Positions 1 through 64,000 are shown, counted from the stretch's first letter. The stretch is 64,000 nt of DNA from Rubrobacter calidifluminis (GCF_028617075.1 NZ_JAQKGV010000009.1:1-64000); one strand, 5' to 3'. Numbers and translations: made by a program. The notes: a model not told the origin generated them from the letters alone.

Positions 1-203
1 AGCTAGTCCGGGAGGTGGTCGGCTACGAGGGAGAGATACGCTTTGACAGCACAAAACCAGATGGCACCCCACGCAAGCTGCTCGATGTGGGCCGCCTGCA
101 CTCTCTGGGCTGGCGGGCGAGGATCCCGCTGCGGGAGGGCATCGAGCACACCTACCGGTGGTATCTGGAGCGGTACGCCGCCACCCCCAGCGTCTACCGC
201 TGA
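1..203 (+). CDS. fcl: GDP-L-fucose synthase, C-terminal fragment (partial)
   Basis: This is the last 66 or so codons of a gene that starts before the window. The peptide contains [19 protein letters not shown], the conserved C-terminal substrate-binding stretch of GDP-L-fucose synthases (epimerase/reductases of the short-chain dehydrogenase superfamily). These enzymes turn GDP-4-keto-6-deoxymannose into GDP-L-fucose in the cytoplasm. The reading frame is open to the left edge and stops at 201-203. It converges on, and overlaps by about 10 bp, the minus-strand beta-helix gene. It would supply an activated fucose donor to the polysaccharide locus on its right. The N-terminal Rossmann part is not visible. 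Confidence 0.85.
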
Positions 204-1744
204 CCCTGCGGCAGGTTCGGTATCCCGGCGCCTCGGATCACGCGCCTCTCCTCCAGTGCCGAGAGGTAACGCGCCCGCTGCTCACCGGGGGTCGCGTTGA
301 AGTCCGAGAGGTACTTGAAGTTCGAACCCCACTTGTAGCGGTAGTCCGCCCCCTCGGGAGACGAGAACCAGTAGCGGTCCTCGTACCCGTGGTTGTCGGC
401 AGAAGGCTCGTAGATGTTACCCCCCGGGTAGGCCTTCACCCAGGCAAGCGCCGTGTGGATGCCACCGTCGGCATGATCCCTGGCTATTATGTAGTTGTCG
501 TGCACCTTTATCCCGGTGACCCTGTCATAATTTGACCCGCCGGCCTGGGAACGATCCTGGTTCACGATCGTTATACCGTCGTTGTTCCAGGCTAGGACGT
601 TGTCGTAGACGTCGACGTTCTGGCACGAGGAGACGAGTATGCCCGCCTGCCCGAAGCTACTCCCCCGCGAAGACCACCCGTTACGCCAGATCTTGTTGCC
701 GAAGATCTTCGAGTGGTCGCTGATCTCAAGGTGGATACCGTTCCTCGCGTTCCCGTGGATCCTGTTGTTCGAGTAGGTCGCATCGTTACACCCGTTGTCG
801 CACCAGAATCCCACCGGGTCGTTGCGGTACACGTCGTTGCCCGTGGCGAGCAGCCGGATCATATGGTTGTTCTTCATCCCGCCGGCCTCCCAGCGGGGAT
901 CGAAGCCCTCGGTGTTGTTGTCGTGGATCCTGTTGTCCTTCACCACGAGGTCCGCCCGGCTGCCGGTGATGCCGAGCTGCCCGCCATGGTGGATGTTGTT
1001 CCCTACGGCGAGCAGCTCCCGCGCCCCACCGAGCTGGAGATCCGCGCCGTGCGCCCAGGAAAGGTTGTTGCCCCTGACGGTCCATCCGCTGTGACCGTTG
1101 TTGGTGAGCGCCCCGGTCTGGGCGGGGTTCGCAGCATACTTCATCGTGAAGCCCTCGATGGTGACGTCGTCGGAGCGGCCAACCACCCAGTATCTCCTCA
1201 CGGTCACCTCGACGGCATGCCCGGTGGGATCGTTGGCGAGGATGACGTGCCGGCCGGCGTCGAGGGCGAACTGCCCGGGCCCGGGGTTCGAGGCGACCTG
1301 CTCGAGCGGCCTCCCGTCGATGAAGACCTGCTCCGGCCAGCGGCACCGATCGGTGCCGGGCCTGCAGTACCCTCCACTCTCGAACCGCGGCACAGAAGCA
1401 TAGCTCACCCACACAGAACCCTCCCTGCGCCAGCGCCGCCACACGTCGGAGCCCCGAATCTCGGCACCCGGCCCCGCCTCGAGCGTGAGCGGCTTGTTCA
1501 CGACGACGGTCTCGCGGTAGACGCAACCCCCGGGCACGTGCAGGATCGCACCGGCCGGCGCGGCGTCGACCATCTTTTGCAGCGATCGTTTGCAGGTCGG
1601 TTTGGTCTCCGTCGCCCCCCGGGCCTCCCGGGCACCACAGAGCATGCAGAACGCCGCCGCGGAGAAGACCAGAGCGATGGATGCCACCATCCAGAAACCC
1701 CTCGCCCTCCGGCCGAACGCCGCCGAACTTCGCCTCAACACCAT
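194..1744 (-). CDS. secreted right-handed parallel beta-helix repeat protein
   Basis: A 516-residue protein. Residues 1-43 form a signal peptide with an Arg-rich n-region and a hydrophobic core ending near AREARGA. The mature part begins with a conserved N-cap ([18 protein letters not shown]...), then shows many short repeats with N-asparagine ladders ([47 protein letters not shown]). These are typical of NosD/pectate-lyase-like right-handed beta-helices. Such folds occur in polysaccharide lyases and C5-epimerases, so a role on the extracellular polysaccharide is inferred; no catalytic residue can be assigned. The ATG at 1744 is preceded by GGAGGGGGGT. It is paralogous to the gene at 6553-8106. 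Confidence 0.85.
1196..1346. repeat. 151-bp block shared with the second beta-helix gene (7603-7753)
   Basis: Reading base by base, 1196-1346 matches 7603-7753 with only two differences (T/C in the cccggTgggat stretch and C/T in gtCgatg). It encodes the N-terminal segment around CRWPEQVFI and [18 protein letters not shown]. The flanking parts of the two genes are much more diverged, so this block looks like a gene-conversion tract or is under strong constraint. Confidence 0.85.
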
Positions 1745-1913
1745 ACCCCCCTCCTGCTCGTTGTCAGGGAGCTCCAGAGGAGCCTGTAACCGGCCCAGCC
1801 AGCGAACCGGTCAGGAGTGTTATCGGCGTAGAACGCCCAAGACTTTATCCCGATTCCTCAAAATAGAGCCAGAGATGCCTGGTCCCCTGTGGAACAGCAC
1901 GATGAGGAGGAGA

Positions 1914-3044
1914 TCAGTTCGAGAAGCTGGCAAACCCCTGCTGAGGCTGTCCGCCTATGGAGGTGAAGTCACCCCCTGCGTAGAGCCTCCCGCGCAGGAA
2001 ATCCGGCGTGAGCTCCCACACTCCAGCATCGGCCTTCGGCGCCCAGCCAGGATCCACAGCCCCCCTTACGGGATCAATCGCGGCGAACTTGCGTCTCAGC
2101 AGACCTCCGAAATGATCGTAGTGCCCGCCAACGAAAACCTCGTCGTCGAAGACGGTCACGGCCTGACAGTCACCGTCGGCGTGCCGGCTCCACAGGACGG
2201 AACCGGTCGTCGTGTCGTACGCCGAGGCCGCACCGCCTCCGGTTCCTCCCTCGGCGGTGAAGACGTAGCCCCCGGATTCCACCAGATCTATGACGGGACG
2301 CATGATCGCTGGCCTCCAGGAGAGCAGAGTCCCCAGGGCGGGGCTCAGGGTGGCCAGGTACCTCCTCGACTGGCCGGAGACGGCAGTAAAATACCCCCCG
2401 GCGTAGATCCGGGTGCCGTCGATGGAGACGGTGAGCTTACGCACGGTGTTGTTGGCAGATGGGTGCCAGTTCGGGGCGAGGCTACCATCGATGCCGTCCA
2501 CCAGGGCGAGACGGGTGCGTGCCCGTCCGTCGACGTGCAGGAAAGCTCCTCCCAGATAGACCTCGTTCCCGGCCACGGCTATGGTGCGCACCGTGCCATC
2601 AGCTCCGGCTCTCCACCCTGCAACCGCCCTGCCGGTGGTCGGGTCGAGGGCGACGAGCCTCTCGTGCGGGACGCCCCCGACGCTCGTGAAGTCCCCTCCA
2701 GCGTAGATCTTCGTGCCGTCCGGGGAAGCGGCCAGCGTATAGACCGCCCCGTTCGCCCCTGGGTTCCAGCCCCTCAGCGCGCCTGTGGCGGCATCCATGG
2801 ATGCCAGTCGGGTGCGCGGGACTCCGTTCACGTGCCGGAAGTTGCCGGCGATGTAGATGCGATCCCCCCACAGCAGGATGGCTGAGACCCGACCGTCGGT
2901 CTGCACGGTGTCATACGGGCTACCGGCCGGGGCAGCCCGCGCGGGAACCTGCAGGATGAAAAGGAACGCCAGGGCCACCGCACAGCCTGCCAGGGAAACC
3001 GCCATACGATCCACATCATTCCGGCAACTCGCGCTGTCCCTCAC
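1914..3044 (-). CDS. secreted beta-propeller protein with GG-F repeats (delta-60/DUF5122-like)
   Basis: About 376 residues. A signal peptide (AVSLAGCAVALAFLFILQVPARA) precedes a repeat region with the recurring signature YxGGxF (IYIAGNFRHV, IYAGGDFTSV, VYLGGAFLHV, IYAGGYFTAV, VFVGGHYDHF, LYAGGDFTSI). Each unit is 40-50 residues and ends in a W-x-P loop, as in delta-60/DUF5122 and PQQ-like propellers. The GTG at 3044 starts 8 nt after the upstream stop and has GTGAGTGGGG just before it; ATG 3005 is an alternative that still leaves the signal peptide intact. A longer in-frame start at 3167 would run deep into the upstream gene and is unlikely. The function is unknown; an extracellular scaffold or ligand-binding role is inferred. 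Confidence 0.8.
   Translation of the reverse strand: MRDSASCRNDVDRMAVSLAGCAVALAFLFILQVPARAAPAGSPYDTVQTDGRVSAILLWGDRIYIAGNFRHVNGVPRTRLASMDAATGALRGWNPGANGAVYTLAASPDGTKIYAGGDFTSVGGVPHERLVALDPTTGRAVAGWRAGADGTVRTIAVAGNEVYLGGAFLHVDGRARTRLALVDGIDGSLAPNWHPSANNTVRKLTVSIDGTRIYAGGYFTAVSGQSRRYLATLSPALGTLLSWRPAIMRPVIDLVESGGYVFTAEGGTGGGAASAYDTTTGSVLWSRHADGDCQAVTVFDDEVFVGGHYDHFGGLLRRKFAAIDPVRGAVDPGWAPKADAGVWELTPDFLRGRLYAGGDFTSIGGQPQQGFASFSN
2631..2769. repeat. 139-bp block shared with the adjacent propeller gene (3784-3922)
   Basis: 2631-2769 matches 3784-3922 with two mismatches (gtCccctccA versus gtTccctccG). It encodes one propeller blade, including TLAASPDGTKIYAGG and VPHERLVALDPTTG. Neighbouring blades of the two proteins are far less alike. 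Confidence 0.85.
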
Positions 3045-3051
3045 ACCCCAC

Positions 3052-5280
3052 TCACCCCGAGAACTGCGCGAAACCCTGCTGAGAACGCCCGGAGACCTTA
3101 GTAAAATCCCCGCCCATGTAGAGGCGCTGGGTGCCGAACGCCGCCAGCGCCCACACACCGCGACCACCCTGGGTGTTGCCCCCCACGTCCGGCTGCCATC
3201 CGGGATCCAGACTGCCGGTCGCCGCGTCGAGCGCCGCAGCCTGACTCAGGCTCTGACCGCCCAACAGCTCGAAGTGCCCGCCCACATAGACTCTATCCCC
3301 CACCAGGGTTATGGCCTGGCAGTCTCCATCCGCCGCCACGCTCCAGAGAACCTGGCCGGACGTGCCGTACGCAGACACCGCTCCACCTCCCGGCCCACCC
3401 TGAGCAGCGAACACCCCGGTGCCGGAAACTGCCAGATCGAGCACCGGCCGTTTCGACGCCGGCTTCCAGAGGGGATCGAGCGCACCCGTCACCGGGTCGA
3501 CGGCGACCAGATACTTCCTCGTCTGCCCGGAAAATCCCGTAAAGTCGCCCCCGACATACAGCCGCCCGCCGTCAGGTGCGAGGGCCATGGTCCTCACGAT
3601 GGCACCGGCGGAAGGAGCCCAGAGGGGATCGAGCGCACCCGTCGCGGCATCCAGGAGCGCGAGGCGCGACCTGCTCTGACCGTTCACGTTGAGGAAATCA
3701 CCTCCGACATAGATCCTGTTGCCGGAGACCACGATTGAGCGCACTACACCGTCCGCCGAGGGATCCCATCCGGCGTCCGCAGCGCCGGTGGTCGGGTCGA
3801 GGGCGACGAGCCTCTCGTGCGGGACGCCCCCGACGCTCGTGAAGTTCCCTCCGGCGTAGATCTTCGTGCCGTCCGGGGAAGCGGCCAGCGTATAGACCGC
3901 CCCGTTCGCCCCTGGGTTCCAGTCGGGGTCGACCGTGCCCGTCGTGGCGTCGATGGCCGCGAGGCGGGACCTCTTGACGCCGCCCACGCTGGTAAGCCCG
4001 CCTCCGGCGTAGACGAGATCCCCGTCGCTGGAGGGGGCCAGCGCGATCACCGGCCCGTTGGCGTTCGGGTTCCAGCTCGTGATGGTACCGCTGGCGGCCC
4101 GCACGGCCGCCAGGCGGTTGCGCGAAGCGTGTCCGAAGACGGTGAAGTTGCCGCCCGCGTAGACGAGAGAGCCGTCGGGCGAGAGTGCTATCGCGTTCAC
4201 CGTCTTGTTCGCCCCAGGGTTCCAGGCCGTCGGGAGACCGTTGGAGGCATCTATCGCGGCGATCCTGGACCGGGCAGCACCGTTTACGCTGGTGAAATCA
4301 CCACCCGCGTAGACCAGAGACCCGTCGTTCGATACCGCCAGGGTGTTCACCGCGGCGTCCGCGCCGGGGTTCCAGCCGGGGTCAACCGATCCGTCCACCG
4401 GGCTGACCTCAGCAAGGTAGCCGCGCGATATCCCGCGTACGTTCGTGAACCTCCCCCCCGCGTACAGGCGAGAACCATCGGGTGAGATCGCCAGCGCGTA
4501 GACTGTGTTGTTGGCGTTGGCGCTCCAGGAACCATCTACCGCACCGGTGACGGGGTCGAGCGATGCCAGCCGGCCGCGTGCAACACCGTTCACCGAGGTG
4601 AACGCCCCGCCCACGTATACACGGCCGCCGTCGGGCGCGATGGCGATGGCGTCCACGGTCCCGTTGGTGGACGGGGTCCATGACTGGTCCACCTCCCCGG
4701 TGGCGGCGTCGAGCGCGACCAGGTTACTCCGGGCCTCGCCGTCCACCGTAGTGAAGTTCCCTCCGGCGTAGATCTTCGTGCCGTCCGGGGAAGCGGCCAG
4801 CGCGTCGACCGTCCCATCCAGCTTGGGGTTCCAGTCCGGGTCCGTGGTGCCATCCGAGAGGACGTGGGCGATCCCGGGCCTGAAGCTGCCCCCGACCCGC
4901 TGGAACTCTCCCCCGATATACCATCCGCCAGAACCATCGGGGGTCACGGCGAGCACCCGCCCGTTCACGTTCGGGAAAGCGCCGTCCAGCGTCCCACCGC
5001 CGGAGTACAGGGCGACGCCGAAACCCGTGTTCGGCCCGACCTGCCGGAAGTTGCCCCCGATATAGATCTCATCGCCGACACGCTCGATGGCCGAGACCCG
5101 CCCGTCCGTGACCCAGGTCGTGTCGGGGATGCTGAACGGTGTGGCGAACGCCGTGGCCTGCGGCAGGAAGATTCCGAAAGCACCAAGCAGGAACAGCAGG
5201 AGTAATCGGCGAACGGATGCCGGCCCCCGGCCACTGCGGCCCCGCTGCCCCGTACCCGGCATCCGGTATCCTGCTCTCAT
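3052..5280 (-). CDS. large secreted beta-propeller protein, about 13 GG-F blades
   Basis: A 742-residue protein with an Arg-rich start and a hydrophobic signal segment (RLLLLFLLGAFGIFLPQATAFA). The rest is an array of blades of about 42-50 residues with the pattern D-G-x-V-x-A-L-A-x-S-P-D-G, then YAGGxFT, then R-x-x-L-A-A-x-D-A-T-G. I count about 13 YxGGxF signatures, more than one propeller usually holds, so two stacked propellers are likely. Its ATG at 5280 overlaps the stop of the upstream gene (ATGA), which suggests coupled translation. It lies in a three-gene run of related propellers. Function unknown; surface matrix or adhesion is inference. Confidence 0.85.
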   Translation of the reverse strand: MRAGYRMPGTGQRGRSGRGPASVRRLLLLFLLGAFGIFLPQATAFATPFSIPDTTWVTDGRVSAIERVGDEIYIGGNFRQVGPNTGFGVALYSGGGTLDGAFPNVNGRVLAVTPDGSGGWYIGGEFQRVGGSFRPGIAHVLSDGTTDPDWNPKLDGTVDALAASPDGTKIYAGGNFTTVDGEARSNLVALDAATGEVDQSWTPSTNGTVDAIAIAPDGGRVYVGGAFTSVNGVARGRLASLDPVTGAVDGSWSANANNTVYALAISPDGSRLYAGGRFTNVRGISRGYLAEVSPVDGSVDPGWNPGADAAVNTLAVSNDGSLVYAGGDFTSVNGAARSRIAAIDASNGLPTAWNPGANKTVNAIALSPDGSLVYAGGNFTVFGHASRNRLAAVRAASGTITSWNPNANGPVIALAPSSDGDLVYAGGGLTSVGGVKRSRLAAIDATTGTVDPDWNPGANGAVYTLAASPDGTKIYAGGNFTSVGGVPHERLVALDPTTGAADAGWDPSADGVVRSIVVSGNRIYVGGDFLNVNGQSRSRLALLDAATGALDPLWAPSAGAIVRTMALAPDGGRLYVGGDFTGFSGQTRKYLVAVDPVTGALDPLWKPASKRPVLDLAVSGTGVFAAQGGPGGGAVSAYGTSGQVLWSVAADGDCQAITLVGDRVYVGGHFELLGGQSLSQAAALDAATGSLDPGWQPDVGGNTQGGRGVWALAAFGTQRLYMGGDFTKVSGRSQQGFAQFSG

Positions 5281-6374
5281 CGCATCGAAAACCGGGCGAA
5301 CCCGATCCTCTGCCGGTTGTTTATGGAGGTGAAGTCACCCCCCGCGTAGAGCCTCCCGCGCGAGGTGTCGGCCAGCAGTTCGTAGGGACCGAGCTTGTTG
5401 GCATCGGGCGCCCAGCCTCGGCTGAGGCTCCCGGATCTCGGCACTATCGCGAAAAATCCCCCGCGATGCCGGCCCCCGACCCTGTCGAAGTGTCCCCCGA
5501 AGTACACCAAGCCGCTCATCACCGCCACGGCCTGGGTGTTGCCGTTGGTATGCTGGCTCCAGACGATTCTCCCGGAGCCCGTGCTGTACGCAGAGGCGGC
5601 CCCACCCCTCAGTCCCCCCTGCGCGGCGTAGACGCGCTTTCTGGTCACCGCGAAGTCTATGACCGGCCGGCGGGGATTGGGACTCCAGGCGGCAACCCTG
5701 CCGGAGAGGGGGTGGAGGGCCTCAAGGTTGCGCCGGTACGGTCCTCTGATGGTGGAGAAAGCTCCCCCGACGTACAGACGAGATCCAACGACGTCGATCC
5801 TGCGCACGGAGCCTCTGACCCCCGCCTTCCAGTTCTCGACGAGGGCACCATCGGCGGCCCCGAGTAAGGCGATCGAGTAGCGGGTTTTGCCGTCGACCTT
5901 CCGGAAGTCTCCTCCCACGTAGATCCTCGTTCCGTAGACCTCGATGGCGCGCACCGGGGCGTCGGCGGAGGCGCGCCAGCCGCCAAGTGTTCTCCCCGTC
6001 GAGGCGTCCAGCGCTGCCAAATCATCGCGGTACGTCCCATCCGTCCGGGAGAAGTCTCCTCCCACGTAGATCCTCCTCCCGTCGGGAGAGGCCGCGAGGG
6101 CGTACACGGGCCCGTTGGTGGTCGGACTCCACGGTTTCAGCAAGCCCGTGCTCGCATCGAAGGCCGCCAGGTTCGACCTCCGGACCCCGCCGACCCTGCC
6201 AAAGCGTCCTCCCATGTAGATGGTGTTCCCGACCCTCAGGAAGCAGTAGACCGTGCCGTCGGTTTGAAAGGTGCGGTCCGGGACGTTGTTCAGAGCGGCC
6301 AGGGCGGGTGGCGCCGCGGCGAGCAGCCAGAGTACGGCACAGCACCACATCGAAATTATGATACGGAGTCTCAT
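5277..6374 (-). CDS. secreted beta-propeller protein with GG-F repeats
   Basis: About 365 residues. The start is chosen at ATG 6374 (ATG 6377 is adjacent), behind GGAGAGGAGCTGG. The signal peptide (IIISMWCCAVLWLLAAAPPALA) is followed by the blades IYMGGRFGRV, IYVGGDFSRT, IYVGGDFRKV, LYVGGAFSTI, VYFGGHFDRV and LYAGGDFTSI. All three tandem propeller proteins share a C-terminal order: a FAxxGGxxGGAASAY segment, then D-G-D/N-T-C-Q-A-V, then GGHFD, and a final GGDFTSI...QxGFAxFS. This indicates one family that arose by duplication. It is first of the coupled trio. Confidence 0.82.
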   Translation of the reverse strand: MRLRIIISMWCCAVLWLLAAAPPALAALNNVPDRTFQTDGTVYCFLRVGNTIYMGGRFGRVGGVRRSNLAAFDASTGLLKPWSPTTNGPVYALAASPDGRRIYVGGDFSRTDGTYRDDLAALDASTGRTLGGWRASADAPVRAIEVYGTRIYVGGDFRKVDGKTRYSIALLGAADGALVENWKAGVRGSVRRIDVVGSRLYVGGAFSTIRGPYRRNLEALHPLSGRVAAWSPNPRRPVIDFAVTRKRVYAAQGGLRGGAASAYSTGSGRIVWSQHTNGNTQAVAVMSGLVYFGGHFDRVGGRHRGGFFAIVPRSGSLSRGWAPDANKLGPYELLADTSRGRLYAGGDFTSINNRQRIGFARFSMR

Positions 6375-6552
6375 CATCCAGCTCCTCTCCACGAATCCAG
6401 GTGCCATGCGGTGCATACTTCCTCCACCCCCCGGACTCCCATCGGCAGGACCGCAGCCATGTAACGAGTCTGACAGATAGTGCAAGAGGTCGCATCCCCC
6501 AGATGGCACATTAAGGCAGCAACCCGGCAGGATTTTCGCGCGGTGTGTTTAA

Positions 6553-8106
6553 CTAGAACAGCCGCGATAGCCTGGACAGGATCCCCCAGGGTTTCTGAGG
6601 GTGCCTGCTGGGGGAAGCCGGGAGGCCGTTCTGCCTCAGCAGGGCCTCCTTCTCGGCGGTGGAGAGGTAGCGGCCGCCCTTCTCGGCCGGGGTGGCGTTG
6701 AAGCCGGTGAGAGACCTGCACCGCCCCTGCCACTTGAAGCGGCAGGCGCTTTCGCGGGACCCTTCGAACCAGAAGGCGTCCCCTACGCCACCATTGTTCA
6801 TCGCAGGGTTGTAAAGGCTCGGGACGCCTCGTATCGCGGAGCCGCTACCGTTCCAGAAGATGGCCGCATGGTCGGACGATCCTGGCGGCTCGCTCTGTAT
6901 GATCTTGTTTGCCTGCAGCCTGACGTCTCTGACGGTGTTATAGGCCTGCTCGTGGCTTCTCCTCCTCTCCTGCTGGACCACGCCGATGCCGGATGCATTC
7001 CAGGCCAGGACGTTGTCCTTCACCACCCCGTCGCGGGAACCGTTTATGGAGATGCCCGCACCGTTGTAGGAGTTGCCCTCCCCCCAGCCGTTCTCCCACA
7101 CCACGTTGTCGCGGACACTGAAGTTCTTTGTTATCTCGACCCGGATGCCGTTCCTGGGGTTGCCGTGGACCCTGTTGTGCGAGATCTCCACGTTCTTCTG
7201 CGCCGGGTTCACCACGTCCGTCCAGATGCCTATGTCCCTGTTGTCATAGACGTCGTTGCCGGAGATCACCGCATGGCGGGGCTGGGTGACCTTCATCCCC
7301 CCGGCTTCCCAGCGGGGATCGAAGCCCTCGACGTTGTTGCGGTACACCCTGTTGCCCACGATCTTTACGCTGGCATCATTGCTCCCCAGGCCCAGCTGCC
7401 CGCCGTCGTGCAGCTCGTTGTCGCGGGCGACGAGGCCGTCGCCGAGGGTGAGGGAGAGGTCTCTGGCGTGTGCCCAGGAGAGGTCGTCGTTCTCCACGGT
7501 CCAGTCCGAATAACCGCCGTTCCAGAGGCCGTCCCCCGCGGCATCCTTCATGGTTATCCCCTTCACGGTGACGCCCGGCGAGGCGCCCACTATCCAGCTC
7601 TTCCTCACGGTCACCTCGACGGCATGCCCGGCGGGATCGTTGGCGAGGATGACGTGCCGGCCGGCGTCGAGGGCGAACTGCCCGGGCCCGGGGTTCGAGG
7701 CGACCTGCTCGAGCGGCCTCCCGTTGATGAAGACCTGCTCCGGCCAGCGGCACTCCCGGCTCGATCCCTCGCAGCGATAGCGGTGATCGACGGGGAAGCG
7801 CGGCACGGAATCACGACTCACCCACACAGAACCCTCCCTGCGCCAGCGCCGCCACACATCGGAGCCCCGGATCTCACCCTTCCCTCCGCCATCGAGCGTG
7901 AGCGGCTTGTTCACGACGACGGTCTCGCGGTAGATGCAGTTCCCGGCGAGCCTGACGGTGCTGCCGGGGCGCGCCGCGTCTATCTTCTTCTGCAGGGAGT
8001 CATGGCAGGTGGGCCGGATGTTCGCCGCCATCCCGGTCTTCGCACAGGCCTGTAGCAGGAGTATGAGAGCGCATAAGCTCGCCAACACGATCCCGACCGA
8101 CGACAT
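6553..8106 (-). CDS. secreted or lipid-anchored parallel beta-helix repeat protein
   Basis: About 517 residues from ATG 8106; a GTG at 8202, 6 nt after the upstream stop, is an alternative with a longer Arg-rich leader. The leader SSVGIVLASLCALILLLQAC has a possible but non-ideal lipobox (LQAC), so lipid anchoring is only possible. The body has Asn-rich beta-helix turns (ENDDLSWAH, DNELHDGG, GNRVYRNN, GNDVYDNR, HNRVHGNP, DNVVWENG, DNVLAWNA). It shares the N-cap [17 protein letters not shown] and a near-identical DNA block with the gene at 194-1744. The context suggests action on the extracellular polysaccharide, but no lyase or epimerase site can be identified. Confidence 0.83.
   Translation of the reverse strand: MSSVGIVLASLCALILLLQACAKTGMAANIRPTCHDSLQKKIDAARPGSTVRLAGNCIYRETVVVNKPLTLDGGGKGEIRGSDVWRRWRREGSVWVSRDSVPRFPVDHRYRCEGSSRECRWPEQVFINGRPLEQVASNPGPGQFALDAGRHVILANDPAGHAVEVTVRKSWIVGASPGVTVKGITMKDAAGDGLWNGGYSDWTVENDDLSWAHARDLSLTLGDGLVARDNELHDGGQLGLGSNDASVKIVGNRVYRNNVEGFDPRWEAGGMKVTQPRHAVISGNDVYDNRDIGIWTDVVNPAQKNVEISHNRVHGNPRNGIRVEITKNFSVRDNVVWENGWGEGNSYNGAGISINGSRDGVVKDNVLAWNASGIGVVQQERRRSHEQAYNTVRDVRLQANKIIQSEPPGSSDHAAIFWNGSGSAIRGVPSLYNPAMNNGGVGDAFWFEGSRESACRFKWQGRCRSLTGFNATPAEKGGRYLSTAEKEALLRQNGLPASPSRHPQKPWGILSRLSRLF
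7603..7753. repeat. second copy of the 151-bp beta-helix block (partner 1196-1346)
   Basis: See the partner block: 149 of 151 positions are identical, at a distance of about 6.4 kb and in the same orientation. Confidence 0.85.
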
Positions 8107-8208
8107 CCTGCGGCGACGCCGGGAACCCGCGCGTCGATCCGTCCCTCCATCCGTCGGCGCCCATGTGGCGGAAACCGGGCAGCGGGGACGTCTTCCGTAC
8201 ACAAGCCT

Positions 8209-8979
8209 CTACCAGTAAGCTCCGCGAAGCAGTTTCAGCGACACGCGCAGCCCCTTGGCGGCCGCCTTCCGGGAACCCCGTCCTAGAAGCCCCCGGGCGG
8301 GGAGGTAGCGGTTGCGGATCATCGCATCCTCCCTGTCGCTGTCCTCGCGCAACCTTCTGTTCTTCTGCTCCGGGTAGTAGCGCATCCTGGACCAGGGACG
8401 CGGGACGTGGTGAGGTATGGTATGCTCGGCGAACCTGGCCCACAGATCCGCATCCATCGCCAGGTTGAACCGGGCGTCAAGCCCTCCGACCCGCTCGTAG
8501 ATCCCGCGCCGCCAGAAGGTCGAAGGCTGCGGCAGGTAGTTGTAATCGTGCATCCAGACGAAGCGGTTGAAAGCTATCTCCTTCTTCGGCCGGATAGGAA
8601 GACCTTCGGCGTCGATCCACAGGCTGTCGCCGTAGACCACCTGAAGTTCCGGGCGAGACAGGAAAATCTCCGCCACCTCGCGCAGGGTATGCGGCTCGTG
8701 CAGGTCGTCGGAGCACAGCCAGCACATGATCTCCCCGGTCGACCTCTCGAAGCCCTTTATGAGGGCGTCGGTCTGCCCGCCGTCCGGCTCGCTCACCCAG
8801 TAGGCCAGCCGGTCGGCATACCGCTCGATGATCCGCACGCTGCCATCGCTCGAGCCACCGTCGATCACGATGTACTCCAGGTTGGGGTAACCCTGCTCCA
8901 GAACACTCCTGATGGTCGCCTCGATGTATCGGGCCTGGTTGAAAGAAGGGGTCACGACGGAGATCTTCGGCCAGTCCAA
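8209..8979 (-). CDS. family 2 glycosyltransferase
   Basis: About 256 residues. The N-terminal GT-A nucleotide-binding fold shows PKISVVTPSFNQ, then IVIDGGSSDGS, and the metal-binding acidic motif CSDDL. The W-residue and RMRYYPEQKNRR region follow. These are hallmarks of GT2 enzymes that move a sugar from a nucleotide-sugar to a polysaccharide repeat unit at the inner membrane. TTG 8979 is preferred because GGAGGAGGATAGAGGT sits just ahead of it and it begins a few bases after the polymerase stop; GTG 9009 would overlap that gene. It is the only clear glycosyltransferase in the visible part of the locus, so others probably lie to the left. Confidence 0.88.
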   Translation of the reverse strand: MDWPKISVVTPSFNQARYIEATIRSVLEQGYPNLEYIVIDGGSSDGSVRIIERYADRLAYWVSEPDGGQTDALIKGFERSTGEIMCWLCSDDLHEPHTLREVAEIFLSRPELQVVYGDSLWIDAEGLPIRPKKEIAFNRFVWMHDYNYLPQPSTFWRRGIYERVGGLDARFNLAMDADLWARFAEHTIPHHVPRPWSRMRYYPEQKNRRLREDSDREDAMIRNRYLPARGLLGRGSRKAAAKGLRVSLKLLRGAYW

Positions 8980-8983
8980 ACCT

Positions 8984-10603
8984 CTATCCTCCTCCCGAAC
9001 CACCGACACGAAGTTCCAGCCTCTCTGGCCGCGGTATCCCGGCGTCGTTCTCCCGCGACGGATTCCTCACCGCCATCATCCCCAGCGTCGCGAAGACGAG
9101 CATGAACGGGAACTCCAGATATTCCTGCATGAGGGCGGTGGTCACGTTCAGCAGCAGATATAAGACCATCAGGGCGAGAGCGAACCACCCCATGCGGTCG
9201 CCCCCCCGCCGCGCCCTGTGGACCACCAGCGCCATCGTGGAGACCCAGAAGACCAGGAAGAGCGCCAGACCGATCATCCCGGTATCCAGCAGTTCCTGCA
9301 AAAACCCGTTGTGGGCGGAGACCACCGGGAAACCTACGATCTCCTGCATCCGGTAGAGGTTCTCGGGATTCCAGAAGGCTGCGAATCCGACCCCGAGCAG
9401 AGGATGCTGCTCGATCTGGGGGACTATCGCTTCCCACAGGGGGATGCGGCCCGTCAGGGACATCGAAAGCTGTGTGTTGTCGCGGGTCAGATAGGGAACG
9501 ATGAGCCCGAGCATGCCGCTGGAATAGGATACGTATGCGCCGAGCGCAGCCGTAACCGCCAGACCGAGCTGGAAGATCCGATCATGCACGCGTGTCCTGT
9601 AGAGCAGGTAGACGATGACGAGCGCCAGCATCGCCCACAGAAAGGGCCCACGCGTCTTCAGCACGAAGACCGGCAGGAGGAGCACGAAGACGTAGAGCCA
9701 GTCCCGTGTCCTCCACTTCCTCAACCCCACCAGAGAGGTGATGAGCAACGTGACCACGGCGGTCATCACCGGGCGCGCGACCAGGGCGGTGAAATTGCCG
9801 TTTATCTCGAGCCGCTGCGCGGGATTGAGTGGATCGATCTGCCCCCAGTGGAGGGGCAGGGGGATGAGTATCACCAGCGCCGAGAGCAACCCGGCCACCG
9901 TGATGTGCCTGAAGAACATAGCACGCCCGTCCGGGCGCGCACCGTAAAAGCCTGCACCGAGGCCGAAGCTGCCGAACGTGACGAGGACGTAGGCCACCAG
10001 GTTCCTGATGGTCAGAGGCGGGTAGACGCTCCACAGGAGGCTGGCATAGCCCCACCCCAGGTACACCGCCCAGAGGACCAGGATCCACCGGAAAGCCACA
10101 TCCATACGTTTTATGGCACCCATCAGCAGGATCAGCCCGATGCCCCCGAAGGCAACTATCATGATCTGGTTCTGCAGGGAGCCTGAAGCCGTGGCCTGGG
10201 CCGCATCCTGGCCACCCACCACGCGCGGGTCGTAGAGGGAGAGCGGTGCGATCAACACGACCCACCAGAAGACCAGGAAGACCGGCACCAGCCTCCCGGC
10301 GAAGGTGCTCCGCCGGGGCGGCGAGCCGACCACAGCATCCTCCGCGATGTCCCCCCGGCGTTGGAAGTAGCCTCTCGTCGCCAGCCACAGCCCGATGCAG
10401 AAGGTGGCCGCCACCACGAGGAAGGTCGGTGCCGGCACGAAGGCAAGCCCGGCGCCCCCGGCGCACGCCAGGAGCGAGAGGGCAAGGATGGTGCCCGGAC
10501 GTGCACCGGTCCGGCCAGGGAAAAACACGGACCTCACCCTCTGCCCCAGAGCCCGAAGCGGGCGTTCACGATCTCTCTCCCCGGCGGAGGACCACCGTCC
10601 CAC
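8984..10603 (-). CDS. O-antigen ligase/polymerase family membrane protein (Wzy-like)
   Basis: A 539-residue polytopic membrane protein with about 11-12 hydrophobic segments. A large loop after position 370 holds the motif LTGRIPLWEAIVPQIEQHPLLGVGFAAFW, and HNGFLQELLDTGMIGLALF follows; both are typical of the Wzy_C/O-antigen ligase family. Such proteins polymerise or ligate polyprenyl-linked repeat units on the outer face of the membrane. The gene lies between the sulfotransferase group and the GT2 gene, with a 117-bp gap upstream. Whether it is a polymerase or a ligase cannot be decided from sequence alone; polymerase fits the Wzz/Wzx neighbours. Confidence 0.85.
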   Translation of the reverse strand: MGRWSSAGERDRERPLRALGQRVRSVFFPGRTGARPGTILALSLLACAGGAGLAFVPAPTFLVVAATFCIGLWLATRGYFQRRGDIAEDAVVGSPPRRSTFAGRLVPVFLVFWWVVLIAPLSLYDPRVVGGQDAAQATASGSLQNQIMIVAFGGIGLILLMGAIKRMDVAFRWILVLWAVYLGWGYASLLWSVYPPLTIRNLVAYVLVTFGSFGLGAGFYGARPDGRAMFFRHITVAGLLSALVILIPLPLHWGQIDPLNPAQRLEINGNFTALVARPVMTAVVTLLITSLVGLRKWRTRDWLYVFVLLLPVFVLKTRGPFLWAMLALVIVYLLYRTRVHDRIFQLGLAVTAALGAYVSYSSGMLGLIVPYLTRDNTQLSMSLTGRIPLWEAIVPQIEQHPLLGVGFAAFWNPENLYRMQEIVGFPVVSAHNGFLQELLDTGMIGLALFLVFWVSTMALVVHRARRGGDRMGWFALALMVLYLLLNVTTALMQEYLEFPFMLVFATLGMMAVRNPSRENDAGIPRPERLELRVGGSGGG

Positions 10604-10720
10604 AATCCCGTATCACCACCAGAATCCACGAGAACGAACCTCATGGGAACATGATCTTCTGGAAAGTCGTACGCGGCATCGGCTGGGTGGCACATCTTTC
10701 GGCGCACGTTTCGACCCCGG

Positions 10721-11443
10721 CTAAAGGGCCGGGACCGTCCGTCCGGAGACCAGCTCTCCGTAGACCGCCCGAGCACGCTCCACGAGCGGCTCGAGCGCAG
10801 GATCGCGGGCGAGCTCCTTTCTGAGCCCGGCCTTCAGCCCGGCCTTCGTGGCGGAGGGACGGGCGACTTTCTCCTCCACAAGCACGCTGTTGCGCTTCGC
10901 CCTGTGTGCCTCCTCTATACGGGCAAACACATCCTTCACGGTTTCCCCGGTGTGCTCGAAGACACCGAAGGAGGTATCGAATCTGTCGTTGACCCTCTCG
11001 ATGACCGAGCCGTAATCCCGGGTGACCTCTTCGAATGTTCCAAGGACGTAGGAGTCACGGAATCCGGCCACCGCCTCGTAGAACGATATGTAGTAGCTGA
11101 GCGCCATACCGGCCGAGAACCGCGGCTCACGCAGCATCAGGGAGACCACTGCGTCCATGGGGTTCCGGATTAGCACCAGGGCCGGTATACCCAACCTGGA
11201 GGCTCGGATCACCTGCGCCGGGGCGTGGAGATGGTGGGCGATGCGCACCGGAACCTCCTGTGCCTGTCGAAACGCGAACACGGCGAAGGTATTGCCGGAT
11301 CTCGGGAATCCCTCTATAACGAGCCGCGTCTGCCGGCTCACCAGCATCTCGCGGTAGCCGCTCCTCACGCCGTAGATCGCAAAGAACAGAGAGGGGTGAC
11401 GCCCCACCCGGATCCTGGTCCTCTCTCTGAGTTCGGTGATCAT
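10721..11443 (-). CDS. sulfotransferase-domain protein
   Basis: About 240 residues, starting at ATG 11443 behind GGAGGAAGGTAC, 19 nt after the upstream stop. It has the PAPS-binding features of sulfotransferases: the 5'-phosphosulfate loop EGFPRSGNTF near residue 43 and the 3'-phosphate motif LIRNPMDAVVSL near residue 90. These enzymes move sulfate from PAPS to a hydroxyl group, here presumably on a sugar. It is shorter than usual and the only one of the four with FPRSGNT, so a different acceptor is plausible. It lies last in a row of four sulfotransferase-like genes. Confidence 0.8.
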   Translation of the reverse strand: MITELRERTRIRVGRHPSLFFAIYGVRSGYREMLVSRQTRLVIEGFPRSGNTFAVFAFRQAQEVPVRIAHHLHAPAQVIRASRLGIPALVLIRNPMDAVVSLMLREPRFSAGMALSYYISFYEAVAGFRDSYVLGTFEEVTRDYGSVIERVNDRFDTSFGVFEHTGETVKDVFARIEEAHRAKRNSVLVEEKVARPSATKAGLKAGLRKELARDPALEPLVERARAVYGELVSGRTVPAL

Positions 11444-11462
11444 GTACCTTCCTCCGTGTGGC

Positions 11463-12470
11463 CTATTTGTGTACATGGATCCGCTTCCATTCAGGCAGGG
11501 CACGCAGCTTCTCCCGCAGGATTCCGGGCTCCGAGGTGTCGTAGGCGAGCCCGTAGCAGGCCCTGAAGGCATCGGAAGCGATCCTCTTTCCGGACACGCG
11601 GAGGGATGAGAGTTCAGCCATCAGCTCTTCGTAGTCGTACCCCATGATCCTCAGCCTCTCTGCCCCGATCCAATGCAGATACCTGCGGCACCACGCTTTT
11701 CGGAAGGGGGTGTTGAGGGTCTGTCTCCACCGCTCCAGCGAACTCCTGCTGACGCCGTCGTATATCCGCGTCCCGGTCGGGTCGCCCTTGCGCCCCTTCA
11801 GCTTGATACTCCCGAAAGAGTCGAGGACGGAGCCGTCGAAGGGCAGCCCCAGATAACGGAACACGCCCCTCCAGGTGTCCTCCGGGTCGGTCACCAGGTC
11901 CTCGTAGCGCACCGCATGGGCGCGATCCCCGGCCGTCGTGTAGGTCCTGATCAGGTTCTCAAGACCCTCGAACAGGTCTATCTTGTGCCGATAGAGGTTC
12001 CATCTCCCCCCGCCCCAGGTCTCGATGATGGAGGAGACCACGGAGAGGGGGTTGCGCCAGAGAAATATGTACCTCGCCCCGGGGAATGCCGAGACTATGT
12101 CACCGGCGATGAGGTGGTAACGAGGGGTCTTGTCCAGGAAGTAGCGGACGCCTTCCGGGGCGGCTCTGCCGTACAGCCTGAGCACCATCTTGCGTATCTC
12201 GGCGAGATACTCCTCCCTGCCCCCCGGCAGCACGCTGCAGAAATCCTCGATGGCGTTGACGAGGGCGGCGTGGTTGAACTCCGCGTACACGCCACCCCTC
12301 TTCAGCGTGTAGAAGTACGGCAGGAGAAGCCAGGGCTCCGAGGCGGTGGCCACATCCTCGTGCGCGGCGAGTATCCTCTGGGCCAGCGTCGACCCGGAGC
12401 GGGGCAAAGAGAAGATGAAGACCGGTGTCGGAGCCTCACCCAACGTCGACCCGGGTATCGTCGCGGACAA
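11463..12470 (-). CDS. sulfotransferase family protein
   Basis: A 335-residue cytoplasmic protein with the 5'-PSB loop FIFSLPRSGSTLAQRIL (residues about 17-33), a 3'-PB motif YIFLWRNPLSVVSSII, a YEDLVTDPEDT element and the C-terminal RSSLERWR segment. This order is standard for PAPS-dependent sulfotransferases of the Sulfotransfer_1/3 type. The start is TTG 12470, directly after the stop of the previous gene, which suggests coupled translation. Inferred role: adding sulfate to the exported polysaccharide or its lipid-linked repeat. Confidence 0.87.
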   Translation of the reverse strand: MSATIPGSTLGEAPTPVFIFSLPRSGSTLAQRILAAHEDVATASEPWLLLPYFYTLKRGGVYAEFNHAALVNAIEDFCSVLPGGREEYLAEIRKMVLRLYGRAAPEGVRYFLDKTPRYHLIAGDIVSAFPGARYIFLWRNPLSVVSSIIETWGGGRWNLYRHKIDLFEGLENLIRTYTTAGDRAHAVRYEDLVTDPEDTWRGVFRYLGLPFDGSVLDSFGSIKLKGRKGDPTGTRIYDGVSRSSLERWRQTLNTPFRKAWCRRYLHWIGAERLRIMGYDYEELMAELSSLRVSGKRIASDAFRACYGLAYDTSEPGILREKLRALPEWKRIHVHK

Positions 12471-13343
12471 CTACCATCTTCTGTCCCTCTCGTAGCCGAG
12501 ATCCACCAGCAGATCCCCCGCCACCTCCTTTACCGCCTCAACGTGCTCGGCAGAAAACTCCTCCCGCCAGCCACCTCTCCTGCCCCTCCGAAACGTCCGA
12601 CCCGCTCCAAAGAGCCCCTCGCAGATCTCCTCCACCCTCTCATCATCCAGCCTTATCCCCAGGTGCCCGGCAACCCTCACAACCGTCCGGCGCTGGGCCT
12701 CACCGCTGCCTCCGCCTTTGGGACCCACCAGATCCTCAAAACGCACCATCAGCGCCCCACCCTCCTCCTCCCACTCCATGAATCCCCTGTAGCGCTCCTC
12801 AAGAGAGCGCATCACGTGCCGGCCGAGACGACCACCACGGATGGAGAACATGAGGCGCTCATGGTCGCCGGGAAGAGACATGTACTCCCTGTAGGCGGGG
12901 TGCCGGGGGAGGCTCTTGAGGTAGTACATGTGCGAGAGGGCGGTATCGCGGGGGTCGCGCAGGATACACACCACCCTGAATCCCTGCTCGCGCAGGATCC
13001 CGGCAAAGCCCGGGCTGTAGACGCAGTGGGCGCTCACCACCGCCCCCTCCGGCACCCGCCCCAGCCTCCCTTCCAGCCAACGGCGGCTGACGTACTCGGG
13101 GAAATCTATCCCCACCGGCACCCTCTCGGAGCCGTACGCCCTGAGCAGCCGGCGCAGCAGAGGGTGTGACCCCGACAGAACGTCGCGCCTTATTCCCTTC
13201 TGGAAGTGTTCGAACCCGAGCAGGATGAGCAGGCGCAGCAGCAGGTGCGTGCCGCTCTTGGGAATGGAGTTCGCCAGAACCCGCGTCTCGAGCCCGCGCC
13301 CGGAGACAGCCCCGGCCGGTCTCGTCCGGGAGCGGATCACCAT
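12471..13343 (-). CDS. sulfotransferase-like protein, copy 2 of a recent tandem pair
   Basis: A 290-residue protein with the P-loop-like LANSIPKSGTHLLLRLL (residues about 24-40) and the 3'-phosphate motif CILRDPRDTALSHM, as in the alkyl/aryl sulfotransferase superfamily. The last 205 residues are identical, bar one Tyr/His change, to those of the next gene upstream. Residues about 44-85 differ completely and may hold acceptor specificity. Its ATG overlaps the end of the upstream copy by 7 bp. The acceptor is unknown. Confidence 0.85.
   Translation of the reverse strand: MVIRSRTRPAGAVSGRGLETRVLANSIPKSGTHLLLRLLILLGFEHFQKGIRRDVLSGSHPLLRRLLRAYGSERVPVGIDFPEYVSRRWLEGRLGRVPEGAVVSAHCVYSPGFAGILREQGFRVVCILRDPRDTALSHMYYLKSLPRHPAYREYMSLPGDHERLMFSIRGGRLGRHVMRSLEERYRGFMEWEEEGGALMVRFEDLVGPKGGGSGEAQRRTVVRVAGHLGIRLDDERVEEICEGLFGAGRTFRRGRRGGWREEFSAEHVEAVKEVAGDLLVDLGYERDRRW
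12473..13086. repeat. 614-bp near-identical block, copy A (partner 13339-13952)
   Basis: Every base matches copy B at an offset of 866 bp except A12926/G13792 and G12948/A13814. One change gives Tyr versus His in HMYYLKS/HMHYLKS; the other is silent. The block covers the 3' two-thirds of both sulfotransferase genes including the stop region. Confidence 0.95.
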
Positions 13344-14296
13344 CTTCTGTCCCTCTCGTAGCCGAGATCCACCAGCAGATCCCCCGCCACCTCCTTTACC
13401 GCCTCAACGTGCTCGGCAGAAAACTCCTCCCGCCAGCCACCTCTCCTGCCCCTCCGAAACGTCCGACCCGCTCCAAAGAGCCCCTCGCAGATCTCCTCCA
13501 CCCTCTCATCATCCAGCCTTATCCCCAGGTGCCCGGCAACCCTCACAACCGTCCGGCGCTGGGCCTCACCGCTGCCTCCGCCTTTGGGACCCACCAGATC
13601 CTCAAAACGCACCATCAGCGCCCCACCCTCCTCCTCCCACTCCATGAATCCCCTGTAGCGCTCCTCAAGAGAGCGCATCACGTGCCGGCCGAGACGACCA
13701 CCACGGATGGAGAACATGAGGCGCTCATGGTCGCCGGGAAGAGACATGTACTCCCTGTAGGCGGGGTGCCGGGGGAGGCTCTTGAGGTAGTGCATGTGCG
13801 AGAGGGCGGTATCACGGGGGTCGCGCAGGATACACACCACCCTGAATCCCTGCTCGCGCAGGATCCCGGCAAAGCCCGGGCTGTAGACGCAGTGGGCGCT
13901 CACCACCGCCCCCTCCGGCACCCGCCCCAGCCTCCCTTCCAGCCAACGGCGGCCGATCTCGCGCGGAAACTCGACCCCGACAGTCACCTTCTCGGGGCCG
14001 CGTGTCCTCAGGACGCGTCGCATCTGGGGGAACCTCCCGGACTCCACCAGGTGTGGCCCGATGCCGAGGAACCGTCCCGGCTCCCGCGCTCCGGTCAACC
14101 TCCTGAGCAGCTTATCCACACGCCCACTTCCGCGCTCGCCGACCGGCCTGGGTCTCAATCCCCCGAAGTCGACCAGATCGAAATCCAACAGGGTGAGCAG
14201 GCGCAGCAGCAGGTGCGTGCCACTCTTGGGAATGGAGTTCGCCAGGATCCGGGGGCCTCTTACCGGGCTCTCTATTCCTACAACCTCAGTCTCCAT
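13337..14296 (-). CDS. sulfotransferase-like protein, copy 1 of a recent tandem pair
   Basis: A 319-residue protein starting at ATG 14296 behind GAGAGGAAAAG. It has LANSIPKSGTHLLLRLLTLL at residues about 18-37 and CILRDPRDTALSHM near residue 150. The middle part (residues about 42-110) is unlike its twin and is about 25 residues longer. The remainder is practically identical. Two nearly equal catalytic halves with different inserts suggest that the pair sulfates two different positions or sugars. It overlaps the flippase gene by 11 bp, so it belongs to the same transcript. Confidence 0.85.
   Translation of the reverse strand: METEVVGIESPVRGPRILANSIPKSGTHLLLRLLTLLDFDLVDFGGLRPRPVGERGSGRVDKLLRRLTGAREPGRFLGIGPHLVESGRFPQMRRVLRTRGPEKVTVGVEFPREIGRRWLEGRLGRVPEGAVVSAHCVYSPGFAGILREQGFRVVCILRDPRDTALSHMHYLKSLPRHPAYREYMSLPGDHERLMFSIRGGRLGRHVMRSLEERYRGFMEWEEEGGALMVRFEDLVGPKGGGSGEAQRRTVVRVAGHLGIRLDDERVEEICEGLFGAGRTFRRGRRGGWREEFSAEHVEAVKEVAGDLLVDLGYERDRRW
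13339..13952. repeat. 614-bp near-identical block, copy B (partner 12473-13086)
   Basis: Direct repeat with 612 of 614 positions equal. Identity stops abruptly at cggcgg (13086/13952), and a shorter similar stretch reappears around the P-loop coding region. Confidence 0.95.
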
Positions 14297-15719
14297 CTTT
14301 TCCTCTCAGATCGGGTTTGGACAACAACCTCAGGACCGGCGCGGGAGAGAGGGTCATCTGGGTGCTGATGCCGGTCTTCCTCTTGGCCGCCACGACCATG
14401 GCCAGGTTCTGGATTATCAGGACGGCAGTCCCCACCCCAGCCACCCCCAGAGCACCGTAGCTCCGCGCCGCCCACAGACACCCGACGACGAAGAGGATCC
14501 CGGTCGAGACGGAGATCCACATCATGGTCCTCTGGTGTCCGGTCATCTGCAGGGTGAGCCCGCAGGATCCGGACCACACGGCGGACACCTTGCCCAGGCT
14601 CATGATTGCCAGCACCGCCGCCCCGCTGGCGAAGTAATGCCCGTAGACGAGCCCCAGTATCGGGCCTCCGGCCACAGCGAAGAGCAACAGAGCGAGCGCG
14701 GATGGTATGCCGGCGAGCGTGGCGACGGGGCGTATGGTCCGCTCCAGCCGGTCCTTCTCACCCCGGGCGTAGAGCTCGGCGATGATGGGCGGGAGCACGG
14801 CGTTGACTATCATGAGCGGCATCGTGACGAGGGCCACGAAGCGCGAGGCGGCACCGTAGACAGCCACCTCCTGCGGCGGCTGGAAGGCGGCGAGGATCCA
14901 GACGTCGGTCTGCAGGAAGACGAAGACGCTCAGGTTGCTCACCAGCAGCGGCGCGGAAACGCCGAGAACCTCGCGCAGGGGCACCGCCCGCACTGCAGGC
15001 GCCTCCCGGCCCCCGAGACGCCTGATCCTCCCGTACAGCGACCAACCCGACGCGAGCGTGGTGACCGAGGCGGTGCCCAACATCACCAGCATGACGCTGG
15101 CAAGGCTCGAATGCCCCCAGTACGTCCACATCGGCACCAGGCAGACCAGGATCAAAACCCTCATGAGCAGCCCGGCGCTGCTGCCTCCTGTCGATGCACC
15201 CCCGAAGATCGTGGTGAGCCTCACGTCATGGAAGCCCCGGAAAATCTCGGCGACGAGATCCTGCACGGTCGACACCCCGATCCAGGCGGCAACGAGGCCG
15301 GTGACCGACAGGATCACGGCCGAGTTCCTGAACAGGCTTCCAGCAAGCAGCCCACCGAACACCAGATACAGGATGCTCGCCACCGCGGCACCGGCCACCC
15401 CCAGTGCCACCATCGTCAGGGTCACGCGTCGCGTGCGGCCTAGCTCCCCCACCCCGAGCCCCTCGGCGACGAAGCGCCAGGCCGCCCGATTGAGCCCCAT
15501 CTCTCCGACCACCGTCCCGAAGGTGACGATGCTCAGGATGATGAAGTACGCGCCCAGCTCGGCCGGCGTGAGCAGCCGGGCCAGAAGGGCGTTGGAGACG
15601 ATGCCGAGTACGGCGGCCGCAGCCTTGCCCCCCATGGCCCAGGCGCTCCCCGAGAGCAGCCGGCGCCTCAGCGAGGGGATGGCGGGAAGCGGGCGGTCTG
15701 CCTGGTCGCTGCGAATCAA
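14286..15719 (-). CDS. polysaccharide flippase (Wzx/MOP superfamily)
   Basis: A 477-residue protein with about 12 to 14 hydrophobic segments. The N-terminal LLSGSAWAMGGKAAAAVLGIVSNALLARLLTP-type start, with the RLLTPAELGAY motif, is typical of the PST/Wzx family of oligosaccharide flippases. These move undecaprenyl-linked repeat units across the cytoplasmic membrane. The start is TTG 15719, 4 nt after the kinase stop. Its place between the kinase and the sulfotransferases supports a Wzy-dependent pathway. Confidence 0.9.
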   Translation of the reverse strand: MIRSDQADRPLPAIPSLRRRLLSGSAWAMGGKAAAAVLGIVSNALLARLLTPAELGAYFIILSIVTFGTVVGEMGLNRAAWRFVAEGLGVGELGRTRRVTLTMVALGVAGAAVASILYLVFGGLLAGSLFRNSAVILSVTGLVAAWIGVSTVQDLVAEIFRGFHDVRLTTIFGGASTGGSSAGLLMRVLILVCLVPMWTYWGHSSLASVMLVMLGTASVTTLASGWSLYGRIRRLGGREAPAVRAVPLREVLGVSAPLLVSNLSVFVFLQTDVWILAAFQPPQEVAVYGAASRFVALVTMPLMIVNAVLPPIIAELYARGEKDRLERTIRPVATLAGIPSALALLLFAVAGGPILGLVYGHYFASGAAVLAIMSLGKVSAVWSGSCGLTLQMTGHQRTMMWISVSTGILFVVGCLWAARSYGALGVAGVGTAVLIIQNLAMVVAAKRKTGISTQMTLSPAPVLRLLSKPDLRGKDGD

Positions 15720-15723
15720 GGCC

Positions 15724-16467
15724 CTACTTCGCGCCGTAACCCGGGATGTAGCCGAAGCGGTCGGAGCTCCTGGAGAGTCGTGCCTTGTTCACGACGGTGC
15801 CGATCACGTTGGCCCCGACGTTGTCGAGAACCCCCAGGGCCTGCCTCAGGGCCCTCCGGCGGGTCTCCTGTGTGTCCATCACGAGCAGCACCCCGTCCCC
15901 GTGCTTCGCGAGGACAGCGGTCTCCGAGACAGCCCGGACCGGCGGGGTATCCAGCAGAACGTAGTCGTACTCCTGGCGGGCACGGATCAGAAACTCGGTC
16001 ATGCTGCGGGAGCCGAGTATCTCGGCCGGGTTGGGCGGTATGTGGCCCGCGGTCACCAGGTGCAGCCCGGGCACGGGCTCGCAGCGTACCTCCCGCAATT
16101 CGAACCGTCCGACGAGCACGTCCACCAGGCCGGGTGAGATCTGAACACAGAAGAGCTGGTGCTGGACGGGCCGGCGCAGATCACAGTCGAGGAGCAGGAC
16201 CCGCTTGTCGGCCTGCGCCAGCGAGACGGCCAGGTTGGCACAGGTCACGCTCTTGCCCTCGCGCGGTGCCGCGCTGGTCACAACCACCACCCTGGGAGGG
16301 GAGTCGACGTGGGCGTAGAAGAGGTTGGTACGCAACATCCTGTACGCTTCGGAGGCCGCCCCGTATGGGTCGTGGATGACGACCAGGCTCTCCGAGACCG
16401 CCTTCGCCTTCTCTCGGTCCCCACCGACCACGGAGAAAGACTCAGGCTTATTGGGAGACAGGCTCAC
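15724..16467 (-). CDS. BY-type tyrosine autokinase (CpsD/CapB family)
   Basis: About 247 residues. It has the three nucleotide-binding motifs of bacterial tyrosine kinases: Walker A SAAPREGKSVT, Walker A' LLLDCDLRRP and Walker B YVLLDTPP. The C-terminus ends RFGYIPGYGAK, a short tyrosine cluster that would be the autophosphorylation site, though poorer in Tyr than many homologues. GTG 16467 is chosen because AAAGGAACGTGAA precedes it and the upstream gene stops 2 nt before. As in Gram-positive capsule loci, it is separate from, but adjacent to, its membrane activator (the next gene upstream). It controls chain length or export. Confidence 0.92.
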   Translation of the reverse strand: MSLSPNKPESFSVVGGDREKAKAVSESLVVIHDPYGAASEAYRMLRTNLFYAHVDSPPRVVVVTSAAPREGKSVTCANLAVSLAQADKRVLLLDCDLRRPVQHQLFCVQISPGLVDVLVGRFELREVRCEPVPGLHLVTAGHIPPNPAEILGSRSMTEFLIRARQEYDYVLLDTPPVRAVSETAVLAKHGDGVLLVMDTQETRRRALRQALGVLDNVGANVIGTVVNKARLSRSSDRFGYIPGYGAK

Positions 16468-16468
16468 T

Positions 16469-17200
16469 TCACGTTCCTTTCTTGTTGCCGGATACAGCAA
16501 ACTGCGGGATCACTCCGAAGCTGGGCACACCGGAGGCACGCTCGATGTCGTCGACGGAGCGCCAGCTGTCGTCCGCATGCTCCAGCAGGAACACCAGCCC
16601 GAGGCCGAACATGACACCGAGACCAAGCGCCAGGGCGCCGTTGCGCAGCGGCCTGGGACTGGACGGGGCGACAGGGGTGGTCGCCCGCTCCCACACCGAC
16701 GCGACGATGAGGCTGCCCCCGGCCGTCGAGTCGGTTATACGCTTCGCCGAGACGTCGGCGAAGGCGTTCACGATGTCGCGCGCCCGCTCCGGGTTGGTGC
16801 CCCTGTAGTCCAGCTGGATGAACTGGGTGCTCTGTACCTGCTCGGCCTTCAGGTTGTCCAGGAGCTGCTGAGGGCTCATCCTGAGGTGCAGGTTCTTTAT
16901 TACCTGCTCGGCTATCGGCTTGCTGTCCACCGCCACGGTCATCGTCTGGGTGAGCTGCTGGAGACCCTGCACATCGCTGGGGGACAGGACGCTTCCCTTG
17001 GGATCCTTGATCTGCTTCTGCCCGACCAGCAGCTGCGCGGAGGCGTCGTAGACCGGCTTCTGGAGGTAGCCGATACCCGCCGCAGCCCCGGTGAACAGCG
17101 CCGCCACCAAGACGATCACCCACAGCCTCTTCCAGATCACCCGGAATATGTCTCTTATAGAGGAATAGTACTCGTTCTCTGTCGGTGCTCTCTCATACAT
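16469..17200 (-). CDS. chain-length determinant/kinase activator (Wzz/CapA family)
   Basis: About 243 residues starting at ATG 17200 behind AAGGGGATCAGAG. Two membrane helices (residues about 26-48 and 195-215) enclose an extracytoplasmic domain. The Pro-rich stretch TTPVAPSSPRPLR before the second helix is the signature of polysaccharide co-polymerases. The short cytoplasmic tail ends near the kinase gene, its expected partner. It sets polymer length with the Wzy protein and activates the kinase. It is the first gene of the visible minus-strand polysaccharide operon. Confidence 0.9.
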   Translation of the reverse strand: MYERAPTENEYYSSIRDIFRVIWKRLWVIVLVAALFTGAAAGIGYLQKPVYDASAQLLVGQKQIKDPKGSVLSPSDVQGLQQLTQTMTVAVDSKPIAEQVIKNLHLRMSPQQLLDNLKAEQVQSTQFIQLDYRGTNPERARDIVNAFADVSAKRITDSTAGGSLIVASVWERATTPVAPSSPRPLRNGALALGLGVMFGLGLVFLLEHADDSWRSVDDIERASGVPSFGVIPQFAVSGNKKGT

Positions 17201-17357
17201 CTCTGATCCCCTTGTCAGGCTCGCTGCCATACACCCTGAAGGATTCGCGGTCGCCTGCGTTGCCGTTCATCACTGTGCAGATGATGGCCCCGAAAAACCC
17301 CGCGAGCATCGGCCAACCGGCACATTTTGCCCGCAGGGCCGTGAGCTCTCCGCAGAG

Positions 17358-17394
17358 AGAAAGATCCCCCGGAGGATTCAACCCCGGGGGATCT
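17358..17394 (-). terminator. rho-independent terminator after the PA14/propeller gene
   Basis: An 11-bp perfect stem AGATCCCCCGG/CCGGGGGATCT (17362-17372 with 17384-17394) encloses an 11-nt loop. Read on the minus strand it is followed by TTTCTCTCT. It lies about 20 bp past the stop of the gene at 17416 and separates it from the polysaccharide operon. Confidence 0.7.
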
Positions 17395-17415
17395 TCTGAG
17401 ATCCGCTGTCTACGC

Positions 17416-19974
17416 CTACTGCACGTAGACCGTGGAGACCGCGGTGTTGGAGCTGAGCACGCCGTCGTTGACCGAGAAGTAAACCGTACGGGTCCCGGCC
17501 GTGGGGTTAGCCGCGGTGTCGTTGTAGGTCACCGTCCTCAGAACCTTCTCGTAGTCAGCCTTGGAAGCAGAGCCGTTCAGATGAAGGACACCGTTCTGAG
17601 CATCGTAGGTGGCGGTTATCCCCGTGCCCGCCGTGCTGGCGGAGAGGCTCTCCGACGCTCCGTCTGGCATGCTCGTCAGCATGACCGTGGCGGACTTGAT
17701 GTTGACGTCGTCGGCGTCGGCGACCACCAGGTTGTCGGGATCGACGATGGAGACGGGGCCGCCGCCGGGATTGAAGCTGGTTGAGTAGCCCGTATCACCA
17801 CCGGTGTTGTAGAGGACGCTGGATGGGACCACCTGTTCCGGCTGACCGGGGTAGGACCACTGCAGCTTGGCCACCGCACCACCGCCGTCCTCGTAGTAGT
17901 CCATCTGGATGTCGTAGCGCTGCCCGGCCTGCAGCGTGATCGTCCCAGAGTCGTCAGTCGGCGCGTGATCCCCCCAGTCGTCGATCAACTCCTGGCCATT
18001 CACGAACAACCTCACCCCATCGTCAGAAGTGGTGGTGAAGGTGTAGTCCCCGCTCACCGGCGCCTCTATCTGTCCTGTCCAGCGAGCGCTGAAGGTGTCG
18101 GGGCCTATGGCTGGATCGGGGGAGCCGTTGCCCCAGTCGAAGTTCACCGTCGGGTCCACCCGGCTCACCTGCGTCCCGGTGAAGTCCTGGTTGTCGTAGT
18201 AGGTGGCATCGAGCCCGCCGTTGTCACCGGTGTAGAGCAGGTCGTTGGAGGGCACGACCTGTTGGGACTGGCCGGGATAGGACCACTGCAGCTTGGCCAC
18301 CGCACCACCGCCGTCCTCGTAGTAGTCCATCTGGATGTCGTAGCGCTGCCCGGCCTGCAGCGTGATCGTCCCAGAGTCGTCAGTCGGCGCGTGATCCCCC
18401 CAGTCGTCGATTATCTTCTGCCCGCCGATGTAGAGGCGCACACCGTCATCAGAGGTGGTGGTGAAGGTGTAGTCCCCGCTCACCGGCGCCTCTATCTGTC
18501 CTGTCCAGCGAGCGCTGAAGGTGTCGGGGCCTATGGCTGGATCGGGGGAGCCGTTGCCCCAGTCGAAGTTCACCGTCGGGTCCACCCGGCTCACCTGCGT
18601 CCCGGTGAAGTCCTGGTTGTCGTAGTAGGTGGCGTTGAGACCACCACGCTGGAGGCCGTTTCTATGCTCGAACCCGTTCAAATCTATCGTGGGGGTGGCG
18701 TAGTCGACCGCGTGGTAAGTCGGGTCGTAGGTGAAACGTGCCAGGTTGTACTGCGGCACCCCGGAGACCCCGATGAACCCCCCGCCCACGTAGAGGTAGT
18801 TGCTCGTGGTGGTCAGCGTCCAGCCACCGTTGTAGTTGGGCCGCGTCTTCTCGTCGAGGGTGGGGAGCCAGTTGCAGTCTATGGTGCCGGTGTCGGGGTT
18901 GAGCGCGGCCAGCCCCTTGAGATAACTCCCGCCGCAGACCTGCTGGTCGAGCGGGTTGATACCGAAGTGTCCCCCGATGATGAGCCTTGAACCATCGGGA
19001 GAGAAGGCGACGCTCTGCACGTTTCCGACCGTGTTGTAGCGCCATACCTCGTCTCCCGAATTGCCGTTGTCCAGCCGGAAGGCGGCGGCGTAGTTCGGCT
19101 TGTCCCCGAATCCAACGTAGAGACGGCTGCTGGTGACGGTCATGTCCCAGGCGATCATCGGGTTCTCGATCGTGCCGGCAGGTATGGCCCAGGGATCGAC
19201 GTTGCCGGTGGCCGTGTCGAAACGCGCCACGCTCTGCCTGGGTGCCGTGGTGCGATCGGAACCCACCACCGAGGTGAAGCCACCGGCCGCGAAGATCGTG
19301 TTGCCGTCGGTGGAGAACTTCAGGTCGTGCACCGTACCCCCCTTGGCCTTCGGCTTCCAGGAAGTGTCGAGCGCACCCGAGGGGAGCTTGAAGGCCGCCA
19401 GGTTCTGGCGGCTCACGCCGTTTACCGAGCTGAAGGTGCCGCCGATGTACAGCTCGGTGTCGCTGGGAAGAACAGCGTAGACGGTAGAGTTGCTGGTGCC
19501 GACCGTGGCGGAGAGCGGACTCAAGGCCCCGCTGCTCTCGTCGACAGCCGCCAGGTTCTGCCTCGGCTGGCCGTTCACCGAGGTGAACCTCCCGCCTATG
19601 TAGACCTGCCCGTTCCTGACGGCGAGGGCGCGTACGACCGGTGAGAAGCTCCCGTCGCTCGCCACGTTGGGCCTCCAAGTGGATACCGGCGTCCCCGTCG
19701 CCACGTTTATGGCGGCCAGGTTGTTGACCGCGAGGGTCTGCCCACCCTGCCCCGGAGGCTTCTGGCGCAGCTGGGTGAACCTTCCACCGATGTAGAGCGT
19801 CTTGCCGTCCTCCGAGAGCGCCGAGGCGTAGACGACCCCGTTGGTCATCCACACACCCGGGTCCGGTGTAGTCTTGAGCCCGATGGTGGCGTGGGCCGGC
19901 GCGGCGCCTACCGCCGAAACCACCGATACGACCACCACGGCCAAGAGCGCCAACAGGGATGATCTTCGTCGCAC
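17416..19974 (-). CDS. secreted propeller protein with two PA14 domains and a C-terminal cadherin-like domain
   Basis: About 852 residues. GTG 19974 is chosen because AAGGAGAAGGAC precedes it and the protein then opens with RRRSSLLALLAVVVVSVVSAVGAAPAHA, a clean signal peptide. Residues about 35-440 form a beta-propeller (LYIGGRFTQL, VYIGGRFTSV, LYIGGTFSSV, IFAAGGFTSV, LIIGGHFGIN, LYVGGGFIGV). Two PA14 domains follow at about 447-565 and 589-707, each with GDYTFTTTSDDGVRL and DDWGDHAP, features of carbohydrate-binding PA14 modules. The last 120 residues resemble a cadherin-type repeat (TVTYNDTAANPTAGTRTVYFSVND). It is probably a cell-surface or matrix protein that binds the polysaccharide; this is inference. 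Confidence 0.88.
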   Translation of the reverse strand: MRRRSSLLALLAVVVVSVVSAVGAAPAHATIGLKTTPDPGVWMTNGVVYASALSEDGKTLYIGGRFTQLRQKPPGQGGQTLAVNNLAAINVATGTPVSTWRPNVASDGSFSPVVRALAVRNGQVYIGGRFTSVNGQPRQNLAAVDESSGALSPLSATVGTSNSTVYAVLPSDTELYIGGTFSSVNGVSRQNLAAFKLPSGALDTSWKPKAKGGTVHDLKFSTDGNTIFAAGGFTSVVGSDRTTAPRQSVARFDTATGNVDPWAIPAGTIENPMIAWDMTVTSSRLYVGFGDKPNYAAAFRLDNGNSGDEVWRYNTVGNVQSVAFSPDGSRLIIGGHFGINPLDQQVCGGSYLKGLAALNPDTGTIDCNWLPTLDEKTRPNYNGGWTLTTTSNYLYVGGGFIGVSGVPQYNLARFTYDPTYHAVDYATPTIDLNGFEHRNGLQRGGLNATYYDNQDFTGTQVSRVDPTVNFDWGNGSPDPAIGPDTFSARWTGQIEAPVSGDYTFTTTSDDGVRLYIGGQKIIDDWGDHAPTDDSGTITLQAGQRYDIQMDYYEDGGGAVAKLQWSYPGQSQQVVPSNDLLYTGDNGGLDATYYDNQDFTGTQVSRVDPTVNFDWGNGSPDPAIGPDTFSARWTGQIEAPVSGDYTFTTTSDDGVRLFVNGQELIDDWGDHAPTDDSGTITLQAGQRYDIQMDYYEDGGGAVAKLQWSYPGQPEQVVPSSVLYNTGGDTGYSTSFNPGGGPVSIVDPDNLVVADADDVNIKSATVMLTSMPDGASESLSASTAGTGITATYDAQNGVLHLNGSASKADYEKVLRTVTYNDTAANPTAGTRTVYFSVNDGVLSSNTAVSTVYVQ
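17852..18207. repeat. PA14-coding direct repeat, copy A (partner 18278-18633)
   Basis: A 356-bp direct repeat at an offset of 426 bp (142 codons, so in frame). The two copies agree base for base except for a central window of about 50 bp near 17985-18035, where they differ strongly. Confidence 0.9.
18278..18633. repeat. PA14-coding direct repeat, copy B (partner 17852-18207)
   Basis: The second copy. Its diverged window encodes QKIIDDW preceded by LYIGG, while copy A has QELIDDW preceded by LFVNG. That is the loop just before the shared DDWGDHAP. Confidence 0.9.
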
Positions 19975-20009
19975 GTCCTTCTCCTTGCGTGTATACCTGC
20001 TACGTCTAC

Positions 20010-20028
20010 GGCTCTCTCCGCGAGAGCC
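20010..20028 (-). promoter_or_regulatory. hairpin in the leader of the PA14/propeller gene
   Basis: GGCTCTC/GAGAGCC, a 7-bp stem with a 5-nt loop, lies 36-54 bp upstream of the GTG start. The gap between the response regulator stop (20189) and this gene is 214 bp and should hold its promoter. No convincing -35/-10 pair could be picked. Confidence 0.35.
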
Positions 20029-20188
20029 CGGGCAGGACCCCAGCCCGGCCACGCAAAGAACGATAGCTACGTCACGGAGCACGGCACATCCACCACATGG
20101 CCTATTTCTCCGCCCCATCCACCACAGAGAACAGAGACCAGCGGTAATTAATAGAAGGAGGCCCGGCCGGGAACCAGAGAGGAGCCGT

Positions 20189-20899
20189 CTAGCTCCCGGA
20201 AAAGTCGATCAGGCCGACCTCCAGAGCCCGGACGACCGCCTGGGTCCGGTCGGAGACGCCCATCTTGTTGATGATGTGCTCCACGTGGTTCTTCGCGGTC
20301 CCGACGCTTATGTAGAGCTCCTCGGCGATCTGCCGGTTCGTCCGCCCAAGCTTCAGCAGCTCCAGAACCTCCAGCTCACGGGGTGTGAGCTGCTGTATGC
20401 CCGCAGAATCCGGCCGCTTTCTGGCTCCCTCTTGCGCGGCAACCTCGCTCGCCAGCCTCTTCAGGAGCCGGGTGGCGAGCTGGGAGTCGATCGGGGAGTC
20501 TCCCTCCCGAACCCGCCTGATGGCTGCGATGATCTCCTGCCGGTCGGCGTCCTTGAGGACGTAACCGGCGGCCCCGACCTTCAGCGCCTCGAGCAGGTAG
20601 TCCGGGTTGTCGTGCACGGTCAGCATAAGGACGCTTATCCTGGGGTAGCTGAGTTTGATCTCTCGCGTCGCCTCAAGTCCGTCCATCTCGGGCATGCGCA
20701 CGTCCATCATCACCATGTCTGGCCGCAGTCTGCCGCACAACCTGATGGCCTCCCGCCCGTTGGACGCCTCTCCGATGACACGGATGTCGGGCAGGTCGGC
20801 CAGCAGGACCCTGATGCTCTGCCGGGCGAGCTCGTGGTCATCTACCAGAACGAGGCGCGTGGGATCCCGACCGAAGGCCCGGCTCGTATCCTGGTTCAC
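20189..20899 (-). CDS. NarL/FixJ-type response regulator
   Basis: About 236 residues. The receiver domain has LVLVDDHE (acidic pocket), the phospho-acceptor Asp in MVMMDVRMPEMDGL, the Thr/Ser position in LMLTVHD, and Lys in GYVLKDAD. The C-terminal LuxR-type HTH shows LTPRELEVLELLKLGRTNRQIAEELYISVGTAKNHVEHI. GTG 20899 is preferred: GGAGGGAGCGACGGA precedes it. It binds DNA as a phosphorylated dimer. No kinase gene is directly adjacent; the kinase at 22749-24671 is the closest. Being just upstream of the PA14/propeller gene, it may control it or the polysaccharide locus (inference). Confidence 0.92.
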   Translation of the reverse strand: MNQDTSRAFGRDPTRLVLVDDHELARQSIRVLLADLPDIRVIGEASNGREAIRLCGRLRPDMVMMDVRMPEMDGLEATREIKLSYPRISVLMLTVHDNPDYLLEALKVGAAGYVLKDADRQEIIAAIRRVREGDSPIDSQLATRLLKRLASEVAAQEGARKRPDSAGIQQLTPRELEVLELLKLGRTNRQIAEELYISVGTAKNHVEHIINKMGVSDRTQAVVRALEVGLIDFSGS

Positions 20900-20968
20900 T
20901 CCGTCGCTCCCTCCCGTAACCGGACACACCAGCAAGTGAGATGCACCGCGGCCCCTTCCACCCCTTCC

Positions 20969-21009
20969 CCGGTGTCATCCCGGCCAACGTGGTCGTATAT
21001 TGACACCGG
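20969..21009. promoter_or_regulatory. 9-bp inverted repeat upstream of the response regulator (candidate operator)
   Basis: CCGGTGTCA (20969-20977) and TGACACCGG (21001-21009) form a perfect inverted repeat with a 23-nt spacer. It lies 70-110 bp upstream of the response regulator start. The AT-rich tract in the spacer (cgtatat) could be a -10 element, so the palindrome would cover a promoter. Confidence 0.45.
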
Positions 21010-21116
21010 GCATGCGCCGAAGCAACGCCCGGCTCACGAATCGCGATCCATCACGCGAGAATTCCGACCCCGGATTCACACCCCCCTGCCCCGGGGTGTC
21101 GCCCCTACGGCGACGG

Positions 21117-21419
21117 TCAGAGGCGCGTAAGGGGCCGCTCCGCCCCGGCGCCCGGCGCGAAGAAGCTCCTCGATGATCTCCTCCGGCGGGTATCGTGGAT
21201 GCGGGCCGGGGCCTCGCCCATCTCAGAGAGGCGGGGCTCCACGAGTCCCGGTTCGTCCGGGGCGAAGAACCGTTCGGCTTCGATCGGGAGGACGAGCTCC
21301 ACCTCCCCGTCCGGGTAGCGCTCGCCAGCGGCCCTGAGGGCCTCCCCGATGCTCCTGGCTCGCACGGCCACCCAGGACCGCTCCCTCTCGTCCACCACCT
21401 CCAGAATCACCCTGATCAC
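21117..21419 (-). CDS. hypothetical protein, about 100 residues
   Basis: A small soluble protein without a recognised domain. It starts at GTG 21419, overlapping the upstream stop (GTGA), with GGGAGCGGGTC just before it. The first half has an alternating pattern (VIRVILEVVDERERSWVAVRARSIGEAL) that suggests a small alpha/beta fold. The second half is rich in charge and Pro and ends with a basic run. Coupled translation with the receiver-like gene suggests a joint role. Function unknown. Confidence 0.6.
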   Translation of the reverse strand: MIRVILEVVDERERSWVAVRARSIGEALRAAGERYPDGEVELVLPIEAERFFAPDEPGLVEPRLSEMGEAPARIHDTRRRRSSRSFFAPGAGAERPLTRL

Positions 21420-21847
21420 GACCCGCTCCCGGTCCTGCGATTGCAGGGCGAGTCCCAACGGCTGTTGCCCTCAAGGATCATCCTCTCTATCCTTTGCTTG
21501 ATGTCCTCTGTCCCGCTCGGCCACCTCGCCGAATAATCCGCCGAATGTCGCGCACCCTCCGGGGGGGTACCCAGCTCGAGCACGGATATCCTTCGGTAAC
21601 GCTCCTCCTCCCTGAGACGCTCCAGGAAAGTGTCTCTCAGGCCGGCATCGATGCCGGGAGCGAGAACGACCACCACCACACCCTCGAGGATGTGTACCAT
21701 AAACGCCGGGTCCTGCAGAGAGCCGACCGGTACCTGTCTGATACCGTAATCGCTCCCCCTGAGAAGCAGCGCAAGGGCCTGCCCCACAACGGGATCCCCA
21801 TAGACTACAGCGATGGCCGCAAGATCGCGGTCAGGGCTTTTTTTCAT
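21416..21847 (-). CDS. degenerate receiver-like protein
   Basis: About 143 residues from ATG 21847 (an upstream ATG at 21901 is also possible). The segment AIAVVYGDPVVGQALALLLRGSDYGIRQV looks like the first half of a response-regulator receiver domain, but only one acidic residue remains in the DD pocket. The place of the phospho-acceptor reads VVVVLAPGIDAGL, without the usual Asp. It would be a pseudo-receiver that cannot be phosphorylated. There is no output domain. It lies between two NarL-type regulators on the same strand. The assignment is tentative. Confidence 0.6.
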   Translation of the reverse strand: MKKSPDRDLAAIAVVYGDPVVGQALALLLRGSDYGIRQVPVGSLQDPAFMVHILEGVVVVVLAPGIDAGLRDTFLERLREEERYRRISVLELGTPPEGARHSADYSARWPSGTEDIKQRIERMILEGNSRWDSPCNRRTGSGS

Positions 21848-22002
21848 CTCAGACCCCTGTCTAATCCTCACAAGAAGGCTCTCTTGCCCGTTCTTCTCCA
21901 TACACTCTCAGGCAATGATGGTAGAAGGGGGAGCGATGGGATACCGGCCGGGCGGCGCATATTGGGCCACCGAACGGCACATTTACGCCCCATGAGGCTT
22001 CT

Positions 22003-22701
22003 TCAGAGTTCCGAAGGGGAGATTATCCCAAGCTCGAACGCCTTTACGACCGCCTGGGTGCGGTCGGAGACTTCCAGCTTGGCGAAGATGTGCTCGACGT
22101 GGTTCTTGACGGTCCCGAGGCTTATGTAGAGGGTCTCGGCTATCTTGGGGTTGGTGTAACCTTTCATTAGAAGTCCGAGCACCTCCATCTCCCGCGGCGT
22201 GAGGAGTTCCTTGATCCTCTCACGCTCGGGGTTGAGGTCCACCGGCCGAGTTATCTCGGTGCTCTTCGCGAGCTGCTGCAGCAGGCTGGTGGTAAGCCTG
22301 CGGTTGAGAGAGACCTCGCCGTCGAGCACCTTCCTTATCGCGGTGGCGAGCTGCTCTTGGGGCGAATCCTTCAGGACGTACCCTGAGGCCCCTGCCCTTA
22401 TTGCTTCCAGCATGTAGTCCTGGTTCTCGTGTACGGTGAGTATCAGCACGCTCGTCCTGGGATAGCGCTGCTTTATGGCCCGTGTCGCGCTGAGCCCATC
22501 CATCCTAGGCATCCTGACGTCCATGAGCACCAGATCGGGATCCTCGCGTCGGCAGACGGCGAGCGCCTCCTGCCCGTCGGAGGCCTCCCCGACGACCTCG
22601 AAATCGGGCTCTGCCGAGAGCATGGCCCTGAGCCCGGCACGCACCAGGTCGTGATCGTCGACTATAACCAGCCGGGCCGGCCGATCGGATTTTTTCTCCA
22701 A
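22003..22701 (-). CDS. NarL/FixJ-type response regulator paired with the adjacent kinase
   Basis: 232 residues from TTG 22701, with GGGGGATGACAGA ahead of it. Receiver: LVIVDDHD, phospho-Asp in LVLMDVRMPRMDGL, then LILTVHE and GYVLKDSP. Output: LuxR-type HTH LTPREMEVLGLLMKGYTNPKIAETLYISLGTVKNHVEHIF. It starts 47 bp downstream of the histidine kinase stop, so the two form a standard HK-RR pair. It is clearly paralogous to the regulator at 20189-20899. Confidence 0.94.
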   Translation of the reverse strand: MEKKSDRPARLVIVDDHDLVRAGLRAMLSAEPDFEVVGEASDGQEALAVCRREDPDLVLMDVRMPRMDGLSATRAIKQRYPRTSVLILTVHENQDYMLEAIRAGASGYVLKDSPQEQLATAIRKVLDGEVSLNRRLTTSLLQQLAKSTEITRPVDLNPERERIKELLTPREMEVLGLLMKGYTNPKIAETLYISLGTVKNHVEHIFAKLEVSDRTQAVVKAFELGIISPSEL

Positions 22702-22748
22702 TCTGTCATCCCCCCGCTCTCTCTGAAAGTCCTTCCATGAGGCCGCAG

Positions 22749-24671
22749 CTAGAGAATCTTAGTGCCTCGTGCGCCCGGCCGCGAGCCCTTTCCTCCAGCC
22801 AGAGACCCATCCTGCCACGCAACGGGCACCCGGGCGGTTATCGCCGTTCCCCAACCCTTCCTGCTGAGAAGGTCGAAGCTGCCGCCGAGCAGAGAGAGCC
22901 TCTCCCGCATCCCGGAAACCCCGACCCTCTCCCCCGGTCCTTCCCCTACCAGATCACCGGGATCGAACCCGCACCCCCAGTCCCTAACCCTGAGGCTTAC
23001 CTCGTTCCCCTTCCGCGCGAGCTCTATCTTCACCTTTCTGGTTCCGGCGTGCTTGCGCACGTTGGTGATCGCTTCCTGGAACACCCGGTAGAGCGCGGTC
23101 TCGACCGTGGGGGAAAGTCGCTCTCCGCCGAGGTTCTCTTCATAGGATATATCCCACCCCTCCTCCCGCAGGGCCTCAGCACGGAGGCGGATGGAAGCGG
23201 CGAGGCCGAAATCGTCGAGCTCGGTGGGACGCAGCTCTGCGATGACCCGCCTGGACTCAGAGATGGTCCTGCGCACCATCTCGATCCCCTGCTCCAGGAG
23301 CCTGCTTCCGCCCCGCGCTTCCTCCGGAAGCGCCGCGTATGCCTGCAGGTGCTGGTACGCGGCGACCGCCATCTGGGTGAGGTCGTCATGCACCTCGTAG
23401 GCAATCCTGCGCCGCTCCTCCTCCTGCGCCGTGAAGAGCTTGCCGACGAGATCCTGCAGACGCTTCTCCCTCTCGGCGAGCTCCCCGTAGAGCCGGGCGT
23501 TCTCCAGAGCGCTCGCCGCCTTACTGGCCAAACTGATCAGGATCTCTACCATCTGTCCCTCGGTCAGGTCGTCCGGACCGTAGACCTCCAGCACCCCGAG
23601 GGTGTGCTCGTGTATCCTCAGCGGCAGATAGAGCGTGCTCAGCTTCTCCTCCGGATTCCGGGAGTGATGCAGCTCGATAACCCGGTGTTCCCCGCTGCGC
23701 AGGACCTCGTAGAGCGCTCGCTGGGCCTCCGGCGTGTAGCGCGCCTTGTTCCAGAGGCTCTCGAACCCTATCGCCCGCCAGACCTTGAGCCTCCCGTCCT
23801 CCGCGGGAACGCTGATGACGGCCGTGGTGAGCGTGGAGATGCGCTGCATGATCTTGAGCAACCTAGTGCCTATCTCCTCGAACTCCAGTGTGGAGCTCAG
23901 GAGCTGACTCGCCTCGTATATCGCCAGCAGGGCGTCCACGCTGCGCCTGAGCTGATCCTCCGCCCATTTCCTCTCGGTGACGTCGTAGACCACGAAGCAG
24001 AGAACCCCACGCCCGGCGTGGGAGATCACGCTGAGGCTCCCCTCGACCTTCTTGCTCGAGCCGTCCGCGAGGCGGTGGGTGTAGCCGACGGAGAGGTGCC
24101 CCTCCTGCTCGAGGCTCTCCCCGGCGAGCTTCCTGATCCGGCCGATGTCCTCCAGCTCTACGACCTCCTCCAGACCGACGCCGGAGAGATTCCCGGTCCC
24201 GTAGCCGAGCATCCGCTCGCAGGCCGGATTCGCCTCGATGATCCTCCAGCTTTCTGGCTCGACCAGGAATATGGCCTCGGCGGCCTGCTCCACCACCCGA
24301 TGGTAGAGTTCTTCCTGCTCCCTGCGCCTGCGCGAATCACCTCCCTTGAGGATCCTCCAGACGGCATCCACTATCCGCTCTGGACTCCGCAGAGAAACGT
24401 AGTCCTCGGCCCCCGCTCTCATGGCTTCGACCGCAGGTCCCTCCCCGGCCTGCTCCCCGAAGGCTATCACCGGGCAGCCGGAGAGGTTGAGGCCGGCCAG
24501 TTCATGAAGATCGGGCCCGATCTCGGCAAGTACGAGATCGAACCCGCCGGATTCGGGCCCCACACCGGATCCCCCGCGAATCGAGACCCGGTGGCCAGCC
24601 TCGCGAAGCCGCTGCGCGAGGATCCCGGTCTTCTCCACGGGTGAACCAAAAACCAGGATGCGCAGGTTCAT
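22749..24671 (-). CDS. PAS/GAF-containing sensor histidine kinase, NarX/DegS type
   Basis: About 640 residues, without membrane segments, so it is a cytoplasmic sensor. Order: an N-terminal receiver-like domain lacking a clear phospho-Asp (LRILVFGSP...AGAEDYVSL, 1-110), PAS (EEAIFLVEP-type region, about 115-240), GAF (about 245-395), HisKA_3 dimerisation helix with ERRRIAYEVHDDLTQ (His near 427), and HATPase with N box EAITNVRKH, G1 DWGCGFDP and GVSGMRERL. ATG 24671 is preferred over GTG 24683 because AAAAAGGTG is at the right distance. It would phosphorylate the regulator directly downstream. The ligand is unknown; PAS plus GAF suggests redox or a small molecule. Confidence 0.92.
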   Translation of the reverse strand: MNLRILVFGSPVEKTGILAQRLREAGHRVSIRGGSGVGPESGGFDLVLAEIGPDLHELAGLNLSGCPVIAFGEQAGEGPAVEAMRAGAEDYVSLRSPERIVDAVWRILKGGDSRRRREQEELYHRVVEQAAEAIFLVEPESWRIIEANPACERMLGYGTGNLSGVGLEEVVELEDIGRIRKLAGESLEQEGHLSVGYTHRLADGSSKKVEGSLSVISHAGRGVLCFVVYDVTERKWAEDQLRRSVDALLAIYEASQLLSSTLEFEEIGTRLLKIMQRISTLTTAVISVPAEDGRLKVWRAIGFESLWNKARYTPEAQRALYEVLRSGEHRVIELHHSRNPEEKLSTLYLPLRIHEHTLGVLEVYGPDDLTEGQMVEILISLASKAASALENARLYGELAEREKRLQDLVGKLFTAQEEERRRIAYEVHDDLTQMAVAAYQHLQAYAALPEEARGGSRLLEQGIEMVRRTISESRRVIAELRPTELDDFGLAASIRLRAEALREEGWDISYEENLGGERLSPTVETALYRVFQEAITNVRKHAGTRKVKIELARKGNEVSLRVRDWGCGFDPGDLVGEGPGERVGVSGMRERLSLLGGSFDLLSRKGWGTAITARVPVAWQDGSLAGGKGSRPGARGTKIL

Positions 24672-24819
24672 CGCCGGGAACACCTTTTTACAACCGACAA
24701 ACTGGAACCGCGAGGATATTCTCGGATCACGCCACCTTCTTCCCTTCCGGCGCCCGCCACCCTCCGCCGGTTGGCGGCATTCTAACCTCCGCCACGAACC
24801 CGCGCCAGCGGGGAGACGC

Positions 24820-25677
24820 CTACCTCCTCGCGCGAAGGATCAGGACGATCAGCGCGATCGCCCCGATCCCGGCGGCGACCGGAACGAGACGCTTCATGAG
24901 GGCCTCCCGGCTCGCCGCACCGAGGTCGAGCGGCTCGGGCTCCTCGGGAGGCTCGCGCCGGGGGGTTTCACGGGTGGTCGAGCGCTGCTGCTCCCCGGCC
25001 TTCTCCTCCCGGGCAGCCTGTTCGGAGTGTTCGGAGACGACGGATCCGACCGTGATCGCGCCGAGTGAACTCCCAGCCGTCACCATGGGGTCTTCGCTCA
25101 CGACGTTCCCGAGTGTCGAGAACCCGGCGACGGGGGCCCCGGCAGCCTCGCCGCTCGCCGGGGTTGACCCCGCGCCGCCACTCGATGACGCCCCGGAGCC
25201 ACCGTCCGCTTCGGATTCGCTGGTCTCTTCTCCGCCCGCTATCTCGCGCTCGAGGCAGTCGGCGAACTGCTCGAAGATCTTCGAGGCGACGTCCTGCGCC
25301 ACACCCCGGCCGAACTGGGCCGCGCGGCCCGTGAGGCGCATATCGGTCTCCACGTTCACCCGCGTGCCTCCATCGGCCTCTTCGAGGGTGGCGGTTATCG
25401 TGGCCGAAGCGGTGCCCTGCCCGCGGGCGTCCCGTCCCGTCGCCTCGAGCACGGCCCGGTGGCCGGAGTCGTCTCTCTCTTTGTAGGAGACGGTCCCTCT
25501 GTAGTTGGCCGTGATCGGACCGATCTTGACCTTCATCGTGCCCTTGTAGGTGCCGTCCTCCTGCTGCTCCTGTATGGAGGCCCCTGGAAGGCACGGCGCT
25601 ATCCGCTCGAGATCGAGCATCACATTCCAAGCTCGCTCCACCGGCACACCGACGGTGAACTGGTTTTCTATCTTCAT
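24820..25677 (-). CDS. coxG: CoxG-like SRPBCC protein with C-terminal membrane anchor
   Basis: About 285 residues from ATG 25677, preceded by GGAGGAGGAGAGAAG and overlapping the MobA-like stop (ATGA). Residues 1-150 form the CoxG/SRPBCC domain (KIENQFTVGVPVERAWNVMLDLERIAPCLPGA). A low-complexity Ser/Gly/Ala linker follows, and a single helix (LVPVAAGIGAIALIVLIL) ends in Arg-rich residues. In the aerobic CO dehydrogenase of Afipia, CoxG recruits the enzyme to the membrane; the same role is inferred here. It is the last gene of the molybdenum-hydroxylase operon. Confidence 0.9.
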   Translation of the reverse strand: MKIENQFTVGVPVERAWNVMLDLERIAPCLPGASIQEQQEDGTYKGTMKVKIGPITANYRGTVSYKERDDSGHRAVLEATGRDARGQGTASATITATLEEADGGTRVNVETDMRLTGRAAQFGRGVAQDVASKIFEQFADCLEREIAGGEETSESEADGGSGASSSGGAGSTPASGEAAGAPVAGFSTLGNVVSEDPMVTAGSSLGAITVGSVVSEHSEQAAREEKAGEQQRSTTRETPRREPPEEPEPLDLGAASREALMKRLVPVAAGIGAIALIVLILRARR

Positions 25678-26285
25678 CTTCTCTCCTCCTCCTTCGATTT
25701 CGAGAGCCTCACAAGGTCTTCTTCGGTGTCCACGTCCTCCGGGCTGGCCACCTCCCCGCACTCTACATCAAAGACCATCTCCGGGTGCCGCCGCAGAAAA
25801 GGCCTCGCCCCCCTGTCGCCGGAGAGCTCCATCTCGAGTGAAGACCACACGTCCCTGCGGAACAGTACGGGGTTGCGCCGCTCCCCGCCATAGGTGGCAA
25901 CAGCCACCCTTGCCCCGCGCTCGTAAGCCTCTACGAGCCTACGCACGGCCCCGGCCCCGGCGAAGGGTTGATCTCCGAGCATCACGACGGCGGCACCTAC
26001 CTCCGGGCCGCACGCCGCCAGCCCCGCTCGCACCGAGGTGGACTGGCCCTCCCGCCAGTCGCGGTTCTCCACGATCCGCACCCCGTAATGCCCGCAGATC
26101 CCGCGCATCCTCCCGGCTTCGTATCCGACGACGACGATCACCTCATACACCGGCGACTTCAGCGCCTCCTCGACGACGGCGCACACGAGCGGTTTTCCAC
26201 CGAAGTCGGCGAAGAGCTTCCCGCCGCCGAACCGGCTCCCCTCCCCGGCGGCAAGCACGATGGCGGCCACCGTCTCACCCGGCAC
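25674..26285 (-). CDS. MobA-like nucleotidyltransferase (MocA-type, molybdopterin cytidylyltransferase)
   Basis: About 203 residues. The N-terminal AAIVLAAGEGSRFGGGKL is the nucleotide-binding loop of MobA/MocA enzymes, and MLGDQPF holds the metal-binding Asp. Later motifs NPVLFRRDVW and GDRGARPFL fit MocA, which makes the cytosine-dinucleotide form of the molybdenum cofactor used by xanthine-dehydrogenase family enzymes. The start is GTG 26285 or GTG 26270; the second begins 4 nt after the XdhC stop. Context with the Cox operon supports cofactor supply to CoxL. Confidence 0.88.
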   Translation of the reverse strand: MPGETVAAIVLAAGEGSRFGGGKLFADFGGKPLVCAVVEEALKSPVYEVIVVVGYEAGRMRGICGHYGVRIVENRDWREGQSTSVRAGLAACGPEVGAAVVMLGDQPFAGAGAVRRLVEAYERGARVAVATYGGERRNPVLFRRDVWSSLEMELSGDRGARPFLRRHPEMVFDVECGEVASPEDVDTEEDLVRLSKSKEEERR

Positions 26286-27093
26286 GCTCTGTGGCAGCCT
26301 CCTCGTAGCGCTGCAGGTGTATCGGCCCCTTCCGCTCCGCCAGCCTCCCGCCACGATGTCCGGTCTCGAGCGCGATGATCTCGGCGGCGATGGCCACCGC
26401 CGTCTCCTCCGGAGTCCTGGCCCCTATATCCAGCCCGATGGGGCTCGAGATGCGGGAGAGCTCCTCATCGCTGACCCCCTCCTCCCTGAGCCGCGCCGTC
26501 CTCTCGTCGTGGGTGCGACGACTGCCCATCGCCCCGATGTACCCGGCCTCCGTCTGGAGTGCGGCCTTGAGCACCGGCACGTCGAACTTGGGGTCGTGCG
26601 TGAGCACGCAGATGACGGTGCGCCTGTCCACGGGAGCGCTCTTGAGGAATTCGTCCGGCCAGGCCACAACCACCTCGTCCGCCGTCGGGAAACGCTCCCG
26701 GGTGGCGAAGACCGGCCTCGCGTCGCACACAGTGACCCTGTAGCCGAGAAATTTCCCGATGCGCGCCACGGCGGAGGCGAAGTCTATCGCCCCGAAGACG
26801 TACATCGCCGGAGGAGGAGCGAACGCCTGGATGAAGACGCCCACGTCATCCATCCGGCGCTGCCCTCGAGGCCCGAAGTGGCGGGTACCCGTGACCCCGC
26901 TCGCCAGCATCCCGCGTGCCGATTCGACCACCGCGCGGTCGAGGTCATCGTTGCCTGTACCCCCCAGGTGCTCTTCCTGGAAGACGAGCATCTTCCCGCC
27001 GAGATACTCATCCGGCCCTTCTATGACGGTCGCGACGGCGACGGGGACTTCACCTTCGAGCGCCTCCTTCCAGCGTGCGAGCAGCTCGCCCAT
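26275..27093 (-). CDS. XdhC-family protein, Rossmann (C-terminal-type) subunit
   Basis: 272 residues. ATG 27093 shares its A with the stop of the upstream gene (TGATG). The C-terminal half has a Rossmann fold (AMYVFGAIDFASAVARIGKFLGYRVTVCDAR), then ICVLTHDPKFDVPVLKAAL, AGYIGAMGSRRTH and ISSPIGLDIGARTPEETA, all hallmarks of the XdhC_C domain. XdhC binds and sulfurates the molybdenum cofactor before insertion into the large subunit. Here the family is split over two genes. It ends 11 bp inside the MobA-like gene if that starts at 26285. Confidence 0.9.
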   Translation of the reverse strand: MGELLARWKEALEGEVPVAVATVIEGPDEYLGGKMLVFQEEHLGGTGNDDLDRAVVESARGMLASGVTGTRHFGPRGQRRMDDVGVFIQAFAPPPAMYVFGAIDFASAVARIGKFLGYRVTVCDARPVFATRERFPTADEVVVAWPDEFLKSAPVDRRTVICVLTHDPKFDVPVLKAALQTEAGYIGAMGSRRTHDERTARLREEGVSDEELSRISSPIGLDIGARTPEETAVAIAAEIIALETGHRGGRLAERKGPIHLQRYEEAATERAG

Positions 27094-27410
27094 CAGAAGT
27101 CCACCCGCTCGACGAAGATGTGGATCGTGCCCCCGCAGGTGAGCCCGACCCCGAAGGCTTCGTCGTCGGAGATGCCGTAGGTCAGAAGCTTGGGCTTCCC
27201 GCTCCGGATCACGGACATCGCCTCCTCGAAGACGGCGGGCTCGACACACCCCCCGCTCACCGAACCCACCACCTCCCCGTCTTCGCTGACGGCCATCGAG
27301 GTTCCAGGACCGAGGGGACCTGACCTCTCTACCTTGACGACCGTCGCGAGCGCAGCTCTCTTTCCTTCTTCACTCCAGCCTGCGACTTTGTCTATGACCG
27401 GGTTCCGCAT
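27093..27410 (-). CDS. XdhC/CoxI-family protein, small N-terminal-type subunit
   Basis: 105 residues from ATG 27410, behind GCAGAGGAGGCCAG. It corresponds to the XdhC_CoxI domain: ALATVVKVERSGPLGPGTSMAV followed by VGSVSGGCVEPAVFEEA with the conserved Cys, and ending GLTCGGTIHIFVERV with the second conserved Cys. These cysteines are thought to take part in molybdenum-cofactor sulfuration. It is coupled to the Rossmann subunit by a 1-bp overlap. A 171-bp gap upstream holds a possible promoter. Confidence 0.9.
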   Translation of the reverse strand: MRNPVIDKVAGWSEEGKRAALATVVKVERSGPLGPGTSMAVSEDGEVVGSVSGGCVEPAVFEEAMSVIRSGKPKLLTYGISDDEAFGVGLTCGGTIHIFVERVDF

Positions 27411-27436
27411 CTGGCCTCCTCTGCCTTTCCAGTCTT

Positions 27437-27466
27437 ATTCTATCCGCTATCCCCCGCTCCTGGTAA
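27437..27466 (-). promoter_or_regulatory. possible promoter for the xdhC-mocA-coxG part of the operon
   Basis: On the minus strand TTACCA-18-TAGAAT lies 27 bp upstream of the small XdhC-type gene, in the only sizeable gap of this operon. It could allow separate expression of the maturation genes. Confidence 0.3.
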
Positions 27467-27581
27467 GCACAGTTCCGATCCGACACCGCTCCACCAGGCT
27501 GGCGGCCTGCTCACACCCTGGCCAAGCATCGAGAGCAACAGGCACAACCGGGGCAAAGACCTACCAGGGAGCTGAAACGGG

Positions 27582-28706
27582 CTACGCTCCGTGGCGATCG
27601 CGCTCCGCCGCGTCGGAGATGGCTCGCGCGAGGCGGCGCAGCGACTCGAAGTTGTTGCCAGAGAGGAAGGTATCGACGTAGGGCAGCGCGGCGGCCATCC
27701 CGGCGGCGAGCGGTTGGTACCCCGGACGGGCTTTGAGCGGGTTGACCCAGATGACGTGGTAGGCGAGCCTGTGGATCCGGGCCATCTGCTCGGCGAGGAC
27801 GTCCACGTCCCCGCGGTCCCACCCGTCAGAGAGTATGACGACTACCGCACCCCGGGCCATCCCTCTCTGACCCCACCGGTCGACGAACTCCTTCAGGGCG
27901 TCCCCGAGCCGCGTTCCTCCGGAGAAGTCTTCCATCGCATCCGCCGCCCTCCTGAGCGCCGCGTCCGGGTCGCGGATGGCGAGCTCCCTGGTGAGCCGGG
28001 TGAGCCGGGTGCCGAGCGAGAACGACTCGAAGGGGGCGCCGGAGATCACCCCGGCATGCAGGAACCTCAAGAGAGCCCGGCTGTAGGGGGACATCGACCC
28101 CGAGACGTCGCACAGCACCACGACCCGCCTCGGTTCGCTCCGCGCTCTCCTGAACCGGTGCCGCACGGTCTCCCCCCCGGTGCGCATCGCCCCGCGCATC
28201 GTCCGGCGCGCATCGTAGTGTCCCCTCCTGGCCGGCTCGAGGCGGCGTGTCTTCCTGAGAGCTCCCCCCAAACTCAGCTCCTCCAGCAGACGGTCCAGCT
28301 CCCGAAACTCCTCGGGCGTGTACTCCGAGAAGTCTTTGCGTCGCAGGACCTCGACGGGGCTGTAGCGGAGCGTGACCGCCTCCCGGTCTCCCTCGCGGTT
28401 GGGCCTTACGGTCTTCTTCGCCGGGAGCACGGAGTCCTTCGGGGGAGGTATCCTGAAACGCATCTTCGGCACCGGTCTCTGCCTGTACTCCCCGCCTCTC
28501 TCCCAGAATATCTCGAAGGCCCGATCATAGGTCTCGCCGTCCTCCGGCCGCGAGGTGAGCGTGACCTTCCCGGCCCAGTAGACGTCCTCCCGCCTCCCGG
28601 CGTCGAGTTCCTCAAGGGCCCGGACGAACTCCATCACCCGGTCGGGTCCAACGCTGAGACCCGCCCCGCGCAGCACCCGCCCGAAGGCGACGGCTGCGTC
28701 CACCAT
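27582..28706 (-). CDS. coxE: VWA-domain protein, CoxE family
   Basis: About 374 residues from ATG 28706 (AAGGG 8 nt ahead), 10 nt after the stop of the ATPase gene. The N-terminal part is the CoxE helical region (MVDAAVAFGRVLRGAGLSVGPDRV). The C-terminal part is a von Willebrand A domain with an intact MIDAS motif, CDVSGSMSPYSR, and later ILSDGWDRGD. CoxE works with the MoxR-type ATPase CoxD in assembling the copper/sulfur or molybdenum site of the hydroxylase. The VWA/MoxR pairing is well known. Confidence 0.92.
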   Translation of the reverse strand: MVDAAVAFGRVLRGAGLSVGPDRVMEFVRALEELDAGRREDVYWAGKVTLTSRPEDGETYDRAFEIFWERGGEYRQRPVPKMRFRIPPPKDSVLPAKKTVRPNREGDREAVTLRYSPVEVLRRKDFSEYTPEEFRELDRLLEELSLGGALRKTRRLEPARRGHYDARRTMRGAMRTGGETVRHRFRRARSEPRRVVVLCDVSGSMSPYSRALLRFLHAGVISGAPFESFSLGTRLTRLTRELAIRDPDAALRRAADAMEDFSGGTRLGDALKEFVDRWGQRGMARGAVVVILSDGWDRGDVDVLAEQMARIHRLAYHVIWVNPLKARPGYQPLAAGMAAALPYVDTFLSGNNFESLRRLARAISDAAERDRHGA

Positions 28707-28716
28707 GGAGGGCCCT

Positions 28717-29613
28717 TCAGGCACCCCTTGCCCCCGCTACCAGCGCGGCGAGGCCCGCCGCGGTGGTGCGCTGCTGATCCTCGTGGTACTTCAGGACCGA
28801 ACCCAGCGTGGCCTCGACCAGCCGCTCATCGAGCTCTCTGGCTCCCAGCGCGACGAGAGCCCGCGTCCAGTCTATCGTCTCCGCCACCCCAGGAGGTTTG
28901 TAGAGGTCCATCCGACGCATCCTGCCGACCGCGGCGGCGACCTGCCTCGCCAGCCGCTCCTCGGCCTCCGGCACCCGCACGCGCACTATTTCGACCTCCC
29001 GCTCGAAGCCGGGGTGCTCGATGTAGAAGTACAGGCAGCGCCTCTTCAGGGCGTCGTGCACCTCCCGGGTGCGGTTGGAGGTGAGGACGACGATGGGCGG
29101 TCTCTCGGCCCTGATCGTACCTATCTCGGGTATCGTGACCGAGAAGTCGGAGAGGATCTCTAGCAGGAACGCCTCGAACTCGTCGTCGGAGCGGTCCACC
29201 TCGTCGATGAGCAGGACCGGGGGGGTCTCCCCCTCGTGCTCCAGCGCCTGCAACAGGGGTCGGCTGATGAGGAACTCCCGGCTGTAGAGGTCACGCTCCA
29301 GGTTCTCTCTGTCCCCGCCGAGCGCCTCGGTGGCCCGGATGTGCAGCAGCTGTCTCGCGTAGTCCCACTCGTAGACCGCCTGGTAGACGTCTATGCCTTC
29401 GTAGCACTGGAGCCTTATCAGCGGGGTATCGAGGATGCGGGAGAGGACCTTCGCCACCTCGGTCTTCCCCACACCGGCCTCGCCCTCGAGAAACAGCGGC
29501 CGCCCGAGCCTGAGCGTGAGGTAGATGGCGGTGGAGAGCCCCTCGTCGGCCAGATAATCGTGCTCCCCGAGCTTTTTCTGCAGCTCCACGGCATTCGTGA
29601 CGCCGGGAGGCAT
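28717..29613 (-). CDS. coxD: MoxR-family AAA+ ATPase, CoxD-like
   Basis: About 298 residues from ATG 29613; upstream residues in the same frame lie inside the coxM gene and are not coding. Walker A GEAGVGKTEVAKV, Walker B VLLIDEVDRSDDE, sensor 1 VVLTSNRTREV and an Arg finger (ALKRRCLY) are all present. It is an ATP-driven chaperone for metal-centre assembly of the Mo-hydroxylase and partner of CoxE. The start is 29 nt after the coxM stop. Confidence 0.93.
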   Translation of the reverse strand: MPPGVTNAVELQKKLGEHDYLADEGLSTAIYLTLRLGRPLFLEGEAGVGKTEVAKVLSRILDTPLIRLQCYEGIDVYQAVYEWDYARQLLHIRATEALGGDRENLERDLYSREFLISRPLLQALEHEGETPPVLLIDEVDRSDDEFEAFLLEILSDFSVTIPEIGTIRAERPPIVVLTSNRTREVHDALKRRCLYFYIEHPGFEREVEIVRVRVPEAEERLARQVAAAVGRMRRMDLYKPPGVAETIDWTRALVALGARELDERLVEATLGSVLKYHEDQQRTTAAGLAALVAGARGA

Positions 29614-29642
29614 TGCCCCCCGGCGTCCGTTCGCACCGCTGC

Positions 29643-30494
29643 TCACCGCTGCAGGGCTTGTTCCACCGCTCGCCGGGTGAGCACGCGCGCCAGATGCCGC
29701 CTGAACTCGGCCGATGCGGCGACGTCGGAGGAGGGACTCGTACCCTCGTCCGCAACCCGGCAGGCCTCCTCCAGGGACCTCGTGTCCGCTCCGGCGAGCG
29801 CCTCCTCCACGGCCCGCGCCCTGAGTGGTGTGGCTCCCATGTTGGTCAGCGCCACCCGGGCTGATCCTATGGAACCGTTCGAGCGCTCGACGACCACGCA
29901 AGAGCCGACCACGGCCCAGTCCTGGGCCCGGCGGTTGAACTTCTGGTAGTCCCAGCCGGTTCCGGAGCCGAGCTTGGGAACCCGGATCTCCGTGAGCACT
30001 TCATCCGGGGCCAGATCGGTCTGCAGGTAGTCTTTGAAGAAGTCCTGCGCCCTCACGGTCCTCTCCCCGCTCGGCCCCTTCACCCTCAGTTCAGCCTCAA
30101 GCGCGAGCAGGGCGCTCGGCAGGTCCGAGGCCGCATCCCCGTGCGAGATGGAACCCCCGATGGTTCCGCGGTGGCGCACCTGCGGGTCACCGACCAGCGA
30201 GGCGGTGTAGGAGAGGAGCCCGCAGTGCTCCCTTAAGGTCTGATCCCTCTCAAGCTCACAGTGGCGGGTCATCGCGCCGATGGCGATGTGATCTCCCTCG
30301 TCGCGGATGTACCTGAGCTCGTCCACCCTGCCAAGGTCGACGAGCATCGAGGGTGCCGCCAGCCTGAGCTTCATTATCGGGATCAGGCTGTGCCCGCCGG
30401 CGAGCAGCTTCGCGTCCTCCCCGTTCTGGCGGAGGAGGTCTATCGCATGCTCCACCGACTCGGCAACCTTGTAGTCGAAGGCAACCGGTATCAC
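29643..30494 (-). CDS. coxM: molybdenum hydroxylase FAD subunit (CoxM-like)
   Basis: 283 residues. FAD-binding motifs of the PCMH family are clear: LLAGGHSLIPIMKLRLA near residue 30 and HRGTIGGSISHGDAASDL near residue 108. The C-terminal CO_deh_flav_C domain follows. It takes electrons from the 2Fe-2S subunit and passes them to quinone. GTG 30494 overlaps the last base of the coxL stop (TAGTG), with GGAGGTGAGGCGTA just ahead. Confidence 0.94.
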   Translation of the reverse strand: MIPVAFDYKVAESVEHAIDLLRQNGEDAKLLAGGHSLIPIMKLRLAAPSMLVDLGRVDELRYIRDEGDHIAIGAMTRHCELERDQTLREHCGLLSYTASLVGDPQVRHRGTIGGSISHGDAASDLPSALLALEAELRVKGPSGERTVRAQDFFKDYLQTDLAPDEVLTEIRVPKLGSGTGWDYQKFNRRAQDWAVVGSCVVVERSNGSIGSARVALTNMGATPLRARAVEEALAGADTRSLEEACRVADEGTSPSSDVAASAEFRRHLARVLTRRAVEQALQR

Positions 30495-32923
30495 TACGCC
30501 TCACCTCCTTGCTCGGTCTGGGCGGGTCTGCCCGAGAGATTCGCCTCCCGGCTGCCCGCCTCGCGCCCGCGAGCCTCCTGTATGGCCTGCCAGACCTTCC
30601 ACGGCGACGCCGGCATGTCTATGTGGGTCACACCGAACGGCGCGAGCGCGTCGATGATCGAATTGATCACCGCCTGCGGTGAGCCTATCGTCCCGGCCTC
30701 GCCTACGCCCTTGACACCGAGCGCGTTGGAAGGCGAGGGCGTCACCGTACGCTCGAGGGTGTAGTTCGGGAGTTCCGGTGCCGCCGGCACGAGGTAATCG
30801 ACCATCGATCCCGTTACAAGGTTCCCGTCCTCGTCGTAGACGGCCTCCTCGTAGAGGGCCTGCGCGATGCCCTGCGCGATCCCCCCATGCAGCTGACCCT
30901 CGACGATCTGCGGGTTTATGATCGGCCCGCAGTCGTCGACCGCGAAGTAGTCACGGATCCTGACCTTCCCGGTCTCGGTGTCCACCTCACTGACGCACAG
31001 GTGCGCCCCGAACGGGAAGGTGAAGTTCGGCGGATCGAAGAACTGCTCCTCACTCAACCCCGGCTCCATCCCCTCGGGGAGCCCGACGCCGAGGTAAGCC
31101 CTCCCGGCCACCTCCTGCATGGAGACGGATTTCTCCGGAGATCCTACGACGGAGAACCTGCCTCCCTCGAACTCTATGTCCCCCTCGGCGGCCTCGAGCA
31201 TGTGGGCGGCAATCTTCTTGGCCTTCTCGACCACCTTCTGGGCCGCCAGATACACCGCCACCCCTCCTACGGGGAGGCTGCGCGATCCATAGGTGTCACG
31301 TCCCCAGGGTGCCGAGGCGGTGTCGCCGTGGATCACCTCGACGTCGTCCGGGGAGACGCCGAGCACGTCGGCTGCTATCTGGGACCAGCTCGTCACGTGC
31401 CCCTGGCCGTGCGGCGAGGTCCCGGTTACGACCTCGACCTTGCCGCTGGAGAGCAACCGTACCGAGGCGGCCTCCCAGCCCCCACCGCCGCCGCCGAGCG
31501 AAGCGACGACCTGCGAGGGTGCTATGCCGCAGATCTCGGTGTACGTCGAGAAACCGAGCCCGAGCTGTACCGGGTCGTTCTGCTCCCGACGGCGCCGCTG
31601 CTCTTCCCTCAGCTCTTCGTAGTTGGAGATCTCGAGCAGCTTGTCCAGCGCCCCCTGCATATTCATCGAGTCGTACTGGATACCCGCAGGGGTCGTCGTC
31701 GGCTCATCGAACGGCTCGTAGAAGTTCTTGCGCCTCACCTCGACCGGATCCATGTCGAGCCTGCGGGCGAGCGCGTCGATGATCCTCTCGCAGGCGTAGG
31801 CCGCCTCGGGACGCCCGGCTCCCCTGTAAGCGTCCGTCGGGGTCTTGTTGGTGAACACAGCAGTACAGGTGAACGAGTAGGCGTCGAAGTTGTACACCCC
31901 GGGGTACATGAAGGCGCCGAGCAGCGGCACCACGGTGGTCCCGAGCTGCAGGTAGGCCCCCATGTCCGCCAGGATCTTGACCCTCATGCCCAGTATCTTT
32001 CCGTCCGATGTGGCCGCGACCTCTATATCTTGTATCTGGTCGCGGCCGTGTATGGTCGCAAGATAGTTCTCCGAGCGGTCCTCTACCCACTTTATTGGGG
32101 TGTTGAGCCTCCTAGCGAGCGCGAGCGCGAGCGCCTCCTCGGCGTAGATGTTCAGCTTGGAGCCGAAACCTCCGCCGACGTCGGGTGCGACTACCCGCAG
32201 CTTGTTCTCGGGCACACCGGATACCGCGGAGAGCGTGATCTTGAGCAGGTGGGGAACCTGCGTCGAGGAATAGACCGTGAACCCGCCGGTCACGGGGTCG
32301 GGCTGCGCCACCACCCCTCTGGTCTCGATGGCGTTGGGGATCAGCCGCTGCTGGATGTACCGCTCCTTGACGACCACATCGGCCTTCTCGAACGCTCCCT
32401 CGACGTCCCCTACCTCAAGGGGCCACGTGTAGCACTCGTTCGTACCGAGATCCTCGTGCACCACGGGGGAGCCGTCCCTGAGGGCCTCCTCCATGTCCGT
32501 GACCACGTCCAGCGGTTCGTAGTCGACCTCGATCATGTCGACCGCGTCGCGTGCCCGGTAGCGGTCGACCGCAACCACGACCGCGACGGCGTCTCCGACG
32601 TAGTTGACCTCTTCCCTGGCGAGCGGCCAGTGATTCGGGATCCTGAGATCCTCGGTCACCTGCCAGCCGCACGGCAGCGGCGCGGCCCACTCATCGGCGA
32701 GATCGTCACCGGTGAACACCGCTACGACCCCCGGCTGCTCCTTCGCCGCCGAGGTGTCAATAGACCTTATCCTGGCGTGTGCGTAGGGGCTGCGCAGCAC
32801 AGCCGCGTGCAGCATGCCGGGGAGCCGCATGTTGTCCACGTAGGTGCCCCGCCCGGTTACGAGAGCAGGGTCCTCCTTCCGCAGCACACCACCGCCGACG
32901 TACTTCTCCGGTGCCTGGGTCAC
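30494..32923 (-). CDS. coxL: molybdopterin-binding large subunit, CO-dehydrogenase form II-like (CoxL-like)
   Basis: 809 residues, full length for the family. Domain order: the ald_Xan_dh a/b hammerhead (KYVGGGVLRKEDPALVTGRGTYVDN), then the Mo-binding domains with GGGFGSKLN, the active-site loop PTDAYRGAGRPEAAY, and the catalytic Glu in GVGEAGTIGSP. AYRGAGR marks form II (BMS-type) CoxL; genuine form I CO dehydrogenases carry AYxCSFR with an active-site Cys. The substrate may therefore be CO only weakly, or another aldehyde or heterocycle. Start GTG 32923 follows GGAGGACATAGAG. It shares its stop with the coxM start. Confidence 0.94.
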   Translation of the reverse strand: MTQAPEKYVGGGVLRKEDPALVTGRGTYVDNMRLPGMLHAAVLRSPYAHARIRSIDTSAAKEQPGVVAVFTGDDLADEWAAPLPCGWQVTEDLRIPNHWPLAREEVNYVGDAVAVVVAVDRYRARDAVDMIEVDYEPLDVVTDMEEALRDGSPVVHEDLGTNECYTWPLEVGDVEGAFEKADVVVKERYIQQRLIPNAIETRGVVAQPDPVTGGFTVYSSTQVPHLLKITLSAVSGVPENKLRVVAPDVGGGFGSKLNIYAEEALALALARRLNTPIKWVEDRSENYLATIHGRDQIQDIEVAATSDGKILGMRVKILADMGAYLQLGTTVVPLLGAFMYPGVYNFDAYSFTCTAVFTNKTPTDAYRGAGRPEAAYACERIIDALARRLDMDPVEVRRKNFYEPFDEPTTTPAGIQYDSMNMQGALDKLLEISNYEELREEQRRRREQNDPVQLGLGFSTYTEICGIAPSQVVASLGGGGGGWEAASVRLLSSGKVEVVTGTSPHGQGHVTSWSQIAADVLGVSPDDVEVIHGDTASAPWGRDTYGSRSLPVGGVAVYLAAQKVVEKAKKIAAHMLEAAEGDIEFEGGRFSVVGSPEKSVSMQEVAGRAYLGVGLPEGMEPGLSEEQFFDPPNFTFPFGAHLCVSEVDTETGKVRIRDYFAVDDCGPIINPQIVEGQLHGGIAQGIAQALYEEAVYDEDGNLVTGSMVDYLVPAAPELPNYTLERTVTPSPSNALGVKGVGEAGTIGSPQAVINSIIDALAPFGVTHIDMPASPWKVWQAIQEARGREAGSREANLSGRPAQTEQGGEA

Positions 32924-32949
32924 CTCTATGTCCTCCTCTTTCTCCAGGT

Positions 32950-33429
32950 TCAGGAAGCCGCAACCTGGCGCATCTCACGAGACGCCTGCTGCACGGCCCT
33001 CACTATGTTCTCGTAGCCCGTGCACCGGCACAGATTCCCTTCGAGCGCCTCCCTGATCTCCTGCTCGGTAGGCTCGGGATTCTCCTTGAGGAGGCTTACG
33101 GAGGCCATGATCATACCCGGCGTGCAATAACCGCACTGCAGGCCATGGTTTTCGTGGAAGGCCTTCTGGACCGGATGCCACCCGCCGTCGCTCGCTATAC
33201 CGCGCACGGTGGTTATCTCGCAGCCATCGGCCTGTACAGCGAGTATCGTGCAGCTTTTCACCGACTCACCGTTGAGGAGCACCGTGCAGGCCCCGCAACT
33301 GGTGGTGTCGCATCCCCAGTGGACACCACCTATCCCGAGGTTCTCCCTCAGATGGTGCAGCAGGAGAAGCCTCGGCTCCACCTCCGCCACGTGTGTGCGG
33401 CCGTCTACGGTCATCTGGATCCTTCGCAC
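32950..33429 (-). CDS. coxS: molybdenum hydroxylase 2Fe-2S subunit (CoxS-like)
   Basis: 159 residues from GTG 33429, preceded by AAAGGAGGAAGGCTT. The N-terminal plant-type ferredoxin domain has GCDTTSCGACTVLLNGESVKSC (four ligands of one cluster). The C-terminal helical domain has QCGYCTPGMIMA and GNLCRCTGYENI (four ligands of the second). It carries electrons from the Mo site to the FAD subunit. It is the first gene of the operon, and the intergenic region up to 33654 should contain its promoter; none was clear enough to mark. Confidence 0.95.
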   Translation of the reverse strand: MRRIQMTVDGRTHVAEVEPRLLLLHHLRENLGIGGVHWGCDTTSCGACTVLLNGESVKSCTILAVQADGCEITTVRGIASDGGWHPVQKAFHENHGLQCGYCTPGMIMASVSLLKENPEPTEQEIREALEGNLCRCTGYENIVRAVQQASREMRQVAAS

Positions 33430-33654
33430 AAGCCTTCCTCCTTTCCCACCTGTCCGCCATGCTCCGTCAGAGCCATCTGGAAAACCCGGCGAAGCGAATA
33501 CCTGAAGGCGATCCAACCGAAACCCTGAGGAAACGTTCGCGCACGCCTTTCCTTTCGCTCCACCGATCATTTTCAGTTTAGCACGAGGGCTTTTTCTCGT
33601 ACACACGCTGAAAACTCCCCTCCGGAGACATCAGCGTATAAAATCCGCTCGGTT

Positions 33655-33990
33655 ATGCTTGAGAGGGAACATCACCTGGCTCTCCTGGAGGAGTTGTCGT
33701 GTTCCAGGGCCCTGCTCCCGTTCCGGGGGTTGATCTCCCCGCTCGTCTCCTACGACAGGAAGCACAACAGCGACCTCGTGCGTACGTTGCGCGTCTTCTT
33801 CGAGGCTAACGCTAACGCGAGCGAGGCGGCTGAGAGACTCTTCCTGCACCGTAACAGCATGACCTACCGACTAGCGCGCATCAGCGAACTGACGGGGTTA
33901 GACTTAAAGGACCCTTCAGCTAGGCTGGCCCTGCAGCTGGGACTCCTTGCTGAGAAGCGACAGGGAAAGGAGATAAGCGATGAGAGCTAG
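33655..33990 (+). CDS. N-terminally shortened PucR-type transcriptional regulator
   Basis: 111 residues. All of it matches the C-terminal end of PucR-family activators: ISPLVSYDRKHNSDLVRTLRVFF, then NASEAAERLFLHRNSMTYRLARISELTGLDL, the HTH_30 domain. Typical PucR proteins have 400-600 residues with an N-terminal sensor, which is absent here: upstream lies only the intergenic region shared with coxS. No good ribosome-binding site precedes ATG 33655. It may be a relic or a mini-regulator; intact coupling to the next gene favours retained translation. PucR-type regulators often control purine and molybdenum-hydroxylase genes. Confidence 0.7.
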   Translation: MLEREHHLALLEELSCSRALLPFRGLISPLVSYDRKHNSDLVRTLRVFFEANANASEAAERLFLHRNSMTYRLARISELTGLDLKDPSARLALQLGLLAEKRQGKEISDES

Positions 33991-34195
33991 CACCAGAAAC
34001 CGACTGCCCGGCACAATAACAGAGGTGGTGAAGGGTACCGCGGCGACGAAGGTCTCCCTCCAGGTCGGCGACAACCACATGGTGGCTCTCATTACCACAG
34101 AGAGCGCCGAGGAACTCGGCCTGCGGGTGGGCCAGCATGTCACCGCCCTCGTAAAGGCCACCGACGTCATGATCCTCGCAGAAGACGGCGAATAG
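33980..34195 (+). CDS. molbindin (Mop/TOBE-domain molybdate-binding protein)
   Basis: 71 residues forming one Mop domain: STRNRLPGTITEVVKGTAATKVSLQVG, then ALITTESAEELGLRVGQHVTALVKATDVML-type ending. Molbindins bind molybdate as oligomers and buffer it in the cytoplasm. ATG 33980 lies inside the end of the PucR-type gene, with GGAAAGGAGATAAGCG just before it. Its position opposite a molybdenum-enzyme operon supports a role in Mo storage for that enzyme. No modABC transporter is visible in the window. Confidence 0.92.
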   Translation: MRASTRNRLPGTITEVVKGTAATKVSLQVGDNHMVALITTESAEELGLRVGQHVTALVKATDVMILAEDGE

Positions 34196-34284
34196 AGATT
34201 CCAGGACGAATCGACATATAGGGCAAGATCTGCTTTCACTCGAAGGGCAAGCCAACGAGCGAAGTAGATGTATAACCGCACGCT

Positions 34285-34815
34285 GCAAACCACCGGAAAC
34301 TCAATGGCACCAGATCAGAGATTTGCTTTCGGGCAAGCCCAAAGAAAGGGTTCGCACGACCAGAGATGACCGCATCTTCGTAACAACGGCTGTTTGCCGG
34401 TGCCTTGCTCAGCGGTGCAATATGCCCGAGCGTTATGGCAACTGGAAGATCATCCACAAGCGATTCACTCGCCGGGTAAGGGCTGGTGTACGGGAAGAGG
34501 TCTTCGAGGTCTTGACGAGCGATCCGGATAACGGGTACACCTGATCGGCAGTTCAATCGTAAGGACTCACCGGCAGGCGGCTACAGGAAAAAGGAGACTC
34601 CAAATGAGGCTTTGGGACGTGGTCAAAGAGGTTGGAGTACCAAGGGTTACATGACGGCCAAGGCTCCGGAGCGTCAGATGCACTTCATCATAACTGCGGG
34701 TCAGGCTAGCGACTCGCCTCAAGCGGTCGTTTACTTGATGAGCTCAAAAACCGGCCACGCGATTGCAGACAAGGGCTACGACACCGAAGGATCTATCCCT
34801 GATCCTGCCCGGTGA
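34285..34815 (+). pseudogene. decayed IS5-family transposase
   Basis: Two pieces of one transposase are in different frames. The first (about 34285-34544) reads QWHQIRDLLSGKP, FVTTAVCRCL, then MPERYGNWKIIHKRF and SDPDNGYT, as in the N-terminal part of IS5-type transposases. After a frame change near 34540 the second piece reads SSIVRTHRQAA, NEALGRGQRGWSTKG, FIITAGQASDSPQA and IADKGYDT, then stops. The catalytic region is incomplete and the C-terminus is missing. No terminal inverted repeats were recognised. It accounts for the 597-bp gap between the molbindin gene and parB and reaches 23 bp into the parB 3' end. Confidence 0.8.
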
Positions 34816-35680
34816 TCCTGGCGAGGAAGGATTCGAGTTCTTCTGCTCTGGAGAACCTTATCTCGATCTTCCCCCCCCTCTTCAGTGCCCTGACCCGGGT
34901 GGGTAGTGATAGTGCCCGTTGTATGTCTCGAGAAACTCTTTTATAGTCCTCTTCACGAGAGGGAGGATTGTTTTCTTCTCCCTCTCTGCCCTCCGACCCT
35001 TCTTTCTCCCGGACCTGCCCCTGGTTCAGCAGCTCTCTGGCCCGCCGTTCGGTCGCACGAACCGAGAGCTTCTCTCGCACCACCTGTTCCGCCAGACGCC
35101 TCATCTGGTCTTCGTCCTCCAGTGACAGGAGCACCCTGGCATGCCCCTCCGAGAGCTTCCTCTCCACCAGCATCGTCTTGATGGAGTCCGGTAGCTGCAT
35201 CAGGCGCAGCGTGTTGGAGATTGCAGCCCGGCTCTTTCCCAGCCTCGCCGCGAGCTGTTCTTTGGTGAGCCCGAAGCTGTCCATCACGGCCTGATACGCC
35301 CCCGCCGTTTCCAGCGGGTTGAGATCTTCGCGCTGGATGTTTTCTACCAGGGCGAGCTCCACAGCCTCACCTTCTCCAGCCTGCCTTATGAGCACCGGAA
35401 CACGGTCCAACCCAGCCTCTCGGGCGGCCCTGAGGCGCCTCTCCCCGGCTATGAGCTCGAACCCGCTCCCGGCCGGTCTGACCACCAGCGGTTGGAGTAT
35501 CCCGACCTCTCTGATCGAGGCAGCCAGCTCCCGTATCCCTCCCTGAGGGAACTCGCGCCGCGGCTGGCGGGAATTGGGACGTATCGCCGTGATGGGGAGC
35601 TCTTCGAACCTGAACCCCGCGACGCTCTCGCCCGTAGCGATGAGCGCGGAGAGTCCGCGCCCCAGTCCCCTCCTACCCAC
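34793..35680 (-). CDS. parB: chromosome partition protein ParB
   Basis: 295 residues from GTG 35680, overlapping the parA stop by 8 bp with GGAGGTGAAGAGTC ahead. It shows the usual order: an N-terminal tail ([12 protein letters not shown]), a CTPase/ParB-N domain with the CTP-binding motif [13 protein letters not shown] and [12 protein letters not shown], the parS-binding HTH ([23 protein letters not shown]), and a charged linker to the dimerisation domain. It loads on parS sites, two of which lie at 37199 and 37285, and spreads as a CTP-dependent clamp. Confidence 0.97.
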
Positions 35681-36467
35681 GACTCTTCACCTCCTCCGCC
35701 ACCGCAGCGTAGGCCTCAGCTCCGATGCTCTTGGGAGCATAAAGAATGATGGGCAGACCGAAGCTAGGCGCCTCGCTCAGCCGGATGTTGCGCGGGATCA
35801 TGGTCCTGAACACCCTGTCCCCGAAGAAGGCCCGGACGTCCTCGGCTACCTGCTTGGCGAGGTTCGTGCGGACGTCGAACATCGTGAGGAGAACACCGCC
35901 TATCTCGAGCCTGGGGTTGAGATACTTCCGTACCTCGTCTATCGTTTCCCTCAGATGGTTCAACCCTTCGAGCGCGTAGTACTCGCACTGCACCGGTATG
36001 AGTGCCTCGTCCGCCGCCGTGAGGGCGTTTATGGTCAGAAAGTCGAGGGAAGGCGGGCAGTCGAGTAGTATCCTGCCATACTTCCCCTCCGGAAGCTTTT
36101 CTATGGCTTTCTTGAGCTTGAACTCACGTGCGAGCGCGGAGGTCAGCTCGACCTCCGCTCCAACCAGATGGACGCTCGAAGGCGCGAGATACAGTCCCTC
36201 GATCCTGGTGGAGACGGCTATCTGATCCAGAGGCTTTTCTTCGAGCAGCACGTCGTACATGCACGGGCCATCACCGGGTGTTACCCCCAGCCCGCTGGTG
36301 GCATTGGCCTGAGGATCCATATCGACCACCAGCACCTTCTCCCCCATCTTGGCTAGATATGCACCCAGGTTTATGGCCGTAGTGCTCTTCCCGACCCCAC
36401 CTTTCTGGTTCACTATGGCTATTACTCGCCTCACCGTACGCATCTTAACACGGCCGACACCTCCCAC
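35673..36467 (-). CDS. parA: chromosome partition ATPase ParA (Soj)
   Basis: 264 residues from GTG 36467, with GGAGGACGATGAG ahead; ATG 36443 is an alternative. Deviant Walker [16 protein letters not shown], Walker A' [10 protein letters not shown] and Walker [13 protein letters not shown] are all present. It is a DNA-binding ATPase that moves ParB-parS complexes. It starts 1 nt after the rsmG stop and overlaps parB, forming the usual rsmG-parA-parB block. Confidence 0.97.
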
Positions 36468-36468
36468 C

Positions 36469-37206
36469 TCATCGTCCTCCGCCTAGGGGCGCCCTGCGTA
36501 TCCGTCCGGAAGCCCTGGGAAAGTCCCCCGGCGTCCCGCTCTCTTTCCTGACGAGAACCAGCCGGTGCCCGACGTTTCCCACCTCGGGCAAAAACTCGAC
36601 CGGGCGCACCGAAGGTCTACCTCCACCCAGGATCGCGGCGGCCCGCTCCCCCCCACTCAACTCATCCTCAGATACCGCTCCCTTCATAGCAACGGCCATG
36701 CCACCGATCTCCACGAGAGGAAGGGAATACTCCAGTACCACATCCAGAGCCCCCACCGCACGGCTCACGGCCACCTGGAAACCTTCCCTGCTCCGAGTCC
36801 GCGCCAGCTCTTCCACCCTCCCCATCCAGACCCTGGCATTAGAAATGGAGAGCTCACGGATAACACGACACATGAAGGCGGCCTTCTTTCCCGTCGACTC
36901 CACGAGAAGCACGTCGACCTGGGGGAGCAGAATCGCGAGCGGTATGCCCGGGAGCCCTCCTCCACTCCCGATGTCCACCAGATCGCGGACATCGTCCATT
37001 AACCCGCCAGAGGCACAGGAGAGAGAGTCGAGCAAATGCCGTTTCACTATCCTTTCCGGGTCGCGGTCCCCGATCACGTTGGCCCTCTCGTAGGATGCCA
37101 GAATCTCCACGTAACGGAGAAGCAGACCCAGCTGCCCACTCCCCAACTCCCATCCCCAATACCCCAGCTGCTCCTCAATGAGGAGACCCCAGTCCTCCCG
37201 TTTCAC
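36469..37206 (-). CDS. rsmG: 16S rRNA (guanine527-N7)-methyltransferase RsmG
   Basis: 245 residues. The SAM-binding motif [19 protein letters not shown], then [14 protein letters not shown], and the later [14 protein letters not shown] fit RsmG (GidB), which modifies G527 of 16S rRNA. The start codon GTG 37206 sits inside a near-perfect parS site, so ParB could cover the start region of this gene. No clear Shine-Dalgarno sequence precedes it. It belongs to the jag-rsmG-parAB block. Confidence 0.95.
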
Positions 37207-37214
37207 GTGAAACG
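37199..37214. other. parS site 1, overlapping the rsmG start codon
   Basis: CGTTTCACGTGAAACG is a perfect 16-bp palindrome that matches the parS consensus TGTTTCACGTGAAACA at all positions except the first and last. The GTG in its centre is the predicted rsmG start codon. Confidence 0.9.
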
Positions 37215-37275
37215 CCGTCCAAACCTTCGTGACGAACTATCGCGACAGATGTTTGTTTTTACAAACCATTGTCGC

Positions 37276-38055
37276 CTACCGACGTGTTTCACGTGAAACA
37301 CGCCGGCGGACCGGGGCTATCTTGACGCGACGATTTTCGCCGGATCCCTCGCTGAAGGTGGTCACACGTTCATCGTCCCGCAGGAAGAGGTGAACGATTC
37401 TCCGCTCTGCGGAACTCATGGGCGGGAGTTCGATGGTTCTGCGCTCACGCACGGCTCTGCGGGCGCTACGGTGGGCCATACCCTGCAGGGCTTCGATCCT
37501 GCGCTGACGGTATCCCTCCGCGTCAAGGATGATTCTCTTGGTAAAACCGTGACGCTTTGCCACGGTCACGTTGACAAGGTACTGGAGGGCATCGATCGTC
37601 TCACCCTTCTGTCCAATAAACAGGCCTGTCTCCACAGCGTCGACGTCGGCGGCTATGTAGTCACCAGCGTCGTAGACTTCAACGCGTCCCTCAATGCCCA
37701 TTTTCGAAACCGCTTCAGAGAGGTAGTCTCTTATGTCATCCAGAATCTCTGCGGGGACTTCGCTTCCGGAGGCGGATACTTCTGGTTCAGGCTGGCCATT
37801 CTCCTCGAACTTCTCTTCCTTTACGAAGTCCGCGGTGGGGGAGATGAACGCCTGGCTACCGGTTGAGGTATGTTCCGCCTCTTCGGGTACCCTGACGGCG
37901 ATACGTGCGTCTCTGGCACCTATACCGAGGAAACCCGAAGATCCCTCATCGAGGATCTCGTACTGCAAGACGCGCTCGTCGAGGCCCAGTGAAGCACGGG
38001 CCTTTTCAAGCGCTTCTTCGACCGTTGCTCCGTTGAACTCAAGCGATCGACTCAT
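37276..38055 (-). CDS. jag: RNA-binding protein Jag/KhpB
   Basis: 259 residues from ATG 38055, overlapping the yidC stop (ATGA). Order: Jag_N domain (LEFNGATVEEALEKARASLGL...GFLGIGARDARI), an acidic linker, a KH-like domain (LFIGQKGETIDALQYLVNVTV) and an R3H domain (AHRSARRAVRERRTIELPPMSSAERRIVH). It binds RNA and affects cell-wall growth and division in Gram-positives. Its last codons, encoding VSRET, are formed by a perfect parS site. Confidence 0.95.
   Translation of the reverse strand: MSRSLEFNGATVEEALEKARASLGLDERVLQYEILDEGSSGFLGIGARDARIAVRVPEEAEHTSTGSQAFISPTADFVKEEKFEENGQPEPEVSASGSEVPAEILDDIRDYLSEAVSKMGIEGRVEVYDAGDYIAADVDAVETGLFIGQKGETIDALQYLVNVTVAKRHGFTKRIILDAEGYRQRRIEALQGMAHRSARRAVRERRTIELPPMSSAERRIVHLFLRDDERVTTFSEGSGENRRVKIAPVRRRVSRETRR
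37285..37300. other. parS site 2, perfect consensus inside the jag 3' end
   Basis: TGTTTCACGTGAAACA is identical to the canonical parS sequence. It is in the coding end of jag (Val-Ser-Arg-Glu-Thr), 11 bp before the stop codon, and 86 bp from site 1 (centre to centre). Confidence 0.97.
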
Positions 38056-38894
38056 TTCTTCTTCTTTCTCCGCTTCCTCTTTGCTACCTTCCTGGCGTGA
38101 GCTGCCGCTTCCTCCTGAGTCATAGGCCTTTCTGGTTGCTGGCGATCCTCGCCGCCGGCCGGCCGGCCGGTACCGGCGATACCGTGGCCGTAGATAGCGT
38201 AGTTCTGAACTATCGTGACCAGATTGGTCGTGATCCAGTACATAAAAAGACCGGCCGGGAAATTCCACAGGAAGATCATAAAGACGAACGGCAGGATCAG
38301 CATGAGGACCCGCTGCTGGGCCGGAGCCTGATTCTCGCGCATTGTGATGGCCATACCGGCGGCCATGGTCAGAGCGGATATGATGGGTAGGATGTGGTAT
38401 GGGTCAGCCTGGGAAAGGTCCGTGAACCACAGGAACCCGCCGGTCCTGAAACTCGGGACCTGGGGTGGCTGGCCGAAGTAACCGCCGAACTCCCGGATCA
38501 CGTAATAGAGGCTCAGGAAGATCGGGAGCTGTATCACGGCGGGGAGGCAACCGCTAAGCGGGTTTATCCCCCGCTCTTGGAAGAGCCGCATTTGCTCCTC
38601 CCGCTGCCTCTGCGGGTCGTCCTTGAACCTCTCACGAATCCTCTTGAGCTCGGGCTGCAGCTGCTGCTGTGCCCGCATACTGCGAACCTGTCTTATGGTG
38701 AGGGGAAACAGCAAAAAGCGAACTATGGCGGTCACGACCACGATACACGACCACCACGGCAACCCCAGCGCGTGGAAGAATTTCAGCCCGTCACCAAGCG
38801 GGCTTATCAGGGGGCTCAGCACGTTCTCGAAGAACCGAACTATGCCGTTGTTGGTCGCGCTCGCAGCAAGGAGAATGTAGGTTGGATCAGTCAT
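38052..38894 (-). CDS. yidC: membrane protein insertase YidC (Oxa1 family)
   Basis: 280 residues with five or so membrane helices and no large periplasmic domain, as usual in Gram-positives. Core motifs: WWSCIVVVTAIVRFLLFPLTIRQVRSM with the conserved Arg, INPLSGCLPAVIQLPIFLSLYYVI, and FPAGLFMYWITTNLVTIVQN. The C-terminus is a basic tail (KVAKRKRRKKKK) for ribosome contact. ATG 38894 follows GAAGAGCTGAAG. The gene yidD, often found between rnpA and yidC, is absent: the gap is only 103 bp and contains a small hairpin (38932-38950). Confidence 0.96.
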   Translation of the reverse strand: MTDPTYILLAASATNNGIVRFFENVLSPLISPLGDGLKFFHALGLPWWSCIVVVTAIVRFLLFPLTIRQVRSMRAQQQLQPELKRIRERFKDDPQRQREEQMRLFQERGINPLSGCLPAVIQLPIFLSLYYVIREFGGYFGQPPQVPSFRTGGFLWFTDLSQADPYHILPIISALTMAAGMAITMRENQAPAQQRVLMLILPFVFMIFLWNFPAGLFMYWITTNLVTIVQNYAIYGHGIAGTGRPAGGEDRQQPERPMTQEEAAAHARKVAKRKRRKKKK

Positions 38895-38997
38895 CTTCAG
38901 CTCTTCGTATCAACCGTCCGATCAATCAACCGCTCGTGGGGTGCACGAGCCGAAACTCTGGTAGGATGCAGTATAACCCCTCCTGGCAGGAGAATAC

Positions 38998-39366
38998 CTA
39001 AGAATCACCACCACTTACCTTCTGCCCGACGTTCGTCAGACGCTCAAGGGCACGGTCAAACTCGGATTCAAGGTCCTCAAATTCGGCCGAGGCCGCCGCA
39101 GGACGGACTGAGACCACGAGGTCGTATCCCTCACCCCCGAGATTCGAACTGCGTGCTGAGAATATCTCCCTGATCCTGCGCCGGAGCTTGTTGCGGACCA
39201 CTGCCGTCCCGACGCGTTTCGATACGGCCATGCCGAGCCGGGGGTTCTGCAGGCCGTTGGGGTAGAGGTGCACGGAGAGAAGCCTCCCCCTGTACACCCT
39301 ACCCTCACGGTAGACACGCTCGAAATCCCGAGAATCGGTGAGACGCATCCTTCTGGCCCGGGTCAA
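38998..39366 (-). CDS. rnpA: ribonuclease P protein component
   Basis: 122 residues. The RNase P protein signature is clear: RLTDSRDFERVYREGR, then RLGMAVSKRVGTAVVRNKLRRRIREIF with the RNR-like basic helix. It binds the RNase P RNA (encoded at 52081) and helps it process tRNA 5' ends. The start is TTG 39366; ATG 39348 is an alternative but has its purine run directly against it. Confidence 0.95.
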   Translation of the reverse strand: MTRARRMRLTDSRDFERVYREGRVYRGRLLSVHLYPNGLQNPRLGMAVSKRVGTAVVRNKLRRRIREIFSARSSNLGGEGYDLVVSVRPAAASAEFEDLESEFDRALERLTNVGQKVSGGDS

Positions 39367-39399
39367 CCTCGTGCCGGGGGACCGGAGAACGGTGGGCGA

Positions 39400-39534
39400 T
39401 CAAACGGTCAGACGGCGACGTCCACGCCTGCGACGGGCGGCAAGTATCCTGCGACCACCCACGCTGCGCATCCGCCGGCGAAACCCGTGGGTTTTGGCAC
39501 GCTTGCGCCGGTTGGGCTGATAGGTACGCTTCAT
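39400..39534 (-). CDS. rpmH: 50S ribosomal protein L34
   Basis: 44 residues from ATG 39534, with GGGAAGGTCTTAC ahead. [18 protein letters not shown] is the universal start of bL34, and the rest is almost all Arg/Lys/Gly. It is the head of the leftward rpmH-rnpA-yidC-jag-rsmG-parAB group that flanks the origin in many bacteria. Confidence 0.98.
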
Positions 39535-39736
39535 GTAAGACCTTCCCTTCTCGGTACGTCCATCAGAATACGTTCTCCCGGTCAGTATATCCAAAGAGCA
39601 TAACGGCATCCAAGCGCACACGAGAACACAAAGACGATCCCTTTCACGCGATGCTGGCAAGAAAGTGCTGCAAACAAGCGGCTATACCGCAAGTTTCAGG
39701 CGGCGTATAGAGGATGTTGCGCTGGAATAAGCGAGA

Positions 39737-39781
39737 TTATCCACAAAGTTATCCACAGCCTGTGGATAAACCTGTGGATAA
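39737..39781. promoter_or_regulatory. cluster of four DnaA boxes upstream of the ATPase-dnaA operon
   Basis: Four perfect TTATCCACA boxes: forward at 39737-39745 and 39749-39757, reverse at 39761-39769 and 39773-39781. They lie 49 bp upstream of the GHKL-ATPase gene and within the 295-bp gap to rpmH. This could be a second part of a bipartite origin or a DnaA-controlled promoter for the dnaA operon. The rest of the gap must hold the rpmH promoter; none was marked. Confidence 0.88.
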
Positions 39782-39829
39782 TAAGATCAATAGGCTGCAA
39801 AAGGGGATTTTTTTATCTCAGATTCTGGC

Positions 39830-40633
39830 ATGAGCAAAGACAGTGCGTTAAATTCCGTGGCGGGGATGATCAGAGCGGAGCAGACATCAGGTGAACCGGG
39901 ACGGGCTGAGGTAGCGATCAGGGTGGCCGTCTATGGCGAAGGGGGCAACCCGGAGATAATGGAGATCTCCGCCTCCGGTCCCCGTGCGGCCACCTCGAAG
40001 TTCACCCGTCTGATCATGGAGCACGTGGCGGGTGGGTTTCCCGAAGAAGCGCTGCGCGAGATACTTGAGAACCTGATACACGCGGACTACCGGGGCGTCG
40101 TCGTCTCGATTCTGGATGGGGGGAGGACAGTGAGGGTCTCCGACAGGGGGCCTGGGATAAGAGACAAGGTGAGGGCGATGGAGTTTGGCTTCAGCGGAGC
40201 CAGTCCGGAGGCTCTGAGACACATCCGGGGGGTCGGGGCGGGGCTGGGTATCGCACGCGAAGCCGCGGTGAGGGCTGGTGGAAAGATAGAGATAGAAGAC
40301 AACATAGGCACCGGTACGGTCGTCACCATCTCGACGAAAAAGGAAGAGGGTTCCCGTTCGAAGGAGAAACCAAGCCGGCCGCGCTACCCGGATGCCGTGC
40401 CGAAGATAAATCTTTCCGAACGACAGCAGAAGACCCTGCTGACGGTAATGGAAGAAGGGGAAGCGGGTCCATCCACCGTGGCCGAGGTGCTGGAAGTAAG
40501 CGTGAGCACGGCCTATCGCGACCTCTCCGTGCTCGAGGAGCAGGGTTTGCTCCTGTGCGAGGAATCTGGAAAGCGCGTCATCTCACCCCTCGGACGAGAT
40601 CTCGTTCAGGCCATAGTCTCCAGCTGGGTGTAA
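39830..40633 (+). CDS. GHKL-type ATPase domain fused to a winged-helix HTH
   Basis: 267 residues. Residues about 60-165 carry the GHKL fold: N box ALREILENLIHADY, G1 RVSDRGPGIRD and G2 GVGAGLGIAREAA, as in anti-sigma kinases and histidine kinases. There is no His-containing dimerisation domain. The C-terminal 75 residues are a DeoR/winged-helix HTH (LSERQQKTLLTVMEEGEAGPSTVAEVLEVSVSTAYRDLSVLEEQGLL). It ends 14 bp before dnaA and begins beside four DnaA boxes, so it probably shares the dnaA transcript. No clear Shine-Dalgarno precedes ATG 39830. The role is unknown; control of initiation or of dnaA expression is a guess. Confidence 0.85.
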   Translation: MSKDSALNSVAGMIRAEQTSGEPGRAEVAIRVAVYGEGGNPEIMEISASGPRAATSKFTRLIMEHVAGGFPEEALREILENLIHADYRGVVVSILDGGRTVRVSDRGPGIRDKVRAMEFGFSGASPEALRHIRGVGAGLGIAREAAVRAGGKIEIEDNIGTGTVVTISTKKEEGSRSKEKPSRPRYPDAVPKINLSERQQKTLLTVMEEGEAGPSTVAEVLEVSVSTAYRDLSVLEEQGLLLCEESGKRVISPLGRDLVQAIVSSWV

Positions 40634-40647
40634 GGGGGCAGAGAGTC

Positions 40648-41991
40648 GTGGCGCGCAGGGTAGAAGAAGTCTGGGCAGAAGTACTCAACCGCATCGCCGA
40701 GGAGGTCGACGAGTCCTCGCTCAAGGTGTGGTTCGAGAGCATCGTGCCGGTGGGGCTGAGCGACGGCAGACTCGAGATCTCAGTGCCCAACTCGTTCGCC
40801 AAGGAATACATAGAGAGCCGTTTCCGACCCACGCTCGAGGATGCTCTGGACCACACCCTCGGACGCAGCGGCAGCACTGTCGAGGTCCTCGTGGGAGGGA
40901 CGGGCAGAGAGAGCGGGCTGGAGCGCGGCAGCGGCGTCGAGCACGTCCTGAGTGCCAGGACACCGAGGCCTTTCAAGGCGAAGTACACCTTCGACACGTT
41001 CGTAATCGGGGCTGGCAACAGGTTCTCTCATGCGGCGGCGATGGCGGTGGCCGAGTCCCCGGGCGTGGTATATAACCCGCTCCTGATCTACGGAGGGGTG
41101 GGCCTCGGCAAGACACATCTGCTGCACGCAGTCGGTCAGTACGTCGAAGAGCAGGACCCCAGCATGCGCGTTCGTTACGTCACCTGCGAACAGTTCACGA
41201 ACGACTTCATCAACTCGATAGGGGAGAACGATCCTTTAGGCTTCCAGAAGCGTTACAGAGAGAACGACGTACTCCTGATCGACGACATACAGTTCCTTGA
41301 GAACAAGGTCGAAACCCAGGAGGCTTTCTTTCACACCTTCAACGCGCTCTACGAAGAAAACAAGCAGATAGTGATCACCTCCGATAGACACCCGCGATAC
41401 ATCCAGACCCTCGAAGACAGGCTCGTATCGCGCTTCGAGTGGGGACTCGTCACGGACATAAAACCGCCCGACCTGGAGACCAGGATAGCCATCCTGCGCA
41501 AAAAGGCGGCGATGGACAAGCTCGAGGTCGACGACGACGTTCTGACCTTCATCGCCTCGAAGGTCTCGACGAACATCCGGGAGCTGGAAGGGGCTCTGGT
41601 ACGTATCCTGGCCTACTCATCACTCTACGGAAGGGAGGTCACCGTCGCACTCGCCGAGGAAGTACTCAAGGACATATTGCCCGACCAGCCCTATCGCGAA
41701 ATACCAATAGAGCTGATCCAGCACGAGGTGTGCAGATACTTCGGCATCGCCCGTCAGGACCTCATAGGCTCCAGCCGCTCCAAAGCCTTCGCCTATCCCA
41801 GACAGGTAGCCATGTACCTGTGCCGTGAGATAACCGACGAATCCCTCCCAAAGATAGGACGTGCATTCGGGGGTCGGGACCACTCAACGGTCATGCACGC
41901 CACAAACAAGATAGCCAACCTCATCAACAATGATCGGGACGCTTTCAACCAGATCCACGACCTCACACAACAGATAAAGTCAAAGAGGTAG
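40648..41991 (+). CDS. dnaA: chromosomal replication initiator DnaA
   Basis: 447 residues from GTG 40648 (GGGGGCAGAGAGTC ahead). Domain I ([23 protein letters not shown]), a short domain II, AAA+ domain III with Walker [15 protein letters not shown] and Walker [12 protein letters not shown], and domain IV with the DnaA-box-binding signature [14 protein letters not shown]. Domain II is short compared with Streptomyces. It binds the box arrays on either side of the gene and opens the AT-rich stretch before dnaN. Confidence 0.98.
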
Positions 41992-42087
41992 AGAAAACAA
42001 ATCCCCTCTGCCTACACCGATTCGCTGATGACCCCATTACCCCAGGGGGGTACTTTGCAACACCGTAAGAAACGCACGTTTCTTTAG

Positions 42088-42530
42088 TTATCCACACTCT
42101 GTCCACAGGAATGCACCCAGCCTGTGGATAACTCGCCCGTGTTATCCACAGAAGTGGATGAGTTATCCACAGAAACTGTGGATAACCGGCCTTGTCTGTG
42201 GATAAATCCATACGGTTGATCGTATAAGTTACAAATTTCAGGCATACTTTGCATGCCGACTTGTGGATAACCCTGTGGATAAGAGGGGTACAAGCTGTGG
42301 ATAACCCTGTGGATAGAATTGTGGATAACACGGGCCTGTGGATAACTCGCGAGTTATCCACAGGATATCCACAGGGCGGGGTGGGTTATCCACAGATTTT
42401 ATCCACAGGAGGTTTGGGTGTTTTCCTGCTCTGGAAAAGGGTTTTCCAGAGTTATCCACACTATCCACAGGCCTTATTAATATTATTATTCTAACTAAGA
42501 TAAGGTTGAGTATTAATAATAAGGTCGAGA
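42088..42530. other. replication origin oriC: DnaA-box array plus AT-rich unwinding region
   Basis: The 549-bp gap between dnaA and dnaN holds 15 perfect TTATCCACA boxes in both orientations. Forward: 42088, 42142, 42163, 42354, 42386, 42399 and 42452. Reverse: 42123, 42177, 42197, 42262, 42274, 42296, 42320 and 42337. One-mismatch forms are at 42308, 42365 and 42461. The last boxes abut an AT-rich stretch (about 42473-42525: ttattaatattattattc and ttgagtattaataataag), the probable DNA-unwinding element, which ends just before the dnaN ribosome-binding site. This position and composition are classic for actinobacterial oriC. Confidence 0.96.
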
Positions 42531-42540
42531 GGAAGGTCGC

Positions 42541-43674
42541 ATGAGAGCTGTTTGTAACACGGATCAGTTTGGCAGGAAACTCGCGCTGGTCTCGCGGGGG
42601 GTGTCTACGCGATCAACGGTTGACGTATTGGGAGGGATACTGGTCGAGGGGACCGAGGGGGAGCTCAGACTCTCGGCGACCGACATGGACGTATCGATAC
42701 AAACCACCTCTCCTGCGGAGGTGGAGGAAGATGGTCGGGTAGTCATACCGGCACGCATCTTCAACGACATAGTACGATCGCTGCCCATCGGGGATCTTGT
42801 GCTGGAGTACGAGGCTGCTGAGGGGACGGTGAGGCTCGCCGCGGGCAGGAACGAGTACCGCATCAGGGCTTACGCGGCGGACGAGTTCCCGGGGCTGCCG
42901 GTATTCGAGGCCTCCGACGCCTTTGCCATTTCCGGGGAGGTTTTGGTAGAGACCGTGGAGAAGGTCTCCCGGTCGTATTCCAGGGACGAGACCCGTCCGG
43001 TCCTTACCGGGATACTCGTGAGCTTCGAGGGGTCACGGTTGAGGATGGTTACGACCGACTCCTACCGGCTTTCCATAAAAGAGACGGATATCGTGAGCAG
43101 CTTCGAGGGCAGGAGGGATGCGATAATCCCTGCCAGGGCCATGCAGGAGGTGGGCAGGATCTTCTCTGGATCTGAGGAGGAGAACATAGAGGTCGTGCTC
43201 GGGGAGAACCAGGCGCTTTTCCGGGTGGGCGACGTGTTGTTCGGGACGCGGCTCATCGAGGGGAATTTCCCCGAGTACGGCAGGCTCCTTCCCGAGAGGT
43301 TCGAGCGGGAGATATCCGTTCCGCGCGAGGATCTGATGGGCACCCTGCGCAGGGTTAGCCTCTTTGCGCAGCGCCAGACTCCGCCCGTTCCGGTGACGCT
43401 TTCCTTTTCTGAGGGGGAGGTCGAGGTTTCAGTACGGAGCCAGGAGATAGGAGAGGCCCACGAGAAGCTACCCGCCACGAGCGAGGAGGAGTTCCAGATC
43501 TCGTTCAACCCTGGATATCTGCTCGACGGGGTCTCCGCCGTCGACTCGGAGCGGGTGCTCTTCAGGTTCAACGAGTCGCTCAAGCCGGCGCTCATTGTGC
43601 CGGGAGGGGAGAAGGAGGAGGACGACGACTTTCTCTATCTCATTATGCCGATGCGCGATCCTGCACACGTCTGA
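42541..43674 (+). CDS. dnaN: DNA polymerase III beta subunit (sliding clamp)
   Basis: 377 residues from ATG 42541, with GAGAGGAAGGTCGC ahead. The three clamp domains are recognisable: domain 1 (LALVSRGVSTRSTVDVLGGILVE and LSATDMDVSIQT), domain 2 (YSRDETRPVLTGILVSFEGSRLRMVTTDSYRLS) and domain 3 ending YLIMPMR. It forms the ring that tethers the replicase. First gene after oriC. Confidence 0.98.
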   Translation: MRAVCNTDQFGRKLALVSRGVSTRSTVDVLGGILVEGTEGELRLSATDMDVSIQTTSPAEVEEDGRVVIPARIFNDIVRSLPIGDLVLEYEAAEGTVRLAAGRNEYRIRAYAADEFPGLPVFEASDAFAISGEVLVETVEKVSRSYSRDETRPVLTGILVSFEGSRLRMVTTDSYRLSIKETDIVSSFEGRRDAIIPARAMQEVGRIFSGSEEENIEVVLGENQALFRVGDVLFGTRLIEGNFPEYGRLLPERFEREISVPREDLMGTLRRVSLFAQRQTPPVPVTLSFSEGEVEVSVRSQEIGEAHEKLPATSEEEFQISFNPGYLLDGVSAVDSERVLFRFNESLKPALIVPGGEKEEDDDFLYLIMPMRDPAHV

Positions 43675-43688
43675 GACCGGGAGGAGTC

Positions 43689-43883
43689 TTGCAGCTGCCC
43701 GCCGGCATGACGCTTGGACAGGCCCTGAAGGCGGCTGAGGTCGTCAGCAGTGGGGGGGAGGCCAAGGTACTGATCCAGAGCGGGGAGGTGCGTGTCAACG
43801 GTGCGGTGGAGACCCGCCGGGGGCGCCGGATGAGGGGTGGCGACGTGGTCGAGGTCGCCGGGCGCCGCATAGAGTTCCGCTGA
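43689..43883 (+). CDS. S4-domain RNA-binding protein (YaaA/RlbA type)
   Basis: 64 residues from TTG 43689, with GGGAGGAGTC ahead, 14 nt after dnaN. The S4 fold is seen in TLGQALKAAEVVSSGGEAKVLIQSGEVRVNG and RGGDVVEVAGRRIEF. This small protein is commonly encoded between dnaN and recF in Gram-positives and is thought to bind RNA, probably in ribosome assembly. It is 1 nt upstream of recF. Confidence 0.9.
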   Translation: MQLPAGMTLGQALKAAEVVSSGGEAKVLIQSGEVRVNGAVETRRGRRMRGGDVVEVAGRRIEFR

Positions 43884-43884
43884 T

Positions 43885-45003
43885 ATGCGCTATATCCGTG
43901 CGATACGGCTTGTGAACTTCCGGAACTACGCGGATGCCAGCGTCGTTTTCTCTCCCGGGCTCAACGTCGTCTACGGCGAGAACGCGCAGGGGAAGACAAA
44001 CCTGCTCGAGGGCGTGGCGTTCGCCGCTTCGGGCTCTTCTCCCCGCACCGCCAACGACTCGGAGGTGGTGCGGTGGGGGGCTGGGTTTGCCCGGGCGGAG
44101 ATGAGGGTCTCCCTGTGGTCTTCCTGTGAGCGGCGGGTGTCCGTCGGTTACGCACCGGGGCAGAGGAAACGCCTGATCGTCGATGGTGCTCCGGTCGGGT
44201 CTCTGGCGGAGTATGCGGCCGGTGCCGCGGGGGTGCGCGCGATAACTTTCTTTCCGGACGACATAAGGATTGTCAAGGGGGCTCCCTCCGACCGGAGGGA
44301 GTTCATCGACTCTCTGCTTTCCACCCTCAAGCCGTCCTACGCCCGCGCGGCCTCCGAGTACACCAGGGCCGTACAGCAGCGCAACCAGCTCCTGCGCCGC
44401 ATACGCGACGGCCTCTCCTCCCGCAGAACCCTCGACACGTGGGATAGGAAGGTGATCCAGCTTGGCCTGACTCTGCTCAAGGAGCGCTCCGGTGCGTTCC
44501 CCGCCCTCGCCGAGCACTTCACACGTTCTCTGAGGGCGTTGTACGGGCCTGAGAAGGCCGCCGTGCGCTATCGCTATAGTACGACCCCGGAGACGTACGT
44601 GCAGGCCCTCAGAGACGCGCATGAGGGCGATATAGAGCGGGGGACCACCTCGATCGGTCCCCACCGGGACGACCTGGAGGTGCTGCTCGGCGGGGTGAAC
44701 CTCACGACCTACGGGTCGCAGGGACAGCAGAGGCTTGCGACCCTCGGCCTCAAGATCGCCGCCAGGGAGTTCATCAGAGAGCTTGCCGGTGAGGATCCCA
44801 TCTTGCTCTTCGACGACGTGATGAGCGAACTCGACGAGAGAAGAAGGCGGTACCTCGCCGAGTATTTTCTCGGGAGTGCACAGGCTCTGGTTTCAACTAC
44901 CAACCTCGAATACTTCGAGGGGGAGACGCTCTCCAGGTCCCGTGTGGTGCGGGTGAGGGGAGGAGCGATACTCGAGGTTGCAAAAGGAGAGATGTCGCCC
45001 TGA
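43885..45003 (+). CDS. recF: DNA replication and repair protein RecF
   Basis: 372 residues. Walker A GENAQGKTNLLEGV, an ABC-type signature region (SQGQQRLATLGLKIA) and Walker B ILLFDDVMSELDERRR place it firmly in RecF. It binds gapped DNA and helps load RecA. ATG 43885 follows the S4 stop by one base (TGATATG), so the two are co-translated. Confidence 0.97.
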   Translation: MRYIRAIRLVNFRNYADASVVFSPGLNVVYGENAQGKTNLLEGVAFAASGSSPRTANDSEVVRWGAGFARAEMRVSLWSSCERRVSVGYAPGQRKRLIVDGAPVGSLAEYAAGAAGVRAITFFPDDIRIVKGAPSDRREFIDSLLSTLKPSYARAASEYTRAVQQRNQLLRRIRDGLSSRRTLDTWDRKVIQLGLTLLKERSGAFPALAEHFTRSLRALYGPEKAAVRYRYSTTPETYVQALRDAHEGDIERGTTSIGPHRDDLEVLLGGVNLTTYGSQGQQRLATLGLKIAAREFIRELAGEDPILLFDDVMSELDERRRRYLAEYFLGSAQALVSTTNLEYFEGETLSRSRVVRVRGGAILEVAKGEMSP

Positions 45004-45057
45004 GGTGGGTTGCCTGAAAGCCGCTTGCGAATGCAGCAAAGAGCCCCACGAGTGGTG

Positions 45058-45086
45058 TTGGGAAGACGTACAAGTTATGTTACAAT
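45058..45086 (+). promoter_or_regulatory. sigma-70-type promoter upstream of gyrB
   Basis: TTGGGA (45058-45063), 17-bp spacer, TACAAT (45081-45086). It lies 85 bp upstream of the gyrB start in the 168-bp gap after recF. Both hexamers match consensus in four or five of six positions and the spacing is optimal, so gyrBA can be expressed apart from dnaN-recF. Confidence 0.65.
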
Positions 45087-45147
45087 CCTCAGGTGCAAAG
45101 CTATGTGTACAGTGTCCGGCCCGAACGGGTTCTCGCGGTTCTGGTAG

Positions 45148-49660
<4,513 letters not shown>

Positions 49661-49661
49661 A

Positions 49662-50072
49662 ATGGACAGCTGTGACGGCGTCGTTGAGTGCACGGCACTC
49701 GTACTAGCCGAGAGCTGCACGGAGCTCGATGGCCGTCTGACCCTCTTCGGGGTGCTCGACGAGATCCTGACCGGGCCGGACGGGTCCGCATCCTTCGTCG
49801 TCTATGCCAAGTTCGAGGGGTGTGAGCACGCCGGGGGCGAGAGGCGTACCGCCCGCATCCTCGCCACCGACGATGACGGGTCGATGGTGGAGGAATCGGA
49901 GGAGTTCGACATCTGGCTCGACGGGCCCGAGAACTCCGCCACCATCGTGGCGTCCTTCGATCTGCCCGAGGGGTTCGAGCGGGAGGACGAGGTTTTGTGG
50001 ATCGAAGCCGTGCTGGACGGCGAGACCGTGGCCCAGACGGCGCTCCCGGTCCGCGAGAGGTACAGCGTGTGA
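49662..50072 (+). CDS. hypothetical protein, DUF6941-like
   Basis: 136 residues from ATG 49662, 1 nt after the gyrA stop, with GGAGGGGTGAA ahead, so it is likely in the gyrBA transcript. CTALVLAESCTELDGRLTLFGVLDEIL followed by an alternating beta pattern and a final EAVLDGETVAQTALPV looks like the small all-beta DUF6941 family of unknown role. It is acidic throughout and has no signal peptide. Function unknown. Confidence 0.7.
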   Translation: MDSCDGVVECTALVLAESCTELDGRLTLFGVLDEILTGPDGSASFVVYAKFEGCEHAGGERRTARILATDDDGSMVEESEEFDIWLDGPENSATIVASFDLPEGFEREDEVLWIEAVLDGETVAQTALPVRERYSV

Positions 50073-50133
50073 GAAGAAATATACAGGGTAGCCCGACCAG
50101 GCGCTTCTCTGTTCCGATCTAGCGAGGGAACTT

Positions 50134-51279
50134 ATGCCCGAGGATCTGGCAATCTTCATCGACTGGGAGAACATCTACATCTCCACGGTTACCGAATACA
50201 ACGCCAAGCCGAATGTCTCGGCGATCCTGGAGAAGGCGCGGGAGTTCGGCAGGATAGTCTCCGCGACGGCCTACGCCGACTGGACCGACGGGGACTTCAG
50301 GAACGCCCCGCCCACGCTCTACTCGAACGGGATCGCACCGCGCTACATCTCTGCCCGTTACTTCCCGGGGGGGAAGTCCTCGAAGCGTCGCACCAATTCG
50401 ATAGACGTGATGCTCGCGGTGGAGTGCTCGGATTTCCTGCACAATCACCCGCAGGTGGGCACCTACGTGCTCGTGACCGGAGATGGGGACTTCATACCGC
50501 TGGTGAACCTGCTCCGGAGCCAGGGCAAGACGGTGGTCGTGATCGGGGTCTCCGAGGCGGCTTCCTACCACCTGATCGAGTCGGCGGATCACTTCATCTC
50601 CTACGCCTCGCTGCTCGAGGAGGAGCGGGCGGCCAAAGCCCGCGACCGGGAGAAGAAGAAGCAGTTCGACCCCTTCAAGGAGCTCGTGCGCGCGGTCGAG
50701 GCGCTAAAGAAGGGCAACAAGGCGCGCGTGCTCGGGCAGGTCAAGCAGCAGATGATCGTTCAGCTCGGATCGTTCGACGAGCGGGAGGCCGGCTTCAAGA
50801 AGTTCAAGGACTTCGTGGTCGAGGCCGAACGCCGGGGGCTCGTGAACACTGTGGACCAGGACATGGAGCTTCAGGTGTACCTCCCCGGCGAGAAGCTTCC
50901 CGAGCAGGGTGGACGTACCGAGGATAACGGTGTCAAGCACGAGGAGGAGGCCGAAGAGCGGGAGATCGAACGGGATGGGCTGGACCTCTACGAAGACCTC
51001 ACGCCTTATGAGCTCAAGACCATCTGCGAGAGCGTGGACAGGCTCGGTGAGAGGGCCTCAATGGTCGAGATCGTCGGCGGCATCCGGGAGCTCGACGAGC
51101 GCGGAGAACTGGAGCTCTCCGAGGAAGAGATCGAAGAGGTCGTGGGAGCCCTGCTCGAAGCGGGCTACCTGGAGAAGGTGCGCGCCAAACCCTACGGGGC
51201 GGCTCTCTCCAGCATGAACTTCTACAGGCTCAACAAAGATCTCAAAGAAGTGAGAAACATCCTGAAAAACGCCGCCTGA
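50134..51279 (+). CDS. NYN-domain (PIN-like) ribonuclease with OST-HTH/LOTUS domain
   Basis: 381 residues. The NYN domain (1-165) has acidic catalytic positions FIDWENIY, NSIDVMLAVE and LVTGDGDFIPLV, typical of LabA/DUF88 nucleases. Residues about 185-255 form an OST-HTH/LOTUS module (DPFKELVRAVEALKKGNKARVLGQVKQQM...VYLP), an RNA-binding fold often joined to NYN domains. An acidic linker leads to a second winged-helix-like region (YELKTICESVDRLGERASMVEIVGGI). It probably degrades or matures RNA; the substrate is unknown. It lies 61 bp after the DUF6941-like gene. Confidence 0.88.
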   Translation: MPEDLAIFIDWENIYISTVTEYNAKPNVSAILEKAREFGRIVSATAYADWTDGDFRNAPPTLYSNGIAPRYISARYFPGGKSSKRRTNSIDVMLAVECSDFLHNHPQVGTYVLVTGDGDFIPLVNLLRSQGKTVVVIGVSEAASYHLIESADHFISYASLLEEERAAKARDREKKKQFDPFKELVRAVEALKKGNKARVLGQVKQQMIVQLGSFDEREAGFKKFKDFVVEAERRGLVNTVDQDMELQVYLPGEKLPEQGGRTEDNGVKHEEEAEEREIERDGLDLYEDLTPYELKTICESVDRLGERASMVEIVGGIRELDERGELELSEEEIEEVVGALLEAGYLEKVRAKPYGAALSSMNFYRLNKDLKEVRNILKNAA

Positions 51280-51294
51280 GCATGCCCTGGCTCC

Positions 51295-51582
51295 TCAGTC
51301 CGCCAGTCTGTAGACCGTGAGGTTGGCGAAGAGCAGGGCTACCGCGATCTGGGCCACCGACAGCGCGAAAGTCTCGAGATCCTGCAGGATGCTGGCGTCG
51401 AGCATGAGCCGAAACGCCAGGATCAGACCGAAGCCGACGACGAACCACAGCCCCGCCTTCACCCTGTACGCCCGGGTCCTCTCGCGCCAGATAGCCATCC
51501 CGAACAGAGCCGGTATGTAGAACGCCAGCGCGAACGGGACGAAGTCCGCTATCCCACTCAGTATCCTCAGCAGTATCTCCAT
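51295..51582 (-). CDS. small three-helix membrane protein
   Basis: 95 residues with three hydrophobic segments (FVPFALAFYIPALFGMAIW, AGLWFVVGFGLILAFRLML, ALSVAQIAVALLFANLTV). The middle loop is basic (WRERTRAYRVK), suggesting a cytoplasmic loop. No family recognised. It is convergent with the NYN gene, 15 bp apart; the ribosome-binding site is weak. Confidence 0.6.
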   Translation of the reverse strand: MEILLRILSGIADFVPFALAFYIPALFGMAIWRERTRAYRVKAGLWFVVGFGLILAFRLMLDASILQDLETFALSVAQIAVALLFANLTVYRLAD

Positions 51583-51696
51583 GTGCCCGATTTTATACCA
51601 GAGTGCTTACACTAAAATTTAGAGGTTACTGGAAAAATCTGATATGGTTGTGTACCCTAGGGCACCACATGTTCGGAGTTCGAGGGGTCTGTCGAG

Positions 51697-52071
51697 ATGG
51701 GAATAAACCAGAGGGTTTCACTCAGGAAGTTCAAAGATGACATACGCCGTTGGGTGGAGGAAGGCAAGTCGGACGAATGGATCGCGAGTGCTCTCGGTAC
51801 GAGTGCTTCTTCGGTCCAGTCCTTCAGGTCCCGGAACTCCATCTACCGCAGAGAGGTAGTTCCAGCGATCTACAGCCCCCGGGAGTACAGCCGTTACGAG
51901 GGTGTGCTGGAGAAGGGGGGAGAGCCTCCGGGGTGCCCCGGGGTCTGGTTCGATCCCGCCGTGGCCGACGATTTCAGGTGGAAGAGCGTCTGGGAGGGTA
52001 CGGCGGAGGTGGAGGTCCGCATCACGCCGAGCCGGATAGTGCTGGTGAGGAAACAGAGATCGGATATATAA
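51697..52071 (+). CDS. hypothetical HTH-like protein
   Basis: 124 residues from ATG 51697 (GAGGGGTCTGTCGAG ahead). The N-terminal 50 residues resemble a small helix-turn-helix (KFKDDIRRWVEEGKSDEWIASALGTSASSVQSFRSRNSI), suggesting DNA or RNA binding. The C-terminal half has Trp/Pro-rich beta segments (PGCPGVWFDPAVADDFRWKSVW and ITPSRIVLVRK). No known family. Its last codons contain the -10 element of the RNase P RNA gene. Confidence 0.6.
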   Translation: MGINQRVSLRKFKDDIRRWVEEGKSDEWIASALGTSASSVQSFRSRNSIYRREVVPAIYSPREYSRYEGVLEKGGEPPGCPGVWFDPAVADDFRWKSVWEGTAEVEVRITPSRIVLVRKQRSDI

Positions 52072-52072
52072 T
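52067..52072 (+). promoter_or_regulatory. -10 element for RNase P RNA
   Basis: A perfect TATAAT overlaps the TAA stop of the preceding gene and ends 8 bp before the expected RNA start. No convincing -35 is visible. Confidence 0.55.
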
Positions 52073-52080
52073 TACTCTTT

Positions 52081-52475
52081 GGAGGTCGGGCCGCCTGACC
52101 CGCCGCTGTATCCGTGACTGACGGATGCAGAGGAAAGTCCGGACTCGTAGCAGAGGCCGCCCGGGCTAACAACCCGGGGGGCGGCGGGCGTAAGCCCGCC
52201 GTCACGTCAAGTGCAACAGAGAGCAGACCAGCCGATGGCCGGTGCTCCTGCACCGGCACAGGTGATGGGTGAAAGGGTGGGGTAAGAGCCCACCGGCGGC
52301 AACCCGTAAGGGTGCCGGCCAGGTAAACTACCGGTGCGAGCAAGCCAAATTTGCCCGGTTTATTCCGGGCATGGTAGGCGCGGCCCCTCCCAGAGGGGCC
52401 CGGAAGGGTAGGTTCCCTTCCGGAGATGGATGGCGGGTTAAAACAGAATCCGGCTTACGGGGCGGCCCGGTCCCC
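52081..52475 (+). ncRNA. rnpB: RNase P RNA, bacterial type A
   Basis: The strand carries the conserved elements in order: GAGGAAAGTCCGGACTC (P4/CR-I), an ACAGAG (CR-II/III) stretch, GGGTGAAAGGGTGGGGTAAG with GAGCCCACC, CAAGCCAAAT, and ACAGAATCCGGCTTAC (CR-V/P4). The ends pair as P1: GGGCCGCC (52088-52095) with GGCGGCCC (52461-52468), extended on both sides. The length of about 395 nt is normal. It is the catalytic partner of the rnpA product. The exact 3' end is uncertain. Confidence 0.95.
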
Positions 52476-52540
52476 TCTTTCGTCGTTTTCCCGAGCGGCG
52501 GTTTTGCTGCCGATCCGGCCGGTGAGAGCCAGAAAATGCG

Positions 52541-52573
52541 TTCACAGCTTGGTGGCCAACGATACTTTATACT
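52541..52573 (+). promoter_or_regulatory. possible promoter for the sdh operon
   Basis: TTCACA (52541-52546) is followed after 16 bp by TACTTT, and an overlapping TATACT ends at 52573. It lies 50 bp before the start of the membrane-anchor gene in the 148-bp gap after RNase P RNA. Confidence 0.35.
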
Positions 52574-52622
52574 GCACGGGTGTCGTGAAGTCTGACCAGA
52601 AGTCGCCTAGAGGGGAGAAGAG

Positions 52623-53354
52623 GTGTCGAGCATAGCAGCGGCCTGGAAGAGGTTACCCTGGTGGGTAGAGCCGATGACCGTGGTCATCGTTTTGGCGGGG
52701 TTTGGTATCTACTCGTTCATCGTCGTGGTCTTTGCTCAGAACAGCAGCTATCATAATCTCCTTTCCCCTTTCTATTCTCCGCACGTCGATTCGCCGGCAA
52801 GCTGGCTCTCCCCGGCGATGTTGGTCGCCTGGATACCGCTCGGGTTCAGGATCACCTGCTATTACTACCGCAAGGCGTACTACAGGGCGTTCTTTTGGGA
52901 TCCACCGGCGTGCATGGCCCAGGCGCAGAGGCTCGAGCCCAGGCAAAGCTACAGGGGTGAGCGAGGCTTTTTCGTGTGGAACAACATCCACCGCTACTTT
53001 CTGTACGCCTCGAGCATTGTGGTCTTGTTTCTCTGGTACGACGCGATAAGGGCGTTTTTCCCCGGCGGCTCTTTCGGATTCTCCATAGGGTCGCTCATAC
53101 TGCTCATCAACGTGGTGCTGCTGTCGATGTACACCGGGTCATGCCATTCGTTCAGGCATCTCATCGGGGGCGGCAAGGACTGCTACACGTGCATAAGGGG
53201 CGGGATGGCCCGCCGCAAGGCGTACGGGTGGGTGAGCCGGCTGAACACCCGCCACGCGCTGTGGGCCTGGCTCAGTCTGTTTTCGGTTCTGATCTCCGAC
53301 ATTTACATCCGGCTTCTTATAGCGGGCGTTATAACTGACATAAGGATCGTCTAG
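52623..53354 (+). CDS. sdhC: succinate dehydrogenase membrane-anchor subunit (actinobacterial Sdh1-like)
   Basis: 243 residues from GTG 52623, with AGGGGAGAAGAG ahead. It has five hydrophobic segments (near residues 18-40, 63-80, 118-140, 150-175 and 212-235). A single anchor of this size, placed before the flavoprotein and iron-sulfur genes, resembles mycobacterial Sdh1 and replaces separate SdhC/SdhD. Between helices 4 and 5 lies TGSCHSFRHLIGGGKDCYTC, a cluster of three Cys and two His that could bind metal. It holds the enzyme in the membrane and binds quinone. Confidence 0.82.
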   Translation: MSSIAAAWKRLPWWVEPMTVVIVLAGFGIYSFIVVVFAQNSSYHNLLSPFYSPHVDSPASWLSPAMLVAWIPLGFRITCYYYRKAYYRAFFWDPPACMAQAQRLEPRQSYRGERGFFVWNNIHRYFLYASSIVVLFLWYDAIRAFFPGGSFGFSIGSLILLINVVLLSMYTGSCHSFRHLIGGGKDCYTCIRGGMARRKAYGWVSRLNTRHALWAWLSLFSVLISDIYIRLLIAGVITDIRIV

Positions 53355-53369
53355 GAAAGGGGAAATCAG

Positions 53370-55145
53370 GTGGAAGGCAACGGACATCCCGGGAGCACTG
53401 CCCGCGAGGAATACGAGGTGCGCGAGCACGACGTCCTGGTCATCGGGGCCGGTGGCGCCGGTCTCCGGGCCGCGATCGCCTCGGCCCAGAAGGGAATGTC
53501 CGTGGGGGTCGTCACCAAGAGTCTCCTGGGCAAGGCGCACACGGTCATGGCCGAGGGTGGTATAGCCTGTGCTCTCGGCAACGTGGATCCCGATGACAGC
53601 TGGGAGCAGCATTTCATCGACACGATGAACAGCGGCAAGTTCATCAACAACTGGCGCAAGGTCGAGATATACACCAAGGAGGCGCCGGCCGGCGTCATAG
53701 AGCTCGAGCAGTGGGGGGCGCTGTTCAACCGCACGGAGGAGGGCAAGATCCACCAGCGCCCCTTCGGGGGGCACACCTACCGCAGGCTCGCCCACATCGG
53801 CGACCGAACCGGGCTCGAGATGATCCGGACCCTGCAGGAGAAGCTCCTGACCACCGACGCCGAGGTCTACATGGAGACCACGGTGACCAAGCTGTTCAAG
53901 GACTCTCAGGGCAGGATCTCTGGAGCCCTCGCGTACACCCGCGAGTCGGGGAAGTTCATCTTCTTCAAGACCAAGGCGATAGTCATGGCGACCGGAGGAT
54001 GGGGTCGCATTTACAAGGTAACCTCGAACTCGTGGGAAGGTACGGGGGACGGGCTCTTCCTTGCCTACGACGCCGGGGCGGAGCTCGTGGACATGGAGAT
54101 GGTGCAGTTCCATCCCACGGGGATGGTCTGGCCTCCTGGTGTGCGCGGTATCCTGGTGACCGAGGGCGTGCGCGGCGAGGGCGGAATCCTCAGGAACGCC
54201 AACGGCGAGCGCTTCATGGAGCGCTACGATCCCCAGCGGATGGAGCTCTCCACCCGCGACGTGGTGGCGCGGGCGAACTACACAGAGGTGCAGGAGGGAC
54301 GGGGGACGCCGCACGGCGGCGTCTACCTGGACATCACACACCTCGGATACGACGAGATCATGAAGCGGCTGCCGACGATGCACGAGCAGTTCCTCAAGCT
54401 CGCCGACGTGGACATCGCGAAGGAGCCGATGGAGGTCTTCCCGACCGTCCACTACAACATGGGCGGGCTCAAGGTCGAGCCGGAGGATTGTTCGACGACG
54501 ATACCTGGGCTCTTCGCCGCAGGGGAGGTCGCGGGCGGGCTGCACGGCGCGAACCGCCTCGGCGGGAACTCGCTCGGTGACCTGCTCGTCTTCGGCCGCC
54601 GGGCCGGAGAAGGAGCCGCTGAGTACGTCGAGCAGAGCACGCACGCCGCCGGAGCCCCCGACGAGGAGGTGCAGGCGGAGATACGGCGGGTGCTCGAGCC
54701 GCTCACGAAGAAGCCGAGCGACCGCGACGAGAGCCCGTACCTTCTGCAGGAGGAGCTGCAGGAGGCGATGATGCAGCATGCGAACCTCATGAGGGACGAG
54801 GACTCCCTCAAGGAGGGGCTCAGGAAGGTGCTCGCGATCAAGGAGCGCATCCCCCACGTCAGGGTCGGTGGTAGCAGGCTCTTCAACCCCGGCTGGCACG
54901 CTGCGCAGGACATCCGCTACCTCACAAATATCTCGGAGATCATCATCCGCTGCGCGCTCGAACGCAAGGAGAAGCGGGGAGCCCAGTGGCGGCTCGACTG
55001 CGACGAGCTGGTCGAGGAGTACGGGAAGATCAACTTCGTCGTGAAGAAGAACGAGAAGGGGGAGCCGGGCATCGAGCGGCGTGAGATCCCGCCGATGCCG
55101 GAGCATCTGGCGGCGCTGTTCAAGAAGGAGAAGACCAAGGTATGA
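53370..55145 (+). CDS. sdhA: succinate dehydrogenase flavoprotein subunit
   Basis: 591 residues from GTG 53370 (GGAAAGGGGAAATCAG ahead). FAD-binding VLVIGAGGAGLRAAIASA, the likely covalent-FAD His in LGKAHTVMAEGG, and the catalytic part FHPTGMVWPPGVRGILVTEGVRGEGG with RFMERY. Later HGANRLGGNSLGDLLVFGR is also standard. It oxidises succinate to fumarate. It sits 15 bp after the anchor gene and overlaps sdhB by 4 bp. Confidence 0.96.
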   Translation: MEGNGHPGSTAREEYEVREHDVLVIGAGGAGLRAAIASAQKGMSVGVVTKSLLGKAHTVMAEGGIACALGNVDPDDSWEQHFIDTMNSGKFINNWRKVEIYTKEAPAGVIELEQWGALFNRTEEGKIHQRPFGGHTYRRLAHIGDRTGLEMIRTLQEKLLTTDAEVYMETTVTKLFKDSQGRISGALAYTRESGKFIFFKTKAIVMATGGWGRIYKVTSNSWEGTGDGLFLAYDAGAELVDMEMVQFHPTGMVWPPGVRGILVTEGVRGEGGILRNANGERFMERYDPQRMELSTRDVVARANYTEVQEGRGTPHGGVYLDITHLGYDEIMKRLPTMHEQFLKLADVDIAKEPMEVFPTVHYNMGGLKVEPEDCSTTIPGLFAAGEVAGGLHGANRLGGNSLGDLLVFGRRAGEGAAEYVEQSTHAAGAPDEEVQAEIRRVLEPLTKKPSDRDESPYLLQEELQEAMMQHANLMRDEDSLKEGLRKVLAIKERIPHVRVGGSRLFNPGWHAAQDIRYLTNISEIIIRCALERKEKRGAQWRLDCDELVEEYGKINFVVKKNEKGEPGIERREIPPMPEHLAALFKKEKTKV

Positions 55146-55960
55146 GCGAGGGAGACGTCACGTCCCGGGCTCACGCGCCGGTTGGCGAGGAGGAGCTCGG
55201 CGGCACGGATCGGACGATAAAGCTGAACATCTTCCGCGGCGACGCCGGGGGCGGCGAGGAGGTAGAGTACGAGATCCCCTACGTGGAGGGGATGGTGGTG
55301 CTGGACGCCGTGCTCTACATCCAGGCCCACCAGGCGAACGACCTCGCTGTGCGCTGGAACTGCAAGGCGGCCCACTGCGGCTCGTGCAGCGCCGAGATAA
55401 ACGGGATGCCGAAGCTGATGTGCAAGACGCGCATCGACGAGTACGAGGGCAAGGAGATACACGTGGGGCCGCTTCAGGCCTTCCCTCTGATAAAGGACCT
55501 CGTCACCGACGTCTCCTGGAACTACGAGGTGTCGAGGGGGATAACGCCTTTCACCACGAGCGAGAAGGCTCCCTTCACGCTCTACGAGGAGGACGTCGAG
55601 CGCCTCTACGAGCCGAAGAGCTGCATCGAGTGCTTCCTGTGCCAGGACGTCTGCCACGTGCTCCGCACCCACCACAAGCATCCGGAGTACGCCGGGCCGC
55701 GCTTCTTCGTGCGCAACCAGTGGCTCGAGATGCACCCGCTGGATGAGGCGAACCGTCTGCACGATCTCAAGGAGAAGGACGGCATCGGATACTGCAACAT
55801 CACCAAGTGCTGCACCGAGGTCTGCCCGGTCGGAATCCACATCACGGACAACTCGATCATCCCGCTCAAGGAGCGGGTCGCGGGCGAGTACTACGACCCG
55901 GCCAAGTGGCTGATGCGCAAGATCCGGGGCCGCAGGAACGGAGATCGGGCCGCGGGTTAG
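55142..55960 (+). CDS. sdhB: succinate dehydrogenase iron-sulfur subunit
   Basis: 272 residues, starting in an ATGA overlap with sdhA. The [2Fe-2S] domain has RWNCKAAHCGSCSAEING with a fourth Cys in LMCKTRI. The C-terminal ferredoxin domain has CIECFLCQDVC and CNITKCCTEVCPVGI, ligands for the [4Fe-4S] and [3Fe-4S] clusters. It passes electrons from the flavin to quinone. A strong terminator follows. Confidence 0.96.
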   Translation: MSEGDVTSRAHAPVGEEELGGTDRTIKLNIFRGDAGGGEEVEYEIPYVEGMVVLDAVLYIQAHQANDLAVRWNCKAAHCGSCSAEINGMPKLMCKTRIDEYEGKEIHVGPLQAFPLIKDLVTDVSWNYEVSRGITPFTTSEKAPFTLYEEDVERLYEPKSCIECFLCQDVCHVLRTHHKHPEYAGPRFFVRNQWLEMHPLDEANRLHDLKEKDGIGYCNITKCCTEVCPVGIHITDNSIIPLKERVAGEYYDPAKWLMRKIRGRRNGDRAAG

Positions 55961-55985
55961 CCTCGGAGCGGAAGCATTCACCGGA

Positions 55986-56016
55986 AGAGGCGGGGTATTG
56001 CCCCGCCTCTTTTCTT
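55986..56016 (+). terminator. rho-independent terminator of the sdh operon
   Basis: A perfect 10-bp stem AGAGGCGGGG/CCCCGCCTCT (55986-55995 with 56001-56010), 5-nt loop TATTG, followed by TTTCTT. It lies 26 bp past the sdhB stop. Confidence 0.9.
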
Positions 56017-56030
56017 GCGGCATAAAAAAG

Positions 56031-56103
56031 AGCGGACGACGGGCTTCGAACCCGCGACCTCCAGCTTGGGAAGCTGGCGCTCTACCAACTGAGCTACGTC
56101 CGC
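56031..56103 (-). tRNA. tRNA-Gly, anticodon CCC
   Basis: The minus strand folds into a standard cloverleaf. Acceptor stem GCGGACG/CGTCCGC, D-arm with AGCTCAGTTGGTAGAGC, anticodon stem CCAGC/GCTGG with loop TTCCCAA (anticodon CCC, reads GGG), T-arm CGGGTTCGAAGCCCG, and discriminator U, normal for tRNA-Gly. The CCA end is not encoded. A TAAAAT on the minus strand just upstream may be its -10. Confidence 0.96.
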
Positions 56104-56183
56104 GACCGGGCGTATTTTATCATGACGGAGAGGCGATTCGCTGCCCCTCCCTGCACCGGGGACGTATAATCCCGGGCATCGCG

Positions 56184-56507
56184 ATGATCAGGAAGCTCTT
56201 CAACCGCGTGTTCCTGCACGAGCCGAGGGGCGGGGTGATCTACTTCGTCCTCCTCTCCGTGGGCGTGATGGACCTCTTCTACTCGCTATACCTCTACGCG
56301 CTGCGGGGCTCTTCCTTCGCCTCGGACCCGACGAGCGGGGTGGAGGCTATGGCCCTCTGCGGCCTCTTCCTGGTGCTTCTCGGTGGTGCGGAGCTCGTGC
56401 CTGGAAAGGCCGGGGCGCTGGCCGCGCTGCTCCGGGCGGGGAGCTTCCTGTGTCTGCTCGCCGCCGTAGTCCTGCTGGCGGCGGTGGTCATCTCTCCGGG
56501 CGGCTGA
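56184..56507 (+). CDS. small membrane protein with three to four helices
   Basis: 107 residues. Hydrophobic segments GVIYFVLLSVGVMDLFYSLYLYAL, AMALCGLFLVLLGGAELV and a long C-terminal LLRAGSFLCLLAAVVLLAAVVI. No family recognised. A perfect TATAAT ends only 13 bp before ATG 56184 and there is no Shine-Dalgarno, so the transcript would have a very short leader. It is divergent from the tRNA gene. Confidence 0.6.
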   Translation: MIRKLFNRVFLHEPRGGVIYFVLLSVGVMDLFYSLYLYALRGSSFASDPTSGVEAMALCGLFLVLLGGAELVPGKAGALAALLRAGSFLCLLAAVVLLAAVVISPGG

Positions 56508-56514
56508 GATCATC

Positions 56515-56790
56515 TCCCGGTGCATGCGATGACGGCGTCTTCGGGATACCGTCCGACTGGCCTGGGGCACTGGTTGGATCTGGCTTGCTCTCAGAAGCGC
56601 TCTGCTGCGAGCCGCAGGCCGCTAAGGCAAGCACGGACCATCAGACCGACCGCCGTCTTTCTCAATGCGCATCCACCACCCTGGAGACTTCCATGATCAC
56701 CTCATTACAATTCGATCGCTATCGTACCTGCCAGGCCGACGAGAACGAGCTGGCAGGCTGCGATAGTCGGATCTTCGCCAGATGCGTGTA
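56515..56790 (-). pseudogene. decayed second copy of a lipoprotein start plus the end of its upstream gene
   Basis: 56735-56790 region matches the stretch around 57580-57635: 48 of 56 bases agree from cgatcgctat to gatagtc/aatagtc. Downstream on the minus strand the frame reads SVLALAACGSQQSASESKPD, a lipobox-like segment similar to LAGCGQQERASS of the intact lipoprotein. Stops (two TGA) lie between the possible ATG at 56694 and that segment, and the C-terminal half is missing. So the junction between the membrane-protein gene and the lipoprotein gene was duplicated here and then decayed. This accounts for the 290-bp gap. Confidence 0.65.
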
Positions 56791-56797
56791 TGACGGT

Positions 56798-57556
56798 CTA
56801 TCGGCTAGAGCCAGTGCAAGCCACGATGGCATTGTCCTGGTTCCGACCGTCCGGCTTGGGACACTGAAGGGTAGAGGCGCGCGTGTACTTCGGTTTGACG
56901 GGGAGCGTTGTAAGGGTCAAGAGCGTGAATTTTTGCCGACGGCAGTCGATAGCGCCCTTGCCCTCCACGAGCCGTTCGGTCCCCACCGAGCCTTGTTCAA
57001 GATCGTCGGCGCGCCGTGCTAAAGAGTAGGCTATACCTCCTCTTGGTTGACCACCGCTGATGCCGCTGTTGGGGATGACCTGGATGGAGAGCAGCAGCAT
57101 CCGGTCGTGTTGCTCGTGCCTATGGGCGAAGTAGCGGAGCAGGTCTTTTCTGTTATCAACCCCGACCTCTACCTTTCTGCCTCGGGACATGGCGTAGAGC
57201 CAAGGTGTCTGTTCCCATTTGGCTACGAAGAAGCGACTCAATCGATCCTGGTCGCCTTTGTTGTAAGCCTCAAGGAAGTGCGTCATTAGCCCCGCAGCTT
57301 GGCGCGGGCCACAACCCGGAGGTAGCTTCTGAGCATTGCGTGTCACCACCACCCTGCCCAATGGCTTGTAGGGCCGAACTGCGAGTGTCTTGGATCCCTC
57401 GGTGCTGTTCGATCTCGCCGCAGAGCCCGATGTTTGGCTGGCTTGTGCGGTTCCCGTCTCCTTGCTGGAGGCCCGCTCCTGCTGCCCGCAGCCCGCCAAG
57501 CCTGGTGCCAGCAAAACCAGGAGCACCGCAATCGCTACGCTGCTCGAAGCCCGCAC
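56798..57556 (-). CDS. predicted lipoprotein of unknown function
   Basis: 252 residues. Signal peptide SSVAIAVLLVLLAPGLAGC with a good lipobox (LAGC, Cys 23), then a low-complexity Ser/Thr/Ala stretch. The mature domain includes PPGCGPRQAAGLMTHFLEAYNKGDQDRLSRFFVA, which resembles the start of an NTF2/SnoaL-like fold, and two further Cys (IDCRR, TLQCPK). It starts 15 nt after the stop of the membrane-protein gene, so it is likely in the MauE/MauD transcript. Function unknown. Confidence 0.72.
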   Translation of the reverse strand: MRASSSVAIAVLLVLLAPGLAGCGQQERASSKETGTAQASQTSGSAARSNSTEGSKTLAVRPYKPLGRVVVTRNAQKLPPGCGPRQAAGLMTHFLEAYNKGDQDRLSRFFVAKWEQTPWLYAMSRGRKVEVGVDNRKDLLRYFAHRHEQHDRMLLLSIQVIPNSGISGGQPRGGIAYSLARRADDLEQGSVGTERLVEGKGAIDCRRQKFTLLTLTTLPVKPKYTRASTLQCPKPDGRNQDNAIVACTGSSR

Positions 57557-57571
57557 CGTTAACCACCTTCC

Positions 57572-58141
57572 TCATAATCCGATCGCTATTGTACCCGCCA
57601 GGCCGATAAGGAAGAGCTGGCAGGCGGCAATAGTCTGTGCTGTCGGCATCCGCAAGACGAATCTGTCTTCCCAATCTTCTCCTAGCAAGCCGGTGGTGGC
57701 GCCCAGGATAAGCATCCAAACGGCTCCGCCCCTCACTAAGGAGTAGGCACCGTAGATGGCGGCACCCAAGGCTGGATCTGCAAAAAGGAAAGCCCCAAGC
57801 GGGATGATGTACCAGAGCCAGAAACCGATTCGGCTGGTTGTCCCGACTCCCAAAGACACCCCATTGAGCAATGCCCAGGTAAGAGCACCTTTGTTGAGCC
57901 AGCGTTGCGGTGTCTCGCGGTCGAGTTGCGGCAGGCGAACCCTTATACCCAGCATCTCAAGGCTGCCAATAAAAACAGCGGCTAGGGCGAGCAGGCTGGC
58001 CACGGCTACCCGGACTTCGAAGGGCAGCAGGATCCCCGCCGCACCGAGCGCCGCACCACTCAGCATGCCAGCAAAGGACGCAGACACCGAAAAGAGGAGT
58101 GCCTTGGCGATCCAGCTTCGTCCTGCCTGATTCCGCTCCAC
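57572..58141 (-). CDS. polytopic membrane protein in the MauE/MauD cluster
   Basis: 189 residues with five to six hydrophobic segments. Two similar stretches, FAGMLSGAALGAAGILLP and ALLNGVSLGVGTTSRIGFW, suggest an internal repeat as in CcdA/DsbD-like or MauF-like transporters, but no Cys pair is present. I cannot name the family. It lies 36 bp after the small two-helix gene and 15 bp before the lipoprotein gene. Confidence 0.65.
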   Translation of the reverse strand: MERNQAGRSWIAKALLFSVSASFAGMLSGAALGAAGILLPFEVRVAVASLLALAAVFIGSLEMLGIRVRLPQLDRETPQRWLNKGALTWALLNGVSLGVGTTSRIGFWLWYIIPLGAFLFADPALGAAIYGAYSLVRGGAVWMLILGATTGLLGEDWEDRFVLRMPTAQTIAACQLFLIGLAGTIAIGL

Positions 58142-58177
58142 GGCGGAACTCGCGATCCCGTAGATCGCGTTGGGGCC

Positions 58178-58381
58178 TCAGGGCAAGGTTTGCTGAAGAA
58201 TACCCACGCAGGCGGCGGAGAACAAGACTAGCCAGAATATCCACGCTCCCGGTTGCGAGCCTCGCGCAAGCAGACCTGCCGTCGCACCGACAAGCACTAA
58301 TGCCCAAAACCACAGAGGAATCATAGACGTCAGTCGTACGTTTCTTAACCTTTCAAGAAGCAAAACCATCTCCTCTGCCAT
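58178..58381 (-). CDS. small two-helix membrane protein
   Basis: 67 residues with two hydrophobic segments (IPLWFWALVLVGATAGLLA and AWIFWLVLFSAACVGIL). ATG 58381 has AAGGTC directly ahead. It lies between the Cys-rich protein gene (27 bp gap) and the polytopic membrane protein (36 bp gap), all on the same strand. No family recognised. Confidence 0.5.
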   Translation of the reverse strand: MAEEMVLLLERLRNVRLTSMIPLWFWALVLVGATAGLLARGSQPGAWIFWLVLFSAACVGILQQTLP

Positions 58382-58408
58382 GACCTTGTATATTGACGTC
58401 TGCTTACT

Positions 58409-58837
58409 TTAATTGCGCGACCCCGACGGGCGTGTTCCTGCTGGCACCAAGCTTTCTCTTGCTTTGGCCCTGGCCGCGGGAGTTTGCGGACAATTCAGTC
58501 GCGTGGACATTATGCAAGGGTTCCCGTTCGGCAGGTTCCAGTCGCAGCACTTGTAAATGCATCCACCTGCGTATGTTTGCCAGCATTGATAGTAAGTGCC
58601 GCCATGGTAACAACTGTAGCGTTTGGTGCATCCGCCGCCACATCCGCAACACCTGGAGCATGATGGATACCCATAACACGGATAAGGTGCCGCCTGCGCA
58701 ACCTCGGGCAGCATCAGCGAGGCAACGCTCGCGAACAGCGCACCACCTGCAAGGCGAAGGAAGCGGCTGCGGCCGAAACGTATGGCTTCCTGCTCTTCCT
58801 CGTCGCCTTCGATCAGTCGCTTGAGTTCCTCGGGCAT
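58409..58837 (-). CDS. very cysteine-rich exported protein (MADH light-chain-like architecture)
   Basis: 142 residues from ATG 58837 with GGAGGTAACCC ahead. A long charged n-region (MPEELKRLIEGDEEEQEAI) leads to GRSRFLRLAGGALFASVASLMLPEVAQA, a signal similar to twin-arginine leaders but with R-S-R instead of RR. The mature part packs 13 Cys into about 70 residues (YPSCSRCCGCGGGC, YSCYHGG, QCWQTYAGGC, YKCCDW) with just two Trp. Many disulfides, two Trp and MauD/MauE next door recall the methylamine dehydrogenase light chain, whose TTQ cofactor forms from two Trp. No heavy chain gene is present. The function is unknown. Confidence 0.82.
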   Translation of the reverse strand: MPEELKRLIEGDEEEQEAIRFGRSRFLRLAGGALFASVASLMLPEVAQAAPYPCYGYPSCSRCCGCGGGCTKRYSCYHGGTYYQCWQTYAGGCIYKCCDWNLPNGNPCIMSTRLNCPQTPAARAKARESLVPAGTRPSGSRN

Positions 58838-58840
58838 GGG

Positions 58841-59440
58841 TTACCTCCTCGAGATAGAGGGAAAGATCCGGCTGACGTTGGGTTCTTGCTCCTGCACGTC
58901 TTTTGCCAGAGCTACGAGGTCCGCTTTGCTATACAGATACGATTTCCCGACTACCCTCCCTTCATTGACCGCGACGGCGAAAGGTGTGCTCTGGATCTTT
59001 AGCGTCTCTGCAAGCCGGGTCGCTTCAGGGGCGCGCAGAACTCTTGTACCTGAGGGGAGAAGATCGACGAGAGCGTCCACGAGCGCCGCCCTCGAACCGG
59101 GCACCAAAGCCACGATCGGCAGCTCCGGGCGGCTCCTGCCGAGTTCGGCTGCCAGCTCCCGGCACGGCGTGCAGGTGGCGGACATCAGTACCAGAAAACC
59201 CTTCTGGCGCCGCAGCTCTGGCAGGATCGAGGCTACCTCATCGGGAACATCGCTGCCTACTTCCGGTCCGTCGTCGGCGAGGGAGAAGCCGTCCTCCGCC
59301 TGCTGCGGGACTGCATGGCCGACCCTGGAGAGTCGCAGCGTCAGCAGTGAGATCTGGCGTATCACCAGCATCAGGACCAGCGTCAGCGCCCCCAGCCAGA
59401 TACAGGCGGCGGCGAGCGCAGCGATCTCAAGTCCACTCAT
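58841..59440 (-). CDS. MauD/TlpA-like thioredoxin-fold protein
   Basis: 199 residues from ATG 59440 (GGGAGGAGATAC ahead), overlapping the MauE-like stop (ATGA). One N-terminal helix (IAALAAACIWLGALTLVLMLVI) anchors it, with the domain outside the cell. The thioredoxin-fold part has the redox motif SATCTPCREL and the cis-Pro region QSTPFAVAV. MauD proteins help form disulfides in the methylamine dehydrogenase light chain; here the client is probably the Cys-rich protein 3 nt downstream. Confidence 0.88.
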   Translation of the reverse strand: MSGLEIAALAAACIWLGALTLVLMLVIRQISLLTLRLSRVGHAVPQQAEDGFSLADDGPEVGSDVPDEVASILPELRRQKGFLVLMSATCTPCRELAAELGRSRPELPIVALVPGSRAALVDALVDLLPSGTRVLRAPEATRLAETLKIQSTPFAVAVNEGRVVGKSYLYSKADLVALAKDVQEQEPNVSRIFPSISRR

Positions 59441-60054
59441 GTATCTCCTCCCGTTTCCGGCACGTTGGGCTCCAGCACCTCTCGGTTCCACTTCCATAGA
59501 TCCGGCACACGGCCCAGGAGAACGACTGTTCCGAGGATAGCTGCCGCCACCACGAGCTCGAGAACCGGAGCCGCTTCCGGTCCGCGGTAGGCGTCCACGG
59601 GTGCTGCTGTGGCAGCCAGTGTCGAGGCGAGCAAGGCGAGCAGACCCGTGCGGAGCAGGGTCCAGCGGGATAGCATCGAGTCTGTATCCCCGAAGCAGAA
59701 GCAGGCGAAGCGCTCCCCAGACCACAGGCTGCGGGCTATCAGGAGAGCGAAGACCCACAGCAGCGCGGCGACGACCGCGAGGGTGAAATGCGACGCGGGT
59801 CCACCCAGCGCCAGGGCCAACGCCAGGACCAGTTCCCCTGCGCCGAGGGCGAACCCCAGAGAAGGGCGGACCCGTCGGGCCACCTTGAAGTCCACCATGG
59901 CCATCGCGGCCAGGGCCGGTCGCCGGAGCTTCACCAGGCCGCTCCACACGAAGATGAGGGAGAGGAAAAGCGTTGCAATACTGTAACCGGGCTCTTCGCC
60001 CAGCGCACGTACGCCCTCCCCGATCAGCGAAACAGCTGCACCGAACCCACCCAT
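59437..60054 (-). CDS. MauE/DoxX-like redox membrane protein
   Basis: 205 residues with about five helices. YSIATLFLSLIFVWSGLVKLRRP matches the first helix of MauE/DoxX-type proteins, and SGERFACFCFGD carries the C-x-C motif near the membrane surface seen in MauE. MauE is needed with MauD to oxidise and fold the methylamine dehydrogenase light chain. It is first in the compact unit MauE - MauD - Cys-rich protein. A 97-bp gap upstream holds direct repeats. Confidence 0.85.
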   Translation of the reverse strand: MGGFGAAVSLIGEGVRALGEEPGYSIATLFLSLIFVWSGLVKLRRPALAAMAMVDFKVARRVRPSLGFALGAGELVLALALALGGPASHFTLAVVAALLWVFALLIARSLWSGERFACFCFGDTDSMLSRWTLLRTGLLALLASTLAATAAPVDAYRGPEAAPVLELVVAAAILGTVVLLGRVPDLWKWNREVLEPNVPETGGDT

Positions 60055-60096
60055 GAGAAGAAGCCTAAGGTGAACCTGCGGTCACCACCAGACCCC

Positions 60097-60127
60097 AAAG
60101 TACCCAAAATCGAGTACGAAGGTACCC
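60097..60127. promoter_or_regulatory. pair of direct repeats upstream of the MauE-like gene
   Basis: AAAGTACCC (60097-60105) and AAGGTACCC (60119-60127) are 22 bp apart, two helical turns. They lie between the LuxR-type regulator stop and the MauE-like start and could be its operator. Confidence 0.35.
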
Positions 60128-60151
60128 TATTCCGGGAGTGCGGCCGACGAG

Positions 60152-60385
60152 CTATTCGAGAGGCTGCATGATACCCCAGTAGTAGAGGGCAGCCTGGGTG
60201 TGGTTGCATAGGCCGAGCTTGCGGTACACGCTCCGGAGGCGGTTCTTGTCCGTCTGCTCCGAGAGACAGAGCTTGCGGCTTATGCGCCGGTTGCTCCACC
60301 CGTAAGCCGCGTAGCGCAGCACCGCCCGCTCAGACCGGGTGAGCGCCGTGCAAAGCCGTCCACTTAATGGGGAGGTTCGATCCAT
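60152..60385 (-). CDS. small LuxR-type HTH regulator
   Basis: 77 residues from ATG 60385; an ATG at 60490 would overlap the next gene and neither start has a good ribosome-binding site. LTRSERAVLRYAAYGWSNRRISRKLCLSEQTDKNRLRSVYRKLGL is a complete LuxR/GerE helix-turn-helix. There is no receiver or ligand domain, as in GerE-like single-domain regulators. It lies directly upstream of the MauE/MauD unit on the same strand, so it is the natural candidate regulator. Confidence 0.75.
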   Translation of the reverse strand: MDRTSPLSGRLCTALTRSERAVLRYAAYGWSNRRISRKLCLSEQTDKNRLRSVYRKLGLCNHTQAALYYWGIMQPLE

Positions 60386-60458
60386 GAACCAGCGACCGGC
60401 CGTCGCCCGCCTGCTGCCGATTTTCTGTGAAAGCGAATATGCGGCTAAGCTGTCGTTC

Positions 60459-60833
60459 TCAGTAACTCGGGGGACGCCAATTCGCTGCATCTATCGTGCA
60501 GTAAGATTCCAAACGGTTGCCCAAACTTTCCAGAAGAGGTATCCCTCGGAAGGGATTTGAGAATACTGTATGTGACCAATTGTTCACCGGTTCTCCCTTG
60601 TGATGACCGACTTTCCAAACCCATTGGCCCCGGGAAGAGGTGCCTTCTTCCTGTTCGCTTAGGTTCTCGTTGGTTCGTGCGGAAGGATCTAAACACTCTG
60701 CAACACCGCGAAGATTCCAAATAGTTCCCAGTGCGTCTTGGTAACCATGGGCATATCCTAGGGCATACCCACCTACGACTACCAGGGCCACTGGCAATGC
60801 GATTTTGCTGCTTATGGCCAACTTTCCGTCCAT
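60459..60833 (-). CDS. small membrane-anchored protein of unknown function
   Basis: 124 residues from ATG 60833, preceded by AGGAGGTTGGCA. One N-terminal helix (ISSKIALPVALVVVGGYALGYAHGYQDAL) could be an uncleaved signal anchor. The rest is hydrophilic with Trp and Asn-rich parts and two Cys (ECLDPS and ESYCTID). No family recognised. It lies 120 bp after the ABC transporter operon on the same strand and 73 bp before the LuxR-type gene. Confidence 0.6.
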   Translation of the reverse strand: MDGKLAISSKIALPVALVVVGGYALGYAHGYQDALGTIWNLRGVAECLDPSARTNENLSEQEEGTSSRGQWVWKVGHHKGEPVNNWSHTVFSNPFRGIPLLESLGNRLESYCTIDAANWRPPSY

Positions 60834-60953
60834 TGCCAACCTCCTGAAATCCGTGACCTACGGAACCTTTCCCACCTGGGAGCTAACATCGACATTGTCT
60901 TCGCGGTCTAGGACAAACCTCCTCATCAAATAAAAAGGGCTTTGTGTATCTCA

Positions 60954-61790
60954 CTAAAGATCTACCCTCCGCAACTGCCAGGCTCCAATCGCGAGTACAA
61001 GAGCCAAGGTTGCAGCAATTACTACGAATGAGACAGACCAGGGAGTGGCAGAAACCCCCCGGTAGTTACCAAAGTGGATTACATAGGTGAGCTGATACTC
61101 GGGGTCTAACGTTCCGACACCTCTGCGAAAGACGAGGGGCGCTACCAACGGCGTTCCCGCAAATGCCCATGCCAGTCCTGCTGCCAAAGGTGTGATCAGG
61201 TGTGGGTAGAGCGTGGAAACAACAACCACCACAGCCCCTATTGCCCAGAGCACAACCGCTGTGTATAGCACGACGAGCAGTAAGAACAGTGGCGCAGGCA
61301 GAGTTCCAAATCCAGGATGAATGGCACCCTCATTTCCCCAAGGAATCCGCGATGCTGGACTCCATTGCAAGGAGAGGGGCAGCCTGAAGGCACCCGCCAG
61401 AAGCGCTGAAAAAAAGGCTAGAACGGAGAAGAGAAGTGCGAGCGGTCCCAGGGCGCACACCTTTGCTACCCACCAGCCTGCTCGCGAGCGGGAGCGCAGT
61501 AACGTCATCGCAGCAGCCCCCGACGAACGATCACGCACGTAGAGATCACCGTTAACGAGCACGAAGCCCAGTACAAAGGCGAAGGCGATTGCGGAAGGAT
61601 CGGTCATCATAGTCAAGGGTGCGTCCCAGAAGTTGGCGTGGCGAAGTGTCTGGGTGGTGTAGTCGTACGATGCATCTTCCGCTCCGAGCCAACCAGCTAC
61701 GAAGAACACCGGCGGCACTACCAACCATCGCCAGCTTCCCACAGCTTGTAAGGCATTGAAGGCTACAAGTCGCAGTACTCCGGTTGTCAT
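60954..61790 (-). CDS. ABC-2 type transporter permease
   Basis: 278 residues. ATG 61790 shares its A with the stop of the ATPase gene (TGATG), with GGAAGGGAAG ahead. About six hydrophobic segments; WRWLVVPPVFFVAGWLGAEDA and FAFVLGFVLVNGDLYVRDRSSGAA recur almost unchanged in the permease at 62746, so the two are paralogues. Such ABC-2 proteins export peptides, lipids or drugs. Its ATPase appears frameshifted. Confidence 0.82.
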   Translation of the reverse strand: MTTGVLRLVAFNALQAVGSWRWLVVPPVFFVAGWLGAEDASYDYTTQTLRHANFWDAPLTMMTDPSAIAFAFVLGFVLVNGDLYVRDRSSGAAAMTLLRSRSRAGWWVAKVCALGPLALLFSVLAFFSALLAGAFRLPLSLQWSPASRIPWGNEGAIHPGFGTLPAPLFLLLVVLYTAVVLWAIGAVVVVVSTLYPHLITPLAAGLAWAFAGTPLVAPLVFRRGVGTLDPEYQLTYVIHFGNYRGVSATPWSVSFVVIAATLALVLAIGAWQLRRVDL

Positions 61791-62732
61791 CACTTCCCTT
61801 CCACCAACTCCATGAACTCCTGTTCTAACGAGCGGCGGACCTTCCTGACCTCCTCGATATTCACCCCGGCTTCGACAAGCTCGCGCACCACCTGAGGAGT
61901 AGACTTCTCCGTAGCGAACTCTACCGAAAGCGGCGAATCCTCCACAGACTCGATGTGTACGGCCATCTCTCGAGCCCACTCTCGGAGTGGATCGAGATCT
62001 GTCTCCGAAGAGATGGTGAGCCTGAGCGCCAACTTCGTCACGCGTTTCTGATCCAGATGTTTTCTCACCTGGCCCTCCCGCACCAGGAGTACCCGGTCGC
62101 AGACCTGCTCGACCTCGGTAAGGAGGTGGCTGGCCAGAAAGATCGCCACCCCACTCCCGGCGAGACGCCGGATCAGAGAGCGCAGCTCGATAATCCCCTG
62201 CGGGTCGAGCCCGTTCGTGGGCTCGTCGAGGAGCAGAAGCTTTGGTTTTTCCATCAAAGCTTGCGCGAGCCCGAGCCGCTGGCGCATTCCTAGAGAGTAT
62301 GCTCTTACCGGGCCGGTGGTCTGAGGGATCGAGTCCCACGACCCTGAGCGTCTCTTCTATGTCTGCTTCCGTGGCTACCTTGCGAATGTCCGCCAGGAGC
62401 TTGAGGTTCTTTTTGCCAGAGAGATAGGGGATGAAGTTCAGCGCTTCGGTAACAAGGCCCACTCCCTCCGGGCTCAGAGCCTCTTTCGCAAGGTTCTTGC
62501 CGAGCACTTCGATCTCACCCTCCGTTGGACGGCTGAGGCCCGAAAGGAGTTTGATCAGGGTCGTCTTTCCCGCCCCGTTGGGTCCGATAAAGCCCACTAC
62601 CTCTCCCGGATATAACTCGAGATCCACACCAGAAAGTGCTCGGTGCCTACCGTACTTCTTCCCAACCCCGCGCAGCCTGACAGTGGGTGTTTCCGGGTGG
62701 TTTTCATCCTGTCTTCTACTTTGCGAACTCAT
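61790..62732 (-). pseudogene. ABC transporter ATP-binding protein with a single-base frameshift
   Basis: ATG 62732 (GAGGAGATTCCGC ahead). The first 140 or so codons read TVRLRGVGKKYGRHRALSGVDL, Walker A GFIGPNGAGKTTLIKLLSGL and up to VVGLDPSDHRPGK. The signature, Walker B and the rest (AYSLGMRQRLGLAQAL, LLLLDEPTNGLDPQG, FLASHLLTEVEQ) lie in another frame, ending at 61790. One extra G in the ccGGGccgg run at 62310-62312 explains this: without it the protein reads through as DHRPVRAYSLGMRQ. It is either a real mutation that inactivates the transporter or a sequencing error in a G/C run. Confidence 0.88.
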
Positions 62733-62745
62733 GCGGAATCTCCTC

Positions 62746-63600
62746 TCATAAGTCCGTCCGGCGCACCCACAGCATCCCCCCTCCGAAGGCCAGTAACAAA
62801 GTGCAGCCGAGGACCGTCACCGCCCAGAGCAAGGGAGCGAGTTGTAAGCCTTTCCCTACCGCAAAGCTGCTGACGTAGGTGACGTGGTAGACGGGGTTAA
62901 AGAGTGCCGCTCCCCGCTCGTAGAAGAAAGGCTCTCTAAGGCCAGAACCGATAAGGACAAGAGCCAAACCCGCCGCGAGCGGTACCACCATGCGTGGATA
63001 AAGGGCGGAGACAGCCAACACCGTTGAGCCTACCGCCCACAACGCGAACGCGGTGTACAAGATTACGAGCAGGAAAAACAGCGGCATCGGTATATCTCCG
63101 AAGCGGGGATACAGAGCCGCTCGCTCCCCACCCCAGGGGATCTCTGCTGCGCCGCTGGTTCCAAGCGTAACGGGCAACCGCAGGGCACTTCCGAGCAGTG
63201 CAAAGAGATAAGCCAGACCTGAGTAGAGCAGTGCCGGTGAGGCGAGGGAGAGGATCTTGCCCGCCCACCAGGCAGCCCTGGAGCCTGATCTTAACAGAGT
63301 AAGATGAGCGGTGCCCTGGGAATGGTCACGCACGTAGAGATCGCCGATGACGAGCACGAAGCCCAGTACAAAGGCGAAGACTAAGGCCAACTTATTGGTC
63401 GGCAGAATCAAGGCTCCATCCCAGAAATTGGGTTGCCTTGTAGACCGGTTCAACACCGTCATGATGAAGTCAGCGTGATCAGCCCCGAGCCACCCTCCAA
63501 CCATAAAAACTGGTGGCACCGCAAGCCACCGCCATGTGTAAAGGGAGCGATACGAGTCGAAAAAGGCAATGCCTAATACCCTGCTCGATACAGAATTCAA
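62746..63600 (-). CDS. ABC-2 type transporter permease
   Basis: About 284 residues from TTG 63600, which overlaps the upstream stop (TTGA) and has AAGGAAGAGAT ahead. About six hydrophobic segments; WRWLAVPPVFMVGGWLGADHAD and FAFVLGFVLVIGDLYVRDHSQGTA align with the permease at 60954, and both end in WVRRTDL/LRRVDL. Two paralogous permeases on either side of one ATPase gene suggest a heterodimeric exporter. Confidence 0.82.
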   Translation of the reverse strand: MNSVSSRVLGIAFFDSYRSLYTWRWLAVPPVFMVGGWLGADHADFIMTVLNRSTRQPNFWDGALILPTNKLALVFAFVLGFVLVIGDLYVRDHSQGTAHLTLLRSGSRAAWWAGKILSLASPALLYSGLAYLFALLGSALRLPVTLGTSGAAEIPWGGERAALYPRFGDIPMPLFFLLVILYTAFALWAVGSTVLAVSALYPRMVVPLAAGLALVLIGSGLREPFFYERGAALFNPVYHVTYVSSFAVGKGLQLAPLLWAVTVLGCTLLLAFGGGMLWVRRTDL

Positions 63601-64000
63601 ATCTCTTCCTTCTTTAGAAACAGCACCACTGCTGCCGTTACGCACGAGAAAGAGAATACGCACCAGTAAACTGGCTCAGTAAAAGACCAAGCCCATTGCG
63701 GCAGGCTATAAGTGTAGCTGCTCATGAGGTCGAGTTGAGTATATGGTCCCAGGAACAACAGTGCACCCCGGAACACAAAGATGCCACCTGCAAAGAGCAC
63801 GAATGGTACCGCCGCGGCCACGTATTCGTTAGCCACGGCTGCCCCGAACACCAGTCCGCTCAACACTAGCGCTCCTGCTCCCAATGAGAACAACGCTGCG
63901 AGGACCACGTCGTTCGTGAAGGGGTGATTTGCCAACAGCCCCGGATAAGGTCCCATAGATCCCCGATTTGCGTACTCGGACGTCGCTGCCTCTCCCCACG
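63597..64000 (-). CDS. membrane protein, third ABC-2-like permease (partial)
   Basis: The frame is open to the right edge (upstream codons read WGEAATSEYANRGS), so only the last 134 or so residues are seen. Three to four helices (VVLAALFSLGAGALVLSGLVFGAAVA, AVPFVLFAGGIFVFRGALLFL, WCVFSFSCVTAAVVLFL) and the cytoplasmic tail KKEEI. The shape fits the C-terminal half of an ABC-2 permease. It overlaps the next permease by 4 bp, so it belongs to the same operon. Confidence 0.7.
   Translation of the reverse strand, partial: WGEAATSEYANRGSMGPYPGLLANHPFTNDVVLAALFSLGAGALVLSGLVFGAAVANEYVAAAVPFVLFAGGIFVFRGALLFLGPYTQLDLMSSYTYSLPQWAWSFTEPVYWCVFSFSCVTAAVVLFLKKEEI

Follow-up and report, generated by a model that had tools for sequence, protein, structure and literature searches.

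We suggest that a minus-strand gene cassette of Rubrobacter calidifluminis is an oxidative-folding cassette for one exported Cys-rich protein, and that the MauF of this cassette is a selenoprotein. The explanation as a whole is probable. The selenoprotein assignment, which comes from sequence comparison, is very likely, and the folding mechanism, drawn by analogy with the methylamine utilization (mau) operon, is only marginally less probable than the whole. The window, that is, the entire 64,000-nucleotide stretch analysed here (GCF_028617075.1, NZ_JAQKGV010000009.1:1-64000), corresponds to contig C9 of the host draft genome (G000; 3.09 Mb, 96% complete). Replication-origin genes (dnaA, dnaN, recF, gyrB and gyrA) and sdh genes, named by eye, are found in the same window.

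Organization and conservation of the cassette

The features of the locus are collected in Table 1. The MauE gene shares 4 nt with that of MauD, and the Cys-rich gene follows MauD after a gap of 3 nt, all on the minus strand, in agreement with the close packing described in an earlier sequence-only reading of this DNA. Against canonical MauE, the window MauE scored 5.7e-13 by hhalign, and it is 47-55% identical to its counterparts in the cassettes of three other genomes. MauD alone had no Pfam match, and its hhalign match was obtained as a profile against Paracoccus-type MauD. Its CxxC motif reads ATCTPCRE, and its identity to the cassette orthologues is 42-49%. A second MauE is encoded in the same genome at L034 (G000:C12:78000-92000; features 1804-2055, 5742-6083 and 6621-7229), beside a short or broken MauD, a MacB/FtsX-type ABC transporter and two further Tat-type Cys-rich proteins, which have 8 and 10 Cys and lack Trp.

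Table 1. Features of the MauE-MauD-MauF cassette and its borders, in window coordinates
Feature	Position	Strand	Basis
MauE-like (DoxX superfamily) membrane protein, 205 aa, ACFCFG motif	59437..60054	-	Pfam MauE 1.1e-15
MauD-like membrane-anchored thioredoxin-fold protein, 199 aa, CxxC	58841..59440	-	hhalign to canonical MauD 2.5e-12
Predicted exported Cys-rich client, 142 aa, Tat-like signal (R-S-R)	58409..58837	-	without Pfam/NCBIfam family; orthologues in four other genomes
Predicted MauF/DsbD-type membrane selenoprotein, TGA read through	57572..58381	-	read-through translation; profile comparison; TGA in 25/25 loci
In-frame TGA, proposed selenocysteine U68, context LQQTLP-U-GPNAIYGIASS	58178..58180	-	
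bSECIS-like hairpin, 7-bp stem, loop UACGG, start 8 nt past TGA	58151..58169	-	
Lipoprotein, 252 aa	56798..57556	-	37% identity to G064 cassette copy
Decayed second copy, MauF gene 3' end	56698..56768	-	56709-56768 vs 57576-57635: 85% self-match
Remnant LuxR-type HTH ORF, directly upstream of cassette	60152..60490	-	GerE 1.8e-11

Profile searches of the whole G000 draft genome found neither the heavy chain (PF06433) nor the light chain (PF02975) of methylamine dehydrogenase (MADH), nor MauG (PF03150); of seven further cassette genomes tested for MauG, six were likewise without a match. Thus, the lack of mauB and mauG first noticed within the window extends to the genome. These absences, together with the conservation of the cassette, support the earlier proposal of a MauE-MauD unit dedicated to an exported Cys-rich protein and lacking a methylamine dehydrogenase.

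The cassette is known in five genomes: that of the window, G008, a Thermomicrobiales MAG, G647 (from the phylum of that MAG) and an Anaerolineaceae MAG. Its gene order is maintained across two phyla, and its five MauF copies group in a single clade (support 100/100). At L043 of the Thermomicrobiales MAG the order reads MauE, MauD, Cys-rich protein, small TM ORF and membrane protein, while in G008, which belongs to the same family as the host, the cassette genes lie at two contig ends within a polysaccharide gene cluster. In the Anaerolineaceae MAG (L045/L104) the cassette is flanked by a Tn3-type transposase/resolvase and an IS21-type pair (L104 5753-17379, G064), a setting that suggests horizontal movement of the cassette between phyla. 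In two of the five cassettes, the gene immediately ahead of MauE encodes a Tat-signal protein (L104 9970-10620; L112 10342-10878). The lipoprotein next to MauF has its homologue in the G064 cassette, and similar ones were seen by eye in G647 and beside a relic in G036 (L112, L085); AlphaFold models of two lipoprotein sequences had a pLDDT of 46 and no usable fold.

Two genomes of the same genus lack the cassette. In one of them, with a flank 97% identical, the segment equivalent to window 57647-60170 is gone, and of the MauF gene only the final 75 nt are left; the second has the same junction to within a few bases. With the 189-aa membrane ORF of the window as query, a search of 396 Actinomycetota genomes revealed a wider family in 27 of them, and its loci are often near MauD, MauE and another Tat-type Cys-rich protein.

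The sequence-only reading also placed a LuxR-type regulator ahead of the cassette. A LuxR-type HTH ORF is indeed there, but it retains no more than the HTH end of a gene whose copies in the close relatives G001 and G002 are longer, and it does not accompany the cassette in other genomes. This HTH end and its adjoining sequence exist in two copies about 5 kb apart (window 60072-60349 and G000:C9:64996-65261; 87% identical), evidence of local rearrangement around the cassette. Farther upstream, the frame of an ABC ATPase is broken (window 60954-62732, 61790-62287), with the N- and C-terminal parts in different frames, through a frameshift or a sequencing error. Elsewhere in the window, tandem genes with repeated 'SPDG..IYAGG.FTSV.G' propeller-like motifs adjoin polysaccharide synthesis genes (1914-6509, 17416-20118).

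The Cys-rich client

After its signal region the client has 13 Cys and two Trp, just as the sequence-only reading had counted, and both the Cys pattern and the two Trp are kept in the four homologues from other genomes. The two outcomes named in that reading as refuting it, mauB or mauG beyond the window and a Cys and Trp pattern not shared by homologues, are both contradicted by the data. The motifs CW and CCDW are present in all five cassette clients. Its signal, GRSRFLR, has R-S-R rather than the strict twin arginine expected of an MADH light chain; RR does occur in the wider family and in one of the three homologues that were aligned first (G063). No family in Pfam or NCBIfam and no solved structure (PDB sequence search) matched the client, and AlphaFold models of three sequences gave a pLDDT of 50 with no usable fold. 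Our best guess is that it has a redox or structural function outside the cytoplasm or at the cell surface. Among the other clients, a 10-Cys type is found in several genomes and lies next to groEL in some of those read. A Cys-rich client at L098 (2837-4447) carries six fused LGFP repeats, a hint that some clients may act in the cell envelope.

A secreted disulfide protein of antimicrobial or toxin-like type, accompanied by genes for its own folding and export, is an unlikely identity for the client. Such a protein would be small, Cys-rich and exported, as the client appears to be, and ABC-2 type transporter genes are indeed located upstream in the window, while the paralogous Cys-rich locus in G000 is accompanied by the MacB-type transporter. 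However, the ABC genes are outside the cassette in other genomes, the ATPase frame in the window is broken, no immunity gene is evident, and in several genomes wider-family members stand next to groEL, which is not typical of a bacteriocin locus.

Slightly less likely again is an orphan quinone-cofactor protein, which the sequence-only reading had listed among its possibilities; this would be a TTQ-like protein equivalent to a reduced MADH light chain. The PF02975 search of the client, run as a check, returned no match, hhalign against the MADH light chain gave nothing, and a shuffle-calibrated profile alignment to MADH light chains gave a z of -0.3, so that the protein in the MauA position would be a client of another kind or one that has diverged very far. 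It is this position, after mauE and mauD, and the invariance of the two Trp across five homologues that speak for such a protein. Yet the second Trp comes directly after CC and lies off the MADH Trp108 position (in an alignment that is not significant), the region of Trp108 is missing, and MauG is absent as described above. With Pfam, NCBIfam, the PDB search, hhalign and the shuffle test all negative, the assignment of the client as an MADH light chain finds no support. A by-eye alignment of CW...CCDW to the W57...CC motif of MADH was dropped after the profile tests failed.

Related cassettes lend this alternative some further support, since the clients of G644 (shuffle z 13.5) and G019 (shuffle z 7.6) are MADH-light-chain-like. 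The best PDB matches of the G019 client were the small subunits of aromatic amine dehydrogenase and MADH (E 0.03-1), and G019 also encodes a propeller matching the MADH heavy chain. These genes belong to a compact cluster (L053 2335-6465) comprising MauD, the MADH-light-chain-like protein, Sec-MauF, an MADH-heavy-chain-like propeller lipoprotein and MauE, located between serine recombinase and IS21-type genes. This cluster is possibly a Sec-dependent amine dehydrogenase. For the window client, we retain the reading of an exported Cys-rich protein served by the folding cassette.

A TGA codon at the SPC position of MauF

What the sequence-only reading took for two further small membrane proteins (58178-58381 and 57572-58141) is better read as one gene with an in-frame TGA. 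The small TM ORF runs up to this codon, and the same frame continues past it into the 189-aa ORF. The small TM ORF alone had no signal against MauF, because the TGA splits the gene. Many wider-family loci have the same arrangement: in frame upstream they read ...STLFSP, stop, GLSMVETI..., where canonical MauF has ...STWSPCGYSS.... At the SPC position all 25 loci, each from a different genome, have TGA as the stop, never TAA or TAG. Since the long ORFs of the window use mixed stops (20 TGA, 17 TAG and 1 TAA), TGA throughout the 25 loci is unexpected for chance stops.

Read-through profiles of three groups, with U treated as Cys, matched the MauF of Paracoccus and Methylobacterium with E-values of 3e-18, 4e-23 and 3.7e-6, and in all three the U aligned on the SPC Cys. 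The direct match of the window group to canonical MauF is moderate (the 3.7e-6), and that of the intermediate group is the 3e-18. By hhalign, the wider group matched MauF at 9.8e-20 and the window group matched the wider (intermediate) group at 1.7e-22. The family member in G019 matched Pfam DsbD_2 at 7.6e-11. The flanks of the TGA are conserved, reading LQQTLP or AQQTLP, U and GPNAxYGI in four of the five cassette members, with GVNAVFGI in G647. In one close wider-family pair the frame upstream of the TGA has 10 synonymous versus 1 nonsynonymous codon changes; selection thus acts on this frame, at least in that pair. Because the Cys of the SPC motif is replaced by TGA/Sec in the window protein, we do not class it as MauF proper but as its Sec variant.

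In one family of genomes the post-Sec part of MauF is fused to MauE in a single ORF of 374-380 aa (L094 6936-8060, L102 6662-7804). A weak match in G212 proved to be an ABC permease. No relatives of MauF(Sec) were found among plasmid records, and no NCBIfam model (June 2026) fits the read-through proteins.

Selenocysteine machinery and the hairpin past the UGA

Contig C16 of the host carries in a row selA (75877-77190), selB (77231-79030) and a tRNA-Sec with anticodon TCA (79068-79158), and Rubrobacter xylanophilus is a known Sec user. A tRNA-Sec above 60 bits is present in 21 of the 25 TGA genomes. Of the four without a clear one, two (G184 and G051) encode selA and selB, a third (G223) carries partial copies where a contig ends, and G274, a genome 73% complete, yielded no Sec machinery. 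The one actinobacterial homologue seen with Cys (SPCGLSM) is in G091, whose genome is 99% complete; there we found no selA match and no selB above the cut-off, and the tRNA-Sec match of 49.7 bits is near the level of ordinary tRNAs. That the Sec or Cys form appears to track the presence or absence of the Sec machinery is, in our view, the strongest single argument for a selenoprotein.

In the window group the hairpin reads CGCGAUC-UACGG-GAUCGCG, with a G in the apical loop. Its folding z is -3.5, none of 200 shuffles was as stable, and 91% of cells are paired in five orthologues versus 17-54% for slid partners. One compensatory pair, GC-to-AU in G064, makes for thin covariation. The hairpin of the wider group, GAUGGU-GGAG-ACCAUC, is paired at 89% versus 19-66% for slid partners, and the mean folding z right past the UGA is -1.2 versus -0.4 to +0.1 farther downstream. 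No Rfam family matched the hairpin. Since it lies inside coding sequence, some of the pairing comes from protein constraint; the bSECIS is supported but unproven.

That the TGA is a real stop, with MauF split into two membrane proteins or decaying, is very improbable: standard gene callers would give two ORFs, a GTG lies 36 nt past the TGA and the cassette was lost in two same-genus genomes, but the TGA is at the same residue in all 25 loci, GPNAIYGIASS or GLSMVETI is conserved right past it though no start codon is at the TGA, a clear ribosome site precedes MauD, the Cys-rich gene and the lipoprotein but not the GTG, the Cys form is one uninterrupted ORF (L100), and the host has the Sec machinery.

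Proposed mechanism and its implications

We propose that the selenoprotein MauF works in a cassette that would correspond to the maturation part of the mau operon (MauE, MauD and MauF) minus the dehydrogenase. SelA, SelB and tRNA-Sec of the host would insert Sec at the UGA, with the hairpin just after it. The Cys-rich client would be exported, and the CxxC of MauD, presumably outside the membrane, would make or repair its disulfides. To supply MauD, MauE and MauF(Sec) would carry redox equivalents through the membrane; the selenol may make MauF faster or less prone to irreversible oxidation. Because MauF has a single conserved Cys/Sec, a mechanism with an internal Cys pair, as in CcdA, would not apply; a mixed selenide-sulfide of MauF with MauD is the simplest idea.

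With less confidence, we lean towards a broader proposal, that of a new selenoprotein family. Its members would be transmembrane thiol carriers of the MauF/CcdA type, with selenocysteine as the only conserved redox residue, and would form the core of a widespread Sec-dependent MauE-MauD-MauF pathway in Actinomycetota and Chloroflexota-type bacteria. This pathway would fold exported Cys-rich proteins of several classes that look unrelated; the light chain of amine dehydrogenase would be just one of these. If this is true, ordinary gene calling splits or truncates MauF(Sec) everywhere, and a class of selenoproteins has been overlooked. Sec in place of the one conserved Cys of MauF would mean that this residue is catalytic, and the role of MauF in amine-dehydrogenase maturation could be tested directly. 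The mau maturation genes would be a folding module separate from amine oxidation, and a set of exported Cys-rich proteins could be named as its likely clients.

Comparison with known systems

The read-through protein is homologous over its whole length to the MauF/DsbD-CcdA family, with Sec at the SPC Cys. CcdA has two conserved Cys. The window protein differs from this family in its apparent Sec-encoding TGA, in its single conserved Cys/Sec, and in the LPUG of the cassette group in place of SPCG.

Known selenoproteins that handle disulfides (thiol:disulfide interchange protein, DsbA-like and DsbG-like proteins) likewise have Sec, but in a thioredoxin fold with UxxC, whereas the window protein has a single Sec in a transmembrane domain and no UxxC. 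We compared published selenoprotein lists (Genome Biol 2005, Genome Biol 2006, PLoS Genet 2008, ISME J 2016 and Molecules 2020). In these prokaryotic lists, the listed 'thiol:disulfide interchange protein' is a thioredoxin-type domain (cd02953) with UxxC wherever a domain is given, and a MauF/CcdA transmembrane selenoprotein is not among the named entries, though a prior mention may stand among the 'other hypothetical selenoproteins' or in the supplementary tables (PMC1088965, PMC1794560, PMC2398784, PMC5029168, PMC7435645). No relevant paper on a CcdA-type or MauE-linked selenoprotein emerged from a literature search.

Clusters for aromatic amine dehydrogenase (aau) share the order MauE, MauD and light chain, but they have heavy chain and cytochrome genes, and the window cassette has neither. 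In comparison with the mau operon (mauFBEDA... of Paracoccus denitrificans and Methylobacterium), the cassette is without mauB, mauG, amicyanin, mauJ and napGH-like genes, its client is not recognisably MauA, and its MauF is downstream, with Sec for Cys. What it shares with that operon are homologues of MauE, MauD and MauF and the order of MauE, MauD and client, which is that of mauE-mauD-mauA.
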